From contig JADHNN010000002.1 in assembly GCA_016779485.1 (NCBI GenBank), forward strand, positions 64,580 through 128,579: a stretch of DNA of 64,000 nucleotides, given 5' to 3'. The translations under genes and the position numbers were made by a program. Of the stretch, positions 1-64,000 are shown in pieces. Under the pieces are notes generated by a model. That model worked only from the letters and a program-made list of their open reading frames with translations. It was not told the origin of the DNA and did no database searches. Every line of letters starts with the position of its first letter. Position 1 is the stretch's first letter. Source of the DNA: Gammaproteobacteria bacterium. GTDB lineage: Bacteria; Pseudomonadota; Gammaproteobacteria; GCA-002705445; GCA-002716945.

Positions 1-586
1 CAGAATGAGAAGCATCATAAACAACCGGACAGCCCATCTCTTTCATTATGACCAGTGATCTCATATCTGAAACTAAATTATTATACCCGAACATATAACC
101 TCTTTCACACAAATATATCTCTTTGTTACCAGTCGAATATGCTTTTTCTAGAACATGTAACATCTCTTGAGGAGAAGTAAATTGCCCTTTTTTAATATTA
201 ATTGGTTTGTGAGTAGCTGATACTTTTAATATAAAATCAGTTTGCCTGCATAAAAAAGCAGGTGTTTGCAATACGTCTACAACATCAGCAACTTCATCGA
301 ATGGCGTATACTCATGAACATCAGTTAAAATATTTAAATCAAGTTCGGTTTTCACTTTATCAAGAATTTTTAATCCTTCATTAATTCCTACACCTCTTTT
401 CGAACTAACAGATGATCTATTAGCTTTATCAAAAGATGATTTGTAGATAAAGTTTATTCCAAGTTTATTTGTTAGTTCTTTTAAAAATTCTGCAGTATCT
501 AAAGCCATTATTTCAGATTCAATGGCACAAGGTCCCGAAATCAATGTTAGATGCTTATTAGATATAAGTTTATTATTTTGTTTCAT
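1..586 (-). CDS. kdsA: 3-deoxy-8-phosphooctulonate synthase (KDO-8-P synthase), C-terminus cut by window start
   Basis: Reverse-strand translation begins [25 protein letters not shown] and continues ..[13 protein letters not shown]..; sits next to pyrG as in many proteobacteria; not in the ORF track because it is truncated. Confidence 0.9.
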
Positions 587-2189
587 ATGATGATTTTATA
601 AAGCTATTGAATAGTGGATGCCCTTTGATAGGTGAAGATGTAAATTCTGGATGAAATTGACACGCAAGATACCATGGATGGTTTTTTATCTCAAGCACTT
701 CCATAAGCTCCTTCTTCCCTGAGTAACCAGAAAATATAAGGTCTGTATTATTAAACTGATTTACATATTTATTATTAACCTCATATCTATGCCTATGTCT
801 TTCAGTTATGATATTTTTTTTGTATAGAGAATGAACAAGAGAATTATTTATAAGTGTACATTTTTGCGCTCCCAATCTCATTGTGCCACCTAATTCATCA
901 ATATTACCTTTAATAGTCCCTTTAATATTATCCTCCCATTCAGATACAAGAGATACTACTGGATGAGGTGTTTTCAAATCAAACTCTGTACTATTAGCAT
1001 TTTTGAGCCCTAAAATATTTCTTGCAAACTCTATCACTGATATTTGCATACCTAAGCAAATTCCTAGATAAGGAATATTATTTATGCGTGCATAGTTTGC
1101 TGTTAGAATTTTTCCTTCAACACCTCTATTACCAAAGCCACCAGGGACGACAATGCCATGAAGTTTGTTTAATTTTTTAATATTTCTTTTTGCTATATCT
1201 TCAGAATCAATAAAATCAATTTCAATTGCATTGTTATTCTGAACTGATGCATGAAGCAATGATTCATTCAATGATTTATATGAATCAGCTAAATCAACGT
1301 ACTTACCAACCATGCCAATCTTGACTTTTCGTTTACATTTATTTAATTTGTTAGTAAATGTTACCCAGGGTCTAATAACAGATTTTTTATAAGGGACTTT
1401 TAGCTTTTTAAGTATGTACTCATCTACTTTCTGATTTTTATAAAAAATAGGTATCTCATAAATCGATTTAGCATCTTGCGCAGAGAAAACAGCATCTTTA
1501 TTTACATTAGTGAATAAAGATATTTTGTTTTTTGTATTTTCATCAATAGTATCTTTTGCTCTGCATAACAAAACATCTGGCTGAATACCAATTGATCTCA
1601 ATTCCTTTACAGAATGCTGAGTTGGTTTTGTTTTAATTTCATTGGTAACTTCAACTTTTGGCAGTAACGTGAGATGGATAAATAATGTATGACTATCATT
1701 CATCTCCATATTTAGTTGTCTTATTGCTTCTAGAAACGGTAAAGATTCGATATCACCCACTGTACCACCAACTTCTATGAATGATATATCTACATTACTA
1801 GATCCTTTTTTTATTAGATGTTTTATCTCATCTGTAACATGCGGAATAACCTGTACTGTACTGCCTAAATATTTTCCTTCTCTTTCTTTTTTGATTACAT
1901 TTGAATAAACCCTTCCAGCTGTAACATTAGAGTTTTGACTCATACGTATGCCTACAAAACGTTCGTAATGACCTAAATCTAAATCTGTTTCAGCTCCATC
2001 ATCAGTAACGTATACTTCACCATGTTGAAATGGGCTCATAGTTCCTGGGTCTAGGTTAATATATGGATCAAGTTTTTGTAAAGATACTTTATATCCTCGT
2101 AATTTAAATAAAGAAGCTAGGGAGGCGGCAGCAATACCTTTGCCAAGGGATGATACAACACCACCTGTAATAAAAATATATCTAGCCAT
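573..2189 (-). CDS. pyrG: CTP synthase
   Basis: [19 protein letters not shown]-terminus, GICLGMQ glutaminase motif. Confidence 0.97.
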
Positions 2190-2233
2190 TCAGATATGTA
2201 AATTATAGTGTATTAGGATAAAAAGATATATAT

Positions 2234-3517
2234 TTATCTTAATTGTGAGGATATAAATTTATTATTATCACTGTATGCAAGTAAAAGCTCATTTTGCGCA
2301 TAAAAAAGGACGAAATCATCTCTTTCCCATTTGGGAATTGACTGTGTCTGAAAAAGTTTCTTTAAATTCTGATGATTATATTGGTTTAGCATTATTCTCT
2401 CATTTCCTATAAAGCTTTTTAGAGTAATTGGAGCTTTTAAACGTAGATAATCATAAATACCCTCATTTTTTAGAGTATCAATATAAATTGTAATCTCTCC
2501 AAATTTTATATCATTTTTAATATCCCATAATAATGACGATGCTTGTTTGCGCTTTTCACTTTGATTAACAATATATAGTTGATTATTGTATCTAATGATA
2601 GAAATATTATTTTTGAGATTACATTTGGGATAATCATTATTTTCATTCTTGATAATTTTTATCAGATTAGAAGTTTCGTTTTTAGATAAATTGTACTGAA
2701 GTGATCTGGATATCCAGTGCTTGATAAAAATACTGTGAATATGTGAAGAAAAAGTATTAAGCTGTTTAATAGAGAGTTTATTTTCAATGATAATAGAGTT
2801 ATAAATCTGCGAACAATATTCATCGGCGATAAATGCATAATCATTCTGTAGACAAATGGTATGAGAAATAGCCTTATTTAAATGCTTCCACCGATTTTTT
2901 ATATTTGGAATGATTATTTTTCTTATATAATTACGATCAAACTTTAAATCATTGTTAGTTAAATCATTAACATATTCCAAATCATATAATTTTGCCGCTA
3001 TTAGTATATCGTCTTTATTGATAGTCAATAATGGTCTGCATAAGATTTTTTCATTTCTATATGAAATTTTTTTAATAGATGATAAACCTTTTGGAGATGA
3101 ACCTCTAACTAGTCTATATATAAATGTCTCAATTTGATCATCTTCATGGTGTCCTGTAAGAAGCGATTCATCATCATTAGTATTTTTTAATAATATTTGA
3201 TATCTTTTTTCTCTCAGTCTATCTTCAATATTATTTTTTTTATTTTCATAAATATTCTTTACTTCAAGACCTATAGAATATTTATTACAAGATTTAATAC
3301 AACATTCTTCCATTGCTTTAGAGTTAGCTGACATATTATGATTTATGTGAATAGCTCTAAAAGATAAGTTAGACTCATTACTTATAAGAGATGACATTTT
3401 TAATAAAAGCATTGAGTCAATACCGCCACTGACAGCAATTAAGAATTTATTTTTGGATGTACAAGAAAGGCTTTTTTTTATGGTTTCCTTTATATAGTTA
3501 TGATTCAAATTGTCCAT
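2234..3517 (-). CDS. tilS: tRNA(Ile)-lysidine synthase
   Basis: SGGIDSMLLL PP-loop motif, HHEDDQIETF; between pyrG and accA. Confidence 0.9.
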   Translation of the reverse strand: MDNLNHNYIKETIKKSLSCTSKNKFLIAVSGGIDSMLLLKMSSLISNESNLSFRAIHINHNMSANSKAMEECCIKSCNKYSIGLEVKNIYENKKNNIEDRLREKRYQILLKNTNDDESLLTGHHEDDQIETFIYRLVRGSSPKGLSSIKKISYRNEKILCRPLLTINKDDILIAAKLYDLEYVNDLTNNDLKFDRNYIRKIIIPNIKNRWKHLNKAISHTICLQNDYAFIADEYCSQIYNSIIIENKLSIKQLNTFSSHIHSIFIKHWISRSLQYNLSKNETSNLIKIIKNENNDYPKCNLKNNISIIRYNNQLYIVNQSEKRKQASSLLWDIKNDIKFGEITIYIDTLKNEGIYDYLRLKAPITLKSFIGNERIMLNQYNHQNLKKLFQTQSIPKWERDDFVLFYAQNELLLAYSDNNKFISSQLR

Positions 3518-4460
3518 ATGACATCAACTTAGCGTATCTATTCTTTAACAATTCAGAATGAGAGGTATTATTAACTTCTTGAAGCATATCTAAAATATTA
3601 GACTTTAATGAGGAATACATTGCAGCATAGTTTCTATGTGCTGCTCCATGAGGTTCAGGAATTATTCTATCTATCAATTTATGTCCGAGAAGTTTACCTG
3701 ATGTAATAGATAATTCTTCAGCAGCAATATTGGCTTTTGATGCATCTTTCCATAATATCGAAGCACAACCTTCTGGGCTTATAACAGAATATATACTATA
3801 TTGTAACATTGCTAGTCGATCTGCGACTCCAATAGCTAAAGCACCTCCTGAGCCACCTTCACCAATGACAACTGATATTATAGGAGTATTGATTTTAGAC
3901 ATCTGATACAAGTTATCAGCAATAGCAATACTCTGATTCCTCGATTCTGCATCTATACCTGGATATGCTCCAGGTGTATCTATAAATGTTAATATAGGTA
4001 TTTGAAATTTTTCTGCTAATTTCATGGCTCTCAAAGCTTTTCTGTATCCCTCTGGCTTAGGCATTCCAAAATTACGATATACCTTTTCTTTAGAATCTCT
4101 ACCTTTTTGATGACCAATTAACATGAATGACTCATTTTCAAGCGTGGCAAAACCGCAAATAATAGCCTTATCATCACCAAACATCCTATCACCATGAATT
4201 TCTACGAAGTCAGTAAACATATCTCTAATATAATCTAAAGTATAGGGACGTAATGGATGTCTGGCTATTTGAGAAATTTGCCAATCACTCAAGGATGAGA
4301 ATATTTTTGAAATATTTTTGTCAAGATCTATTTTTAGAGATTCAATTTTTTTTATGTCTTTTTGAGATGCGTTTGCGCTAGTTTCTATTGTAGTAATTTT
4401 ATTTTCAATTTCTAAAAGAGGCTGTTCAAAGTCAAGATAGTTAGGATTATATTCAGACAT
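3498..4460 (-). CDS. accA: Acetyl-CoA carboxylase carboxyltransferase subunit alpha
   Basis: FVEIHGDRMFGDD, GEGGSGGALAIGVADR motifs. Confidence 0.96.
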   Translation of the reverse strand: MSEYNPNYLDFEQPLLEIENKITTIETSANASQKDIKKIESLKIDLDKNISKIFSSLSDWQISQIARHPLRPYTLDYIRDMFTDFVEIHGDRMFGDDKAIICGFATLENESFMLIGHQKGRDSKEKVYRNFGMPKPEGYRKALRAMKLAEKFQIPILTFIDTPGAYPGIDAESRNQSIAIADNLYQMSKINTPIISVVIGEGGSGGALAIGVADRLAMLQYSIYSVISPEGCASILWKDASKANIAAEELSITSGKLLGHKLIDRIIPEPHGAAHRNYAAMYSSLKSNILDMLQEVNNTSHSELLKNRYAKLMSYGQFES

Positions 4461-4491
4461 AAATATATTATATGAAATTTAAATCAAAATA

Positions 4492-7400
4492 CTAATGGTA
4501 TTTAATAGTAACACTATCATTACCTGTTAATGATTTAATGTCAGAAAGTAATTTATCTGTAATTAAAACATAAATATCTTTGCTTAGATTTACAGGCGCA
4601 ATGAAGTCTCTAGTTTTATAGAATAGTTTAATTTGAGTTTTTCCAGACTCATATTTTTGAAATATATATTTAATTTGTGCTACTTTTTCTTTCGAAAGCA
4701 ATTCTGATGGGAGGACAATGCTTAAATATTTTGAATATTTATTTCGTGCTTCAGAAAGAGTATATACTCGTTCTGCTCTCATAGATAATTGAGAATCATA
4801 ATCATCTATAAATACCTCTCCACTAAAAAAAAGTAATTCGTCTTCTTTTAATATATTTTTGTATTGTAAGTATTTTTCTTCGAAAAATGAAATATTGATT
4901 TGATGTGTGCTGTCATCTACTTTATAGATAGTAATGAATTTATTTTTAGATATTTTTTGAGAACGTGAATCAATAATTATCCCAGCTATTATAGAATTAA
5001 ATTTTAAGTTAGATGAATTTATAATCAATGAATTAATATTAGATATATTTTTAAGATTCATATCTGATATTTCTTTTTCATAAATTTTTATTGGATGGCT
5101 AGACAAATAATAACCCAATACTTTTCTTTCTTTAATTAATTCTCTGTTGGAGGGTATAATTCTTACTGCTTCGTATTTACTCTCAGTAATAAGATTGTCA
5201 TTTGATAAGGCTGTATCAAATAATTCATTTTGACCGGCTGCCAAATCTAGTTGTTTCTTATGGCCTTGAGATATTAGCATGTGTATATTTGATATATTTT
5301 CAGATCTAGTTTTATTACTTATTGTATCAAAACAGCCAGAGGATATTAATGATTCAATAGTTCCTGAATTTACACAAGATAAGTTTACTCTAGAACAAAA
5401 ATCTTCGATACTTTGATAATCACCTCCGGACTTTTTGATGTCCCATATATGTTTTGCAGCATTTTCACCAACACCCTTTATGGCCCCTAGTCCATAGTTA
5501 ATTACTTTTTCTTTTAATGGAAAGAATTTATAATTTGAATTATTTATATCAGGTAGTTTTATATTAATATTTGATTGTTTACATGCCGTAAGAAGATTTA
5601 TTATTTTATTTGTATTATCCATGTCCGATGATAAAGCCGCAGAGTAAAATTCAGTAGGATAGTAGCTTTTTAGGTACGCAGTTTGATATGCAAGCATTGC
5701 ATAAGCAACGGAATGTGATTTATTAAATCCATATCCAGCAAATTTTTCCATCTTATCAAAAATAGACTTAGCTACATCAGTATTGATGTTATTTTCTTTA
5801 CATCCTAAGATAAATCTTGAGCGATGATCTTCCATTTCTTTTTGTTTTTTCTTACCCATTGCTCTTCTTAGAAGATCAGCGTCACCTAACGAGTAATTCC
5901 CAAGAGATTTTGCAATTTCCATTACTTGCTCTTGATAGAGAATCAGCCCATTTGTTTCCGATAATATATTTTCAAGAAGTGGATGCTCATATTTAATTTC
6001 AGCACCATGCTTATTTGAAATAAAATCATCCACCATATTTGTCCCAAGTGGTCCGGGTCTGTATAGTGCAACAAGTGCCACAATATCTTCAAATTTATCT
6101 GGCTTAAGCTGGGCCATATACTTTTTCATGCCAAGAGACTCTAATTGAAATATACCTGTTGTCATTTTATCTTGAAGAAGCTTAAAAACATTACTGTCAT
6201 CTAAGGGTATATCATTTAAATTAAAATTATCATCATTAACTTGAATTAGTTTTACGGCTTCATCCATGACAGTTAGTGTTGTCAAACCCAATATATCAAA
6301 TTTAACAAGGCCGATAGATTCAATATCATCCTTGTCAAATTGAGTAATTAATTCATTCTTATCTTCCAAAGAATAAATAGGCATGAAATCAGTAATATTT
6401 GAGGGAGAAATTACTATACCTGCAGCATGCGTACCAACCCCTCTTGGCAATCCTTCTATTTTTTGTGCTAAATCTATAATATTTTTTACATCATCTTTAG
6501 TTTTATATTCTTTTGCTAATTCTTTACTAGATTTTAATGCTTCGCTAATCTTGATTCCTAATGAAAAAGGCACAAGCTTAGCGATATAATCAACAAAACC
6601 GTATGAAAAATCTAATACACGACCAACATCTCGTATTACGGCTCTTGCTGATAATGTACTGTAGGTAATTATTTGAGAGACTTTTTCTTGTCCATAGGTA
6701 GAAATAATATGATCGATTACTTTTTGACGCTTGTTCATACAGAAATCAATATCAAAATCAGGCATAGATATTCTCTCAGGATTCAAAAATCTTTCAAAGA
6801 GTAGATTGTACTTTATAGGATCAATTGCAGTTATTCCTAGAACAAAAGCAACTAGTGACCCGGCTCCAGAGCCACGACCAGGGCCTACTGGCACATCATT
6901 ATTTTTTGCCCATTGAATAAATTCCTGAACTATTAAAAAATAACTGGCAAATCCCATTTTTTGTATAACATCTATTTCCCTATCTAATCTGATTTGATAT
7001 TTATTTTTATCTAAAGATGAATGAGCAATATAGTTCCTTAAACCCTTTTCGCATAAATCTTTAAAATAGGTAACATCATCTTTATTTGTTGGATTAGAAA
7101 ATTTGGGTAAGTGATATTTGAATTCAGGCATCTTAAAATTACACATCTTTACAATTTCAGATACATTGCTAATCGCTGCAGGGATATCAGAAAATAATGA
7201 TTTCATTTCTTTTGGTGTTTTAAAATACTGATTAAACGAATAATCGGTTTGATTTACTCGATCATCAAGCTTTGTCTTTGTATTAATTGCAACCTTAACT
7301 TCATTAGCTTCAAAGTCAGTCTCTGCCATAAATAAAACATCGTTAGAAGCAACGACAGGTAATTTAAGTTTAGAAGCAAAATATAAAGATTCATTGATAT

Positions 7401-7932
7401 AATTATTTTCATTTGATCGATCTGTTCTATCTATTTCAATATAAAACTTACTCTGATATATTTTTGATATATGTTTTAATATTTCCTCAACAATTGTTAA
7501 TGGATTATTTAAGATATTAACTCCACAAAGTCCATTCCTTCCTCCTGATAAGCAAATTAAGTCAGAGTTATATTTTTTTAAGATATCTAAATCTGCACCT
7601 AAATATGAGGATCTAGATGTATGTATGAATGAAAGAATTTTATTCAGATTATGATAACCGTTAATATTTTGACAAAGTAGGACAATATTACCTAATTTTT
7701 TACTATCATTACTAAAAATTGGTATTTCACAACCTATAATCGGCTTCACATTAGAAGCTATACATTTGTTATAGAATTTAATAGCGCCAAATATATTTAG
7801 ATGATCAGTTAGTGATAAAGACTTAATATTATTTTTTAAAGCAGTTTTAATTAGGTCATCTATTTTTATAGTCCCAGATCCTAATGAATAACATGTATGT
7901 AAATGTAAATGTGTAAAGTTATCTAGATTCAT
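4492..7932 (-). CDS. dnaE: DNA polymerase III subunit alpha
   Basis: 1146 aa; PHP domain FTHLHLHTCYS, PDFDIDFC, GPGRGSGAGSLVAF. Confidence 0.97.
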   Translation of the reverse strand: MNLDNFTHLHLHTCYSLGSGTIKIDDLIKTALKNNIKSLSLTDHLNIFGAIKFYNKCIASNVKPIIGCEIPIFSNDSKKLGNIVLLCQNINGYHNLNKILSFIHTSRSSYLGADLDILKKYNSDLICLSGGRNGLCGVNILNNPLTIVEEILKHISKIYQSKFYIEIDRTDRSNENNYINESLYFASKLKLPVVASNDVLFMAETDFEANEVKVAINTKTKLDDRVNQTDYSFNQYFKTPKEMKSLFSDIPAAISNVSEIVKMCNFKMPEFKYHLPKFSNPTNKDDVTYFKDLCEKGLRNYIAHSSLDKNKYQIRLDREIDVIQKMGFASYFLIVQEFIQWAKNNDVPVGPGRGSGAGSLVAFVLGITAIDPIKYNLLFERFLNPERISMPDFDIDFCMNKRQKVIDHIISTYGQEKVSQIITYSTLSARAVIRDVGRVLDFSYGFVDYIAKLVPFSLGIKISEALKSSKELAKEYKTKDDVKNIIDLAQKIEGLPRGVGTHAAGIVISPSNITDFMPIYSLEDKNELITQFDKDDIESIGLVKFDILGLTTLTVMDEAVKLIQVNDDNFNLNDIPLDDSNVFKLLQDKMTTGIFQLESLGMKKYMAQLKPDKFEDIVALVALYRPGPLGTNMVDDFISNKHGAEIKYEHPLLENILSETNGLILYQEQVMEIAKSLGNYSLGDADLLRRAMGKKKQKEMEDHRSRFILGCKENNINTDVAKSIFDKMEKFAGYGFNKSHSVAYAMLAYQTAYLKSYYPTEFYSAALSSDMDNTNKIINLLTACKQSNINIKLPDINNSNYKFFPLKEKVINYGLGAIKGVGENAAKHIWDIKKSGGDYQSIEDFCSRVNLSCVNSGTIESLISSGCFDTISNKTRSENISNIHMLISQGHKKQLDLAAGQNELFDTALSNDNLITESKYEAVRIIPSNRELIKERKVLGYYLSSHPIKIYEKEISDMNLKNISNINSLIINSSNLKFNSIIAGIIIDSRSQKISKNKFITIYKVDDSTHQINISFFEEKYLQYKNILKEDELLFFSGEVFIDDYDSQLSMRAERVYTLSEARNKYSKYLSIVLPSELLSKEKVAQIKYIFQKYESGKTQIKLFYKTRDFIAPVNLSKDIYVLITDKLLSDIKSLTGNDSVTIKYH

Positions 7933-8483
7933 TTTAGGAAAGATTCTCTATGATAAATGGTTTTTCCCAAACGAACTAAAGTAGATAAATGATGTTTAGT
8001 CCCATATCCTTTATTATGAGAGAATTTATATTGCGTAAATTTCTTACTTAAGAAAAACATTTCATTATCTCTAGCTACCTTTGCAATAATCGATGCAGCG
8101 GAGATTTGCTGAATCAAGTTATCACCTTTTATTATAGTTCGTGTTTCAATGTTAGTCTCAGGGGCATATTTACCGTCTATTAATACCAAATCAGCTTTGA
8201 TTGTTAGATTATCAATAGCCCTTTTCATACTAAGAAGTGTTGCGTGATGAATATTAAGACTATCAATTTCATCTCTAGTAGCAATCCCTATGGAAACTGC
8301 AGCAGCTTTATCTGTAATGATATTAGCTAGGTATAATCTATTTTTAACACTAGTATTCTTTGAATCTGTCAAATTACATATAAGTTCATCATCATTGAAA
8401 ATAACTGCAGCTGAGTATACAGAACCAATCAGGCTTCCCCTTCCAACTTCATCTATGCCAGCTATTATTTTTCTTGATTTCAT
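7929..8483 (-). CDS. rnhB: Ribonuclease HII
   Basis: IAGIDEVGRGSLIGSV motif; 4-bp overlap with dnaE. Confidence 0.95.
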   Translation of the reverse strand: MKSRKIIAGIDEVGRGSLIGSVYSAAVIFNDDELICNLTDSKNTSVKNRLYLANIITDKAAAVSIGIATRDEIDSLNIHHATLLSMKRAIDNLTIKADLVLIDGKYAPETNIETRTIIKGDNLIQQISAASIIAKVARDNEMFFLSKKFTQYKFSHNKGYGTKHHLSTLVRLGKTIYHRESFLK

Positions 8484-8533
8484 TCAAATGGTATATAATG
8501 TTCATTCTATCAATCAAGACGAATAATTAACAT

Positions 8534-9448
8534 ATGATTAGTAATAAAATTAGAGTAGGAGTTATTGGATTAGGATATCTTGGAAAATTTCACTATCAAA
8601 AATACAAGTTAAATAGGTCTGTGAATCTAACGTCCGTAGTAGATCAACAAATCGAGAATTTAGACTTCATTGATAGTAAAAAAATTATAAAAACAGATAA
8701 ATATGCAAATATCATTGAGAATGTAGATGCTGTTTCAATAGTGACACCGACAAATACACATTATAAAATTGCAAAGTTTTTTCTAGAAAACAAAAAACAC
8801 GTACTACTAGAAAAACCAATGACTGAGACAGTCATACAAGCGAATAAACTAAATAGTTTAGCAAAAAGAAATAAATGTATACTTCAAATAGGACATTTGG
8901 AGCAATTTAATCCTGCGGTAAAGAAACTTAAACAAAGCTTTAAGAATCCTCAGTTTATAGAAGTACATAGATTATGTCAGTTTAATCCTAGAGCTAATGA
9001 TGTTGACGTTGTATTAGATCTAATGATTCATGATATTGATATAGTTATGTCACTTGTTAAAAAAAGAATCAAAAAAATATCAGTTTCAGGTAAAAAGATA
9101 ATTACAGATTTAACTGATATTGCTAATGTAAGAATAGAGTTTAGTGATAATATTATAGCGAATCTTACAGCAAGTAGAATTAGTACAAAAAATGAGAGAA
9201 AAATGAGGATTTTTTCTAAAAAAGCTTATTATTCAATAGACTTCATAAATAGTGAACTCAAGCAATTAATTAAAAATGATAAAAATAAATTTATTACAAA
9301 AGTTTTTAAGTTCAAAAAAGCTGACTCACTAAAAGAAGAAATAAATAATTTTATAAATACATGTTATGGCAAAGATATCTCTATGACTGATGGAGTTGCA
9401 GGTGAGAATGCACTTAAAGTAGCAAAGAGAATTACAAAAGGGTTCTAA
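8534..9448 (+). CDS. gnnA: Gfo/Idh/MocA-family oxidoreductase, candidate GnnA (UDP-GlcNAc 3-dehydrogenase)
   Basis: GVIGLGYLGKFH Rossmann motif, LLEKPMT, DLMIHDIDIV; adjacent to a DegT aminotransferase and lpxB. Specific function inferred from context. Confidence 0.7.
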   Translation: MISNKIRVGVIGLGYLGKFHYQKYKLNRSVNLTSVVDQQIENLDFIDSKKIIKTDKYANIIENVDAVSIVTPTNTHYKIAKFFLENKKHVLLEKPMTETVIQANKLNSLAKRNKCILQIGHLEQFNPAVKKLKQSFKNPQFIEVHRLCQFNPRANDVDVVLDLMIHDIDIVMSLVKKRIKKISVSGKKIITDLTDIANVRIEFSDNIIANLTASRISTKNERKMRIFSKKAYYSIDFINSELKQLIKNDKNKFITKVFKFKKADSLKEEINNFINTCYGKDISMTDGVAGENALKVAKRITKGF

Positions 9449-9451
9449 TAA

Positions 9452-10540
9452 ATGAAAATATTTGATCTAAAAAATCAATACAAAGAATTTGGGCATATTA
9501 TTGATAAAGATATATTAAATATCTTGTCATCTGGAAACTATATCTTAGGTGAAAATGTAAAAAGATTTGAAGAACTGAGTAGAAATTTCTTAAATTCAAA
9601 ATATACTGTAAGCTGTAATTCAGGAACTGATGCACTTGTTTTATCTTTGAGAGCATTAGGAATTGGATCAGGCGATACTGTAATAACAACGCCATTTACA
9701 TATTTTGCAACAGCTGAAGCAATATCACTAGTGGGTGCGAGTCCTATTTTTGCAGACGTAAACCCTCATACTTTTAATATTAACCCAAAAAGAATAGTCA
9801 AATTAATAACAAGAAAAACAAAGGCTGTTCTTTCAGTTAACCTATTTGGTCAAGCTGCTGAGTTAGGTGAAATCAACAAAATATGTAAAAGTTATTCTTT
9901 GCATCATATTGAAGATTGCGCTCAATCGTTTGGAGCATCGTTTAAGAATAAACAAACAGGCACTTATGGGGACATGGGATGTTTTAGTTTTTTTCCTACT
10001 AAAAACCTTGGTTGTTTTGGTGATGGCGGCCTCATATGTATGAAAAATAAGAAGTACTATGAACTTATTTTAAAACTAAGGACCCACGGCGGTATTAAAA
10101 GAAATCAGCATGATTTAATTGGTTACAACAGTAGGTTAGATGAGATTCAAGCTGCAATATTAAATGTAAAAATAAATTATGTAAAATCGTTTATTAGAAA
10201 AAGAAAACAAATAGCAGGCATTTATAATAAAAATATTAAAAATGATAGTATCATTCTCCCATATACTCATAAGGATGCTAATCATAGTTTTAATCAATAC
10301 ACACTAAGAGTAAAGAATCGAAAAAAACTAGAAATGTATCTTAGCAAGAATAAAATACCCTATGGAATCTATTATTCATCACCGATATACAACTATAATG
10401 CATATAAAAACAAAGGTTATAAACCTTTGCCTATGGCTGAAAAAGTTTCTAAAGAATGTTTATCACTTCCTATATATCCAGAGCTACCTATCAAACATGT
10501 AAAAAATATATGTAATATTTTGAACAAATATAATGGATAA
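9452..10540 (+). CDS. gnnB: DegT/DnrJ/EryC1 PLP aminotransferase, candidate GnnB
   Basis: SGTDAL, HIEDCAQSFGA, FSFFPTKNLGCFGDGG (PLP lysine); immediately downstream of the oxidoreductase and overlapping lpxB. Confidence 0.7.
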   Translation: MKIFDLKNQYKEFGHIIDKDILNILSSGNYILGENVKRFEELSRNFLNSKYTVSCNSGTDALVLSLRALGIGSGDTVITTPFTYFATAEAISLVGASPIFADVNPHTFNINPKRIVKLITRKTKAVLSVNLFGQAAELGEINKICKSYSLHHIEDCAQSFGASFKNKQTGTYGDMGCFSFFPTKNLGCFGDGGLICMKNKKYYELILKLRTHGGIKRNQHDLIGYNSRLDEIQAAILNVKINYVKSFIRKRKQIAGIYNKNIKNDSIILPYTHKDANHSFNQYTLRVKNRKKLEMYLSKNKIPYGIYYSSPIYNYNAYKNKGYKPLPMAEKVSKECLSLPIYPELPIKHVKNICNILNKYNG

Positions 10541-11654
10541 AAAAAAGATTTTTATAATAGCTGGAGAATCTTCTGGTGATCAGCATGCGGCAGCGTATAT
10601 AAAGGAACATTTGAAGCTAAATAAAAATATCTCTTTTGTTGCATTCGGTCAGAGTGAAATTAAGAAAACTAATGCAAACGTAATTTATGATACTGAGGAG
10701 ATATCTGTAGTGGGAATTAGTGAAGTTTTATCTAAATATAGTAAAATTATGAGAGCGCTTCGATCCGCTAAACAATATATTTATAATAATAGACCAAATT
10801 TAATTGTATTAGTAGATTATGTGGAATTTAATCTAAAAGTTGCACGATATGCAAAAAAACTTGGTATTCCTGTTTTATTTTACGTAGCTCCTCAAGTGTG
10901 GGCTTGGCGTGAAAAAAGATCACAGAAATTTATAGAAGCAATAAATCACCTTGCAGTAATTTTTCCATTCGAGGAGGTATTTTTTAAAAGATATACACAA
11001 AATGTATCATATGTTGGTCATCCGCTAAATGATAGACACGAATTAATTAATTCAATAAAGAACTATCAAGATAGAATTATTGATTTGGGGATATTTCCTG
11101 GTAGCAGAGAATCTGAAATCAAGAACAATATATTTATAATGTTAGATTGTATACAAAAAAGTAAAAAAGAAAAAGTTGCAATTTTTTATGCCGATGAGAC
11201 ATCAAAATATAGAATTATGAAATTACTTCCAGAAGAATTTCATAAACTTTTAATTTCTGGTAAAGATATCAATCAGATTAGTAACTGTAAAAAAGCCTTA
11301 TGCGCATCAGGAACCATAACTCTTCAACTGGCAATATTAAATATACCTATGGTCATTATGTATAATCTTTCTTACATATCATATTTTATAATGAAACGTT
11401 TAATCACGGTACAATATATTGGTCTTGTTAATCTTATCTTAGGCTCTTCAATAGGAAAAATGCCAATTGTAAAAGAATTTATTCAACCTACGTATAATGA
11501 TCAAGTAGATATTATGGTTGAACTTAATAGTATTGATAATGATAAGATTTATAGAAATAAATTCTTTGAGAATTATGAAAGGATAAGAAAAAAACTTTCA
11601 GAAAAACCAAAAGAAACTCTAGCAAGTATAGCTGAAAGAATGTTGAAACCCTAA
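10533..11654 (+). CDS. lpxB: Lipid-A-disaccharide synthase
   Basis: IAGESSGDQHAA, YVAPQVWAWREKR, GHPL, FPGSRESEI. Confidence 0.95.
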   Translation: MDKKKIFIIAGESSGDQHAAAYIKEHLKLNKNISFVAFGQSEIKKTNANVIYDTEEISVVGISEVLSKYSKIMRALRSAKQYIYNNRPNLIVLVDYVEFNLKVARYAKKLGIPVLFYVAPQVWAWREKRSQKFIEAINHLAVIFPFEEVFFKRYTQNVSYVGHPLNDRHELINSIKNYQDRIIDLGIFPGSRESEIKNNIFIMLDCIQKSKKEKVAIFYADETSKYRIMKLLPEEFHKLLISGKDINQISNCKKALCASGTITLQLAILNIPMVIMYNLSYISYFIMKRLITVQYIGLVNLILGSSIGKMPIVKEFIQPTYNDQVDIMVELNSIDNDKIYRNKFFENYERIRKKLSEKPKETLASIAERMLKP

Positions 11655-12425
11655 CTAGCGGGTGATCCCTCTCCTACTATTTTTAATGAAGTCAACAAAA
11701 TAATTAGAGTATTCACTATTGATATTAAGATTTTTGAATAAATTTATTTTTTCTTTGAGAGGCTTACTTGATCTAATAAAGATTTTAAAACATTTTTCTA
11801 ACTTTTTAATATCTTCATCATTAAAGTTTTTTCTCTTTAGGCCTTCTGTATTTATTTTATATGCTTTAGCATGATTGCCCGCTATAAGTGTGTAAGGTGT
11901 TACATCTTGAGATATGACTGTCCCAAGTCCTGAAAATGCATACATACCAATTCTGCAAAATTGATGTACTAGTGTAAAACCACCTAAAGAGACATTTGAT
12001 TCAACTTCAACGTGTCCTGCTAAACTAGCTGCATTTGATAAAATACATCCATCATGAATAATACAATCATGAGCAACATGCGTATACGCCATAAATAAGT
12101 TATTATTTCCTATATTAGTATCTGAAATACCATCTTTTGTTCCTCTGTGAATGCTACAATTTTCTCTAAAGATATTATTGTCACCAATAGTACATGTAGT
12201 TTTTTCGTTCTTAAACTTAAGGTCTTGTGGATGTTCGCCAATACTTGAATGTTGATAGACTATATTATTCTTTCCAAGAGATGTATTTTCTCTAATTACA
12301 GCATGTTCTTTGATAATTGTACCTTCATCAATAGATACGTTTTTATCAATAATAGCATAAGCTCCTATCTTAACATTTGAACTGATAGATGCTGATGAAT
12401 CTATTATTGCTGTTTTATGAATCAT
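11655..12425 (-). CDS. lpxA: UDP-(N-acetyl)glucosamine acyltransferase LpxA
   Basis: IHKTAIIDSSA, left-handed hexapeptide repeats, HQFCRIG. Confidence 0.95.
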   Translation of the reverse strand: MIHKTAIIDSSASISSNVKIGAYAIIDKNVSIDEGTIIKEHAVIRENTSLGKNNIVYQHSSIGEHPQDLKFKNEKTTCTIGDNNIFRENCSIHRGTKDGISDTNIGNNNLFMAYTHVAHDCIIHDGCILSNAASLAGHVEVESNVSLGGFTLVHQFCRIGMYAFSGLGTVISQDVTPYTLIAGNHAKAYKINTEGLKRKNFNDEDIKKLEKCFKIFIRSSKPLKEKINLFKNLNINSEYSNYFVDFIKNSRRGITR

Positions 12426-12846
12426 TTTTAGATCTAACAGCGCCTATTAGGTCAGCTGTACATACTACCTTATCATCAACATGGCATTCAGCTGAAAATT
12501 TATGTATATCTCTTTTACTTTGTATTAGTGATGCATTAATAATAACTATATCTCCTGGCATAACTTGCTTTTTGAATCTTGCTTTATCTACGCCGACGAA
12601 ATAATACAACTGATTTGACATGTCTCTCTTATTACTCTCTACATCAAGTATTGCGGTTGCTTGTGCCATAGACTCTAATAATAGAACGCCAGGAAATACA
12701 GGATAATTAGGAAAGTGTCCTTGAAAGAAAGGCTCGTTATTGCTTACATTTTTTTGTGCAACTATTGATTCACTTTTTTTAAGTTCAATAATCTTATCAA
12801 TAAGCAGAAATGGAAACCTATGTGGTAAATAGTTTTGAATATTCAT
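12415..12846 (-). CDS. fabZ: 3-hydroxyacyl-ACP dehydratase FabZ
   Basis: LPHRFPFLLIDKI, GHFPNYPVFPGVLLLESMAQ. Confidence 0.96.
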   Translation of the reverse strand: MNIQNYLPHRFPFLLIDKIIELKKSESIVAQKNVSNNEPFFQGHFPNYPVFPGVLLLESMAQATAILDVESNKRDMSNQLYYFVGVDKARFKKQVMPGDIVIINASLIQSKRDIHKFSAECHVDDKVVCTADLIGAVRSKNDS

Positions 12847-12851
12847 ATAAA

Positions 12852-13742
12852 TTACCTATTTTTTTTATAAAGATTTCTGAATAATACTTGATTTTTTCTC
12901 CAATTACGAACACTATCAGCAGCCATTCCAGATGCGTACTCACCTTTAGATTTAATAGATTTCGTTATCATCGACATTCCATGAATGTGCACATCATCAC
13001 AAATAGAAATATGACCATTGATACCTGAACCTCCGCCAATAGTACAATTATTTCCAATTATTGTACTGCCAGCAATACCTGTACACGCAGCGATTGCTGT
13101 ATTACATCCAATAATAACATTGTGTGCTACATGTACTAAGTTATCAATCTTACAATTATTTTTTAAAACCGTGTTATCTATTAAACCTCTGTCAATTGTT
13201 GTTCCTGATCCAATTTCTACGTTATCTTCAATAACTACAGAGCCAACATGAGGAATTTTTTGCCACTTCTCATGATCTTTATATAAACCAAATCCATCTG
13301 AGCCAACCACAGTGTTTGGATGAATTATTACATTATCGCCTATGTGAGTGTTATGGTTTATAAAAACACCAGGATACAAGATACAGTTTTTTCCAACTGT
13401 GACATTCTCTCCAACAGTTACGTTATAAAAATTATCAAGTAATTTATATTCAGAATAAGAAGATATTGTCTCAAGTAATTTCGTTAGAGAATGCATTACA
13501 TTATCACATCTGAAAATATAAATACTATCATCAATATCCTGCGAAAAGTTTTTATTAACTAGCAGGCCGCCAAATGGGGAAAAGTCATGCTTATCACTAT
13601 CATTTAAAATAAAACCTAAAGACTTAGGTAATGGATTTGATAAAGTAGATAATGTATCAAATAGACGAGAACTCTGTTGACTGCACTCAGCATCAATCAA
13701 TTTGCAAAGTTCGTAAGAGTTGTAAGCCTTAGAGAGCTTCAT
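12852..13742 (-). CDS. lpxD: UDP-3-O-acylglucosamine N-acyltransferase LpxD
   Basis: Hexapeptide repeats, VVGSDGFGLY, IDRG..NTVLKNNCKIDNLVHVAHNV. Confidence 0.94.
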   Translation of the reverse strand: MKLSKAYNSYELCKLIDAECSQQSSRLFDTLSTLSNPLPKSLGFILNDSDKHDFSPFGGLLVNKNFSQDIDDSIYIFRCDNVMHSLTKLLETISSYSEYKLLDNFYNVTVGENVTVGKNCILYPGVFINHNTHIGDNVIIHPNTVVGSDGFGLYKDHEKWQKIPHVGSVVIEDNVEIGSGTTIDRGLIDNTVLKNNCKIDNLVHVAHNVIIGCNTAIAACTGIAGSTIIGNNCTIGGGSGINGHISICDDVHIHGMSMITKSIKSKGEYASGMAADSVRNWRKNQVLFRNLYKKNR

Positions 13743-13743
13743 A

Positions 13744-14244
13744 TTAGTTAAGTATGTTAATTATATCTTGCGTTATATCAACATATTTCTTAGCAAATAA
13801 GGTAGTCCCATCAGCTCTTAGGATTAAATCATAATCATTCTTTTCAGCATACTCATTAATAGCCTTTTCAACAATAATCCTTATTCTTTGTAACTCTGAA
13901 TTCTGTTTAGCTTGAAGCTCTTGCTGAAGTTTCTGTTGTTTATTTCTAAATTCTTGTTCTGTTTGATTAATTTCTTTTATTTTTTCTTTTCTATCATTTT
14001 TAGACATAGTTCTTTCATTTTTTAAATAGTCATCATTAAGCTTATTCCATGAAGTTTCTAATTTATTTAATTCATCAGCTTTAGGCTTAAATTCTTTTTT
14101 TAAATTATTTTGGGATTGTTTATAAATAGGTATCTCTTTAAATAGAACATCCAATTTGACTACACCTATTTTTGTATCTGCATATAAATTATTTGAAAGT
14201 ATAACTAGAAAAAATAAAGGTAATATATTTATTCTTTTAAACAT
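13744..14244 (-). CDS. skp: OmpH/Skp-family periplasmic chaperone
   Basis: Signal peptide, IGVVKLDVLF start, coiled coil; between lpxD and bamA. Confidence 0.85.
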   Translation of the reverse strand: MFKRINILPLFFLVILSNNLYADTKIGVVKLDVLFKEIPIYKQSQNNLKKEFKPKADELNKLETSWNKLNDDYLKNERTMSKNDRKEKIKEINQTEQEFRNKQQKLQQELQAKQNSELQRIRIIVEKAINEYAEKNDYDLILRADGTTLFAKKYVDITQDIINILN

Positions 14245-16580
14245 TAGAAAGCTCCTCCAAGTGAAAATATTATAGGTTTAGTGTCGTCTCCACTTTTTGA
14301 CTTAAATGTATCAACAAAGCCCATTGAAACAGCACCTACTGGCGTTCTAAAATTTAGCTGGACACCATAACTACCTCTTAAGTCACTATAACTAAAATCA
14401 GAAACATCTTCAAATACATTGCCTATATCTAGAAATAACGAAGCTCTAAATATCCTTTTGTCAGCTCCTAAAAATGGTGGTGGTGGGAAAACCCAATCAT
14501 TTTGCAAAGCTAAGAAAAAATCTCCTCCAATTGCATCACAAGTCTTTGCTGTACAGGTTGTATTGTTACTCAAAGGCCCAAGACTATTTGTATCAAAGCC
14601 TCTGACAGACCTATCACCTCCGGCAAAAAATTTATCATGAAAAGGTAATGAAGATGTGCCTATAAGTCCCATGCCTAAACCAGCTTGTGGCTTAACGGTA
14701 AATACAGTATTCCAGTCAAACATGTCAAAAAAATTTAGAACATAAGGTGTGTTATATTCGCCAGTAAATTTCATGGAAACATACGAATAATCTAAATCCG
14801 GAGGTAAGTAAAAATTACCATTCAGTGATTGTCTTTTACCTATTGATGCATAAAAGGTTCTATCTCTTGTATCTTCAGTTATGTTTCCATTAAACAAAAA
14901 ACCTATATGTGTATTCCCATGTTTATTAATAAAGCTTGTAACATTGGAAGGTGACCCTATTGTAGTCGTATAATCTGTGAGTACTAGTTCTGTACCATAT
15001 CCGTATGACCGGGTTTCTGAAATTGGTACGTTATAACTAATACCATAAGCTATAGTGTCAGAGAGATATGATGCAGTTGAAGTTGAAGATACATCAGTCT
15101 CACTAAACACGAGACTAGTTGATTTTGACATTCCATCATTAGTAAAGTACGGATCTGTATTACGATAACGGATTAATTTTTTATAAGAGCTCTTCTCAAG
15201 TTCAAGTGCAACATTATTACCTTTTCCTAAAAAATTGTCTTGCTGAACCTTAATATTAAAGATTGCACCAGAAGAGTCAGAATATCCCGCTCCAACTTTA
15301 AATTCACCAGATTGTGTTTCTTCTAGAATAAAATCTATATCTATAAGTCCTAAAGATTCATCAATAATTGTTTTTTTGATATCAACGTTATTAACGTAAT
15401 TGAGACGTTGTAGTCTTATTTTCGATCTATCAGTATTTTTTTGAGAGTATATTGATGATTCAAATTGCCTGAGCTCTCTTCGATATACTTCATCATTTGT
15501 TTTACTATTACCTTTAATATTAATTCTTCTAACAAATGATTTTTTTTTAGGGTTTATATTAAATGTTATATCCACAAAGTTTGAATCATTTGAAAAGTTT
15601 GCATTATAAGAGATTTCTGGGAAAGCATATCCTTCTTCACCCAGAAGAAACTCTATGCTTTCTTTTGTAGATTCTATTCTAGATCTAGAAAATATTGAAC
15701 CAGGTTTTAGGTTATAATCAAAAACATTAGCATAAATTTCAGATGAGAATTTTTCTAAGCCATAAGCTTTAATTGTTCCGAATTTAAAAAGTTCTCCTTC
15801 ATTAATTGATAAGGTAACATAAATATTTTTTTTATTTGGTGATAGATTTACTTGTTTTGAAACAATATCAAATTTTGCATATCCACGATTAAAATAATAA
15901 TCTTTAATTGCTTCTATATCTTGGTCTAATAATGTGCTGTTATAAATATCTTTATCGGACCATACTTCAAACCAGTATTTTGGTCCAGATTTGATTAAAG
16001 ACCTAAGCTGTCTGTCTGAATATTTATTATTTCCAATAATTTTTATTTCTTTAATTGTTGACGCTAACCCTTCATCTATAAGTAGAGACAATTCTATTAG
16101 ATTATTGTCTAATTCTTTTTCTGTGATTGATATTGCTGACGAATACCTGCCATTATCATAATATAGCCTAGTTAATTCTTGTTGGACTTTATCAATTAGA
16201 TTTTTGTTATAAGGTTTACTTTGTGATATCCCAATACTCTTCAGTGAGCTAACTATTTGTTCAGTTTCTACAAGACTGTTACCATCAATAAGTATTTTTG
16301 AAATTATTGGTCTCTCAGTTACACTAATATAAGCAGTGTTACTTTCTATTTTAATTTTTATATCCTTGAATAGATTTGTAGAAAATAGATTTTTTATAAA
16401 AAGTGAGATGTCATTCTTAGTATAGGTTTTTCCTATTTCAATTCTAGAATATTCGATAATTTGAGATGATGTAATTCGATTGTTACCGTCTATAACAATA
16501 AAGTTTACTTGCTTATCAATAGAATATGCGTGAACTGGTAATAGTAAAAATAATAATAAATAAATGTATATTTTATTCAT
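14244..16580 (-). CDS. bamA: Outer membrane protein assembly factor BamA
   Basis: POTRA repeats, FFAGGDRSVRGFDTNSLGP, C-terminal aromatic residue. Confidence 0.96.
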   Translation of the reverse strand: MNKIYIYLLLFLLLPVHAYSIDKQVNFIVIDGNNRITSSQIIEYSRIEIGKTYTKNDISLFIKNLFSTNLFKDIKIKIESNTAYISVTERPIISKILIDGNSLVETEQIVSSLKSIGISQSKPYNKNLIDKVQQELTRLYYDNGRYSSAISITEKELDNNLIELSLLIDEGLASTIKEIKIIGNNKYSDRQLRSLIKSGPKYWFEVWSDKDIYNSTLLDQDIEAIKDYYFNRGYAKFDIVSKQVNLSPNKKNIYVTLSINEGELFKFGTIKAYGLEKFSSEIYANVFDYNLKPGSIFSRSRIESTKESIEFLLGEEGYAFPEISYNANFSNDSNFVDITFNINPKKKSFVRRINIKGNSKTNDEVYRRELRQFESSIYSQKNTDRSKIRLQRLNYVNNVDIKKTIIDESLGLIDIDFILEETQSGEFKVGAGYSDSSGAIFNIKVQQDNFLGKGNNVALELEKSSYKKLIRYRNTDPYFTNDGMSKSTSLVFSETDVSSTSTASYLSDTIAYGISYNVPISETRSYGYGTELVLTDYTTTIGSPSNVTSFINKHGNTHIGFLFNGNITEDTRDRTFYASIGKRQSLNGNFYLPPDLDYSYVSMKFTGEYNTPYVLNFFDMFDWNTVFTVKPQAGLGMGLIGTSSLPFHDKFFAGGDRSVRGFDTNSLGPLSNNTTCTAKTCDAIGGDFFLALQNDWVFPPPPFLGADKRIFRASLFLDIGNVFEDVSDFSYSDLRGSYGVQLNFRTPVGAVSMGFVDTFKSKSGDDTKPIIFSLGGAF

Positions 16581-17893
16581 GAAAGTATGCGAACGAGATC
16601 ATTATAAAAGGCGATGATCATGATTAATCCCAAAAGAGTAATACCAACAAACTGAGCTCCTATTTGTATATTTTGTGGTAACTCTTTCCCGGTAATTATC
16701 TCATATGTGTAATAAACTAGATGACCGCCATCAAGCATAGGAATGGGCAGAAGATTAAGAACTCCTAGACTAACACTTAGTATTGCTAGTAAAAAAAGAA
16801 AATAAGATAATCCCATTTCTAATGATTTTCCTGAAAATTGAGCAATCGACAAAGGACCGCTCAAGTTTTTTACATTTGCCTCACCTGTAACAAGTTTTCC
16901 GATCATTTTAAAAGTCAGAATCGTATAATCAAATGTACTTTGAATAGATTTTGTAAATGAATCTTTTATATTATAACTTACATTTATATACGATGATAAA
17001 TTTGGCTTCTGTGAAATTCCAAGATAGCCTTTATTATTCTTAGAAATTATCGTAGCTGTGTACTGAACAGTTTCTTTATTTCTTTCTGCTATGATATTTA
17101 TGTTTTTTCCTGGGTTGGTAACAATGAAATCAACAAAATCTTGCCAATTTTTCATAATTTTGTTATCGACTGAAATAATTTTGTCATCAACAAGAATATT
17201 TTCATTATTAATTTGATTAGTCACAGAACCAATAACTATGTTTCTATTTGGTGAAACCACTTTAATACCTATATTTTTTATAATATCACCCTCTTTATTA
17301 AGAATAGATGATTGGTAGCTTAGTTTGTACTCAGTTATATTTTCAAAAGTATCTATTAGTGATAATGTAATTGGCTTTTCATTCATTACATTATTAAGTA
17401 TTTCAATGCGCACATCTTGCCAGCGCTGAACGGAAATATTATTAACCGAAGTAATTTGATATATATTTTCTGTATTGTCTATATTGACAGTTGGTTTTAT
17501 ACCACTGATGCCGTTAAGATATGTCATTGTAAAAAAAATAATTGCTAATATTAAGTTAAATATAGGTCCAGCAGCAACAATTGCAAACTTTTGATATACA
17601 CTTTTTTTATCAAAACAATATTTATAATCTTCTTTTTTAATATTATTAGAATCTCCATCTGGAGTTTTAGATTCAAGCATCTGAACATAGCCACCAAGCG
17701 GTATCATGCAAAGTGAATATTCAGTTGAGTTCTCGCTGTGCTTAGATTTTATAATTGGTTTTCCAAATCCTACACTAAACTTCAAAACTCTGACATTACA
17801 TAGTCTTGCAACAATAAAGTGGCCATATTCATGAAATGTCACCAATATACCGATAGCGATTAAAAAACCAATGATGCTGTAGATTAAATCCAT
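16577..17893 (-). CDS. rseP: RIP metalloprotease RseP
   Basis: HEYGH zinc motif, PDZ region, LNLLPIPMLDGGHL. Confidence 0.95.
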   Translation of the reverse strand: MDLIYSIIGFLIAIGILVTFHEYGHFIVARLCNVRVLKFSVGFGKPIIKSKHSENSTEYSLCMIPLGGYVQMLESKTPDGDSNNIKKEDYKYCFDKKSVYQKFAIVAAGPIFNLILAIIFFTMTYLNGISGIKPTVNIDNTENIYQITSVNNISVQRWQDVRIEILNNVMNEKPITLSLIDTFENITEYKLSYQSSILNKEGDIIKNIGIKVVSPNRNIVIGSVTNQINNENILVDDKIISVDNKIMKNWQDFVDFIVTNPGKNINIIAERNKETVQYTATIISKNNKGYLGISQKPNLSSYINVSYNIKDSFTKSIQSTFDYTILTFKMIGKLVTGEANVKNLSGPLSIAQFSGKSLEMGLSYFLFLLAILSVSLGVLNLLPIPMLDGGHLVYYTYEIITGKELPQNIQIGAQFVGITLLGLIMIIAFYNDLVRILS

Positions 17894-17895
17894 TG

Positions 17896-19101
17896 TTATA
17901 AATATTTATGTTTTATATAGTTTTTAGTTGATATTCTTATTTCATTATCATTATCTATCAGTGATTGAAAATCGTTATGATTAACAAATTCACTAGTTTC
18001 AAGGATATATTCTATAATGTTAGGAATATCCAAAAATGATATCTTATTTTCTAAGAAGTATTCTACACTAATTTCGTTAGCTGCATTAAGGATTAATCCT
18101 GAATTTTTAGCAGTTTCTGCTGCATATCTAGCGAGCTTATAACAAGGAAATTTGTCAATAGGTACCTCTTCAAACGAGAAACTTGTATAGTCATAATCTT
18201 GAATATTATCTAGAAAAGTTCTTCTTGGAAATGTTAAAGCATAGGATATAGGAATCATCATATTAGGATTAGACATGTGTGATATAATTGAGCCATCAAA
18301 AAACTCAACCAAAGCATGTATTTTACTCTCTCTGTGGATAATCGCCTGAATATTAGATAGATCAATATTAAAAAGTATTTTAGCTTCAATAATCTCTAGT
18401 CCTTTATTCATCATCGTTGCAGAATCAATAGATATTTTTGTACCCATATTCCAAGTAGGATGTTTGACAGCATCATGAACAGTAATGTTTTTAAAATCTT
18501 TCACATCTAAATCTATAAATGGTCCACCAGAAGCAGTGATAGTTAGTTTTTTTATATTTTGTTGATAATAATCTTGATCGTTGATCTTATAATCAAGCCC
18601 AGAAGATAAGATAATTTGTAGTAATGCATTATGTTCACTATCAATAGGAATAAGCTGGGCCCTTGTTTTTTTTAGCAAGGAAATAATCGCATTACCAGCA
18701 GATACGAGTATTTCTTTATTTGCGATTAGAATTATTTTATGACTTTTTATTGCTTCAATCACAGGATTAATGCATTCAAATCCAACAATCGCTGCAATCA
18801 CAGAATTAACATTAGAATCTGAAATAATTACGCTCAAACCGTCATCGCCATATATTATTTCAGTATCATTAATTTTTTGTCCATATTCTTTTACAAAATT
18901 ATTGTAAGATATTCTATCTGTTATAACTGCAAATTTTGGGTGATATTGTTTAATTTGCTTATAAAAAAGTAGAGTGTTTTTATGGCATGATATTCCAAAA
19001 ACAGTCAATTCATCAGATAGTTGAGAAATCACTTTCAAAGAACTTTGACCAATAGACCCAGTACTTCCTAGTATAGTTATCATCCTCATGTCATAAACCA
19101 T
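17896..19101 (-). CDS. dxr: 1-deoxy-D-xylulose 5-phosphate reductoisomerase (true start probably at MRMITILGSTGSIG)
   Basis: ILGSTGSIG, IPIDSEHNA, NMGTKISIDSATMMNKGLE. Confidence 0.96.
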   Translation of the reverse strand: MVYDMRMITILGSTGSIGQSSLKVISQLSDELTVFGISCHKNTLLFYKQIKQYHPKFAVITDRISYNNFVKEYGQKINDTEIIYGDDGLSVIISDSNVNSVIAAIVGFECINPVIEAIKSHKIILIANKEILVSAGNAIISLLKKTRAQLIPIDSEHNALLQIILSSGLDYKINDQDYYQQNIKKLTITASGGPFIDLDVKDFKNITVHDAVKHPTWNMGTKISIDSATMMNKGLEIIEAKILFNIDLSNIQAIIHRESKIHALVEFFDGSIISHMSNPNMMIPISYALTFPRRTFLDNIQDYDYTSFSFEEVPIDKFPCYKLARYAAETAKNSGLILNAANEISVEYFLENKISFLDIPNIIEYILETSEFVNHNDFQSLIDNDNEIRISTKNYIKHKYL

Positions 19102-19898
19102 AAATAAAATAACGGTAGTGACGGGAGGTAGCTATCAAGTCTATCTAGTAATCCTCCATGCCCCGGCAAAATATTACTTGTATCTTTTACATTATATCCA
19201 CGTTTAATAAGACTTATAAATAAATCACCAGAAAATGCAAATAAAATAAATAGACTTAATAATATTAAATCAGTATTTGTCCATATCATGTTATTCATAT
19301 TGAAAAATATAATAAAGAAAATAAGTGATAGTATATACGACCCAATATATCCCTCTAGAGTTTTATTTGGGCTAATATTAGTAACTATTTTATGTTTACC
19401 AAAAGATTTACCTACAATATATGCGGATGTATCAATAACTGTAATTAAATATATAAGTAAAAAGAAATAAAACTTATTGTCAGATAAATTATTATTTATC
19501 GAAAGTGGTGTGTTATTCGGAGAAAGATTAATCAAATGAAGAAATAATATAGAAAAAATAATAAAACCAATCCAGTTATTATTATTTTTTAAGAAATATT
19601 TTAATCTTTCAGAATTGATTAACATATATAACATCAAATAGATCCAAAAAAATGAAGATAATAATGAAATATAGTACATATTCAAGGAATTAAAATAATG
19701 TATTAATAATAATAATCCAAAAAAAACTAATGTTTGGAATTTAGAATTTGATTGTAAATTTATCCATTCATAGAATGATATTAATACGATTATATATATA
19801 GTAATTATCATAAAATAATTATTACCAAAAAAATAAAGCAACATTAAGTAAAGAAGAATAAACGTAACGGTTATAAATCTTTTAAGAAGCTGTGGCAT
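19086..19898 (-). CDS. cdsA: Phosphatidate cytidylyltransferase
   Basis: Multi-TM protein; SPNKTLEGYIGS and FSGDLFISLIKRGYNVKD...LPGHGGLLDRLDS. Confidence 0.95.
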   Translation of the reverse strand: MPQLLKRFITVTFILLYLMLLYFFGNNYFMIITIYIIVLISFYEWINLQSNSKFQTLVFFGLLLLIHYFNSLNMYYISLLSSFFWIYLMLYMLINSERLKYFLKNNNNWIGFIIFSILFLHLINLSPNNTPLSINNNLSDNKFYFFLLIYLITVIDTSAYIVGKSFGKHKIVTNISPNKTLEGYIGSYILSLIFFIIFFNMNNMIWTNTDLILLSLFILFAFSGDLFISLIKRGYNVKDTSNILPGHGGLLDRLDSYLPSLPLFYLWFMT

Positions 19899-20566
19899 TA
19901 TTTTACAAGGCCAAACTTTCTTTGAGTATTTTCGTAATTATCAAAAATGCACTCTATATCATTTTTAGAAATATCTGGCCATAATATATCAAGAAACTGA
20001 AATTCACTATATGCTGCTTGCCAAAGCATAAAATTACTCAATCTTTTGTATCCACCTGTTCTAACAATTAAATCAGGATAATTCACGCTTGTTGAAAGAT
20101 ATTTGCATAGTGTCTCATAGTTAATCTGTTTATGATTTAATACCGCAAGATTTGCTGCATTAATTATGTCCCAATGACCACCATAGTTATATGCAATATT
20201 TAAATTATAACGAGAAAATTTTTTAGTTTCATTCTCAGCATGCTGTATTATTTCTAGAATTTTATTTGGCAATGAAGATAAGTCACCTATCACTTTAAAC
20301 TTAATCTTATTGTTTACTAAATCAGAAAAATGTTCATTAATAGATGATTTAAGAAGTTGAGAAATGAATGAAATTTCTGTTTCATTTCTATTCATATTCT
20401 CACTGCTCATTGCAAAAAATGTGGCTGTTTTGCAGCCTAATTCAGTACAAACTTTGAAAATTTCATATACTCTTGATGAGCCAACCTGATGACCGTATTG
20501 TCTAGACTGCCCTAATGATTCAGCCCAACGTCCATTGCCGTCCATTATAAAAGCAATATGTTTCAA
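19898..20566 (-). CDS. uppS: Undecaprenyl diphosphate synthase
   Basis: HIAFIMDGNGRWAESLG, NIAYNYGGHWDI, PDLIVRTGGYKRLSNFMLWQAAYSEF. Confidence 0.96.
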   Translation of the reverse strand: MKHIAFIMDGNGRWAESLGQSRQYGHQVGSSRVYEIFKVCTELGCKTATFFAMSSENMNRNETEISFISQLLKSSINEHFSDLVNNKIKFKVIGDLSSLPNKILEIIQHAENETKKFSRYNLNIAYNYGGHWDIINAANLAVLNHKQINYETLCKYLSTSVNYPDLIVRTGGYKRLSNFMLWQAAYSEFQFLDILWPDISKNDIECIFDNYENTQRKFGLVK

Positions 20567-20568
20567 AT

Positions 20569-21126
20569 CTAAACTTCGCTGATTTCTTCAATTTTTTTTG
20601 TGATAATATTTTCAGAGGTCTTAATGTAATCATCTGTGAGGTCTTGAATTTCAATAATATAGTCACGTTCAAAATCTTTTGAAATCTTTTTCTCTTTTTC
20701 TAAATTAGAAATGGATGCATTGGCATTTCTGCGAATATTTCTCAATGTAATTTTTATATTCTCACCTTCCTTTTTAACAATTTTATTTAAGTCAGCTCTG
20801 CGTTCTTGTGTGAGAGGTGGAAACTTAATATGAATGTTAGTTCCATTAACAACAGGGTTAACACCTAAAGTACTGTCAGCTAGCGCCTTTTCTATAGATG
20901 ATACTGCATTTTTATCCCAGATGCTAAGTGATATAGTAGAGGCATCGGATATTGTAATATTAGCTAATTGTTTAATAGGTGTGATAGTGCCAAAGTAGTC
21001 AACACTGACCTGATCAAGAATGCTCGGATTAGGTCTTCCGGCTCTAATTTTAGATAACGTAGCTTTAAAGTTATCTATACTCTTATCCATAGTAGATATA
21101 GTATCAGCTTTAATTTTATCAAACAT
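20569..21126 (-). CDS. frr: Ribosome recycling factor
   Basis: GRPNPSILDQVSVDYFG, PLTQERRADL. Confidence 0.96.
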   Translation of the reverse strand: MFDKIKADTISTMDKSIDNFKATLSKIRAGRPNPSILDQVSVDYFGTITPIKQLANITISDASTISLSIWDKNAVSSIEKALADSTLGVNPVVNGTNIHIKFPPLTQERRADLNKIVKKEGENIKITLRNIRRNANASISNLEKEKKISKDFERDYIIEIQDLTDDYIKTSENIITKKIEEISEV

Positions 21127-21135
21127 AGTATGAGT

Positions 21136-21960
21136 TTAACTTATTTGATTATAAACTTCTTGTGCAAAATTTTCTGTTTTTTTCTCAATTCCCTCACCCA
21201 CTTCATAGCGAGTATAAGAGATTATTTGATTATCTTTGATAACTTTTGACAGTGAAATAGCAGGATCTTTTACAAAAGGTTGATTCAATAGGGTATTTTC
21301 ATTAATAAACTTCTTCATTTTTCCTTCAAGAATATTGCGTTTAATATCCTCTTTTTTATTTAGTTTTGCTAGTTCATTTTTATAAATTTCTTTTTCTGAT
21401 TCAAGAATATCTTGACTTAATGAAGCCTCGTCAAGAGCTAATGGATTTGATGCAACAATTTGCATACATATATCTTTGGCAAGATTTACATCATCATTTT
21501 TTAGTTCTACCAAAGCAGCTATTTTATTATTATGACAATAGCCGTATGCATTATTCTTTTTTGAAATTTTTATATGTCTTCTAAGTTTAATATTTTCACC
21601 TAGTTTAGAGATTGCTGTACTTATACTCTCAGAAATCATATCAATATTAGAATCATCATTTAATAGGTTTTTACCAATTGATTGCGCTAGTGATAAAAAA
21701 TTACTATCCCTAGCAACAAAGTCTGTTTCAGAATTAAGTTCTAACAGTAATATAGAGTTATCATCTTCATAAAAGTTTACAATGCCTTCTGCAGCAATTC
21801 TTGATCCTTTTTTATTTGCCTTTACACCTGCTTCAGATCTAAAAAGCTTAACCGCTTCATCAATATTATTATTTGCTTTGTCTAGGTATTTTTTACAATC
21901 AAGTATTCCTGCACCCGTCATTTGTCTTAATTGTTTAACCAGTTCTTTTGAATTAGTCAT
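21136..21960 (-). CDS. tsf: Elongation factor Ts
   Basis: VKQLRQMTGAGILDCKK, ELNSETDFVARD. Confidence 0.97.
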   Translation of the reverse strand: MTNSKELVKQLRQMTGAGILDCKKYLDKANNNIDEAVKLFRSEAGVKANKKGSRIAAEGIVNFYEDDNSILLLELNSETDFVARDSNFLSLAQSIGKNLLNDDSNIDMISESISTAISKLGENIKLRRHIKISKKNNAYGYCHNNKIAALVELKNDDVNLAKDICMQIVASNPLALDEASLSQDILESEKEIYKNELAKLNKKEDIKRNILEGKMKKFINENTLLNQPFVKDPAISLSKVIKDNQIISYTRYEVGEGIEKKTENFAQEVYNQIS

Positions 21961-22774
21961 CTTTTACAATATCTCTATTTTCAGTTTCTTTTTTTGGTTT
22001 AAGTGATACTTTTTTTACTTCTGTAGCTTTTAGAATCTTCTTGGCTTTGATAGATTTTTTCTGTTCTTTGGGCTCAGAAGATGCAGTTGCTTTTTTAGGT
22101 TTTGACTCAAGTATAGTCTCTGATATAGATTTTAAAAATAAATCTATAGAAGACATGGCATCGTCATTTGCTGGTATCATGTAGTCAACGCCCTCAAACG
22201 AATTGTTCGAGTCTACTAACGCTATCACGGGTATGTTCAATTTGTTGGCTTCTTGAATTGCTATTCTTTCATAACGAGTATCTATAACAAATATTGCGTC
22301 TGGAAGTTTAGTTAAATGCTGAACTCCTAATAAGTTCTTTTCTAATCTTTCGATATTTCTTTTAAGATCTATCGCTTGTTTTTTTGATAAATTATAGACT
22401 TTTTGGTTTTTAAACCTCTTACGTAAATCCTCTAGCTTCGCAATTGATTGTTTAACAGTATTGAAATTAGTCAGAAGCCCTCCGAGCCATCTATTATTGA
22501 CATAAGGCATTGCAGTTAAATCAGAATATTTTCTGACAATATCAGACGCTGCTCTCTTAGTACCTATAAACATTATTTTGCCGTTATTAGAGACTAGATT
22601 TTGTATAAATTTATTAGCTTTATTAAAATGCTCAGAGCTTTTTTCAAGGTTAAGAATATGAAGTTTTTTATGGGTTGTGTAAATATAAGGCTCCATTTTT
22701 GGGTTCCAGTACTTTGATCTGTGTCCAAAGTGGACGCCAGCATCAATCATGTCCTTGATAGAAAGTCCGTTCAT
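21953..22774 (-). CDS. rpsB: 30S ribosomal protein S2 with a Lys/Ser-rich C-terminal extension
   Basis: MIDAGVHFGHRSKYWNPKM, FIGTKRAA, NNRWLGGLLTN. Confidence 0.97.
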   Translation of the reverse strand: MNGLSIKDMIDAGVHFGHRSKYWNPKMEPYIYTTHKKLHILNLEKSSEHFNKANKFIQNLVSNNGKIMFIGTKRAASDIVRKYSDLTAMPYVNNRWLGGLLTNFNTVKQSIAKLEDLRKRFKNQKVYNLSKKQAIDLKRNIERLEKNLLGVQHLTKLPDAIFVIDTRYERIAIQEANKLNIPVIALVDSNNSFEGVDYMIPANDDAMSSIDLFLKSISETILESKPKKATASSEPKEQKKSIKAKKILKATEVKKVSLKPKKETENRDIVKDD

Positions 22775-22881
22775 TTATAAAATACTCCCAATAAATTTCA
22801 TAAAGTGTTGTATCATATTTGAGTGATTACAACAACAATAAACTGCTATTTTTTTAGTGAATTGCTTAAATTCAATAAGAT

Positions 22882-23664
22882 ATGAAAGACTTCATAAAAT
22901 CACCGCAAGAGATTAATAAAATGAGAGTTGCAGGGAAACTTGCAGCAGATGTTCTCATGATGATTAAAGATCATGTAAAACCTGGTATTTCTACAGGTGA
23001 ACTAGACAGAATATGTCATGAATACATAGTAGATGTTCAAGGTGCAATACCTGCACCTCTCAACTATAGAGGCTTTCCAAAATCTATATGTACATCTGTT
23101 AATCATCAGATATGTCATGGTATTCCTTCTGATACTAAAAAGCTTAAAAATGGAGATATCATAAATATAGATGTAACTGTTATAAAAAATGAATATCATG
23201 GAGATACAAGCAAGATGTTCTTAGTAGGTAAGACATCAACATTATCGAATAGGCTATGTCAGGTTACAAGACAATCAATGATTGAAGGTATCAAGGTGAT
23301 AAAGCCAGGATCAACAATTGGTGATATTGGTGCTGCAATTCAAGAATATGCTGAATCAAAAAATTATTCTGTTGTAAGAGAGTATTGTGGGCATGGTATT
23401 GGGAAAAAATTCCATGAGAGTCCACAAATACTTCATTATGGTAAAAAAAATACAGGTTTGAAACTTGAGGAAGGGATGATATTTACAGTTGAGCCCATGA
23501 TTAATGTAGGAAGCTATAAAACTAAGACGCTTAATGATGGGTGGACTGTAGTTACTCAAGATCATGAATTATCAGCACAATATGAGCATACAGTTCTTGT
23601 AACGAAAGATGGTTTCGATATATTAACTTTAAGGACAGAAGAAGATATAAATGAATACAAATAA
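22882..23664 (+). CDS. map: Methionine aminopeptidase, type I
   Basis: NYRGFPKSICTSVN, YCGHGIGKKFHESPQ; divergent from rpsB. Confidence 0.96.
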   Translation: MKDFIKSPQEINKMRVAGKLAADVLMMIKDHVKPGISTGELDRICHEYIVDVQGAIPAPLNYRGFPKSICTSVNHQICHGIPSDTKKLKNGDIINIDVTVIKNEYHGDTSKMFLVGKTSTLSNRLCQVTRQSMIEGIKVIKPGSTIGDIGAAIQEYAESKNYSVVREYCGHGIGKKFHESPQILHYGKKNTGLKLEEGMIFTVEPMINVGSYKTKTLNDGWTVVTQDHELSAQYEHTVLVTKDGFDILTLRTEEDINEYK

Positions 23665-24790
23665 TGATATTGTACTTTTACTAGAAGATTTGATTAATTT
23701 TGAATCAGTAACTCCTGATTGTTCTGATTGTCAAAAATATATAGATAAATATTTATCAAAATCTAATTTTAAAACTGAATATATAAAGTTTGATGATGTG
23801 CAAAATATGATATCTACTTATGGAAGTGGAGCGCCATGTTTAGCATTTATAGGACACACTGACGTTGTCCCTCCTGGAAATATTGATACATGGGATTCTC
23901 AACCTTTTCAGCTTACTAAAAAGGGAGATTTTTTAGTAGGAAGAGGAACATCAGATATGAAGGGGGGTATAGCATGTTTCATGCAAGCAGTAAGAGAATT
24001 TATTAATGAAAACGATAAGATTCATGGTTCAATTAAATTAATCCTTACCGGTGATGAAGAAGGTGATGCCATCAATGGAATAAGAAAACTTGTTGAGAAC
24101 AAAACATTTAATAAAAATGAATTAGATTTTTGTTTAGTGGGAGAACCATCATCATCTGATATTATAGGAGATGTTATCAGAAATGGTAGAAGAGGTTCAA
24201 TTACAGGACATTTGACTATATTTGGTGTCCAGGGTCATGTGGCATATCCTGAAAAAGCTGAAAATCCAATACATTTGAGTTCAAAAATATTAAATCAACT
24301 TTTAGAAATAAAATTTGATAATGGTAATGATCACTTTCCACCAACGTCATTTCAAATATCGAACATTAATAGCGGAACTGGAGTAGATAATGTAATACCT
24401 GGAAATACTAATATTACATTTAATATCAGATATTCAACAAAAACAAATCATAATGAAATCAAAGAAAAGATTATGAATATTCTAGATAAAAGTGGTTGTA
24501 GTTATGAAATAAAATGGAAGCATTCGGGTGAACCTTACTTAACCACTAAAAAAGAGTTTATAGATATATGTAAAGACTCAGTTAAAGATGTTACAAATTT
24601 AGAAACAACAGTAAGTACGAATGGGGGTACCTCGGATGGAAGGTTTATGGCTAAAGTTTGTGATGAAGTTGTTGAATTAGGACTTACAAATAGATCTATT
24701 CATAAAATTAATGAATGTGTACGTGAAAATGATTTAGAAATACTAATAAATATCTATAAAAAAATACTTACAAGGATATTTATCAAATAA
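23651..24790 (+). CDS. dapE: Succinyl-diaminopimelate desuccinylase
   Basis: FIGHTDVVPPG, GRGTSDMKGG, GDEEGDA, NGGTSDGRF. Confidence 0.92.
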   Translation: MNTNNDIVLLLEDLINFESVTPDCSDCQKYIDKYLSKSNFKTEYIKFDDVQNMISTYGSGAPCLAFIGHTDVVPPGNIDTWDSQPFQLTKKGDFLVGRGTSDMKGGIACFMQAVREFINENDKIHGSIKLILTGDEEGDAINGIRKLVENKTFNKNELDFCLVGEPSSSDIIGDVIRNGRRGSITGHLTIFGVQGHVAYPEKAENPIHLSSKILNQLLEIKFDNGNDHFPPTSFQISNINSGTGVDNVIPGNTNITFNIRYSTKTNHNEIKEKIMNILDKSGCSYEIKWKHSGEPYLTTKKEFIDICKDSVKDVTNLETTVSTNGGTSDGRFMAKVCDEVVELGLTNRSIHKINECVRENDLEILINIYKKILTRIFIK

Positions 24791-26348
24791 AAGATGCTTC
24801 AATAAGGTCTTTAGTATAACGTTCTTTAGGTTTTTCAAAAATATCTTGTGTCAAACCATCTTCAATTATTTTAGAGTCTTTCATGACATAGGTTCTATGG
24901 CATATTTTTTTAATTAGATGCAAATCATGACTAATGAAGCAATAAGATAGGTTATATTTATTTTGAAGATTCACTAATAGCTTAACAATGCTGTCTTGTA
25001 CTAATATATCTAGAGCACTTGTAGGTTCGTCTAATAACAAAAGTTTAGGTTGAATAATTAAAGCGCGTGCAATTGCTATTCTTTGCCTTTGCCCTCCAGA
25101 GAACTCGTGTGGGTATCGATATAACATATTTTCATCTAGTCCCACATCATTTAGAATATTAATACACATTTGATGGATTTTATCAGTACTGACATCTAAC
25201 AGGTTTTTTACTCCTTCAGAAATTATTTGGTATATAGTCATTCTTGGTGATAAAGATGAAAATGGATCTTGAAAAACAATTTGAAAGTTTTTCCTTAATT
25301 TTCTATCACATTTAATTTTTGACTCATTAATATTATCAATGATTTTAATATTTCCTTCATATGACAGGAGATGCATAATTGACATAGCTAATGTAGTTTT
25401 CCCTGAGCCTGATTCACCAACAATGCCAACTGATTCCCCTTGCCTAATATTTATATTTATATTATCTAATGCTTTAAAATAATTTCTCTTTCTTTTAAAA
25501 AAGCTATCTTTTGTCAAGTATCTGCAACTCAAATCTTGTGTTTCAAGAACGATTTCATTACTATTTACATTATTATCACGATAAGGTGATGCTTTGAAAT
25601 TAACTAATTTATTTGTATATTCATGTTTGGGATTTGAAAAAATCATATTTGAACTATTATCTTCTATAATTTCACCCTCTTTCATAACAAGTATTCTTTC
25701 ACAATAAGTTTTGATTAAATTAATATCATGTGAAATTAATATTAATGCCATGTTTAGATTATTTTTTAAGTTCAATAACATATCTAAAATTTGTTTTTGT
25801 AATGTTACATCTAGAGCAGTTGTTGGTTCGTCAGCTATTATAATCTTTGGTTTTCTAATAATAGACATAGCAATCATAAAACGTTGTCTTTGTCCACCCG
25901 AGAGCATGTGAGGGTAACTTGATAGAATTTTATCAATATCTTGTAATCCAACAGATTTTAATGTGTCGATGACATTTTCATTTGTAATAGAGTAATTGGA
26001 TAATTCTATACATTCATTCATTTGTGATTCAAGATTTTTAACTGGATTGAGTGATAACATGGGCTCCTGAAATATCATAGATAGTTCATTACCTCTAATT
26101 AATGATAAACTCTCATTAGATAAATTTAGAATATTATTGTTCTCAAAAATAATTTCTCCACTCGAACTAAATACATTCTTATTCAATAAACCTAATGCAG
26201 ACAGTGCTGTTATTGATTTTCCTGATCCTGATTCACCGACGATTCCTAAAGATTCACCTTTATTTAAGTTAAAAGATATATTTTTAATAATATTTTTATT
26301 AGTATTTTTTAAATCAACAGTAAATTTTCTATACTCAAGTATACTCAT
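24783..26348 (-). CDS. yejF: Duplicated peptide ABC transporter ATP-binding protein (YejF-like)
   Basis: Two Walker A (GESGSGKS / GESGSGKT) and two signature (SGGQRQR) motifs; linked to two permeases and an SBP. Confidence 0.85.
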   Translation of the reverse strand: MSILEYRKFTVDLKNTNKNIIKNISFNLNKGESLGIVGESGSGKSITALSALGLLNKNVFSSSGEIIFENNNILNLSNESLSLIRGNELSMIFQEPMLSLNPVKNLESQMNECIELSNYSITNENVIDTLKSVGLQDIDKILSSYPHMLSGGQRQRFMIAMSIIRKPKIIIADEPTTALDVTLQKQILDMLLNLKNNLNMALILISHDINLIKTYCERILVMKEGEIIEDNSSNMIFSNPKHEYTNKLVNFKASPYRDNNVNSNEIVLETQDLSCRYLTKDSFFKRKRNYFKALDNININIRQGESVGIVGESGSGKTTLAMSIMHLLSYEGNIKIIDNINESKIKCDRKLRKNFQIVFQDPFSSLSPRMTIYQIISEGVKNLLDVSTDKIHQMCINILNDVGLDENMLYRYPHEFSGGQRQRIAIARALIIQPKLLLLDEPTSALDILVQDSIVKLLVNLQNKYNLSYCFISHDLHLIKKICHRTYVMKDSKIIEDGLTQDIFEKPKERYTKDLIEASFI

Positions 26349-27361
26349 GATGATTTTCCGCTGATAGATTCTCTAATTCCTTCACCGATAAATATTAATA
26401 AAAGCAGTGTTCCTACCAATACGAAAAAAGTAGTTAATGATAGCCACCATGCAGATATATTATCTTTTCCTTGTGCTAATAGCTCTCCAAGACTTGGAGT
26501 AGTTGGTGGAACGCCTAATCCTAAAAAATCTAGACTAGTTAAAATTAAGATTGCCCCGCTAATCCTAAAAGGTAAAAAGGTAACGACTGAGATTAAACTA
26601 TTAGGCAATATGTGTTTAATGATTATTTGCCAATCTGTTAGTCCTAGTGTACGTGCTGCATTAACATAATCCATGTTACGCCCCTTTAAGAATTCAGCTC
26701 TCACATAATCAGATAATCCTATCCAGCCAAATAGTGATAGAAGAATAATAAGTAAAAAAATACTTGGCTCGAATATAGAGGCAAATATTATAAGAATATA
26801 AAGTTCAGGCATAGACCCCCATATCTCGATAAATCTCTGCAGATATAAATCAGTTTTACCAGCGAAATATCCCTGAATAGCACCAAAAAATAGACCTATG
26901 ATAATTCCAATAGCAGTTAAAGCTAGAGCAAAAATAACTGACAGTCTAAAACCATATATAAGCCTCGCTAATACATCTCTCCCTCTGTCATCAGTGCCAA
27001 GAAGATTATGTGCCGATGGAGGTGATGGATTAGGTTGTGAGTTATTAAAATTAATAGAATTGTAGGAATGTGGATTAAGAGGAAATAAAGCCCAGTTTTT
27101 ATTTTCTTTCAATAAACTGGTTATATAAAATCCTTTATAATCTGGAGTAGTCTCTAGTTCGCCGCCAAAATCTTTTTCTGTATAGTTTATAATATATGGG
27201 TAATAGATATTACCATCAATGTTCATAATGATAGGTTTGTTATTACTTATAAGTTCAGAAAAAAGACTTAAAATAAATAATGTACTAAAAATATATAATG
27301 AATAAATACTTCTTTTATTCATTTTAAATTTTTTCCAAATACTATTAAAAGTATTCATCAA
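26345..27361 (-). CDS. yejE: Peptide ABC transporter permease (YejE-like)
   Basis: GTDDRGRDVLARLIYGFR, ABC-type dipeptide permease motifs. Confidence 0.85.
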   Translation of the reverse strand: MMNTFNSIWKKFKMNKRSIYSLYIFSTLFILSLFSELISNNKPIIMNIDGNIYYPYIINYTEKDFGGELETTPDYKGFYITSLLKENKNWALFPLNPHSYNSINFNNSQPNPSPPSAHNLLGTDDRGRDVLARLIYGFRLSVIFALALTAIGIIIGLFFGAIQGYFAGKTDLYLQRFIEIWGSMPELYILIIFASIFEPSIFLLIILLSLFGWIGLSDYVRAEFLKGRNMDYVNAARTLGLTDWQIIIKHILPNSLISVVTFLPFRISGAILILTSLDFLGLGVPPTTPSLGELLAQGKDNISAWWLSLTTFFVLVGTLLLLIFIGEGIRESISGKSS

Positions 27362-28431
27362 GCATTCCTCTGTGCATCTGGGGACGAAAATTTAATTCTA
27401 GGGTCCACATAAACATACATTATGTCAGTGAATAATTTGGTTAAAAGGCCTATTAAAGTAAATATAAATAGTGTTCCCATAACTACAGGATAATCTCTTT
27501 GAATAATTGCTTCATAAGAAAGCAGGCCTATTCCATCGAGTGAAAATATTGTCTCAATTAATATGCTCCCTGTAAAAAATGCAGATACAAATTGTGCTGG
27601 GAAACCAGTTAGAATAGGTATTATTGCATTCTTGAAAACATGAGAATAAAGAATTCTATTCTCGCTTAAGCCTTTAGCTCTAGCTGTAACAACATATAAT
27701 TTATTTATTTCATCTATGAAGCTATTTTTAGTAAGCATAGTCATAACTGCAAAGCTACCTATGACAAGACATATTATTGGTAAAGTTATGTGCCAAAGAT
27801 AATCAGTAATTTTTCCAAAAAAAGTTAAATCTGACCAATTATCTGATATTAAGCCTCTAGTTGGAAAAATATCAAAAAAACTCCCTCCACCTAAAAGTAC
27901 GATTAATCCTATTCCTAGAACAAAGCCAGGAATAGAATATCCTATCAACACAATTGTGGTAGAAACAATATCAAAATTACTGCCATCATTAATTGCCTTT
28001 TTGATGCCAAGCGGTATGCTAACAGCATATACAATTATGAATGACCATAATCCTAGAGTGATTGAAACAGGAAGTTTACTTAAAATTAATTCACCAACGC
28101 TTTGGTTATGAAAATAACTCATTCCTAAATCAAAAACAGTATAGTTACTCATCATGATTAAAAATCGATCAAAAAAAGGTTTATCAAAACCATAAAATTT
28201 ATTAAGTTGCTGTATATGTTCTTCTGATAGGCCATTAGAACCTCGGTATAAATTAGATGCAGATGAAGATTCTGTAATAGCATTTAACCCTGACAATTTA
28301 TTGACTAATTGTTCGACAGGTCCTCCTGGTACAAATTGAATAATTAGAAAAGTAAAAAATAGAATGCCTATCAGTGTTGGAATCATTAAAAGTAATCTTT
28401 TTAAGATATATAAAATCATTTCATTGACCAC
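27358..28431 (-). CDS. yejB: Peptide ABC transporter permease (YejB-like)
   Basis: IPTLIGILFFTFLIIQFVPGGPVEQ; RDYPVVMGTLF. Confidence 0.85.
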   Translation of the reverse strand: MVNEMILYILKRLLLMIPTLIGILFFTFLIIQFVPGGPVEQLVNKLSGLNAITESSSASNLYRGSNGLSEEHIQQLNKFYGFDKPFFDRFLIMMSNYTVFDLGMSYFHNQSVGELILSKLPVSITLGLWSFIIVYAVSIPLGIKKAINDGSNFDIVSTTIVLIGYSIPGFVLGIGLIVLLGGGSFFDIFPTRGLISDNWSDLTFFGKITDYLWHITLPIICLVIGSFAVMTMLTKNSFIDEINKLYVVTARAKGLSENRILYSHVFKNAIIPILTGFPAQFVSAFFTGSILIETIFSLDGIGLLSYEAIIQRDYPVVMGTLFIFTLIGLLTKLFTDIMYVYVDPRIKFSSPDAQRNA

Positions 28432-30191
28432 GTTTGTAAAACATAGTTAGTTGCCTGATAGTATAAAGGCAATATATTAGGTTGAATGAATTTGTCATAA
28501 TATGCAATGCGATGTGTATTTATATACCAGTTAGGTACTAAATAATATTCATTCCAGAGTAATCTATCCAATAAATGAGCTGCAGTAATTAATTCTTTCC
28601 GATTTGAGGAATAGATTAATTTATCAATTATTTTATCTACATCATTATCTTTTATTCCCGGAAAATTAAACGCACCATTTTTATCATAGCTAATTGAAGA
28701 AAACATGCCTAATAACTCGCTGCCTGGTGATTGTGACTGAGGATAACTAACGACGGTCATATCAAAATCATAATTGTCTAATCTTTGTTGATATAAAGAA
28801 AGATCAACAGTTCGATAGTTGAGTACAATTCCGAGTCTTTTCAAATTATTCCTAAAAGGAGCAAGAATTCTCTCGAATCCTTTTTGCGCTAAAAGAAAGT
28901 TAATCGAAATCAATTCATGTCTAGGAGAATAGAGTTGATTCTCTTTTATATAATAGCCAGAATTATCAAGTATTTTTTTTGCTTTAACTAATGATTTTCT
29001 ATATTCAGCAGGACTATTATTAATTGGCAAGATAATCTTATCTTTAATTCTAATAGAGTTTATTGAAAGATTCCTAGACAATAATAATTCATCCTCTGAA
29101 ACATTTACGCTGGCTGATAGTTCACTATTACTAAAATAGCTGTATGATCTTAAATATTGATTATAGAATAAATTTTTATTCGACCATTCAAAGTCAAAAA
29201 CAATACTAATGGCTTTCCTAAGATGAATATCAGAAAAAATAGCTTTGCGAGTATTAAATGCAAAACCTTGGATTCCAGTATTATTCTTATGAATAAGTTC
29301 GGTTTTAATTATTTTCTTATTTACAAAATTAGGACCATTATAATCTCTAGCCCATCTTTTAGAATGATTTTCTAAAATGTAATCATATTCACCAGCTTTG
29401 AATGCTTCTAATGCTACCGTCATGTCTTTATAGTATTTGATAGAAATAGAATCAAAGTTATACATATGCTTGCGTGAAGGTTTGTTGATAGCCCAATAGT
29501 CTTTATTTCTCGAATAAATAATGTATTTACCTATACTGTAATCCTTAATATCATAAGGGCCGCTAGCTATAGGTATTTTTTTTGTGGCGTTTGGAAAATT
29601 TTCAGCAGATAGCCAATCTCTAGAAAGAATTGGCAAGTCTCCAATCATCATGTGTAGTTCAGGGTTCTTTCTTTTGAAAAAAAATATAATAGTTCGCTCG
29701 TTAATAACTTTAGCTCCTTTTATGTCGGACCAATAAATTCTATATTGTGGATGAGCTGATGCAGAGGTTAATAATTCGAAAGAATACTTTACATCAAAAG
29801 CAGTAATAGGTTGAGAGTTACTAAATCTTGCAGACTTATCTAGTGTAAATGTCACAGATAATTCATCATCAGCGATTGTATAAGATTCTGCAACTAGAGC
29901 ATAACTTGAAGACGGTTCATCTAAACTTCTTGTCATTAATGTATCAAACATTAAGTTGTTTATTTGAGCTGGCGCTAATGATTTAAGAAGAAATGGATTA
30001 AGAGAATCAAAAGTACCAAAAGCAGAGATTGTTATATCGCCTCCTTTCTTTGATTTTTTATTTACATAATCAAAACTATCAAAATTATTATATTTTGGAG
30101 AGTATCCTATGCTTATAGATTCATTCGCATAAATATAATTATTATGAAATATTAAGATTAATAATATAATAATTACTTTCTTTAATCTCAT
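28416..30191 (-). CDS. yejA: Extracellular peptide-binding protein (YejA-like)
   Basis: Signal peptide, SBP family 5 region FDSLNPFLLKS, GSELLGMFSS. Confidence 0.83.
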   Translation of the reverse strand: MRLKKVIIILLILIFHNNYIYANESISIGYSPKYNNFDSFDYVNKKSKKGGDITISAFGTFDSLNPFLLKSLAPAQINNLMFDTLMTRSLDEPSSSYALVAESYTIADDELSVTFTLDKSARFSNSQPITAFDVKYSFELLTSASAHPQYRIYWSDIKGAKVINERTIIFFFKRKNPELHMMIGDLPILSRDWLSAENFPNATKKIPIASGPYDIKDYSIGKYIIYSRNKDYWAINKPSRKHMYNFDSISIKYYKDMTVALEAFKAGEYDYILENHSKRWARDYNGPNFVNKKIIKTELIHKNNTGIQGFAFNTRKAIFSDIHLRKAISIVFDFEWSNKNLFYNQYLRSYSYFSNSELSASVNVSEDELLLSRNLSINSIRIKDKIILPINNSPAEYRKSLVKAKKILDNSGYYIKENQLYSPRHELISINFLLAQKGFERILAPFRNNLKRLGIVLNYRTVDLSLYQQRLDNYDFDMTVVSYPQSQSPGSELLGMFSSISYDKNGAFNFPGIKDNDVDKIIDKLIYSSNRKELITAAHLLDRLLWNEYYLVPNWYINTHRIAYYDKFIQPNILPLYYQATNYVLQTWSMK

Positions 30192-30223
30192 TACTCTATA
30201 ATGTACTATATTACAAATATATT

Positions 30224-30994
30224 ATGAATCTAAATGAAAAAAATGTTTTAGTAACAGGTATAGCGAGTAATAGATCTATATCGTATGCAATTGCAAAAAA
30301 ACTGAGCGAATCTAATGCAAACGTAATCATCGCATATCAAAATGAAAGGCTCAAAGATAGAGTATTGAAGTTAAAAGATGATCTTAAAATAGACTTAGAT
30401 GCATATCAATGTGACCTATCAGAGGATAGTGAAATTTTATCTATGAAAGAAAAAGTAGTTAGTAAATATGGAAATCTTGACGGTATTGTCCATTCGGCAG
30501 CCTTTGCACCAAGAGAAGAACTTAGTGGAAAATATCTTGATAATGTCACAAGAAACGGGTTTTCTCTAGCACACGACATAAGCTCGTACAGTCTCACAGC
30601 ACTCTGTAAAATATTTAGAGATTCACTTAATGAGTCCTCATCTATCGTAACACTTTCTTATATAGGTGCTCAAAGAGTTGTTCAAAATTATAATGTCATG
30701 GGTATAGCAAAAGCTAGTTTAGAGACAAGCGTAAAGTATCTTGCTGATTCTCTAGGTGGGCAAAAAATTAGAGTTAATGCAATATCAGCTGGACCTATTA
30801 AGACACTTGCAGCGGCAGGGATTAGTGGGTTTAATCAAATACTTGATATTTATGAAAAAAAATCACCCATTAAAGAAAATATAACTACTAGCGACGTTGC
30901 TAATGTAACCTATTTTCTACTATCAGACTTATCGTCTTCGGTAACAGGACAAACCTTGTATGTTGATAATGGCTTTAATATAGTTGGTTATTGA
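30224..30994 (+). CDS. fabI: Enoyl-ACP reductase (SDR, FabI)
   Basis: VTGIASNRSISYAIAK, YIGAQRVVQNYNVMGIAKASLE, AGPIKTLAAAGI. Confidence 0.92.
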   Translation: MNLNEKNVLVTGIASNRSISYAIAKKLSESNANVIIAYQNERLKDRVLKLKDDLKIDLDAYQCDLSEDSEILSMKEKVVSKYGNLDGIVHSAAFAPREELSGKYLDNVTRNGFSLAHDISSYSLTALCKIFRDSLNESSSIVTLSYIGAQRVVQNYNVMGIAKASLETSVKYLADSLGGQKIRVNAISAGPIKTLAAAGISGFNQILDIYEKKSPIKENITTSDVANVTYFLLSDLSSSVTGQTLYVDNGFNIVGY

Positions 30995-32832
30995 TCTAAA
31001 TATTCTTCATTTACATCAATTTCAAATTCATCATATTTCGACACATAAAAACTATTATAGTCTCCTTCTGAATTAGTGTTATCTAAAAAGTCATAGAAAT
31101 TATCATTATTAATCTTTTCGTTGTCTAGAACCTGATCAAAAGAATCAAGCTTCAGCAACAAGTAGTGTCCTGAAGATAATTTATGAGAAACAAAGCTATT
31201 AGTAACAGGCTGTTGATTAATTATAGTCATAATTTCTTTATCGTATTGATCATCATAGTTGTATACCTTAAATGATTGAAAATTCGAATAAGTGCCATTA
31301 TTAAGTGATTTCAATGTTTCCTGAGCAATTTTACTAAGTTTACTATTAATTGCTTTTGTATAAAGCAAAGCTTTAATTGCATCTTCAGTATCTTTGAGTG
31401 GTAGTTGTTTAGATGGATAATATTTTATCTTTTTTACAAACAATACATCATCATTGCCGATATAAATAGGGTTATATGGTGCATCATTATTGATATTATT
31501 AAATAACTGTTTCAAAACATTGGATGATAAAATATTATTTTTATAACTTTCACTAATCCTAGGTGTTTTTACAAGTTTTAAATTAAAGCTTTTGGCAACG
31601 TTATAAAGAGAAGTATTTTTTATAAATAAATTATTTTTTATATTATCCAAAGTTGCGAAGTAATCAATTGACCCTTTATTTGTTAATAATTTATTTTTTA
31701 TATTACCTTTTACCATGTTAAAAGTTTTATTACCTCTTTTATGAAGTTCCATTAATTTGATAATGTGAATAGCATTAGGTTCAGTTGTTATCATTTTCAA
31801 GTCTTCATTATTCATGCCAATGATATTATTTTTAATGATATCAGGCATCTCACCGAGAGAAAGTTTACCTAAATATCCTTTATTATTTTTAGAATCATCA
31901 TCTATCTCAAACTCTTGTGTTATTTCTAGAAAGGTTGTCCCTTTTGTAAGTTTCTCATAAGCTTTTTTAGCAGATTTTAAAGTTGCATCTTTATTGCCTT
32001 CAATAGGAAATACTAGGTGATTTAATTCATATTGATCATCAAGTTTATAAATTCCAGAAGATAGATTTTTCTCATATGTATTTATCAGTTCATTTTCTTC
32101 TATTTTTGTCAATTTAATAAAATCAGATTTATTTAATCTAATGTATTCAAATTCTGCCTCATCATCAGAAAGAAATGATTCCCTATTCTTTTGATAGTAA
32201 TCATTGATTTGATTAAGAGTTATATTAATCTGATCTTCGATTAGATTTTTTTTGATTTCGACCAGTCTACCGGATTTTTGATGGTAATTAGCAGCAACAT
32301 TAATCTTTTTGTCGTAAACACTAAGTAACGATGTATCAGTGATTGCTTTTCTCATTTGATCTCTAATACCTTTCTGATAGACATATTGTTCATATACCGC
32401 TGGGTTCATATTTATCATAAATAATCGTCTTTTATAAAGTTGTGTATTAAATCCGTTTTCATCTTTAAATGAGGATGTATTTTGAATGTCATCAATAATT
32501 GATTCATCACTAAATACTAAGTTAGCATTTGAAGAGATATTATTTTCAATATTTCTCCTAATTAAATTATCAATAGTAATTTTTTTAATAAATTTGTTTG
32601 TGTAAACTGGAGGTATTGATCCTTGATAGTTTTTTCTCAAAACATCTTTAAATTGTCCTATTTCTTGAAGAACTATAGATTTGCTAACTTCTTGTTCATT
32701 GACCCTAAATGCATATCGTTCTTGATTAGTTCCATATTCACCAACACCAAGAAAAATTAAAGGTATAGCAACAAGTACTATTAGTAAAACTACTACCCAT
32801 GTTTTTAATTTATCTCTTATAGTTGTTAACAT
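30988..32832 (-). CDS. ppiD: SurA_N/PPIase-domain periplasmic folding protein (PpiD-like)
   Basis: N-terminal TM with RDKLKTWVVVLLIVLVAIPLIFLGVGEY, followed by SurA-N-like and rotamase regions; downstream of hup-lon as in many proteobacteria. Confidence 0.8.
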   Translation of the reverse strand: MLTTIRDKLKTWVVVLLIVLVAIPLIFLGVGEYGTNQERYAFRVNEQEVSKSIVLQEIGQFKDVLRKNYQGSIPPVYTNKFIKKITIDNLIRRNIENNISSNANLVFSDESIIDDIQNTSSFKDENGFNTQLYKRRLFMINMNPAVYEQYVYQKGIRDQMRKAITDTSLLSVYDKKINVAANYHQKSGRLVEIKKNLIEDQINITLNQINDYYQKNRESFLSDDEAEFEYIRLNKSDFIKLTKIEENELINTYEKNLSSGIYKLDDQYELNHLVFPIEGNKDATLKSAKKAYEKLTKGTTFLEITQEFEIDDDSKNNKGYLGKLSLGEMPDIIKNNIIGMNNEDLKMITTEPNAIHIIKLMELHKRGNKTFNMVKGNIKNKLLTNKGSIDYFATLDNIKNNLFIKNTSLYNVAKSFNLKLVKTPRISESYKNNILSSNVLKQLFNNINNDAPYNPIYIGNDDVLFVKKIKYYPSKQLPLKDTEDAIKALLYTKAINSKLSKIAQETLKSLNNGTYSNFQSFKVYNYDDQYDKEIMTIINQQPVTNSFVSHKLSSGHYLLLKLDSFDQVLDNEKINNDNFYDFLDNTNSEGDYNSFYVSKYDEFEIDVNEEYLDQ

Positions 32833-32850
32833 CTCTTTTAATATAAAGTA

Positions 32851-32924
32851 CGGAGACGAAGGGACTCGAACCCTCGACCTCCTGCGTGACAGGCAGGCAT
32901 TCTAACCAACTGAACTACGCCTCC
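32851..32924 (-). tRNA. tRNA-Asp (GTC)
   Basis: Reverse strand GGAGGCG TA GTTC..GAAT G CCTGC CTGTCAC GCAGG .. GAGGG TTCGAGT CCCTT CGTCTCC G; anticodon GTC. Confidence 0.95.
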
Positions 32925-32956
32925 GTGGAGGTATGTTAACATAAAAGTCCTATAGT

Positions 32957-32982
32957 AAAGAAGCAGCTTGTGCTGCTTCTTT
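32957..32982 (-). terminator. Hairpin between tRNA-Val and tRNA-Asp; possible terminator or processing site
   Basis: Perfect 11-bp inverted repeat AAAGAAGCAGC-TTGT-GCTGCTTCTTT; only a short T tract follows on the reverse strand. Confidence 0.5.
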
Positions 32983-32992
32983 TGAAAATTTG

Positions 32993-33069
32993 TGGTGGGT
33001 GATGTAAGATTCGAACTTACGACCCCCGCCTTGTAAGGGCGGTGCTCTAACCAGCTGAGCTAATCACCC
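32993..33069 (-). tRNA. tRNA-Val (TAC), CCA encoded
   Basis: Reverse strand GGGTGAT TA GCTC..GAGC A CCGCC CTTACAA GGCGG ... GTAAG TTCGAAT CTTAC ATCACCC ACCA. Confidence 0.96.
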
Positions 33070-33082
33070 TTAATTAGAACTA

Positions 33083-33355
33083 CTAATTAAGAGCATCTTT
33101 GAAAGCTTTACCAGCTTTGAAAGAAGGTACTGTAGAAGCTGCAATTTGGATAGATTCTCCTGTTCTTGGATTTCTTCCTGTTCTAGCTTCACGTTTTTTT
33201 GCTTTAAATGTACCGAATCCAACAAGAGTTACTTCGTTATCATTTTTTAGCGCATTAGTTACTACATTGATTATTGCCTCAACATGAGCAGTTGCATCAG
33301 ATTTACTACTTCCAGCTGCTTCAGAAACGGCACTTATAAATTCTGCTTTATTCAT
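33083..33355 (-). CDS. hupB: DNA-binding protein HU
   Basis: MNKAEFISAVSEAAGSSKSDA, GFGTFKAKKREARTGRNPRTG. Confidence 0.96.
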   Translation of the reverse strand: MNKAEFISAVSEAAGSSKSDATAHVEAIINVVTNALKNDNEVTLVGFGTFKAKKREARTGRNPRTGESIQIAASTVPSFKAGKAFKDALN

Positions 33356-33511
33356 TTAACACCTCTTTAATATCAGATTTATAGAATGTTGATTTCTTAA
33401 TCAACATACGCCAATTCTACAACAATATTAAACAAAAAGGTGATAAATTGTTGAAAAAAAAAGCTGATAATCGTTTGTTTTTTCGTTTACGACGGTATAA
33501 GGCTAGTTTGA

Positions 33512-35908
33512 CTATTGTAGGTTTTTAGGTAAATCTACTTTTTTTGATTTTGATGTAATAGTTTTCTTTTGTTTTATTTTTCTTCTAATAGGTTTACCTT
33601 TGAGAGCAAGTGTAAAGACTTCATCAACAAATTTAACAGGATGAATTTTTATTTTATCTAGAATTACTTTTGGCATATCTCTTAGATCTTTTTCATTATC
33701 TTTAGGGATGATTACATCTTTGATACCAGACCGAAGAGCAGCAAGAAGTTTTTCTTTTAAACCTCCTATTTCTAATACCTCGCCTCTAAGAGTTATCTCT
33801 CCCGTCATAGCAATATCAGATCTTATAGGAATTGATGATAACGTAGATGCTACAGCAAGAGCCATGGTTATGCCGGCACTTGGGCCATCTTTTGGAGTCG
33901 CGCCTTCTGGTACATGAATATGAATATCATTATTGTCGAACTGTTCAATATCTATACCTAGAAAAGCGGTTCTGGTTTTTACTACAGTAATAGCAGCTTT
34001 GATAGATTCTTGCATGACATCACCGAGTTGACCTGTTTGCGTTACTTTACCTTTACCGGTCATAGCTACACATTCTATTCTTAACATTTCTCCACCCACA
34101 GATGTCCAGGCAAGGCCGTTAGCTTGTCCAACCATATCTTTCTTGTCACAAACCATTGAAGAAAACCTTTTAACACCCAAATAATCCTCGATTTGAGAAG
34201 GAATTAATTTTATGACCTTTTTATTAGACATTAGGATATTCTTTACAGCTTTCCTACAAATCTTATTGATTTCACGGTCTAAACTTCTTACACCGGGCTC
34301 TCTTGTATATGAAATGATTATAGATTTTATTGTTTGAACAGGAATGGTCAATTCTTTATTCTTTAACCCATTAAGTTTGAACTGTTTAGGGATAAGATAT
34401 TTTTTCGCAATCTCAAGTTTTTCATTCTCTGTGTATCCTGGCAGTCTAATGATTTCCATTCTATCTAATAGTGGTGCAGGTATTGTGTCTATAGTATTTG
34501 CTGTAGCAATAAACATTATATTGGATAAATCAAAGTCAACCTCTAGGTAATGATCATTGAAAACATTATTTTGTTCAGGATCCAATACTTCTAAAAGTGC
34601 AGATGAGGGATCGCCACGAAAATCCATAGCCATTTTGTCTATTTCGTCTAACAAAAACAAAGGGTTATTAGTTTTTACTTTCGCAAGATTTTGCATAATT
34701 TTTCCGGGCATAGAACCAATATATGTCTTACGATGCCCTCTTATCTCAGCTTCGTCTCTAACGCCGCCCAGTGACATTTTAATGAACTTTCTAGTAGTTG
34801 CTCTTGCGATAGATTTTGCTAGGGATGTTTTGCCAACTCCAGGTGGACCAACTAAACAAAGAATAGGTCCTCGGATTTTATTTACTCTTTTAGTAACAGC
34901 AAGATATTCAAGTATCCTTTCCTTGATTTTTTCTAGACCATGATGATCTTCTTCAAGAATATTAGTTGCATTATTCATATCAGTTGATATTTCAGTAGAA
35001 TAGTTCCATGGAAGGTTGATTAATATATCAAGATAGTTCCTGACTACTGTAGCTTCGGCTGACATGGGAGACATCATTTTAAGTTTATTGAATTCAGAAA
35101 TTGCTTTGTCTTTAGCATCAATTGGTAAATTAAGATTATTAATTTTTTTCAATAATTGATCCAAATCACTTGATTCATCGCCTATCTCACCTAATTCTTT
35201 CTGAATAGCTTTCATCTGTTCGTTAAGGTAATACTCTCTTTGGCTTTTTTCCATCTGCTGTTTAACTCGACTTCTTATTTTCTTCTCTACTTGAAGAATA
35301 TCGAGTTCACCTTCCATAGATTTAATTAAATATTCACATCTTTTTTTAATATCTAGCAATTCAAGAATAGTTTGTTTTTCGTCTAATTTTAGAGTCATGT
35401 GCGCAGCTATGCTATCAGCCAATTTAGACAAATCATCTATACCGGTTATTGATGATATAACTTCAGGCGGAACTTTTTTATTTAATCTGACATAATTAGA
35501 AAAAGTATCTTCGAGTGTTCTAAAAAGAGCATCATATTGGTTATCTGAGATAGACTCTTCACTGTCAATATTTAAAAAAGTACATGATAACTTTTCATTA
35601 GATTCAACTTTATCAATTCTAACCCTAGAGGTCCCTTCAACAAGGACTTTCATAGTACCATCCGGGAGCTTGAGTAATTGTAAAATATTTGCAACAGTTC
35701 CTACAGAATATAAATCTTTTAAATGAGGTTGGTCTATCTCTGCACTTTTCTGAGTAACTAATACAATATTTTTATCATGATTCTTCATTGAATCATCCAA
35801 TGATTTTATTGATAAATCCCTTCCAACAAATAGTGGGACTACCATATTTGGATATATAACAACGTCTCTGAGAGGTAGTAAAGGGAGGTTTAAATATTTC
35901 TTTTTCAT
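33512..35908 (-). CDS. lon: ATP-dependent protease Lon
   Basis: GPPGVGKTSLAKSIA, PKDGPSAGITMA catalytic Ser region. Confidence 0.97.
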   Translation of the reverse strand: MKKKYLNLPLLPLRDVVIYPNMVVPLFVGRDLSIKSLDDSMKNHDKNIVLVTQKSAEIDQPHLKDLYSVGTVANILQLLKLPDGTMKVLVEGTSRVRIDKVESNEKLSCTFLNIDSEESISDNQYDALFRTLEDTFSNYVRLNKKVPPEVISSITGIDDLSKLADSIAAHMTLKLDEKQTILELLDIKKRCEYLIKSMEGELDILQVEKKIRSRVKQQMEKSQREYYLNEQMKAIQKELGEIGDESSDLDQLLKKINNLNLPIDAKDKAISEFNKLKMMSPMSAEATVVRNYLDILINLPWNYSTEISTDMNNATNILEEDHHGLEKIKERILEYLAVTKRVNKIRGPILCLVGPPGVGKTSLAKSIARATTRKFIKMSLGGVRDEAEIRGHRKTYIGSMPGKIMQNLAKVKTNNPLFLLDEIDKMAMDFRGDPSSALLEVLDPEQNNVFNDHYLEVDFDLSNIMFIATANTIDTIPAPLLDRMEIIRLPGYTENEKLEIAKKYLIPKQFKLNGLKNKELTIPVQTIKSIIISYTREPGVRSLDREINKICRKAVKNILMSNKKVIKLIPSQIEDYLGVKRFSSMVCDKKDMVGQANGLAWTSVGGEMLRIECVAMTGKGKVTQTGQLGDVMQESIKAAITVVKTRTAFLGIDIEQFDNNDIHIHVPEGATPKDGPSAGITMALAVASTLSSIPIRSDIAMTGEITLRGEVLEIGGLKEKLLAALRSGIKDVIIPKDNEKDLRDMPKVILDKIKIHPVKFVDEVFTLALKGKPIRRKIKQKKTITSKSKKVDLPKNLQ

Positions 35909-35940
35909 ACACTATTAACCTATGGTCTAATTAGCAGATA

Positions 35941-37209
35941 TCAAGACTTATATAATTCTTTTTTTGTATTTTTTGACTTATATATTAAAAGTGGTTCTGA
36001 TTCTGAATTAACAACATTTTTATCAATGACAACCTTAGAAATATCATCCTGAGATGGGAGATTATACATAGTATCAAGAAGGATACTCTCTATGAGGGTT
36101 CTGAGTCCCCTCGCACCAGTTTTTCTTTTCATGGCTTTTTTTGAAATTGCTGAAAGAGCATCTTCCCTGAATTCTAATTCACAACCCTCCATGTCAAAAA
36201 GTTTTTTATACTGGTTAACTAATGCATTTTTAGGTTCTGTAAGTATTCTTATAAGTGATTCTTCATCTAGCTCATCAAGTGTAGCTATAACTGGTAACCT
36301 GCCAACAAATTCAGGTATTAATCCAAATTTAATTAAGTCCTCAGGCCCAATGCTCTCGATTGATTCTGCAAAAGTTTTATCAAGTTTAGTATCTTTGACT
36401 TTAGCAGAGAATCCAATACCTGAGTTATTTTTTCTTTGGTTGATGATTTTATCAATGCCAGAAAATGCCCCCCCTACGATGAATAACATGTTAGACGTAT
36501 CTACTTGAAGAAACTCCTGTTGAGGATGCTTTCTTCCTCCTTGTGGCGGAACGGAAGCTATCGTGCCCTCAATTAATTTAAGTAATGCCTGCTGAACACC
36601 CTCACCTGATACATCCCTTGTGATAGATGGATTATCAGATTTCCTTGATATCTTATCTATCTCATCTATATAGACGATGCCAGTTTGTGCTTTTTCAACA
36701 TCATAATCAGACTTTTGAAGTAATTTTTGAATAATATTTTCAACATCTTCACCAACATAACCGGCTTCAGTTAATGTAGTAGCATCAGCAATCGTGAAAG
36801 GTACATTCAATAATTTAGCCAACGTCTCAGCAAGTAATGTTTTGCCAGAGCCAGTTGGGCCTATAAGCAAAATATTACTTTTATTTAACTCTACATCATT
36901 TTTTTTAGGAGTTATATTAAGTTTTTTATAGTGGTTATAAACAGCCACAGATAATACTTTTTTTGCGTAGGGTTGTCCTATCACATAATCGTCAAGGATA
37001 GCATTTATTTCATGAGGTTTAGGAAGTTTATCTTTAGACTTTGAAGATTTTTCCTCTAATTCATCACTAATAATTTCATTACAAAGATCCACGCACTCAT
37101 CACAAATAAAAACTGATGGGCCTGCAATAAGCTTTGCTACTTCATTCTGGTTTTTGCCACAGAAAGAGCAATGCAAAAGTTTAGATGAATTTTTTGTATT
37201 ATCTTCCAT
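35941..37209 (-). CDS. clpX: ATP-dependent Clp protease ATP-binding subunit ClpX
   Basis: Zn finger [34 protein letters not shown]. Confidence 0.97.
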
Positions 37210-37271
37210 ATCAATACTCTAATCTAAGTATACAAGGAAACTTGTCTAAAGCAAATGGAGTGGATTAATGG

Positions 37272-37871
37272 TTACTTTCTTGAGCGTAATATTTCATCAA
37301 TTAAACCGTAATTCTTAGCATCTTCTGGATTCATAAAATTATCTCTATCGGTATCTGACTGAATTTTCTTTATAGTTTGACCAGTATTTTTAGATAAAAT
37401 TTCATTGAGTCTTTTTCTGATACTTAATATTTCCTGTGCTTGTATCTCAAAATCTGTTGCTTGACCTTGGAATGATCCCAGAGGTTGATGAATCATTACA
37501 CGCGAGTTTGATAAACAGTATCGCTTCTTTTTATCACCTGCACATAAAAGAACAGCTCCCATGCTAGCTGCTTGACCAACACATAGAGTACTAACAGAGG
37601 GTTTTATAAAATTCATAGTATCGAGGATAGACAACCCAGCTGTAACGCTGCCACCTGGTGAATTTATATATAAAGATATATCAGCTTTAGGGTCTTCCGA
37701 TTCTAAAAAAAGAAGTTGAGCTACAATGAGATTAGATAGGTTATCGTCAATGGGTCCTGTCAAAAAAATAATTCTTTCCTTTAAAAGCCTTGAATATATA
37801 TCAAAAGCTCTCTCTCCTCTTGATGTAGATTCTACAACCATGGGAACTAAATTATTGTATAAATTACTCAT
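37272..37871 (-). CDS. clpP: ATP-dependent Clp protease proteolytic subunit
   Basis: [28 protein letters not shown]. Confidence 0.97.
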
Positions 37872-39168
37872 CCATTATCTCTGCAAATGTTTTCTCAATT
37901 TTAGTAACAGACGCTTTGTCTAGAACATATTCTACTATAGCATTTTCTACCATTTTATTCTTTATATCCATAAGAGTAGATTTTTTATCCTTTTTAAGCT
38001 TCTCACTGTAATATTGTCTAAATGAAGGTGATTGCTCATTACAAAAGTCAATTGCTTCTTGATCTGAAATATTTACATTAATCTCTTTAGCAAGTTTGAT
38101 ATATAAAATATTAAGTTTGACTCTTTTTACAGCTATGTCATAAAGCTTATCATCAATATTCTCATCCGATTTCTTCAATGCTGAGTATTGCTGTTGAAGT
38201 TCAAGTTGATGTTTTTTAAGCATACTTTCAGGAGGTGTAAATTTAAAGAAGTTAACTAGTTGTTCGTTAACAAGGCTATATTTTTTTGAGATCATTTTAT
38301 CTTTGAGTTCAAATTCCATATGATTTTTAACATTGCTTTTAAATATTTCAAGATTATCTGTTGTAACACCTAATTGGTTAAAAAAATCCTTATTCAATTC
38401 CGGAAGAGTTCCATTTAATATTTTTTTTATTTTTACATCATATATAACTGTTTTTCCCGCAAGTTCTTTATCCTGAAAATCATCTGGCATATTATTAGAA
38501 ACAGTAACTGTATCGCCAATATTTCTATTAATACACTGTTTGGAGAATTCATTGAATAATCCTACAGTAGCCGGATCTCCTTTGACTACTCCATCAATAA
38601 CAAATGAAAAATCATCTTGTTTGTTATTTTTGAAACTTTCTCCATTAATTTTACCTTCGTAATCAACAACTATCTTGTCAAGACTTTTTGATTTATCTGA
38701 TGAGTCTACCCAGACTGTATTTTGCTGCTGAATATTGTTAATAACCTTTTCTATATCCTTGTCTGTAATATCAGAATTAGGAAGATTAATCTTTATATTT
38801 TCAATCTCTGCAAGATTGATACTAGGCATTTTATTAAATGTAATTTGAAATGATAAGTTTTTATTTTGTGATGGAGTCTCTAGTAGTTTTACTGAAGGAG
38901 AGTCGATTAAATTAAGTTTTTTATCAAGGTTGATTTTTTGTGTATGAAGTTCTATCAAGTTACTAATGGACTTTTGATGACATTGGCCATCATATTTTTT
39001 TTTGACTACAGAGATTGGAACTTTGCCTTGTCTAAATCCATCTAGTTTTGCAGTTTTAGAAATTCCAGAGAGTTCTGTATTGTATTGTTTTTGGTATTCT
39101 TCATCGCCTACAGTAACTGCAATTACTAATTCAGTTTCTGTATCATTAATTGTTTTCAGTCGTGTCAT
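37864..39168 (-). CDS. tig: Trigger factor
   Basis: [20 protein letters not shown]-like ribosome-binding motif, FKBP-like middle domain, tig-clpP-clpX-lon order. Confidence 0.94.
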
Positions 39169-39174
39169 TGGTGC

Positions 39175-39579
39175 TCAATTATTAATCATATTTGAGGTTT
39201 TATCAATAAAATAAGTAAAAGCTTTTTCTGTGCTAGTGAAAAATTTAGAATCATCATACTCATCTTTTTCCCTGTTATATAACAAAAATTCCCAAGTAAT
39301 GATAATTTCACCCTCATCTTTGGAGAATTCTTGTAGAATCAGAGTATTCTCAAACAAAGAATTTTTAGGTCCATATTTCATTGCACAAATATCGTAAGAT
39401 CTATCGCATTTTTTGATTATTTCATTGTCGAGGACTGACGTTAAGGCTTCTTTGAAAAAAGATCGTTTTTCGTTTAGATTTGATTTAAATTTATTCTCAT
39501 GTTTTGGCTCATTAGTCCAAAGAATCTTATTTTTTTCTTCTAATTTTTTTCTAAATTCTTTATGATAAATTTTTGCCAT
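39175..39579 (-). CDS. Hypothetical protein, 134 aa
   Basis: Clean ORF tightly packed upstream of tig; no family recognised. Confidence 0.6.
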   Translation of the reverse strand: MAKIYHKEFRKKLEEKNKILWTNEPKHENKFKSNLNEKRSFFKEALTSVLDNEIIKKCDRSYDICAMKYGPKNSLFENTLILQEFSKDEGEIIITWEFLLYNREKDEYDDSKFFTSTEKAFTYFIDKTSNMINN

Positions 39580-39597
39580 ATTATTCTATTATTATTT

Positions 39598-39678
<81 letters not shown>

Positions 39679-39687
39679 AAAATTATG

Positions 39688-39760
39688 GGTGGATGATGGG
39701 ATTCGAACCCACGACAACCGGTACCACAAACCAGGGCTCTACCACTGAGCTACACCCACC
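39688..39760 (-). tRNA. tRNA-His (GTG)
   Basis: Anticodon stem-loop CTGGT TTGTGGT ACCGG; encoded G-1 opposite C73. Confidence 0.95.
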
Positions 39761-39780
39761 ATGTTAATTATTATAACATA

Positions 39781-39855
39781 CGCGCCTGGAAGGACTCGAA
39801 CCTCCGACCCTATCGTTCGTAGCGATATACTCTAATCCAACTGAGCTACAGGCGC
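39781..39855 (-). tRNA. tRNA-Arg (ACG)
   Basis: Anticodon stem-loop TATCG CTACGAA CGATA; acceptor GCGCCTG/CAGGCGC. Confidence 0.95.
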
Positions 39856-39862
39856 ATATTTT

Positions 39863-39936
39863 TCGGGGTGATAGGATTCGAACCTACGACCTACTGGTCC
39901 CAAACCAGCCGCGCTACCAAGCTGCGCTACACCCCG
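39863..39936 (-). tRNA. tRNA-Pro (TGG)
   Basis: Anticodon stem-loop CTGGT TTGGGA CCAG; acceptor CGGGGTG/CACCCCG. Confidence 0.95.
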
Positions 39937-39980
39937 TTAGTGTGCTTATTATACCTATACTCAAAATTTAATAAATAATT

Positions 39981-41321
39981 CTAACGCTTAATTTTCCAAG
40001 TTACGCCCGATGGTCCATCTTCGAGCACCACGCTTAACGTAGTTAATTGATCACGTATAGAATCTGCTTGAACAAAGTCTTTATTTTTTCTTGCCATTTC
40101 TCTTTTTTCAATGAGATTTTCAATTATCTGTTTCTCATTAGGATTAATTTCGATACTATTTCTATTGCTGACAATACCTATAAGCTGACAATTATATTTC
40201 AACTTACTCATTACTTTTATATCGTCTCTTGCTAGCTTAGCTTGTTTTATTAAATACTGTATCGCGTTTGGAGTATTTATATCATCACACAGTAGTTCTA
40301 GAAAATTATCATCTCTCGTTACATCTAGTTGTGATGTATTATTTAAAGTTCTTGATATTTTCTCATAAATATTTTTTGCATTGTTAATTGTGTCATCAGT
40401 CCAATTTAGAGGTTGCCTATAGTGAGTGCTCATTAGCGCTAATCTTATAATGGATGGGTCGTATCTATTAATAATGTCTGAGACTAATATTACATTACCA
40501 AGTGATTTAGACATCTTCTTCTTATTAACAAGGACAATCCCGTTATGAAACCAGTAATTACAATATTTTGAAGAGGAACAGCATGATCCTTGAGCAATCT
40601 CATTTTCATGATGAGGAAAAATTAAATCGTTACCTCCACCATGTATATCTAATGTATTATTATTACCAATGATACTCTTTATCATACTTGTGCACTCAAT
40701 GTGCCATCCAGGACGTCCGAAGCCCCAAGGACTATCCCAGCCATGTTTATCATTTTGTGAGGGTTTCCAGAGTACAAAATCTTTTTGATTTCTCTTAAAA
40801 GCTTCTGGTTTTATTCTTGCTCCATCAATGAGGTCATTAGCAATTTTTTTAGATAAAGTGCCATAATTCTCAAATGCAACTGTATCAAATACTACATGTT
40901 TTTCAGATATATACGCAGATTTATTTATTAATATTTTCTCAATAGTAGATATTATGTTATTAATATTATCAGTAACTTTAGGCTCATGTGTAGGCTTTAG
41001 CATGTTCAGCTCAAGCATATTTTTCTGATAAATACACGCTACATCCTCAGTGAGTTTACTGATTGGAATTCCAGTTTTACTTGATTGATCAATAATTTTA
41101 TCATCGACATCAGTAAGATTTCTTATATAAACTACATTCTCAAACAGCTCCTTAAGAACTCGATAAAATAAATCACCAGTCAATGCGGCTCTTGCGTTAC
41201 CGATGTGTGGTTCGCTATATACAGTAGGTCCACAAACATACATATTTATGGATTTAGCGCTAGAGCAAGGTACAAATAGATCTTTCTTATTTGTTAGAGT
41301 GTTATGGATGTGTAAATTCAT
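39981..41321 (-). CDS. cysS: Cysteinyl-tRNA synthetase
   Basis: YVCGPTVYSEPHIGNAR, HIECTSMIKS, KMSKSLGN. Confidence 0.97.
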   Translation of the reverse strand: MNLHIHNTLTNKKDLFVPCSSAKSINMYVCGPTVYSEPHIGNARAALTGDLFYRVLKELFENVVYIRNLTDVDDKIIDQSSKTGIPISKLTEDVACIYQKNMLELNMLKPTHEPKVTDNINNIISTIEKILINKSAYISEKHVVFDTVAFENYGTLSKKIANDLIDGARIKPEAFKRNQKDFVLWKPSQNDKHGWDSPWGFGRPGWHIECTSMIKSIIGNNNTLDIHGGGNDLIFPHHENEIAQGSCCSSSKYCNYWFHNGIVLVNKKKMSKSLGNVILVSDIINRYDPSIIRLALMSTHYRQPLNWTDDTINNAKNIYEKISRTLNNTSQLDVTRDDNFLELLCDDINTPNAIQYLIKQAKLARDDIKVMSKLKYNCQLIGIVSNRNSIEINPNEKQIIENLIEKREMARKNKDFVQADSIRDQLTTLSVVLEDGPSGVTWKIKR

Positions 41322-41341
41322 TTGCTGTATTATTGCTTATA

Positions 41342-41941
41342 ATGTTACAGAATAATATTTACAAATATTTATTGTTTTTTCTCGTATTCGTAACTATATC
41401 TTCATGTAGTAATATTATACATGATAATCAAAAAACTAAGGAGACGAAATTGATTAAGCTTTCAACAAACATGGGTGATATTACAATTGAATTATTTCAG
41501 GATAAGGCTCCTGAAACAGTTGCAAATTTCTTAAAATACACAAAAGAAGGCAAACTAAATGGAACAATATTTCATAGAGTAATACCAAACTTCATGATAC
41601 AAGGAGGTGGACATCTGCCTGATATGTCACAAATTGATACATTTGATCCAATAATAAATGAATCTGAAAATAATATTAGTAATAACAAAGGGACCATAGC
41701 AATGGCAAGAACAAGTAGTCCGAACTCGGCTACCTCTCAATTTTTTATTAATTTGAGAGATAATGAGTTTCTTGATCGAGCAAATTCAGCAGATGGTTAT
41801 GGATATTGCGTATTTGGACAAGTTACAGAAGGAATGGAAGTTGTGCAACAAATAGGAGATGTGGTAACTGGAAACAATGCTGGACATTCAGATGTTCCTA
41901 TTGAAAATATTATTATTAATGAAGTAACATTGATTAATTAG
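41342..41941 (+). CDS. Peptidyl-prolyl cis-trans isomerase, cyclophilin type, probable lipoprotein
   Basis: Start at MLQNNIYKYLLFFLVFVTISSCS (lipobox-like) rather than the longer ORF; FHRVIPNFMIQGG, SQFFINL cyclophilin motifs. Confidence 0.9.
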   Translation: MLQNNIYKYLLFFLVFVTISSCSNIIHDNQKTKETKLIKLSTNMGDITIELFQDKAPETVANFLKYTKEGKLNGTIFHRVIPNFMIQGGGHLPDMSQIDTFDPIINESENNISNNKGTIAMARTSSPNSATSQFFINLRDNEFLDRANSADGYGYCVFGQVTEGMEVVQQIGDVVTGNNAGHSDVPIENIIINEVTLIN

Positions 41942-41948
41942 ATATTTT

Positions 41949-42671
41949 ATGTCTGTTGACTTTATCTCAGATTTACACCTTGATAAATCTAGACCGCATG
42001 TAAGTGATTACTTCATCGCTTACATAAATAATATTAATAATAATACATCAGACCTATTTATTTTAGGAGACCTATTTGAATATTGGGTTGGAGATGATGA
42101 CCCAATGGATGGATTAAAAGAGGTAAAGACTTCAATAAAAGCGCTAAGTAAGAAAATTAATATATGGTATATGCATGGTAACCGAGATTTCTTAGTCTCA
42201 AAAAAAATATGTGATCACTTAGGAATGAATAATTTAACTGATCCATATATGTATGAAACGAATAAATTAAAAATTTTACTCCTACATGGCGATACTCTGT
42301 GCACAGATGACATTGATTATCAGAAGTTTAGATCTTTGGTTAGATCAAAAGTGTGGCAGAAAGAAATGCTTTCAAAGTCATTAGATGAACGCTTAAAAAT
42401 AGCTGATGAATTAAGAAAAAAGAGTATTGCGGCAAATTCTGAAAAAAATGAAGAAATAATGGATGTTAATGTTAATGAAATAGACAAGCTAATAAGTGAT
42501 TATAAGCCAGAAGTAATTATCCATGGACATACTCACAGACCTAATATTCATAGTCATAAAATAAATAATAAGCAAGTAACAAGATATGTGCTTGGTGATT
42601 GGTATGATAAGTTTTTTGTCCTAACTTTGAATAATAATAAGTTTTCAATTTCAAAAGGTAAATTAAAATAG
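41949..42671 (+). CDS. lpxH: UDP-2,3-diacylglucosamine hydrolase
   Basis: FISDLHLD, LGDLFEYWVGDDD, MHGNRDFL, IHGHTHRP. Confidence 0.95.
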   Translation: MSVDFISDLHLDKSRPHVSDYFIAYINNINNNTSDLFILGDLFEYWVGDDDPMDGLKEVKTSIKALSKKINIWYMHGNRDFLVSKKICDHLGMNNLTDPYMYETNKLKILLLHGDTLCTDDIDYQKFRSLVRSKVWQKEMLSKSLDERLKIADELRKKSIAANSEKNEEIMDVNVNEIDKLISDYKPEVIIHGHTHRPNIHSHKINNKQVTRYVLGDWYDKFFVLTLNNNKFSISKGKLK

Positions 42672-43331
42672 TTTATCACCTAAAAAGTCAACATCTGGAT
42701 AATGTTGCTTTAAAATTTTTTTTATAATAAATCTTAATAAATTTATATCATTAATATTAACGAGTGTATTTGAGTAGAATTCTTTTAATGCAGTACCACG
42801 AATTATAAATTTATTAGTTTTCTTATCTACAATTTTGAATCCTTCATTAAAATCATATGTATAAAATGAATTATCAAGTATATTAATGTCGCATCCCATA
42901 TGAAGACCATATCCAAGATTATTTAAAAGGTTTTTCTCAAAAAGCATTGCCAATCTACTAGAGGAGCTAGTAGAATTTGACAGCTGGGCAAGAAAGCTTT
43001 TATAAAATTCATATATTCTCTCAAAGTCATATCCTTCTTTTATTGTTTTATAAAGTAATTCATTAGCATATAAACCTAATAAATAATATTTTTTATGGAA
43101 TGATAGATTGCTCACGTTCTCAAATTTTGATAGATATGGAAAATTATATTTATCATTGAAAGTAAATAAATATTCGTTAAATAATGAAAACTTAAATTTA
43201 TCCTTATTATTGTACTTACCTTTGAAAATCAAAGATTGAATGCCTTTACTAGGAAATAGCACATATATTATGCTGCTCGTTTCTTGATATTTTCTTGAAT
43301 GAATAAGAAACCCGTTATACGAGACAATCAT
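42663..43331 (-). CDS. recO: DNA repair protein RecO
   Basis: N-terminal OB-like region, upstream era; weak sequence but strong context. Confidence 0.8.
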   Translation of the reverse strand: MIVSYNGFLIHSRKYQETSSIIYVLFPSKGIQSLIFKGKYNNKDKFKFSLFNEYLFTFNDKYNFPYLSKFENVSNLSFHKKYYLLGLYANELLYKTIKEGYDFERIYEFYKSFLAQLSNSTSSSSRLAMLFEKNLLNNLGYGLHMGCDINILDNSFYTYDFNEGFKIVDKKTNKFIIRGTALKEFYSNTLVNINDINLLRFIIKKILKQHYPDVDFLGDKLF

Positions 43332-44200
43332 TAGTCAATATAACCTAGATCTTTAAGTATATTGGGATTATTTTTCCAATTACTTTTAACAACAACAAAA
43401 AGTGAAAGATGTACTTTTTTCACTAAAGAATCTTCTAGTACCTTACGAGCTTTGATGCCTATATTCTTAATCATTGATCCTTTCTTACCTATAATTATTT
43501 TCTTATGATTTTCCTTTGAAACAATTATATCTGCTTTTATCACAATACTATTATTTTGTTCCTTGTAATCATTTATAAGAACTGCTGATTCATAGGGTAA
43601 TTCCTCGTTTGTCCTGTTTACAATAGCCTCTCTAATTAATTCTTGAATATTAGACCTACTATAAGACAAGTCTTTATCCGATGATTGATAAGATGCAGTT
43701 ACAGTATCAATATGCTTATCAAGTAGCATATAAAATGACGCAAAGTTGATAGACTCAGTTACAGATATATAAATTGCTTGTTTTATTGAAAGAGAAGATA
43801 ATAATTCTTTTTCAAACCTTTTGTTTAAATCGAGATCAATTTTATTGACAACAATAATAAAGCTTTTACCAGATTCACGTATTTGATCAATAATCTTCAT
43901 TTCATAATCATATTTACTCTGTGGCTGTGTTAATAAAATAATAATATTTGCAGATGTGATATATTTCATAGAATTACTTTTCATAGCTTGAGATAATAAA
44001 TTATTATTAGTTACTGATGCGCCTGGAGTATCAATTATTTCAATATTAAAATTCTTATAATTAAATCTATAAGTTGATGCAATTCTAGTTGCATGTAGTT
44101 TATTTGATACTAATGCAGAATGATTTTTTAATAAATGATTTATTAATGAAGATTTACCAACATTACTTTTACCTATGATAAGTAGCTTAATTGTTTTCAT
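43331..44200 (-). CDS. era: GTPase Era
   Basis: GKSNVGKSSLINHLL, DTPGAS, NKIDL, C-terminal KH region IIGKKGSMIKNIG. Confidence 0.95.
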   Translation of the reverse strand: MKTIKLLIIGKSNVGKSSLINHLLKNHSALVSNKLHATRIASTYRFNYKNFNIEIIDTPGASVTNNNLLSQAMKSNSMKYITSANIIILLTQPQSKYDYEMKIIDQIRESGKSFIIVVNKIDLDLNKRFEKELLSSLSIKQAIYISVTESINFASFYMLLDKHIDTVTASYQSSDKDLSYSRSNIQELIREAIVNRTNEELPYESAVLINDYKEQNNSIVIKADIIVSKENHKKIIIGKKGSMIKNIGIKARKVLEDSLVKKVHLSLFVVVKSNWKNNPNILKDLGYID

Positions 44201-44852
44201 AAAGTTTTTTTAAGATTATATTAGCTAATTGTTGTTCAGCAGGTTTTACTTTATTTGATTTAATAGATTTTTTAATTTTTAGATCTTTTAATTCGCATGT
44301 GATTATATATTTTTTTTTTTCATTTTTTAAATATTTCGTACTATAAATAGGTAAATCAAGTTTCTTTGATTGCATATATTCTTGAAGAGATGTTTTAGGA
44401 TCTTTCTCAATAAGTTGTTCTGTTATATTAGATGAAAATAAGTTATGAAGAATCGACCTAGTATTTTCATAATCGCTATCAATATACAAGGCGCCAATGA
44501 GAGATTCAAATATGTCTGAAAATATATTTCCTTCCTTGAAATCCGGATTAATTTTATTAAAGATAGCCCTTAAATTAAGTTTTAGAAAATGTTCATTCAA
44601 ACTTCGTGTGTTTACAAGATTTTGTCGTGCTACAGTTATTTTACCTTCAGAATAACTCGGATACTTTTCATACAACATTTCAGTTATAACAAGCTGCAAG
44701 ACAGAGTCTCCTAATATTTCTAATCTTTCATAATTATCATTAGATGTAGATTTATGTGTCAGAGCAGATATAAATAAATGAATCTCTCTTGGTTTATAGC
44801 AAAAAGCCATATTTATAGAGTCAAAAACAGCTTGATCAATGTTCTCACTCAA
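44187..44852 (-). CDS. rnc: Ribonuclease III
   Basis: YERLEILGDSVLQLVI, FESLIGALYIDSD. Confidence 0.96.
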   Translation of the reverse strand: MSENIDQAVFDSINMAFCYKPREIHLFISALTHKSTSNDNYERLEILGDSVLQLVITEMLYEKYPSYSEGKITVARQNLVNTRSLNEHFLKLNLRAIFNKINPDFKEGNIFSDIFESLIGALYIDSDYENTRSILHNLFSSNITEQLIEKDPKTSLQEYMQSKKLDLPIYSTKYLKNEKKKYIITCELKDLKIKKSIKSNKVKPAEQQLANIILKKLYENN

Positions 44853-45573
44853 TACGATTGCCTACCCTATCAAAGAAATCATAATAACTATCAAAGTTCC
44901 AAAACATCCAAATATAAAAAGCTTTTCCTACTAAATTCTCTTTTGGCACTGGGCCCCAATAACGACTGTCGTTCGAATTATCTCTATTATCACCCATAAC
45001 AAAGTAGCTATCATCAGGTACTGTATACTTGAAATTGAATGTAGGAGCTTTTTGATTTAAAACAAGATATTCTTTATTTTCATTTTTTTCCAAAGACACA
45101 GTGCCATCAGCTATTTCAATCGGGTCAAAATTATGTTCTATATCAGTTTGTAAATATTCTATACCATTAATAAAAAGTACTTTATCTTTATATATTATTT
45201 GATCACCTGGGAGCGCTATGACTCTTTTAATATAATTAATTTTTTTGTTTTCTGGATATTTAAAGACAACTACATCACCTCTTTTCGGTTCCTCATTCTC
45301 AAGAAAAGTGATACTAGTTAGAGGGATTTTATATCCATAAATATTCTTATCAACTAAAATAAAATCACCTATCATTAACGTTGGTATCATTGACCCTGAT
45401 GGTATTTTATAGGGTTCAATGAAAAATGATCTGATGAGTAGTACGGCAAAAAGTACAGGAAATATGGAAGATGAAAATTCTGACACTTGAGTAAGTAGTA
45501 ACCGCTTAGTCTTAATTAATGAAAATAATCCCGTAATTATAGTAAGTAATACAAGTATTAGAGTAAAATCCAT
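44845..45573 (-). CDS. lepB: Signal peptidase I
   Basis: IPSGSMIPTLMIGD, YIKRVIALPGD, MGDNRDNSNDSRYWG. Confidence 0.96.
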   Translation of the reverse strand: MDFTLILVLLTIITGLFSLIKTKRLLLTQVSEFSSSIFPVLFAVLLIRSFFIEPYKIPSGSMIPTLMIGDFILVDKNIYGYKIPLTSITFLENEEPKRGDVVVFKYPENKKINYIKRVIALPGDQIIYKDKVLFINGIEYLQTDIEHNFDPIEIADGTVSLEKNENKEYLVLNQKAPTFNFKYTVPDDSYFVMGDNRDNSNDSRYWGPVPKENLVGKAFYIWMFWNFDSYYDFFDRVGNRIE

Positions 45574-45574
45574 T

Positions 45575-47362
45575 CTATTCCTCAGAGGTTGATAAAAATT
45601 TGTAGAATGCTTCTCGTGGTATTTCTACATTACCAATTTTTTTCATTTTTTTCTTACCTTCTTTTTGCTTTTTTAGCAGTTTCATCTTTCGCGTGACATC
45701 TCCGCCATATAATTTAGCTGTAACATCTTTTCTATAACCTTTAATAGAAGTTGATGAAAGTATTTTAGCGCCAACACATCCTTGAATAGTGATTTCAAAG
45801 CTCTGCCTCGGAATTAATTTTTTAAGATTTTCAATAAGTTCTCTAGATCTTCTATATGAATTATCTTTATGGAGTATCTGTGACAAAGCATCTATCTTTT
45901 TTTTGTTTACATGAATATCTAACCTGATCATTTTACTTTCTCTATAATCAATTATATCGTAGTCGTAAGAAGCATATCCTTTAGATGCAGACTTAAGTGT
46001 ATCGAAGAAGTCATATATTATCTCTGAAAGTGGGATTTCATATTTAATTTCAGCCATATTAGAGCGGTATATTAAATCTTTCTGAATTCCTCTTTTAGAA
46101 GTACATAATTCTATTACAGAACCTAAATGTTGCGAGGGTGTAACAATTGAAATTAATGCTATTGGTTCGTAATAACATTTAATACTATTATCATCAGGTA
46201 AATCACTTGGTTTTCTAATATCATTAATATCCCCTTTTTTATTTTCCACACGATAAGTAACGGATGGAACTGTCATCAAGAATTCAAGGTTATATTCTCT
46301 TTGTAAACGCTCACGAATAATTTCCATATGTAACAATCCAAGAAATCCACATCTAAATCCATGACCCAATGATTGCGAACTCTCAGGTTCATAAGTAAAT
46401 GAATTATCATTTAATGAAAGCTTATCCAAAGCTTTTTTAGATTCTTGATAATCATTAGAATCAACGGGATAAAATCCAGAATAAACTCGAGGTTGAATTT
46501 TTTTAAAGCCAGCAAGTGCTGTTGCATTATCATTTTTAGCTAAAATAATGGTATCTCCTACAGGTGCTGAATCCAGTGTTTTTATTGAAGCTATCATAAA
46601 CCCAACTTGACCAGACTTTAAAATTGATGAGTTAGTCATAGCTGGGTTAAATGTTCCAAGTTTGTCTACAATAAATTCACGTTTATTTGAGAATACTTTT
46701 ATTTTATCTTTTAATGATATTTGACCATCTATAATTTTGACTAATACAACGATACCAAGATAATTATCAAACCATGAATCTATTATAAAAGCTTTGAGGT
46801 CTCCATTAATTAACCCTTTTGGTTTGGGAATATTAATGATAATTTTTTCTATGAGCTCATCAACACCTAAACCTGATTTAGCACTAACATTCAATATTTC
46901 TGATGAATCAATTTCTAACAATACTGATAAATCTTTTTTCACAGCTTCTGTATCAGCTGAAGGCAAATCAATTTTATTGATTACAGGAATAATTTTTAAA
47001 CCTAAGTCACGTGTAACATTAAAGTGAGCTATAGTCTGTGCCTCAAGACCTTGTGTTGCATCAACTAATAAAATAACTCCGTCACATGCAGATAAAGAAC
47101 GAGAAACTTCGTAGGAAAAATCTACATGGCCAGGAGTATCAATTATATTAATGTTATAATCTTGTCCAAGATATGACGTATTCAAACTAACTGTTTGAGC
47201 CTTGATTGTTATACCGCGTTCCCGTTCTAAATCCATTGAATCTAGAATTTGTTCTTTCATTTTCCTTGAGCTTATATCGCCATACTTTTCTATCATACGG
47301 TCAGCAAGAGTAGATTTTCCGTGATCTATGTGAGCAACTATAGCTATGTTTCGGATATTCAT
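45575..47362 (-). CDS. lepA: Elongation factor 4
   Basis: IVAHIDHGKSTLADR, RERGITIKAQ, CGFLGLLHMEI. Confidence 0.97.
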   Translation of the reverse strand: MNIRNIAIVAHIDHGKSTLADRMIEKYGDISSRKMKEQILDSMDLERERGITIKAQTVSLNTSYLGQDYNINIIDTPGHVDFSYEVSRSLSACDGVILLVDATQGLEAQTIAHFNVTRDLGLKIIPVINKIDLPSADTEAVKKDLSVLLEIDSSEILNVSAKSGLGVDELIEKIIINIPKPKGLINGDLKAFIIDSWFDNYLGIVVLVKIIDGQISLKDKIKVFSNKREFIVDKLGTFNPAMTNSSILKSGQVGFMIASIKTLDSAPVGDTIILAKNDNATALAGFKKIQPRVYSGFYPVDSNDYQESKKALDKLSLNDNSFTYEPESSQSLGHGFRCGFLGLLHMEIIRERLQREYNLEFLMTVPSVTYRVENKKGDINDIRKPSDLPDDNSIKCYYEPIALISIVTPSQHLGSVIELCTSKRGIQKDLIYRSNMAEIKYEIPLSEIIYDFFDTLKSASKGYASYDYDIIDYRESKMIRLDIHVNKKKIDALSQILHKDNSYRRSRELIENLKKLIPRQSFEITIQGCVGAKILSSTSIKGYRKDVTAKLYGGDVTRKMKLLKKQKEGKKKMKKIGNVEIPREAFYKFLSTSEE

Positions 47363-47398
47363 TTGCTCTATAATATATTAGAGTCTTAAAACATCAAA

Positions 47399-48811
47399 TC
47401 ATTTAGCGATTTTTAGTGCAATAAACAAAGGTGAGGATTGTCTGTAAACTAGAAGATTAACATATGAATTATTTTTTGCATTCTTCATTATTTTCGTGAA
47501 ATCATCTGAATCTTTAATTACAGTATTATTAATCTTTGTAATAATATCATTAATCTTAAGGTCATAGTTGTTATTAATGTTACTGTCAACTGATGTTACC
47601 AATACGCCTGTTTTAATATCTGAAGATTTCATATCTTGTAGAGTTAAATTTCTTACTGAAATACCAGAAATAGAGTTAGACATAATTTTTCTAGACCCTA
47701 TTGAAGCGATTTTTTCATCTGTAGGTAACTCCTCTAAAGTTACAGACAAGTTTCTAATAAGTTTATTTCTTAATATCTGAACCTGAAAAGATTTACCAAC
47801 TTTTGACTGGCCCACGACTAATGGCAAATCTGTTGATTTATTTATGTCAGTCTTATTGAATTTTAAAATTACATCCCCCTGCTTGAAGCGAGCTTTTTCT
47901 GCTGGACTGTTGGGTAATATTTTGCTTACTAGGGCGCCTTTTGCTTTATCTAGTCCAAAACTTTTTGCAAGCTTATCATCAATCTCTTGTATATAAACAC
48001 CCAGCCAACCTCTACTTACCCTGCCTTTAGTCTTTAACTGGTGGTATACGTCATTAACTGTATCTGAAGGTATAGCAAATGACACACCCATAAACCCGCC
48101 TGTTCTACTGTAGATCTGAGCATTGACGCCTATAACCTCACCAGAAAGATTGAAAAGAGGGCCTCCAGAATTACCAGGATTAATTGCAACGTCAGTTTGA
48201 ATATATGGTACATAATTATCCCCAGCTAGTTTCCTCTGTTTACCACTAACTATTCCTGCGGTAACCGTCTGATTGAACCCAAAAGGTGAGCCTATAGCTA
48301 AAACCCATTCTCCTAGCCTCACATTATCTTGAGACGCTATCTTTACAACTGGCAAATTCTTTGCATTAATTTTTAATAAAGCAAGATCACTTCTTTTATC
48401 AGAGCCAATGAGTTCTGCATCATATGAAGTCTTATCATTTGCAATAATAGATATTTTATTTGCTCCAACTACAACATGATGATTTGTCATAATATACCCA
48501 TCGCTTGACAAGATAAAACCAGAACCAGAACTAGGTTGATTTCTTCTAGGTTGATTTTGTCGCTCGTCAAAAAATTTTTTGAAAAGATCATTAAACTCAT
48601 CAGGCATACCAGGAGGTGTCTGGAATTGATTACTATTATTATTTGGATTCGTTGATCTTGTTGCATTTACAATAACCACTGCCGGCATATTTTGCTCAAC
48701 AATTTCTGTAAAATCTGGATAAGATGCTGCATATAGTGAAAGAGGCATGTAGCTCAGCACCAATAAAAAAGTAGCAATAAAATAATTCTTCAAATTATTT
48801 ACATTCATCAT
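47399..48811 (-). CDS. DegP/MucD-type periplasmic serine endoprotease
   Basis: Catalytic H in TNHHVV, GNSGGPLFN; two PDZ-like regions. Confidence 0.93.
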   Translation of the reverse strand: MMNVNNLKNYFIATFLLVLSYMPLSLYAASYPDFTEIVEQNMPAVVIVNATRSTNPNNNSNQFQTPPGMPDEFNDLFKKFFDERQNQPRRNQPSSGSGFILSSDGYIMTNHHVVVGANKISIIANDKTSYDAELIGSDKRSDLALLKINAKNLPVVKIASQDNVRLGEWVLAIGSPFGFNQTVTAGIVSGKQRKLAGDNYVPYIQTDVAINPGNSGGPLFNLSGEVIGVNAQIYSRTGGFMGVSFAIPSDTVNDVYHQLKTKGRVSRGWLGVYIQEIDDKLAKSFGLDKAKGALVSKILPNSPAEKARFKQGDVILKFNKTDINKSTDLPLVVGQSKVGKSFQVQILRNKLIRNLSVTLEELPTDEKIASIGSRKIMSNSISGISVRNLTLQDMKSSDIKTGVLVTSVDSNINNNYDLKINDIITKINNTVIKDSDDFTKIMKNAKNNSYVNLLVYRQSSPLFIALKIAK

Positions 48812-49142
48812 TTTGTTTACCTTCCTGATTTTCTAATTTTATACATGAACTGTCATCAGTGACACGTTTTATCAAATCGTTCTCTTTTTGAATATTTTCT
48901 TGGGCAATAATATTACTTTCTGTTTGTTGAAAACTTATTAATCCATAAGCTGTTACTATAGCAAAAAACACTGATGCAGCAATGTTTATAAAATTTTTGT
49001 AATTGAAGTTTTTAGAATCAATATTCATATGTATATTTTTCATAACATTATCTGAAAATGTCTTTGAAACATAAGGAGGAAAATCATTATTTAAAATACC
49101 CAATATTTTCCCAAGAACACTGTAGTTTTTATTCTTCATCAT
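48795..49142 (-). CDS. Putative RseA/MucA-type anti-sigma factor
   Basis: 115 aa with central TM segment, overlaps rpoE-like gene and degP-like gene. Confidence 0.65.
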   Translation of the reverse strand: MMKNKNYSVLGKILGILNNDFPPYVSKTFSDNVMKNIHMNIDSKNFNYKNFINIAASVFFAIVTAYGLISFQQTESNIIAQENIQKENDLIKRVTDDSSCIKLENQEGKQNDECK

Positions 49143-49695
49143 TTATCCTTTTAAAATCTGAGATTAACATGTTTCTAGCTCTATGCAACCTAGAGCGAAC
49201 AGTTCCAATTGGAATAGATAATTTTTTAGATATTTCATCATATGTAAAATCTTTTATTTCATATAATTCTATCAATGTTCTCAAATCATCAGGCAAATTA
49301 TCCATTAGTGGTTGTAGTGTATTAATTAGTTCATTTAGCTGATAGTAATCTCTCGGGTTATCCTTAGATATATTCATGTCTATAAGACAATTTTCTTCTG
49401 AAATAGTTTCCTTTTCGTTTCGTTTTTCTTTTGAGTTAATATAGTTAAGGCTTGTATTTACGGCTATTCTATATAGCCACGAGTAAAACTTACTATCTGA
49501 TTTAAATGTCGAAAGATTCTGATATGCTTTTAAAAAAACCTCTTGAGCTACATCTTCAGCATCTATAATATTTTTTGTGTATTTATAACAAGTGTTGATA
49601 ATTCGAAATTGATACTTTTCAACTAAATATTTATATGAATCTGTATTTCCAGAAAGACACTCTGCAATGATTTCATCATCTTCTTTAATAATCAT
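49129..49695 (-). CDS. rpoE: RNA polymerase sigma factor RpoE (ECF)
   Basis: ECF sigma region 2 DAEDVAQEVFLKAYQNL and region 4 IPIGTVRSRLHRAR; divergent from nadB. Confidence 0.92.
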   Translation of the reverse strand: MIIKEDDEIIAECLSGNTDSYKYLVEKYQFRIINTCYKYTKNIIDAEDVAQEVFLKAYQNLSTFKSDSKFYSWLYRIAVNTSLNYINSKEKRNEKETISEENCLIDMNISKDNPRDYYQLNELINTLQPLMDNLPDDLRTLIELYEIKDFTYDEISKKLSIPIGTVRSRLHRARNMLISDFKRINDEE

Positions 49696-49732
49696 ATTTC
49701 TAGTTTAAGGTTGATATGGTACTTTATAGTAT

Positions 49733-51337
49733 ATGTCTACTAGACTTAATACTGAAGTTTTAATAGTTGGTTCTGGAATATCTGGACTATTATGTGCCAT
49801 TGAATTGGCTAAGAGTCGCAAAGTCTTAATATTGAGTAAATCACATACCGATGATTGTTCAACGTCTTGGGCTCAAGGCGGAATTGCTGCTGCTATCAAT
49901 GATCAGGATGATGTTAAGAAGCATGCAGAAGATACAATCTTAAATGGACATTATATCTGCGACAATGAGTCAGTATTAAAAATAATAAAACAAGGAAAAG
50001 ATAGTATCGATTTACTAATCAAATATGGTGTTGATTTTAACAAAAATGGTAAAAACCTTAAACAGACATTAGAAGGTGGTCATTCAAAACGAAGAATTGC
50101 CTACCACAATGATAATACTGGCGAAGAAATTCATACATCTCTTTTAAAGAAAGCTAAGAGTAATAAAAACATTACTATTAAAGAAAATATTATGGCGATA
50201 GATTTAATTGGAGATAAAGATAAACATTGCGAAGGCTTATATGCTTATGATGATATTAGTCGATCTGTTATCACGGTTCAAGCTAATATTACAATTCTAG
50301 CTACAGGTGGTGCGAGTAAAATTTATCAATACACAACTAACCCTGACACATCTACAGGTGATGGCGTAGCCTTAGCCTATAGGTTTGGCTGTACGATATC
50401 AAACATGGAATTTATACAGTTTCATCCAACATGTTTATATCACTCTAAGGAAAAAAGTTTTCTCATATCAGAATCATTGAGAGGAGAAGGAGCAAAGCTT
50501 GTAAATCCTGATGGCGAATACTTTATGAATAAATATGATATCAGGGGTGAACTAGCGCCGCGAGATGTTGTGGCGAGAGCAATAGATATAGAAATGAAAA
50601 ATAACTCTTATAAATGTGTATACCTAGACATATCGTTTAAAAGTAAAGGTTATATTTTAAAGCGTTTTCCAAATATATATAAAAAATGTTTAATGTTAGG
50701 TATTGATATTAGTAAATCTACTATTCCTGTAGTGCCTGCTGCTCATTATACCTGTGGTGGGATAAGAACAAACGTATCGGGTGAAACAGATTGTCCAAAT
50801 TTATTTGCCATTGGAGAAGTAGCTCATACTGGATTACATGGTGCTAACAGATTAGCTAGCAACTCTTTATTGGAATGTTCTGTTATGGCTATGGAGTGCA
50901 GTAAAATGATCAATAGAAAAAATATACCATTAAGAGAGAAGGCTCTGCCTTTGTGGAATGATAGCTATGTAACAGAAGGTTGCGATGAGAATATATTAAT
51001 TTCACACAATTGGGCTGAGTTAAGAAAAATAATGTGGAATTATGTTGGTATTCTAAGAACGGATAAAATGCTTAATAGAGCAAAAGAAAAATTATCTGTT
51101 ATTAACAGTGAAATTAATGAATTTTACCACACACACAAGATAAGCAAAGACTTGCTAGAATTACGAAATATTATTGATGTAGCTAATATTATAACTGATG
51201 CTGCCATTATAAGAAAAGAAAGTCGGGGTTTGCACTACAATAAAGACTATCCAGTTACAAAAGATGAGTTTAATAAACCTACAGAATTAAAGAATACAAA
51301 AAAAGACTTCATAATGAAGCTTGTGTCTAAAGCTTAA
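49733..51337 (+). CDS. nadB: L-aspartate oxidase
   Basis: [47 protein letters not shown]. Confidence 0.96.
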
Positions 51338-51869
51338 ATATTGTTTTTCTATAATAACGTAATTCATCAATTGAATCTCTTATGTCGTCTAATGCTCGAT
51401 GATTAGAATTTTTTTGAAAGTTATCCATATCTTCAAAATACCACCTTTTACCAAGTTCACGTATTGAACTAACATCAATGCTTCTGTAATGACAAAATTT
51501 CTCCAAATCAGGCATACATCTTGCCAAAAACCTTCTATCTTGACAAATAGTATTACCACATAAAGGGGACTCTCCTTTTTGAACATACTTAGACAAAAAA
51601 TCAATTGTTTTCTTTTCAGCAATAGATTCTGTGACATTACTGCCTAGTACTTTCTGAACCAAACCGCTTCGATTGTGATGATCTGTATTCCATTTATCCA
51701 TACCATTAAGAATTTCATTAGGTTGGTTTATAACAAGATTAGGGCCTTCCTCCAGAATATTGAGATTTTTATCAGTAACAATTGATGCAATTTCAATAAT
51801 GTAATCACGTTGGGTATCTAGGCCTGTCATCTCTAAATCAATCCAAATCATGTTACTTCTATCTTTCAT
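51327..51869 (-). CDS. orn: Oligoribonuclease
   Basis: [24 protein letters not shown]. Confidence 0.96.
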
Positions 51870-51916
51870 CTGATAAGATTATTATAATAAGTGATTAAAG
51901 TAAAACCACAATATAA

Positions 51917-53149
51917 ATGAGTGAAGTTTCAATAATTCTTACTTTCTATCTTTCTGTAAAGTTGGTATTAGATTTATCACAAATGTATACCATTAAAAAT
52001 GCATCTGTAGACAAGGTGTCATTGAAATTATTAGATATAAATCAGGATGATGACAAGATTTCACGTAAATATAATATTTCAAAATTAAATGTATCTGTAA
52101 TAAGAAACATTACCTATGTAGGATGGATATATATTATATTTCAAGGTGGTTTAATAAAAGAGTTGAATATTTTTTTTGATTCAACAGATTTACATACATC
52201 TTTATCAGATTTATTGGTGATTGTATCTCTATACATAATGATAAGTATATCAATGCTTGTTTTTGCTTTTTATTCAAATTTTGTCGTAGAGGAAAAATAT
52301 GGGTTTAATACATCTTCAAAGTCTCTATTTTTTAAAGATAATATAATCTCTTTAATATTATCTATCGCATTAATTTCAATGTTGAGCTTAATATTTTTTT
52401 ATTTATTTAGTTTTCCTGATTTATGGTGGTTTCTAATGTCCCTGACGATATTATTTATTATAATTATAAGTATATTTATTTACCCCACATATATTTCTCC
52501 ACTATTTAATAAGTTTCAGAATTTGAACGATGATGATATTAAAAATGAAATTAAGGATCTGTCTGAAAAAACCAGTTTCCCAGTAAATAATTTATATGTT
52601 ATGGATAGATCAAAAAGATCTAAACATCCAAATGCATATTTTACGGGATTTAAAAATAACAGAAGAATAGTATTTTTTGATACACTGCTTAGTATCCTCA
52701 CGCCACGCGAAGTTAAAGCAGTTCTTGCACATGAAATTGGACACTATAAGCATAACCACATTGTAAAATCTTTATTACTATCTACATTCATAATCTTTTT
52801 AGGACTGTTCCTACTATCCAGTTTGGTTAATAGCACAACATATCTTAATTTATTGAACTTGCCGTTTAATGCAAGTTCACAATTGATTGCGTTATTTTTT
52901 ACATATCAAGTTGCAAGTTTTTTCATAGACCCTCTTTTTTCATCATTATCTAGAAAAAATGAGTACGAAGCTGATGCTTATGCAGCTGATCAAGTAGATA
53001 AAGAATATTTAATTTCATCATTAACAAAATTGTATAAATCAAATCTATCGTTCTTGGTTCCAAATAAATTTTATGCTTTATTTTATTATTCACATCCAAC
53101 TGTACTAGAAAGAATAAATAAATTAAGGAGTAACGATGGAAGACTTTGA
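51917..53149 (+). CDS. M48-family (Ste24-like) membrane zinc metallopeptidase
   Basis: HEIGH zinc motif, NEYEADAYA third ligand region, multiple TM. Confidence 0.9.
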   Translation: MSEVSIILTFYLSVKLVLDLSQMYTIKNASVDKVSLKLLDINQDDDKISRKYNISKLNVSVIRNITYVGWIYIIFQGGLIKELNIFFDSTDLHTSLSDLLVIVSLYIMISISMLVFAFYSNFVVEEKYGFNTSSKSLFFKDNIISLILSIALISMLSLIFFYLFSFPDLWWFLMSLTILFIIIISIFIYPTYISPLFNKFQNLNDDDIKNEIKDLSEKTSFPVNNLYVMDRSKRSKHPNAYFTGFKNNRRIVFFDTLLSILTPREVKAVLAHEIGHYKHNHIVKSLLLSTFIIFLGLFLLSSLVNSTTYLNLLNLPFNASSQLIALFFTYQVASFFIDPLFSSLSRKNEYEADAYAADQVDKEYLISSLTKLYKSNLSFLVPNKFYALFYYSHPTVLERINKLRSNDGRL

Positions 53150-53474
53150 TAAAAAAAAATGCTTACCCTGTGAAGGTGGTTTAGAACCTTTATCGAAGGA
53201 CAAATGTAATTTGTATATGAAAAAACTTCATAAAGATTGGGTCCTGGATCCTGATGCCAAATCAATCAAGAGAAGATTTACAAGAAAAAATCATTATGAA
53301 CTTTCATCTTTGATTAATCTAATAATTCATATATCAAATTCAGAAGATCATCATCCTGAGATCACTTTTCGATATAATACAGCTGATGTGAATTATTTTA
53401 CTTATGCGATCGATGGTTTATCTGAAAATGATTTTATTTGTGCTGCTAAACTAGATAAGTTTACATCGATTTAA
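53136..53474 (+). CDS. Pterin-4a-carbinolamine dehydratase
   Basis: EDHHPEITFRYNTADVNYFTYAIDGLSENDF. Confidence 0.92.
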   Translation: MEDFDKKKCLPCEGGLEPLSKDKCNLYMKKLHKDWVLDPDAKSIKRRFTRKNHYELSSLINLIIHISNSEDHHPEITFRYNTADVNYFTYAIDGLSENDFICAAKLDKFTSI

Positions 53475-54091
53475 ATAATTTTTCTTTCATTAAAGGCATG
53501 AGATATTGTCTCATTATCTAAAAAACCCAGTTCGCCGTTCAAAGGTAGGCCGAATGCTAACCTAGAAGTCTTGATATCTTTTTGGGAAGCCATGTTCTTA
53601 ATATAATGGGCAGTTGCCTCTCCTTCAATGGTAGTATTAGTTGCAAGTATTAATTCTGATACATTCCGAGTTGTAAGTCTTTTTTCTAATTTATCTAACC
53701 CAATTTCAGCTGGCCCACGTCCATCTATTGGTGATAAATTGCCTTGCAGTACAAAATAATAACCATTGTAATTAGTAGATTCGTCAATAGTATATACATC
53801 ACTAGCTGATTCAATTACGCAAATAACTGAAGTGTCCCTATTTTGCCTTTCACAGATATGGCAAGAATCTAAAGTTTGTTGTTGTACTTCTTCAATATCC
53901 ATAAAAACACCACAAACTAAACATTTTGATATCTTATTTTCAATATTTTTTAATTCTTCTGCTAGGTGTAGAGATTTTTCAGGATTAGAGTTTAATAATT
54001 GATAAGCTATACGTTGAGCGCTTTTCCTACCAATGCCAGGAAGAATTGTAATAGCATCAATTAAATTCTCTAGATATTTAGATTTTATCAT
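53471..54091 (-). CDS. recR: Recombination protein RecR
   Basis: LPGIGRKSAQRIAYQLL, C4 zinc region CLVCGVF..CHIC, TOPRIM. Confidence 0.96.
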   Translation of the reverse strand: MIKSKYLENLIDAITILPGIGRKSAQRIAYQLLNSNPEKSLHLAEELKNIENKISKCLVCGVFMDIEEVQQQTLDSCHICERQNRDTSVICVIESASDVYTIDESTNYNGYYFVLQGNLSPIDGRGPAEIGLDKLEKRLTTRNVSELILATNTTIEGEATAHYIKNMASQKDIKTSRLAFGLPLNGELGFLDNETISHAFNERKII

Positions 54092-54094
54092 AAA

Positions 54095-54403
54095 TTAAAA
54101 TGGAAGCTTCATGCCACCAGGTAAGTTTATAATATTTCCCATTTTTTCTTTTGTTTCTTTTTCTAGTTTATTCATTGCATCATTGCATGCAGCTACTAGA
54201 TAATCTTCAAGAATCTTCTTATTTCCTTTATGTGCATCATTATCAATATTAATACTAACTACTTGATGATTACCTTTTACGATAATTTTGACTGCACCCG
54301 CCGCAGCAACACCCTCAACCTTTATTTTATTAACTTCATTTTGAGCTTTTTTTATATTGCTATACATATTTTTAGCTTCTTTCATTTTATCAAACATACC
54401 CAT
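54095..54403 (-). CDS. ybaB: YbaB/EbfC nucleoid-associated protein
   Basis: MFDKMKEAKNMYSNIKKAQ.. MGNIINLPGGMKLPF; dnaX-ybaB-recR order. Confidence 0.94.
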   Translation of the reverse strand: MGMFDKMKEAKNMYSNIKKAQNEVNKIKVEGVAAAGAVKIIVKGNHQVVSINIDNDAHKGNKKILEDYLVAACNDAMNKLEKETKEKMGNIINLPGGMKLPF

Positions 54404-54416
54404 TAGTACTCTCCTT

Positions 54417-55958
54417 TTATAATTTACTTATATTATCTTTATCAATCTTAGCATCAAAGATATTTTCTATCTCTTTTAGATTTTCATTATCTTTTATTGA
54501 TTCATACATCTCATTCTTTGAGTTAATGTTTTCTTTTATGGATTGCTTGTATAGGCTGTTAATATCCTCTACATATTCAATTGATAAAACATGGTCAGTC
54601 TTATATTCAGAACATATCAGGATACTAAAGTCTGTGATACATTTTTTTGGATAGGTATTTTCTTTAGCTTTATCAACAAGTAACACTGTCGCATCTTCTC
54701 TTAAATCAAGAATTGCATTATTAGCAAGGTCAAGCATTAAACCTTGAAGTTTAAATTTATCAATAGACAATTTCCATTTAGATAATTCAACTCTAGTGTT
54801 TTTACTTGAATTTAATATTATGCCTTCATCTTTTTTTTTTAAATCTGAATTTGATTTTTTCATATTTACAGATTTACTAATATTATTGTTATTTTTATAT
54901 TCTGTGAATAGAGATATTCTTAATAATATCATGAGCAAGTGATCAGATTTTGAAACTGCAAAATGAATCTGTTCTTTTGCCTGTAATAAAATAGAATACC
55001 AGAGCTGAAGATCCTGAATAGGAACGTTATCGTCCAGGAACTCTAAAGGTAAATTATATTCATTATTATTGAGTTTACGCGATAGTGAGACTTGGAAAAC
55101 TCTCTCAATAAGTAAGTCTAGTAATTTAGTATAGTTAGATATTTTTGAATTATTTAAAATTTCTTTAATGTTTTGGATAGAATTATTAATTAAATTAAGA
55201 GTAATGTCATCAACAATTGAATTATCTATTACGCCAAGTAAATCGATTAATTGTGCTTTTTTTAGCTCACCATTTCCGTAAGAAATACATTGCTCCAATA
55301 TACTCATCGAATCCCTTGCGCTTCCTCGTGCAGAATTAGCAATTAGTTCAGGAACATCGTTATCAGATGAAATATTCTCTTTACTTAAGATATTTGTAAT
55401 ATGATTTGATAGAGATGAAATAGATATCGACTCAAGCTTAAAATGAAGACACCTAGAAATTACAGTTTCAGGTAGTTTATCTGGATCTGTTGTAGCTAAT
55501 AAAAACTTAACATGTTCTGGTGGCTCTTCTATTGTCTTAAGCAAAGCATTAAAACTTTTTATGGAAAGCATGTGAACTTCATCAATTAAATAAATTTTAA
55601 ATCGTGACGAAGTTGGCGCATATTGGACATTTTCCATGAGTGTCCTAGTGTCCTCAACCTTAGTACGTGAGGCGGCATCAATTTCTATTAAGTCAAGATT
55701 ATTATTATTGTCAATCTCAAGACATGAATCACATTTCCCACATGGAGTTTCGCTTATACCCTCTTTACATAAAAGTGATTTTGCAAATATTCTGGCTATA
55801 GTAGTTTTACCAACACCTCGTGTACCAGAAAATAAATACGCATTATGTATTTTATTAAGTTTTATTGAATTACTAAGAGATTGAACACAAAACTCTTGGC
55901 CTACAACCTCATTGAAAAAATGTGGTCGATATTTTAAAGCTAGAGTTTTATTATTCAT
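54417..55958 (-). CDS. dnaX: DNA polymerase III subunits gamma/tau
   Basis: ALKYRPHFFNEVVGQE, GTRGVGKTTIARIFAKSL, zinc region CGKCDSC. Confidence 0.96.
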   Translation of the reverse strand: MNNKTLALKYRPHFFNEVVGQEFCVQSLSNSIKLNKIHNAYLFSGTRGVGKTTIARIFAKSLLCKEGISETPCGKCDSCLEIDNNNNLDLIEIDAASRTKVEDTRTLMENVQYAPTSSRFKIYLIDEVHMLSIKSFNALLKTIEEPPEHVKFLLATTDPDKLPETVISRCLHFKLESISISSLSNHITNILSKENISSDNDVPELIANSARGSARDSMSILEQCISYGNGELKKAQLIDLLGVIDNSIVDDITLNLINNSIQNIKEILNNSKISNYTKLLDLLIERVFQVSLSRKLNNNEYNLPLEFLDDNVPIQDLQLWYSILLQAKEQIHFAVSKSDHLLMILLRISLFTEYKNNNNISKSVNMKKSNSDLKKKDEGIILNSSKNTRVELSKWKLSIDKFKLQGLMLDLANNAILDLREDATVLLVDKAKENTYPKKCITDFSILICSEYKTDHVLSIEYVEDINSLYKQSIKENINSKNEMYESIKDNENLKEIENIFDAKIDKDNISKL

Positions 55959-56623
55959 TATGTTCTATCAAGAAGATGACCTGTTTTTACAAAAATTAAT
56001 GCCCCGTCTTCTAAAGTATATGGTTTATGTTTACTTTGGTGCGGGCTTCTAATCCAAGTATACTTGGGATATTTTCCATACTCATCATAGAATGTCCCAT
56101 TAAGCACAAAAATTTCCTCGCCACCATGATGTTGATGGAAGTTAAACTCAGTATTAGGATCCCACTTCACCAAGGCTGTATTTTCATATTCATGATTATG
56201 TAGGGGCATTACTGCAAGACCTGGTACAAGACCTTGTAGCCATTCTTGTTTATTTGTATTAATGACAACTCTAGTATTATCTGATTTATGGAACTGTCTT
56301 AATTTAACAAAAAGTTTGCAGCCTTTTTTACTAAAAGGAGTATGCTTTGAGCTATCAGGATTTCTTAAATATGTCCCAGCAGGGTAATCTCCATTTTCAT
56401 CAGAAAATGTTCCCTCTAATACAAAAAGTTCCTCACCAGAATCATGTATGTGCTCATCAAAAAAAGAGTTTTGTTCAAAGTCGACTATTGTTGTAGAAAT
56501 TGCATATTCAGAATCTTCATTTCTCTCTAGAGGAGTTCTAATAACTCCATTACATGGTGATACAACAGATGATAATTCATCAGACTGCAGTACTACTTTT
56601 TCATGAAAGTTTTGGTTTAGCAT
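55958..56623 (-). CDS. Bicupin protein, ChrR-like cupin family
   Basis: Two repeated cupin halves: HIHDSGEELFVLEGTFSDENGDYPAGTYLRNP and HQHHGGEEIFVLNGTFYDEYGKYPKYTWIRSP. Confidence 0.85.
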   Translation of the reverse strand: MLNQNFHEKVVLQSDELSSVVSPCNGVIRTPLERNEDSEYAISTTIVDFEQNSFFDEHIHDSGEELFVLEGTFSDENGDYPAGTYLRNPDSSKHTPFSKKGCKLFVKLRQFHKSDNTRVVINTNKQEWLQGLVPGLAVMPLHNHEYENTALVKWDPNTEFNFHQHHGGEEIFVLNGTFYDEYGKYPKYTWIRSPHQSKHKPYTLEDGALIFVKTGHLLDRT

Positions 56624-56627
56624 TTTT

Positions 56628-56960
56628 TTAATCTTTTCTATTATCGATAAGATGTACAGTCAAACCTTCATAAACATCATAAATATCCATTTGACAACAT
56701 AGGCGACTTCTAGACACATCAAAATTTTCTGATCTTTCAAGCATAAATAGTTCCATAGACCCTGGGTCCATTGGTTCAATCTTATCAATCCATTCAGAAT
56801 CAATATGTACATGACAAGTACCACAATTACATGAACCATTACATATAGCTGGTATCTCAGGTATATTGAGTTTTTTTGCAGCATCTAACATTGTGCGACC
56901 TACCGTCATTGTTGTAGTCAATACCTCATCACCTCTAACAAAGTTAATTTTAACTGACAT
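56628..56960 (-). CDS. [2Fe-2S] ferredoxin (adrenodoxin/putidaredoxin-like)
   Basis: CNGSCNCGTCHVHI and RLCCQ cysteine ligands. Confidence 0.9.
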   Translation of the reverse strand: MSVKINFVRGDEVLTTTMTVGRTMLDAAKKLNIPEIPAICNGSCNCGTCHVHIDSEWIDKIEPMDPGSMELFMLERSENFDVSRSRLCCQMDIYDVYEGLTVHLIDNRKD

Positions 56961-58129
56961 CAGTTTTCTCCATATATATCTCTTGTATAAACCTTATTTT
57001 GAACTTTACTAAGCTCTTTACAGCGCCTATTAGTAACTATAAGGCTTGTTTTAGCTAAAAAACTATTAAAATCATCAACCACAGTACATCCAAATATATT
57101 CGTTTTCTTGCCAAGCAGTGGTTCATAAATATATATGGTTTTCCCATTCTTTTTAAGTAGCTTAATTACATCAATAATACTAGATTCCCTGAAGTTATCA
57201 GAATCTTTTTTCATTGCAAGAAGATATATGCCTATGTGTATGGCTTTAGATTTTAAAATATCATCAACAATATACCTTTTTCTTAATTGATTAGATTTTT
57301 TTAAAGATTTAACAATAGCATTTGGGACATTCTTGAAATTAGAACTAAGTTGCAATGTATCCTTCGGTAAACAATAACCGCCAAATCCAAATGATGGATT
57401 ATTATAACCATCCCCTATTCTTGGGTCAGCACATATTCCGTCAATCAATTGTTTGGTATCTATATTTTGACTTAAAGCAAAAGAATCTAATTCATTAAAG
57501 TATGCTACACGCATGGCTAAATATGAATTAGCAAACAATTTTACTGATTCAGCTTCCCTGCTAGTCATGGTAAACGTTTTAACATATTTATTTAAAGATG
57601 AATTTTTAAGAATAGACAAGAAACGTTTTGAATATTTATCGGTATTACCAATAATAATTCTAGAAGGATAGAGGTTGTCATATAAAGCTTTGCCTTCGCG
57701 GAGAAATTCAGGTGAAAAATATATTTTAAGATTTTTATACTTTTGATTTGCGTTATCTGTATATCCAATAGGTAGTGTAGATTTAATAATAATGGGCGCA
57801 TTACATTTTAATTTATTTAGCTTTAATAAAATACTATCAATAGATGAAGTATCAAAGGTATTTTTTAAAGGATCATAATTAGTAGGTGTTGATATTATAA
57901 TAAAATTAGACTTTATAGTTTCTTCATTTACATCAATAGATGTTGATAATTTTAATGGTTTATTTTTTAAATAGCTTTTTATTAATAAATCCTTAATTGG
58001 AGATACTTTTTTATTAATTAACTCAAGTTTAGATGGATTGTTATCATGACAGGTGACAGTATGCTTTACAGCCAGTAAGATTGCGTTAGAAAGGCCTACG
58101 TATCCCATCCCTATTACAGATATTTTCAT
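56960..58129 (-). CDS. UDP-glucose/GDP-mannose 6-dehydrogenase family protein
   Basis: ISVIGMGYVGLSNAILLA, STLPIGYTD, FSPEFLREG, PSFGFGGYCLPKD. Confidence 0.92.
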   Translation of the reverse strand: MKISVIGMGYVGLSNAILLAVKHTVTCHDNNPSKLELINKKVSPIKDLLIKSYLKNKPLKLSTSIDVNEETIKSNFIIISTPTNYDPLKNTFDTSSIDSILLKLNKLKCNAPIIIKSTLPIGYTDNANQKYKNLKIYFSPEFLREGKALYDNLYPSRIIIGNTDKYSKRFLSILKNSSLNKYVKTFTMTSREAESVKLFANSYLAMRVAYFNELDSFALSQNIDTKQLIDGICADPRIGDGYNNPSFGFGGYCLPKDTLQLSSNFKNVPNAIVKSLKKSNQLRKRYIVDDILKSKAIHIGIYLLAMKKDSDNFRESSIIDVIKLLKKNGKTIYIYEPLLGKKTNIFGCTVVDDFNSFLAKTSLIVTNRRCKELSKVQNKVYTRDIYGEN

Positions 58130-58584
58130 ATAAAGCTTTCACCATTTATAATAAATCTTTTATATATGTCTGTTACTAAATATGGACTTTTATATAGTTT
58201 AAGAAATTGTTTAACAATCTGATTAGATACAAGTTCATTTCCTGAGTTCATGTCATCATGAATATTCATTCCTTTGTTTGTCTCCATATATATGAAACCA
58301 TCAAAATCATCATAACCGCATATCTTGAGAACAAAGCTTCTTGTTCCTGTATAAAGTAGTGAGAAATTAAATTTATTGTGTCTTGCTGACGCCTCTATAC
58401 GTCCTCTATCTTCAGAATCTAAAGTGAAATGTAGATTAACTAAATTTTCTTTGAATAATTCAATACTAACATCTACCTCAGACGAAACTTCTACAATTGA
58501 ATGCACGTATGGAACAAGAAAATCAACCGCATGATTTATATTTGTTTTTTCGTTTGGATTAAGTGTTCTAGCTGATTGATTCAT
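58126..58584 (-). CDS. Hypothetical protein, 152 aa
   Basis: Clean ORF with 4-bp overlap to the sugar dehydrogenase; no family recognised. Confidence 0.6.
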   Translation of the reverse strand: MNQSARTLNPNEKTNINHAVDFLVPYVHSIVEVSSEVDVSIELFKENLVNLHFTLDSEDRGRIEASARHNKFNFSLLYTGTRSFVLKICGYDDFDGFIYMETNKGMNIHDDMNSGNELVSNQIVKQFLKLYKSPYLVTDIYKRFIINGESFI

Positions 58585-58657
58585 TTAACCTAAATATTTT
58601 ATCATGTCTCGAATTATATTTTATGGAAATTTATAAATAGATACACATTATAATATA

Positions 58658-58676
58658 GGTAGGTAAGGGATTCGAA
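58658..58676 (-). pseudogene. 3' fragment of a split tRNA-Ser(GGA): T-loop/T-stem/acceptor
   Basis: Reverse strand TTCGAAT CCCTT ACCTACC pairs exactly with the 5' acceptor GGTAGGT and T-stem AAGGG of the fragment at 60567-60640. Confidence 0.85.
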
Positions 58677-58717
58677 TTCCTCCTCATACGCTAGAGACTA
58701 ATAAAATAAGAGTTTTT

Positions 58718-58755
58718 AAAAAAGTGTGTGTAAATTATTACAAAAGTGTGTGTAA
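58718..58755 (+). repeat. Two direct AAAAGTGTGTGTAA repeats, left end of island (candidate arm-type sites)
   Basis: AAAAAAGTGTGTGTAA at 58718-58733 and AAAAGTGTGTGTAA at 58742-58755, 22-bp period. Confidence 0.7.
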
Positions 58756-58761
58756 GGTCAG

Positions 58762-60014
58762 TTACTTTTCATTATCACTAAACTTAAGTTTATATATCCA
58801 TGGTTCTAGGAGAATCTTATTTTCCTTAACATATGAAAGAGGATTTTTAATGATTCTTGTTATTTTCGGATTAATCAAAGCATCAGTAACATGATATATA
58901 TGATATTTATCCGCATATTCTCTTGCTGAACTGACTTCATTATCACTAATTTCAAAAAAACTTTTTTTCTTTGTTTTTGTTGACTTAACTTCTATATATA
59001 TTTTGTTACCATGTTCATCAAAAGACTGAATATCATACCCTGGATAAGATGATAGGTCTTCAAACTGTTTTACAATTTTGTCTGCCATATCACTTCTACC
59101 CATTTTTAGTAACTTATTTCTTTCATAGTCAAATACATGATTTTCACCAGCATCACCAACTTTTTTTGAGGGTTTACTATATGAATAATGATCTTTTTGC
59201 TTTTTCTTTATTTTTTTCTTAGGACTAGAATCAATAATATCTGGGTTAAAATCTTTTACTTCATAGTTTAAATTAACATCCTGTTTTTTGTCAGATTCCT
59301 CAAAGACAGTCTCATCTAAAACCTCTAGAAGGAGACTGCTGCTAGGGTCTAATACAATTTTTCTATAACTATCAACATATCTAGATATATCATCTATAAA
59401 TTCTGATTCTGTAAAATCACCATTGACAAGATCATATGATTTTGTAAAAAATGAACCCCCTTTATAATAGTCTGCAATTCTAATCATATTTTGTGAATAC
59501 TCTCTTATTGTAAAATCTTCAGAGATATCCATGAGATCCATTTCATCAAATTTACTTGCTGGTGAGTATTTAAGATAGTTCTGAACAAATTGATTCTTTG
59601 TTTTAATTATTTTTTCAGTAGTTTTACTATTTGCGCCATATTGCTCTTCAAATTGAGTAGCACCAAGTGCAACTGAAATATGTATTTTCTTTGCATTTCT
59701 TGAAAATAGATAAGAAATGTAAAAACCATCTTGAGTGATTCGGTAATCTCTCTGTCCATGACGGCAATCCATGGTATTCCTGTAATACTGGACTGCCCAA
59801 CAGAACCTTTAACTTTGTAAATCCTTTTGTCAATTAGTCCTGATAATTCATTTGGAATAATATTGATTAATAAGTCATATATTCTATGATCTTTTTTTAC
59901 ATAGTATCGATTAGTATTATCAACTACACGCAAACAATCTCTAATATAATCTTCCCAACCCTGAGAAAATTCTAGTAAGTGTTGCTTTATGTTCGTGTTA
60001 CTCATCAAGTTCAT
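58762..60014 (-). pseudogene. MrcB_N (DUF3578)-DUF3883 restriction-like protein, frameshifted (ORFs 59607..60014 and 58762..59772)
   Basis: Frame 1: KGSVGQSSITGIPWIAVMDREIT; frame 2: TQDGFYISYLFSRNAKKIHISVALGATQFEEQYG, together the MrcB_N pattern; C-terminus GENHVFDYE..GYDIQSFDEHGNKIYIEVKSTKT matches DUF3883. Confidence 0.75.
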
Positions 60015-60351
60015 TATACTTTAATGACTTGCCTTTTGACTTTTCAATTGGATACTTTTTTTCATTACGATCAATTTTTTCATTTATGATTACATCTAAA
60101 TCAAAATCTAATTTGCTGGATATTTTTATAAGATAGATGAATATGTCAGCAATTTCTTCCTTGATCTTTTCTCTTTTTTTAGGATCTGTTATTTCATCTA
60201 AACCGCCACTATTAGACCATTGAAAAATTTCGACTAACTCAGCAACTTCTACCGAAAGTGCCATAGAAAGATTTTTAGGACTATGAAATTGTTCCCAGTC
60301 TCTATCTTTCGTAAACTTTTCTAATCTTTTTCGTATTTTATCAATATTCAT
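59998..60351 (-). CDS. MazG-like / dCTPase-like nucleotide pyrophosphohydrolase
   Basis: Start reset to MNIDKIRKRLEKF; SVEVAELVEIFQW ... EEIADIFIYLIKISSKLD is the EExxE..ExxD MazG-type metal-binding pattern. Confidence 0.85.
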   Translation of the reverse strand: MNIDKIRKRLEKFTKDRDWEQFHSPKNLSMALSVEVAELVEIFQWSNSGGLDEITDPKKREKIKEEIADIFIYLIKISSKLDFDLDVIINEKIDRNEKKYPIEKSKGKSLKYNELDE

Positions 60352-60363
60352 AATTAATCTTAA

Positions 60364-60447
60364 GGTGAGTATGGGATTCGAACCCATGTATGTTTGCACA
60401 TAACTACCTTTCCTAGGTAGCGCATTCGACCACTCTGCCAACTCACC
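60364..60447 (-). tRNA. tRNA-Ser (GGA), intact, carried inside the island
   Basis: Reverse strand GGTGAGT...CTACC TAGGAAA GGTAG...ATGGG TTCGAAT CCCAT ACTCACC; class II variable arm. Confidence 0.94.
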
Positions 60448-60488
60448 GGTATATTACTATCATTGTATCATGCTGGTAACAAACCATT

Positions 60489-60515
60489 AAAAAGTGTGTG
60501 TAAAGTGTATGTAAG
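60489..60515 (+). repeat. Two direct GTGTGTGTAA-type repeats, right end of island
   Basis: AAAAAGTGTGTGTAA at 60489-60503 and AAAGTGTATGTAAG at 60502-60515, 11-bp period. Confidence 0.65.
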
Positions 60516-60566
60516 AGATTTAAGCAAAATCCTTATAAACACTACACTTTAAATTAGTAACATCTT

Positions 60567-60640
60567 ATTCGAACCCTTGTAGCGATTGCTCGCTCACCAC
60601 CTTTCCAAGGTGGCGCATTCGTCCACTCTGCCAACCTACC
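60567..60640 (-). pseudogene. 5' portion of the split tRNA-Ser(GGA): acceptor to T-loop
   Basis: Reverse strand GGTAGGT...CCACC TTGGAAA GGTGG TGAGCGAGCAATCGCTAC AAGGG TTCGAAT, then unrelated sequence instead of CCCTTACCTACC. Confidence 0.88.
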
Positions 60641-60701
60641 ATCTAAAAAATATGAAAATTAATGTACCAGAAAGCTGATGATAATGGATTAGTTTATATT
60701 A

Positions 60702-61913
60702 TCAAATATTTTTATAATTTAGGCTTTTGTTGAACATTATAAGGCCAATAATAAAGAAAATGCTTATACTTAAGATGCCCAATCGTGCATTATCTGAAAA
60801 ATAAGTTACAAGACCAACTAAAAGCGGACCTATAAGGGCAGCAAATTTCCCTAACATATTATATATACCGAAATATTCAGAGTGTTTACCATTAGGTATG
60901 AGGCGTGCAAAGTATGACCTGCTCAAAGCCTGAATACCTCCTTGAACAAATCCTATTAAACATGCTATCAAATAGAATTCATATATACTGTCCAATGAAT
61001 ACGAGAGAAAAGTGATGATGAGATACATAATAAGGCAACCAGAAATTGTAGTTACAACAGAGGATAACTCAGAAATTTTATTAATTATTAGAGTGCCAGG
61101 AAAAGCAATAAATTGAGTTACCAGTAATGCAACAAGTAAATCATAATTAGTAAAGCCTAGGATTAATCCATAATTTATTGCCATCCTTATAATAGTATCT
61201 ACCCCATCAATATAGATCCAATATGAAATTAAGAAAAAAAGAATAGGTCTATTTAGTTTAATTTCTTTAAAAGTATCAATGATATTTGTAGTGTGTATTT
61301 TATAATTAGGTATTTCAGACCAATAGATTATGAGTGGTATCATAAATAATAACCACCACAAAGCTGCAAATACAAATGCAATTTTATTTGACGAGATTAT
61401 CTCTATTGAGGAGTTAGAATTAAAATATAAAAAAACTAAAGTAAATACAAAAGCAATTCCTCCGCCTAAGTAACCTACCGCATAACCCGTTGAAGATATT
61501 TTATCATATTTATGAGATTCAAAATTAAGAAGCATTGAATCATAAAATACATTTGACATCATAAAACCTAATAATGAAATAGAATAAAATATAGAAGCTA
61601 GTACATAACTATCTTTAGTAATAAAAGATAATATTAATGTAGAAAAAATACTCAAGCTTGCAAATATGAGTAAAAATAATTTTTTATTTGAAAACTTATC
61701 AGATAGAAGTCCAAATATAGGTGCGATAAATATAAGGATTAAGCTTGCTGCAGAATTAGATATACCTAGATATAAAGTTCTTTCTGATGATAAAACTGAC
61801 ATTGCAAAATATTCAGCGAAAATTATAGGGAAAAAACCTGCAAGTACTATAGTTGCGTAAGCTGAATTAGCCCAATCATAAAGTACCCAGCTATAAAATT
61901 TTTTAGAATCCAA
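60702..61913 (-). CDS. MFS transporter, UMF1/Atg22-like
   Basis: SWVLYDWANSAYATIVLAGFFPIIFAEYF, FVQGGIQALSRSYFARLIP. Confidence 0.88.
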   Translation of the reverse strand: MDSKKFYSWVLYDWANSAYATIVLAGFFPIIFAEYFAMSVLSSERTLYLGISNSAASLILIFIAPIFGLLSDKFSNKKLFLLIFASLSIFSTLILSFITKDSYVLASIFYSISLLGFMMSNVFYDSMLLNFESHKYDKISSTGYAVGYLGGGIAFVFTLVFLYFNSNSSIEIISSNKIAFVFAALWWLLFMIPLIIYWSEIPNYKIHTTNIIDTFKEIKLNRPILFFLISYWIYIDGVDTIIRMAINYGLILGFTNYDLLVALLVTQFIAFPGTLIINKISELSSVVTTISGCLIMYLIITFLSYSLDSIYEFYLIACLIGFVQGGIQALSRSYFARLIPNGKHSEYFGIYNMLGKFAALIGPLLVGLVTYFSDNARLGILSISIFFIIGLIMFNKSLNYKNI

Positions 61914-61924
61914 AATCGATTTTA

Positions 61925-62010
61925 GGAGACGGTGGGATTCGAACCCACGAGAGCTTTGACACCCTAACGGTTTTCAAGACCGGCCCATTCAACCACTCTG
62001 GCACGTCTCC
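61925..62010 (-). tRNA. tRNA-Ser (TGA)
   Basis: GGAGACG/CGTCTCC acceptor; anticodon stem-loop CGGTC TTGAAAA CCG; long variable arm; GTGGG TTCGAAT CCCAC. Confidence 0.95.
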
Positions 62011-62044
62011 GTAAGACGGTATTATAGATGAAAAGTAATAACTA

Positions 62045-63295
62045 TTACAATTCAATGGTCTTAAAATCTAAATATTTATGGAGAACTGATGGAATATTAA
62101 TTTTATTACCATCGAAATAGTTCTCAACTAGACTAGCAAGGGTTCTACCTACAGCTAATCCAGACCCATTAAGCGTGTGAACAAAATTTTTCTTTTTGTC
62201 TTGTTTATATTTTATGTTTAGTCTACGTGCTTGGAAGTCACCGAAATTACTACATGATGATATTTCTCGATACTTATTTTGGCTAGGAAACCATACCTCA
62301 ATATCATAAGTTTTTTGTGATGAAAAACCTAAATCTCCTGTGCATAGTTCAACCAACTGGTATGGTAACTCAAGATCGTCTAATACTAATCTAGCCTGAG
62401 CAGTAATGTTCTCCAGTGCTTGTTCTGAATTATTAGGATGAACAATTTGTACAAGTTCAATTTTTTCAAATTGATGCTGTCTTATTATACCTTTTGTATC
62501 TAGACCATAAGAGCCGGCCTCTGACCTAAAACATGGTGTATGTGCAGTCATTAGTATTGGAAGTTCACTGATGGATAAAATCTTATCTCTGTAGATATTT
62601 GTTAACGGGACTTCAGCAGTTGGAATCAAATATAAATTAGAGTCAGATAGTTTAAATAAATCCTCTTCAAATTTGGGTAACTGCCCGGTTCCAATAAGAC
62701 TTTGTGAATTACATATATATGGCACATTGTGTTCAACATATGAATTTTGAGTGTGCTTAGCCAACATAAAGCTAATCAGAGCTCTATGTAAAGATGCAAG
62801 TTTGCCCTTAAGGACAACAAAACGTGATTGAGTAATCTTTACTCCATCTTCAAAACTAATTAAGTTCAAAGATTCTAAAATATCACCATGCTCACGTGTA
62901 TTATTTACATTAGTATCTAAAGTTTTTTCAATAATCATGTTGTCTTTATCATTATGTCCAACAGGACAAGAATGGTGAGGTAAATTAGGTATTTCAAGAA
63001 GATGATTATTTAAAGATGCTTCAATTAACTCAAGTGATGATTTTAAAGCCTGAACTTGTTCATCAATTTTCTTTGAATCAGCCATAAGTTGTTCTTTATA
63101 AGTACCATCCTTAGCTTTTCTAAAAGAATCTGATATGACATTTTTATCACATGCTAGTTTTTCTTTTTTTTGAATAAGATCTTTTCTTTCTTGTGATTTA
63201 TTTTCTATAAAATCAATATCTAACTTATATCCTCGACTCAACAGGAGCTTTGCCACTTCATTCCTATTATCAAGAATATTTTTTAAATCCAGCAT
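62045..63295 (-). CDS. serS: Seryl-tRNA synthetase
   Basis: MLDLKNILDN, PTAEVPLTNIYRD, FRSEAGSYGLDTKGIIRQHQFEKIELV, GSGLAVGRTLASLVENY. Confidence 0.97.
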   Translation of the reverse strand: MLDLKNILDNRNEVAKLLLSRGYKLDIDFIENKSQERKDLIQKKEKLACDKNVISDSFRKAKDGTYKEQLMADSKKIDEQVQALKSSLELIEASLNNHLLEIPNLPHHSCPVGHNDKDNMIIEKTLDTNVNNTREHGDILESLNLISFEDGVKITQSRFVVLKGKLASLHRALISFMLAKHTQNSYVEHNVPYICNSQSLIGTGQLPKFEEDLFKLSDSNLYLIPTAEVPLTNIYRDKILSISELPILMTAHTPCFRSEAGSYGLDTKGIIRQHQFEKIELVQIVHPNNSEQALENITAQARLVLDDLELPYQLVELCTGDLGFSSQKTYDIEVWFPSQNKYREISSCSNFGDFQARRLNIKYKQDKKKNFVHTLNGSGLAVGRTLASLVENYFDGNKINIPSVLHKYLDFKTIEL

Positions 63296-63298
63296 AAT

Positions 63299-64000
63299 TT
63301 ATAAGATATCTCTATTACCATTACTCTGAGGTTCTGAAAGAATTCCTTTTGCCTCCATTGCTTCAATTAAATTTGCTGCTCGATTATAACCAATTTTTAG
63401 TTTTCTTTGTAAAAAAGATATTGATGTCTTTTTAGTATCTTTGATGATATTCACAGCTTCATTATAAAGCTCGTCAGACGTTTCATTAATTTCCTCTTGA
63501 TTTTCTGTTTCATCATTGTCAAGAAGAATAGATTCGATATCATCGTTACGTTTCTGGTCTCTTAAAAAATCTGCAATCTTTGTTATTTCTCCCTCACTAA
63601 CAAATGCGCCATGTATTCTTTGAAGAACATTTGTTCCAGACCCTCTAAATAACATATCCCCTAAACCTAATAGTTGTTCTGCTCCCATAGAATCAAGTAT
63701 CGTTCGTGAATCTATATTAGATGACACCTTAAGTCCTATCCTGGTAGGAATATTAGCTTTAATCAGTCCAGTTATCACATTAACAGATGGTCTTTGGGTT
63801 GCTAGGATTAAATGAATTCCTGCAGCACGTGCTTTTTGAGCCAAACGAGTAATGAGATCTTCTACTTTTTTACCAACTGTTTGCATCATATCTGCAAATT
63901 CATCAACAACCACCACAATATAAGGAAGCTTTTCATGAAATTTTTCATTATTACCTTCTGTAGGACCATAAACAGTTTTAATGCCATCATCAATATTTTG
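63299..64000 (-). CDS. ftsK: DNA translocase FtsK, C-terminal part (N-terminus beyond window end)
   Basis: [41 protein letters not shown]-terminal gamma/winged-helix domain; ORF continues to window edge. Confidence 0.93.

What the first reader, a model, noticed from the sequence alone, without database searches (positions are those of the whole stretch)
58658..60640. A ~1.9 kb integrase-less island splits a tRNA-Ser(GGA) gene at its T-loop
Seen directly: the reverse-strand tRNA at 60640->60567 runs from acceptor GGTAGGT through anticodon loop TTGGAAA and a variable-arm hairpin to AAGGG TTCGAAT, then stops matching a tRNA. The missing piece, TTCGAAT CCCTT ACCTACC, lies 1.9 kb away at 58676->58658. 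The halves share ATTCGAA, and joining them gives an 86-nt class II tRNA-Ser with perfect acceptor and T-stem pairing. Known: tyrosine-recombinase elements often target tRNA T-loops or anticodon loops. Inference: this is a site-specific insertion. Because it has no recombinase gene, it is either a satellite mobilised in trans or a decayed remnant. Annotation pipelines would probably miss both tRNA fragments.
Basis: partly seen in the sequence, partly recalled or inferred. Interest (0 to 1): 0.85.

Follow-up and report, generated by a model that had tools for sequence, protein, structure and literature searches.

The report
Tiny mobile island with rescue tRNA
A 1.9-kb piece of DNA has inserted itself into the only serine-tRNA(GGA) gene of a marine bacterium and broken it, but it brings its own intact copy of that tRNA, so the host probably cannot live without the invader; the same trick, with different passenger genes and never an integrase gene, recurs at the same spot in related species.

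Summary
In detail: a tRNA-Ser(GGA) gene is split in its T-loop by 1,897 bp (core to core) with a 7-bp duplicated core, and eight relatives have the intact gene at the same locus. The island carries its own intact tRNA-Ser(GGA) (60363-60447, minus strand), the only intact one found in the genome. The island has no integrase, and the genome has only XerC and XerD. Both ends carry paired 11-bp-type repeats at fixed distances from the core, as expected of integrase arm sites. The same plan (core, left arms, spare tRNA-Ser with its own promoter, cargo, right arms, core) occurs at the same site in related species with other cargo, once as a tandem array and once as a ~350-bp unit without cargo. I read it as a satellite form of 'tRNA-dependent lysogeny', known from phages that carry their own integrase. 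The elements are probably moved by a tyrosine integrase supplied in trans, which I did not find, and are kept because losing them would remove the host's tRNA. Element-type tRNAs also appear to have become the resident gene in a relative. New variant of a known kind; interest 0.62.

The parts
60567..60640 (-). 5' part (74 nt) of the disrupted host tRNA-Ser(GGA), ending in the core TTCGAAT (60567-60573)
   Evidence: 71 of 74 bases identical to the intact gene of relative G001
60490..60513 (-). left arm-type repeats TTACATACACTTTACACACACTT; first repeat 61 bp from the core (71 bp in three other elements, about one helical turn longer)
60462..60470 (-). extended -10-like promoter TGATACAAT, 14 nt upstream of the spare tRNA; the same TGNTANNAT motif lies 12-14 nt upstream of the tRNA in three other elements
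60363..60447 (-). intact element-borne tRNA-Ser(GGA), the only intact one found in the genome
   Evidence: Rfam tRNA 52.2 bits; 78-81% identical to native type-A genes
59998..60351 (-). cargo gene 1: MazG-like nucleotide pyrophosphohydrolase, 117 aa
   Evidence: Pfam PF12643, E=4e-17
59607..60014 (-). cargo gene 2, N-terminal piece: MrcB_N (DUF3578) domain; frame interrupted
   Evidence: Pfam PF12102
58762..59772 (-). cargo gene 2, C-terminal piece: rest of MrcB_N plus NOV_C (DUF3883-type), a probable restriction/defence protein
   Evidence: Pfam PF12102 and PF13020; PADLOC PDC-S36, TmtA and PD-T4-1 C-terminal domains; Vibrio prophage homologue annotated MrcB-like
58719..58755 (-). right arm-type repeats (TACACACACTT twice, 22 bp apart); inner repeat 55 bp from the core
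58658..58676 (-). displaced 3' end of the host tRNA-Ser with the second copy of the core (58670-58676)

Best explanation
This is a minimal, integrase-less integrative element (a satellite-like cassette) that uses a phage-type attachment site. Its circular form would have the core TTCGAAT flanked on both sides by arm-type integrase sites. A tyrosine integrase supplied by another element recombines it into the T-loop of the host's only tRNA-Ser(GGA) gene (inferred). Because element and target share only 7 bp, the tRNA is not rebuilt at the junction (shown). The element instead carries a complete tRNA-Ser(GGA) with its own extended -10-like promoter next to the left arms (shown as sequence, expression inferred), followed by cargo, here a MazG-like enzyme and a frame-broken MrcB/NOV restriction-like gene. 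After integration the host depends on the element's tRNA, so loss of the element should be lethal or costly (inferred). Over time the element's tRNA can become the resident gene (suggested by relative G023).
For: Empty sites in eight relatives. Intact tRNA-Ser(GGA) in the island and no other among 31 tRNA genes found. One gene per genome in empty relatives and two copies only in carriers G009 and G015 (the two hits in G014 are overlapping contig ends). Same architecture with different or no cargo in G009, G015, G021, G019 and L096. Inner right-arm-to-core distance 55-57 bp in seven right ends; left-arm distance 71 bp in three and 61 bp here; repeats mostly spaced 11, 16 or 22 bp. Paired arms: 2 in the window, 0 in 60 simulations; in the own genome they occur at these ends plus one unrelated looser match. 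Conserved promoter motif before each spare tRNA examined. Tandem array in L096. Only XerC/XerD-type genes in 23 of 25 species of the order. Working precedent in phages: PMC10865867.
Against: No integrase with matching arms was found in the order, in IMG/VR or in the GTDB pattern scan. No read-level proof of excision or of a circular form. The assembly is ~90% complete, so a second tRNA-Ser(GGA) could be missing. This copy may be decaying: its repeats depart from GTCANACACTT and the MrcB/NOV gene is frame-broken. Expression and essentiality of the spare tRNA are untested.
Confidence: 0.72

Rival explanations
1. Decayed remnant of a larger prophage or ICE that used tRNA-dependent integration and had its own integrase, now deleted.
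For: The MrcB/NOV gene is frame-broken and the repeats are degenerate. Phages with this habit exist and carry integrases.
Against: At least six elements at the same site in different species keep the arm geometry (and, where the contig shows it, the tRNA) while carrying different or no cargo, none with phage or integrase genes. Independent deletions would rarely converge on this plan.
Confidence: 0.17
2. Not a mobile element: the second tRNA and the fragments arose by duplication or homologous recombination at a tRNA hotspot.
For: tRNA loci are recombination hotspots, and resident tRNA types differ between relatives.
Against: Exact 7-bp core duplication, clean empty sites, fixed arm-core spacing and insertion of unrelated tRNAs at the identical T-loop position in three genera.
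Confidence: 0.05
3. Ordinary tRNA-targeting island whose left end rebuilds a functional tRNA, the inner tRNA being an unrelated passenger.
For: The same tRNA gene seems to receive canonical tRNA-restoring insertions in G016/G022, and the SAR11 loci L090/L093 look canonical.
Against: Here the sequence after the core (AAGATGTTAC...) pairs with neither the T-stem nor the acceptor, and ARAGORN sees no tRNA there. The inner tRNA has the same anticodon in every element where it is seen.
Confidence: 0.03
4. Assembly chimera or misjoin of two loci.
For: The genome is a draft in 12 contigs.
Against: The same junction logic is seen in independent assemblies (L062, L069, L096), and the flanks are syntenic with empty relatives.
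Confidence: 0.03

Closest known systems
tRNA-dependent lysogeny of actinobacteriophages (Fionnbharth and others; Guerrero-Bustamante & Hatfull 2024, PMC10865867)
   Same: attB overlaps a host tRNA; core of ~10 bp or less, so the tRNA is not rebuilt; [quoted passage not shown] arm-type repeats flank the attP core.
   Different: Those are complete temperate phages with their own tyrosine integrase. Here the elements are 0.35-2 kb, have no integrase or phage genes, sit in a tRNA T-loop of marine gammaproteobacteria, and can form tandem arrays.
tRNA/tmRNA-targeted genomic islands (Islander, PMC4383910) and tandem ssrA islands of Dehalococcoides with integrase-less, possibly cis-mobilizable members (PMC3146451)
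   Same: Site-specific insertion in a tRNA or tmRNA gene, tandem accretion, integrase-less members.
   Different: Those islands rebuild the target's 3' end; here a whole second gene replaces it. The Dehalococcoides islands use a serine recombinase.
Additive flexible genomic islands and tRNA-repeat cassettes of streamlined aquatic bacteria (Actinomarinales PMC7771536; Methylophilaceae PMC10872708)
   Same: Small gene cassettes at tRNA genes in streamlined aquatic genomes; islands as small as 330 bp reported.
   Different: [quoted passage not shown] In the passages I read, no full rescue tRNA, T-loop disruption or arm sites are mentioned.
Tycheposons (named in PMC10872708 as 4-200 kb tRNA-bordered elements; original 2023 paper not held)
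   Same: Cargo-carrying elements at tRNA genes in marine picoplankton.
   Different: Tycheposons carry a tyrosine recombinase and are larger.
Integrase-plus-TerS satellites in the same order (G002 at tRNA-Glu, G005 at tRNA-Arg)
   Same: tRNA target; paired tandem repeats in direct orientation near both ends.
   Different: They carry an integrase with the Arm-DNA-bind_3 domain and a TerS-like gene, and their repeats read GGGGGTCA or GGGGGTGCA, not GTCANACACTT.

Membership tests
tRNA-dependent lysogeny (phage) | attB overlaps a host tRNA gene | tested here: met
tRNA-dependent lysogeny (phage) | short common core, tRNA not rebuilt at a junction | tested here: met
   7-bp core; sequence after the core does not pair
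[quoted passage not shown]
   tRNA-Ser(GGA) in the island and in the other carriers where it is seen
tRNA-dependent lysogeny (phage) | disrupted tRNA is essential and complemented by the element | tested here: inconclusive
   only intact copy found in a 90% complete genome; UCC+UCU are 37% of Ser codons in long window ORFs; no experiment
tRNA-dependent lysogeny (phage) | element-encoded tyrosine integrase | tested here: not met
tRNA-dependent lysogeny (phage) | phage genome / prophage | tested here: not met
   only MazG-like and MrcB/NOV genes; matches to phage DNA cover only the tRNA
Canonical tRNA genomic island | island sequence restores the target tRNA | tested here: not met
Canonical tRNA genomic island | own integrase | tested here: not met
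Cis-mobilizable / trans-mobilized element (CIME-like) | flanking att sites without recombination or transfer genes | tested here: met
Cis-mobilizable / trans-mobilized element (CIME-like) | accretion next to a helper element | tested here: inconclusive
   tandem array in L096; no helper found
Tycheposon | tyrosine recombinase hallmark gene and multi-kb size | tested here: not met
   definition from PMC10872708

The most novel reading that the evidence does not exclude
A family of minimal mobile cassettes exists whose only conserved gene is a tRNA. They break an essential single-copy tRNA gene, replace it with their own (an RNA-based addiction), bring a fresh T-loop attB with them, stack in arrays, move with an integrase supplied in trans, and so drive repeated replacement of a core tRNA gene.
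Probability: 0.45. Interest if true: 0.82.

Novelty: new variant of a known kind. Interest (0 to 1): 0.62.

Why it matters
If right, a mobile element can be as small as an attachment site plus one tRNA gene (~350 bp in G015) and still be hard to lose, because the host's decoding depends on it. It extends tRNA-dependent integration from large phages to satellites in streamlined marine bacteria. It offers a mechanism for the puzzling replacement of core tRNA genes and for small gene cassettes at tRNA genes in genomes that lack integrases. It also gives a searchable signature (tandem GTCANACACTT arms about 55 and 71 bp from a T-loop core) for finding helpers.

Tried and rejected
Helper search: the arm pattern in 85k-species genome contigs gave relatives, two SAR11 loci and one unrelated intergenic match beside ATP-synthase genes. 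In IMG/VR, 39 loci with a relaxed pattern: one had an integrase-like ORF, far from the repeats. Stricter patterns found a Streptococcus-type phage coding coincidence and unrelated repeats. In 397 SAR11-family genomes only the two known ones matched. Integrases of G002/G005 were considered as helpers, but their arms and tRNA targets differ; viral relatives of them carry no matching arms. Viral contigs with an element-like tRNA-Ser were unrelated. Intron idea: Rfam finds nothing but the tRNA in the island region. I considered calling the split 5' half decayed; its three differences from G001 do not break pairing, so I dropped that. G014 first looked like two tRNA copies; upstream and tRNA sequences are identical at two contig ends, so it is one locus.

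Full report
1. The observation. The minus strand of the window carries the first 74 nt of a tRNA-Ser(GGA) at 60640->60567. Its last 19 nt lie at 58676->58658, and both pieces share TTCGAAT. The joined gene is 86 nt. The distance from core to core is 1,897 bp. Eight relatives in the same family hold an uninterrupted tRNA-Ser(GGA) at the same locus. In the closest one with both flanks matched (G001) the flank matches meet with an overlap of exactly 7 bp. The insertion is therefore real and the relatives show the empty site.

2. ARAGORN and Rfam find a complete tRNA-Ser(GGA) inside the island at 60363-60447. A covariance scan of the whole genome found 31 tRNA genes; apart from this one the Ser genes are GCT and TGA. 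A pattern scan of 25 species of the order found one tRNA-Ser(GGA) in each genome with a hit, and two in G009 and G015 (in the own genome a base change hides the split copy from the pattern). G014's two hits are one locus at overlapping contig ends, with identical tRNA and upstream sequence. In G009 and G015 one of the two copies is split at the same T-loop position and the other lies just downstream inside an insert. So the carriers seem to live on the element's tRNA. In long ORFs of the window UCU and UCC make up 37% of serine codons. Whether the gene is essential was not tested.

3. A family, not a singleton. In the direction of the tRNA the order is: host 5' half, core, ~61-71 bp, left repeats, spare tRNA-Ser(GGA), cargo, right repeats, ~55 bp, core, host 3' end. 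G009 carries a MORN-repeat protein. G015 carries nothing but the tRNA between the two sets of repeats (about 350 bp); a further stretch follows to the contig end. L096 holds a tandem array, a tRNA-plus-MORN unit followed by a tRNA-plus-HD-domain-like unit. G021 and G019 show right ends of the same type. The repeats read GTCANACACTT (TTACANACACTT here) and come in tandem, mostly at 11-, 16- or 22-bp spacing. The inner right repeat lies 55-57 bp from the core in seven ends. The left repeat lies 71 bp from the core in three elements and 61 bp here, about one helical turn less. Paired repeats occur twice in the window, exactly at the two ends, against 0 in 60 simulations. Such helically phased direct repeats on both sides of a core are what a lambda-type tyrosine integrase needs (established knowledge; also described for the phages of PMC10865867). 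Each of the four spare tRNAs examined has TGNTANNAT 12-14 nt upstream, an extended -10-like signal.

4. No integrase. The island encodes a MazG-like enzyme and a MrcB_N/NOV_C protein broken by one frame change. The latter resembles defence proteins, and a homologue sits in a Vibrio prophage beside Gin-type recombinase genes. The genome's only PF00589 genes are the dapF-linked XerC and a XerD-like gene. Among 25 species only G002 and G005 have a further full-length integrase. Both belong to satellites with a TerS-like gene at tRNA-Glu and tRNA-Arg, with quite different repeats. No helper was found in the viral or genomic collections (see tried and rejected).

5. How it most likely works. Shown: the split target, the 7-bp core, the non-reconstructed junction, the spare tRNA, the conserved end geometry, the absence of an integrase. 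Inferred: integration by an integrase supplied in trans; dependence of the host on the spare tRNA; locking-in because deletion of the island would remove the tRNA. The spare tRNA itself contains TTCGAAT within a T-stem, so each element also brings a new potential target.

6. Consequence: tRNA turnover. At this locus the resident tRNA-Ser(GGA) belongs to dissimilar types. Native genes of G001 and G018 are only 60% identical, while G018 and G013 are 99% identical, although the adjacent MFS proteins of these pairs are similarly distant (67% and 59% identity). The resident tRNA of G023 is 97-98% identical to element-borne tRNAs of G015 and L096, but 86% identical to that of its congener G013, while their MFS proteins are 77% identical. 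This fits replacement of the resident gene by element tRNAs; homologous replacement by other routes is not excluded.

7. What is known. tRNA-dependent lysogeny (PMC10865867) is the same logic in actinobacteriophages with their own integrase. The Islander abstract (PMC4383910) states the usual rule, that the island restores the broken tRNA; this element does not. Small tRNA-linked cassettes are known in streamlined aquatic bacteria (PMC7771536, PMC10872708; [quoted passage not shown] Tandem, partly integrase-less ssrA islands are known in Dehalococcoides (PMC3146451). I found no report of a rescue-tRNA element without an integrase, in a library that lacks most subscription papers. Working principle: like tRNA-dependent lysogeny. 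Membership: not a member, since integrase and phage genes were tested and absent. Hence 'new variant of a known kind'.

8. Limits. These are uncultured marine gammaproteobacteria with ~1-Mb genomes. No reads were available to test excision.

Noticed in passing
L090:685-1582 and L093:371-499 (SAR11 records): Two Pelagibacter-type genomes carry the same GTCANACACTT repeats beside a tRNA-Gly(GCC) target (intact gene seen in L090) with a repeat of its 3' end: integrase-less cassettes, the L090 one about 0.8 kb with one 198-aa gene, that appear to rebuild the tRNA in the usual way. Only 2 of 397 SAR11-family genomes had the repeats.
   Followed up: partly
L221:8700-13614 (G002) and L222:6282-10740 (G005): Small satellites with an Arm-DNA-bind_3 integrase and a TerS-like gene at tRNA-Glu and tRNA-Arg; their tandem repeats read GGGGGTCA or GGGGGTGCA. 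Likely phage satellites of this order.
   Followed up: partly
L183:1637-1718 and 1911, L187:283-364 and 522-603, L020 (end): SAM-II-like riboswitch candidates (below Rfam's gathering score) downstream of tRNA-Ser(GGA) in G016 and G012, and a matching leader in G022 before a small gene that ends at a tRNA 3' repeat: perhaps SAM-controlled cassettes at the same tRNA site.
   Followed up: partly
L062:9586-10349 (G009): A second unit follows the first: it starts with a 3' fragment of a foreign-type tRNA-Ser (CTCCCTCTATC) and holds a 178-aa gene before the host's own 3' end; no right arms are visible.
   Followed up: partly
window 60347-60363 and L062:8520-8540: The leader TTAAGATTAATTATGAA before the first cargo gene is identical here and in G009 although the cargo genes are unrelated, hinting at modular cargo exchange behind a shared start signal.
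   Followed up: no
window 59607-59772: MrcB_N/NOV_C gene is split by a single frame change; pseudogene or assembly error cannot be told apart here.
   Followed up: no
window 58657 and 60363; relatives G001, G007, G002: Native tRNA-Ser(GGA) of G001, G007 and G002 has U at the discriminator position, as do the displaced 3' end and the spare copy here; elements in G009, G015 and L096 have G.
   Followed up: no
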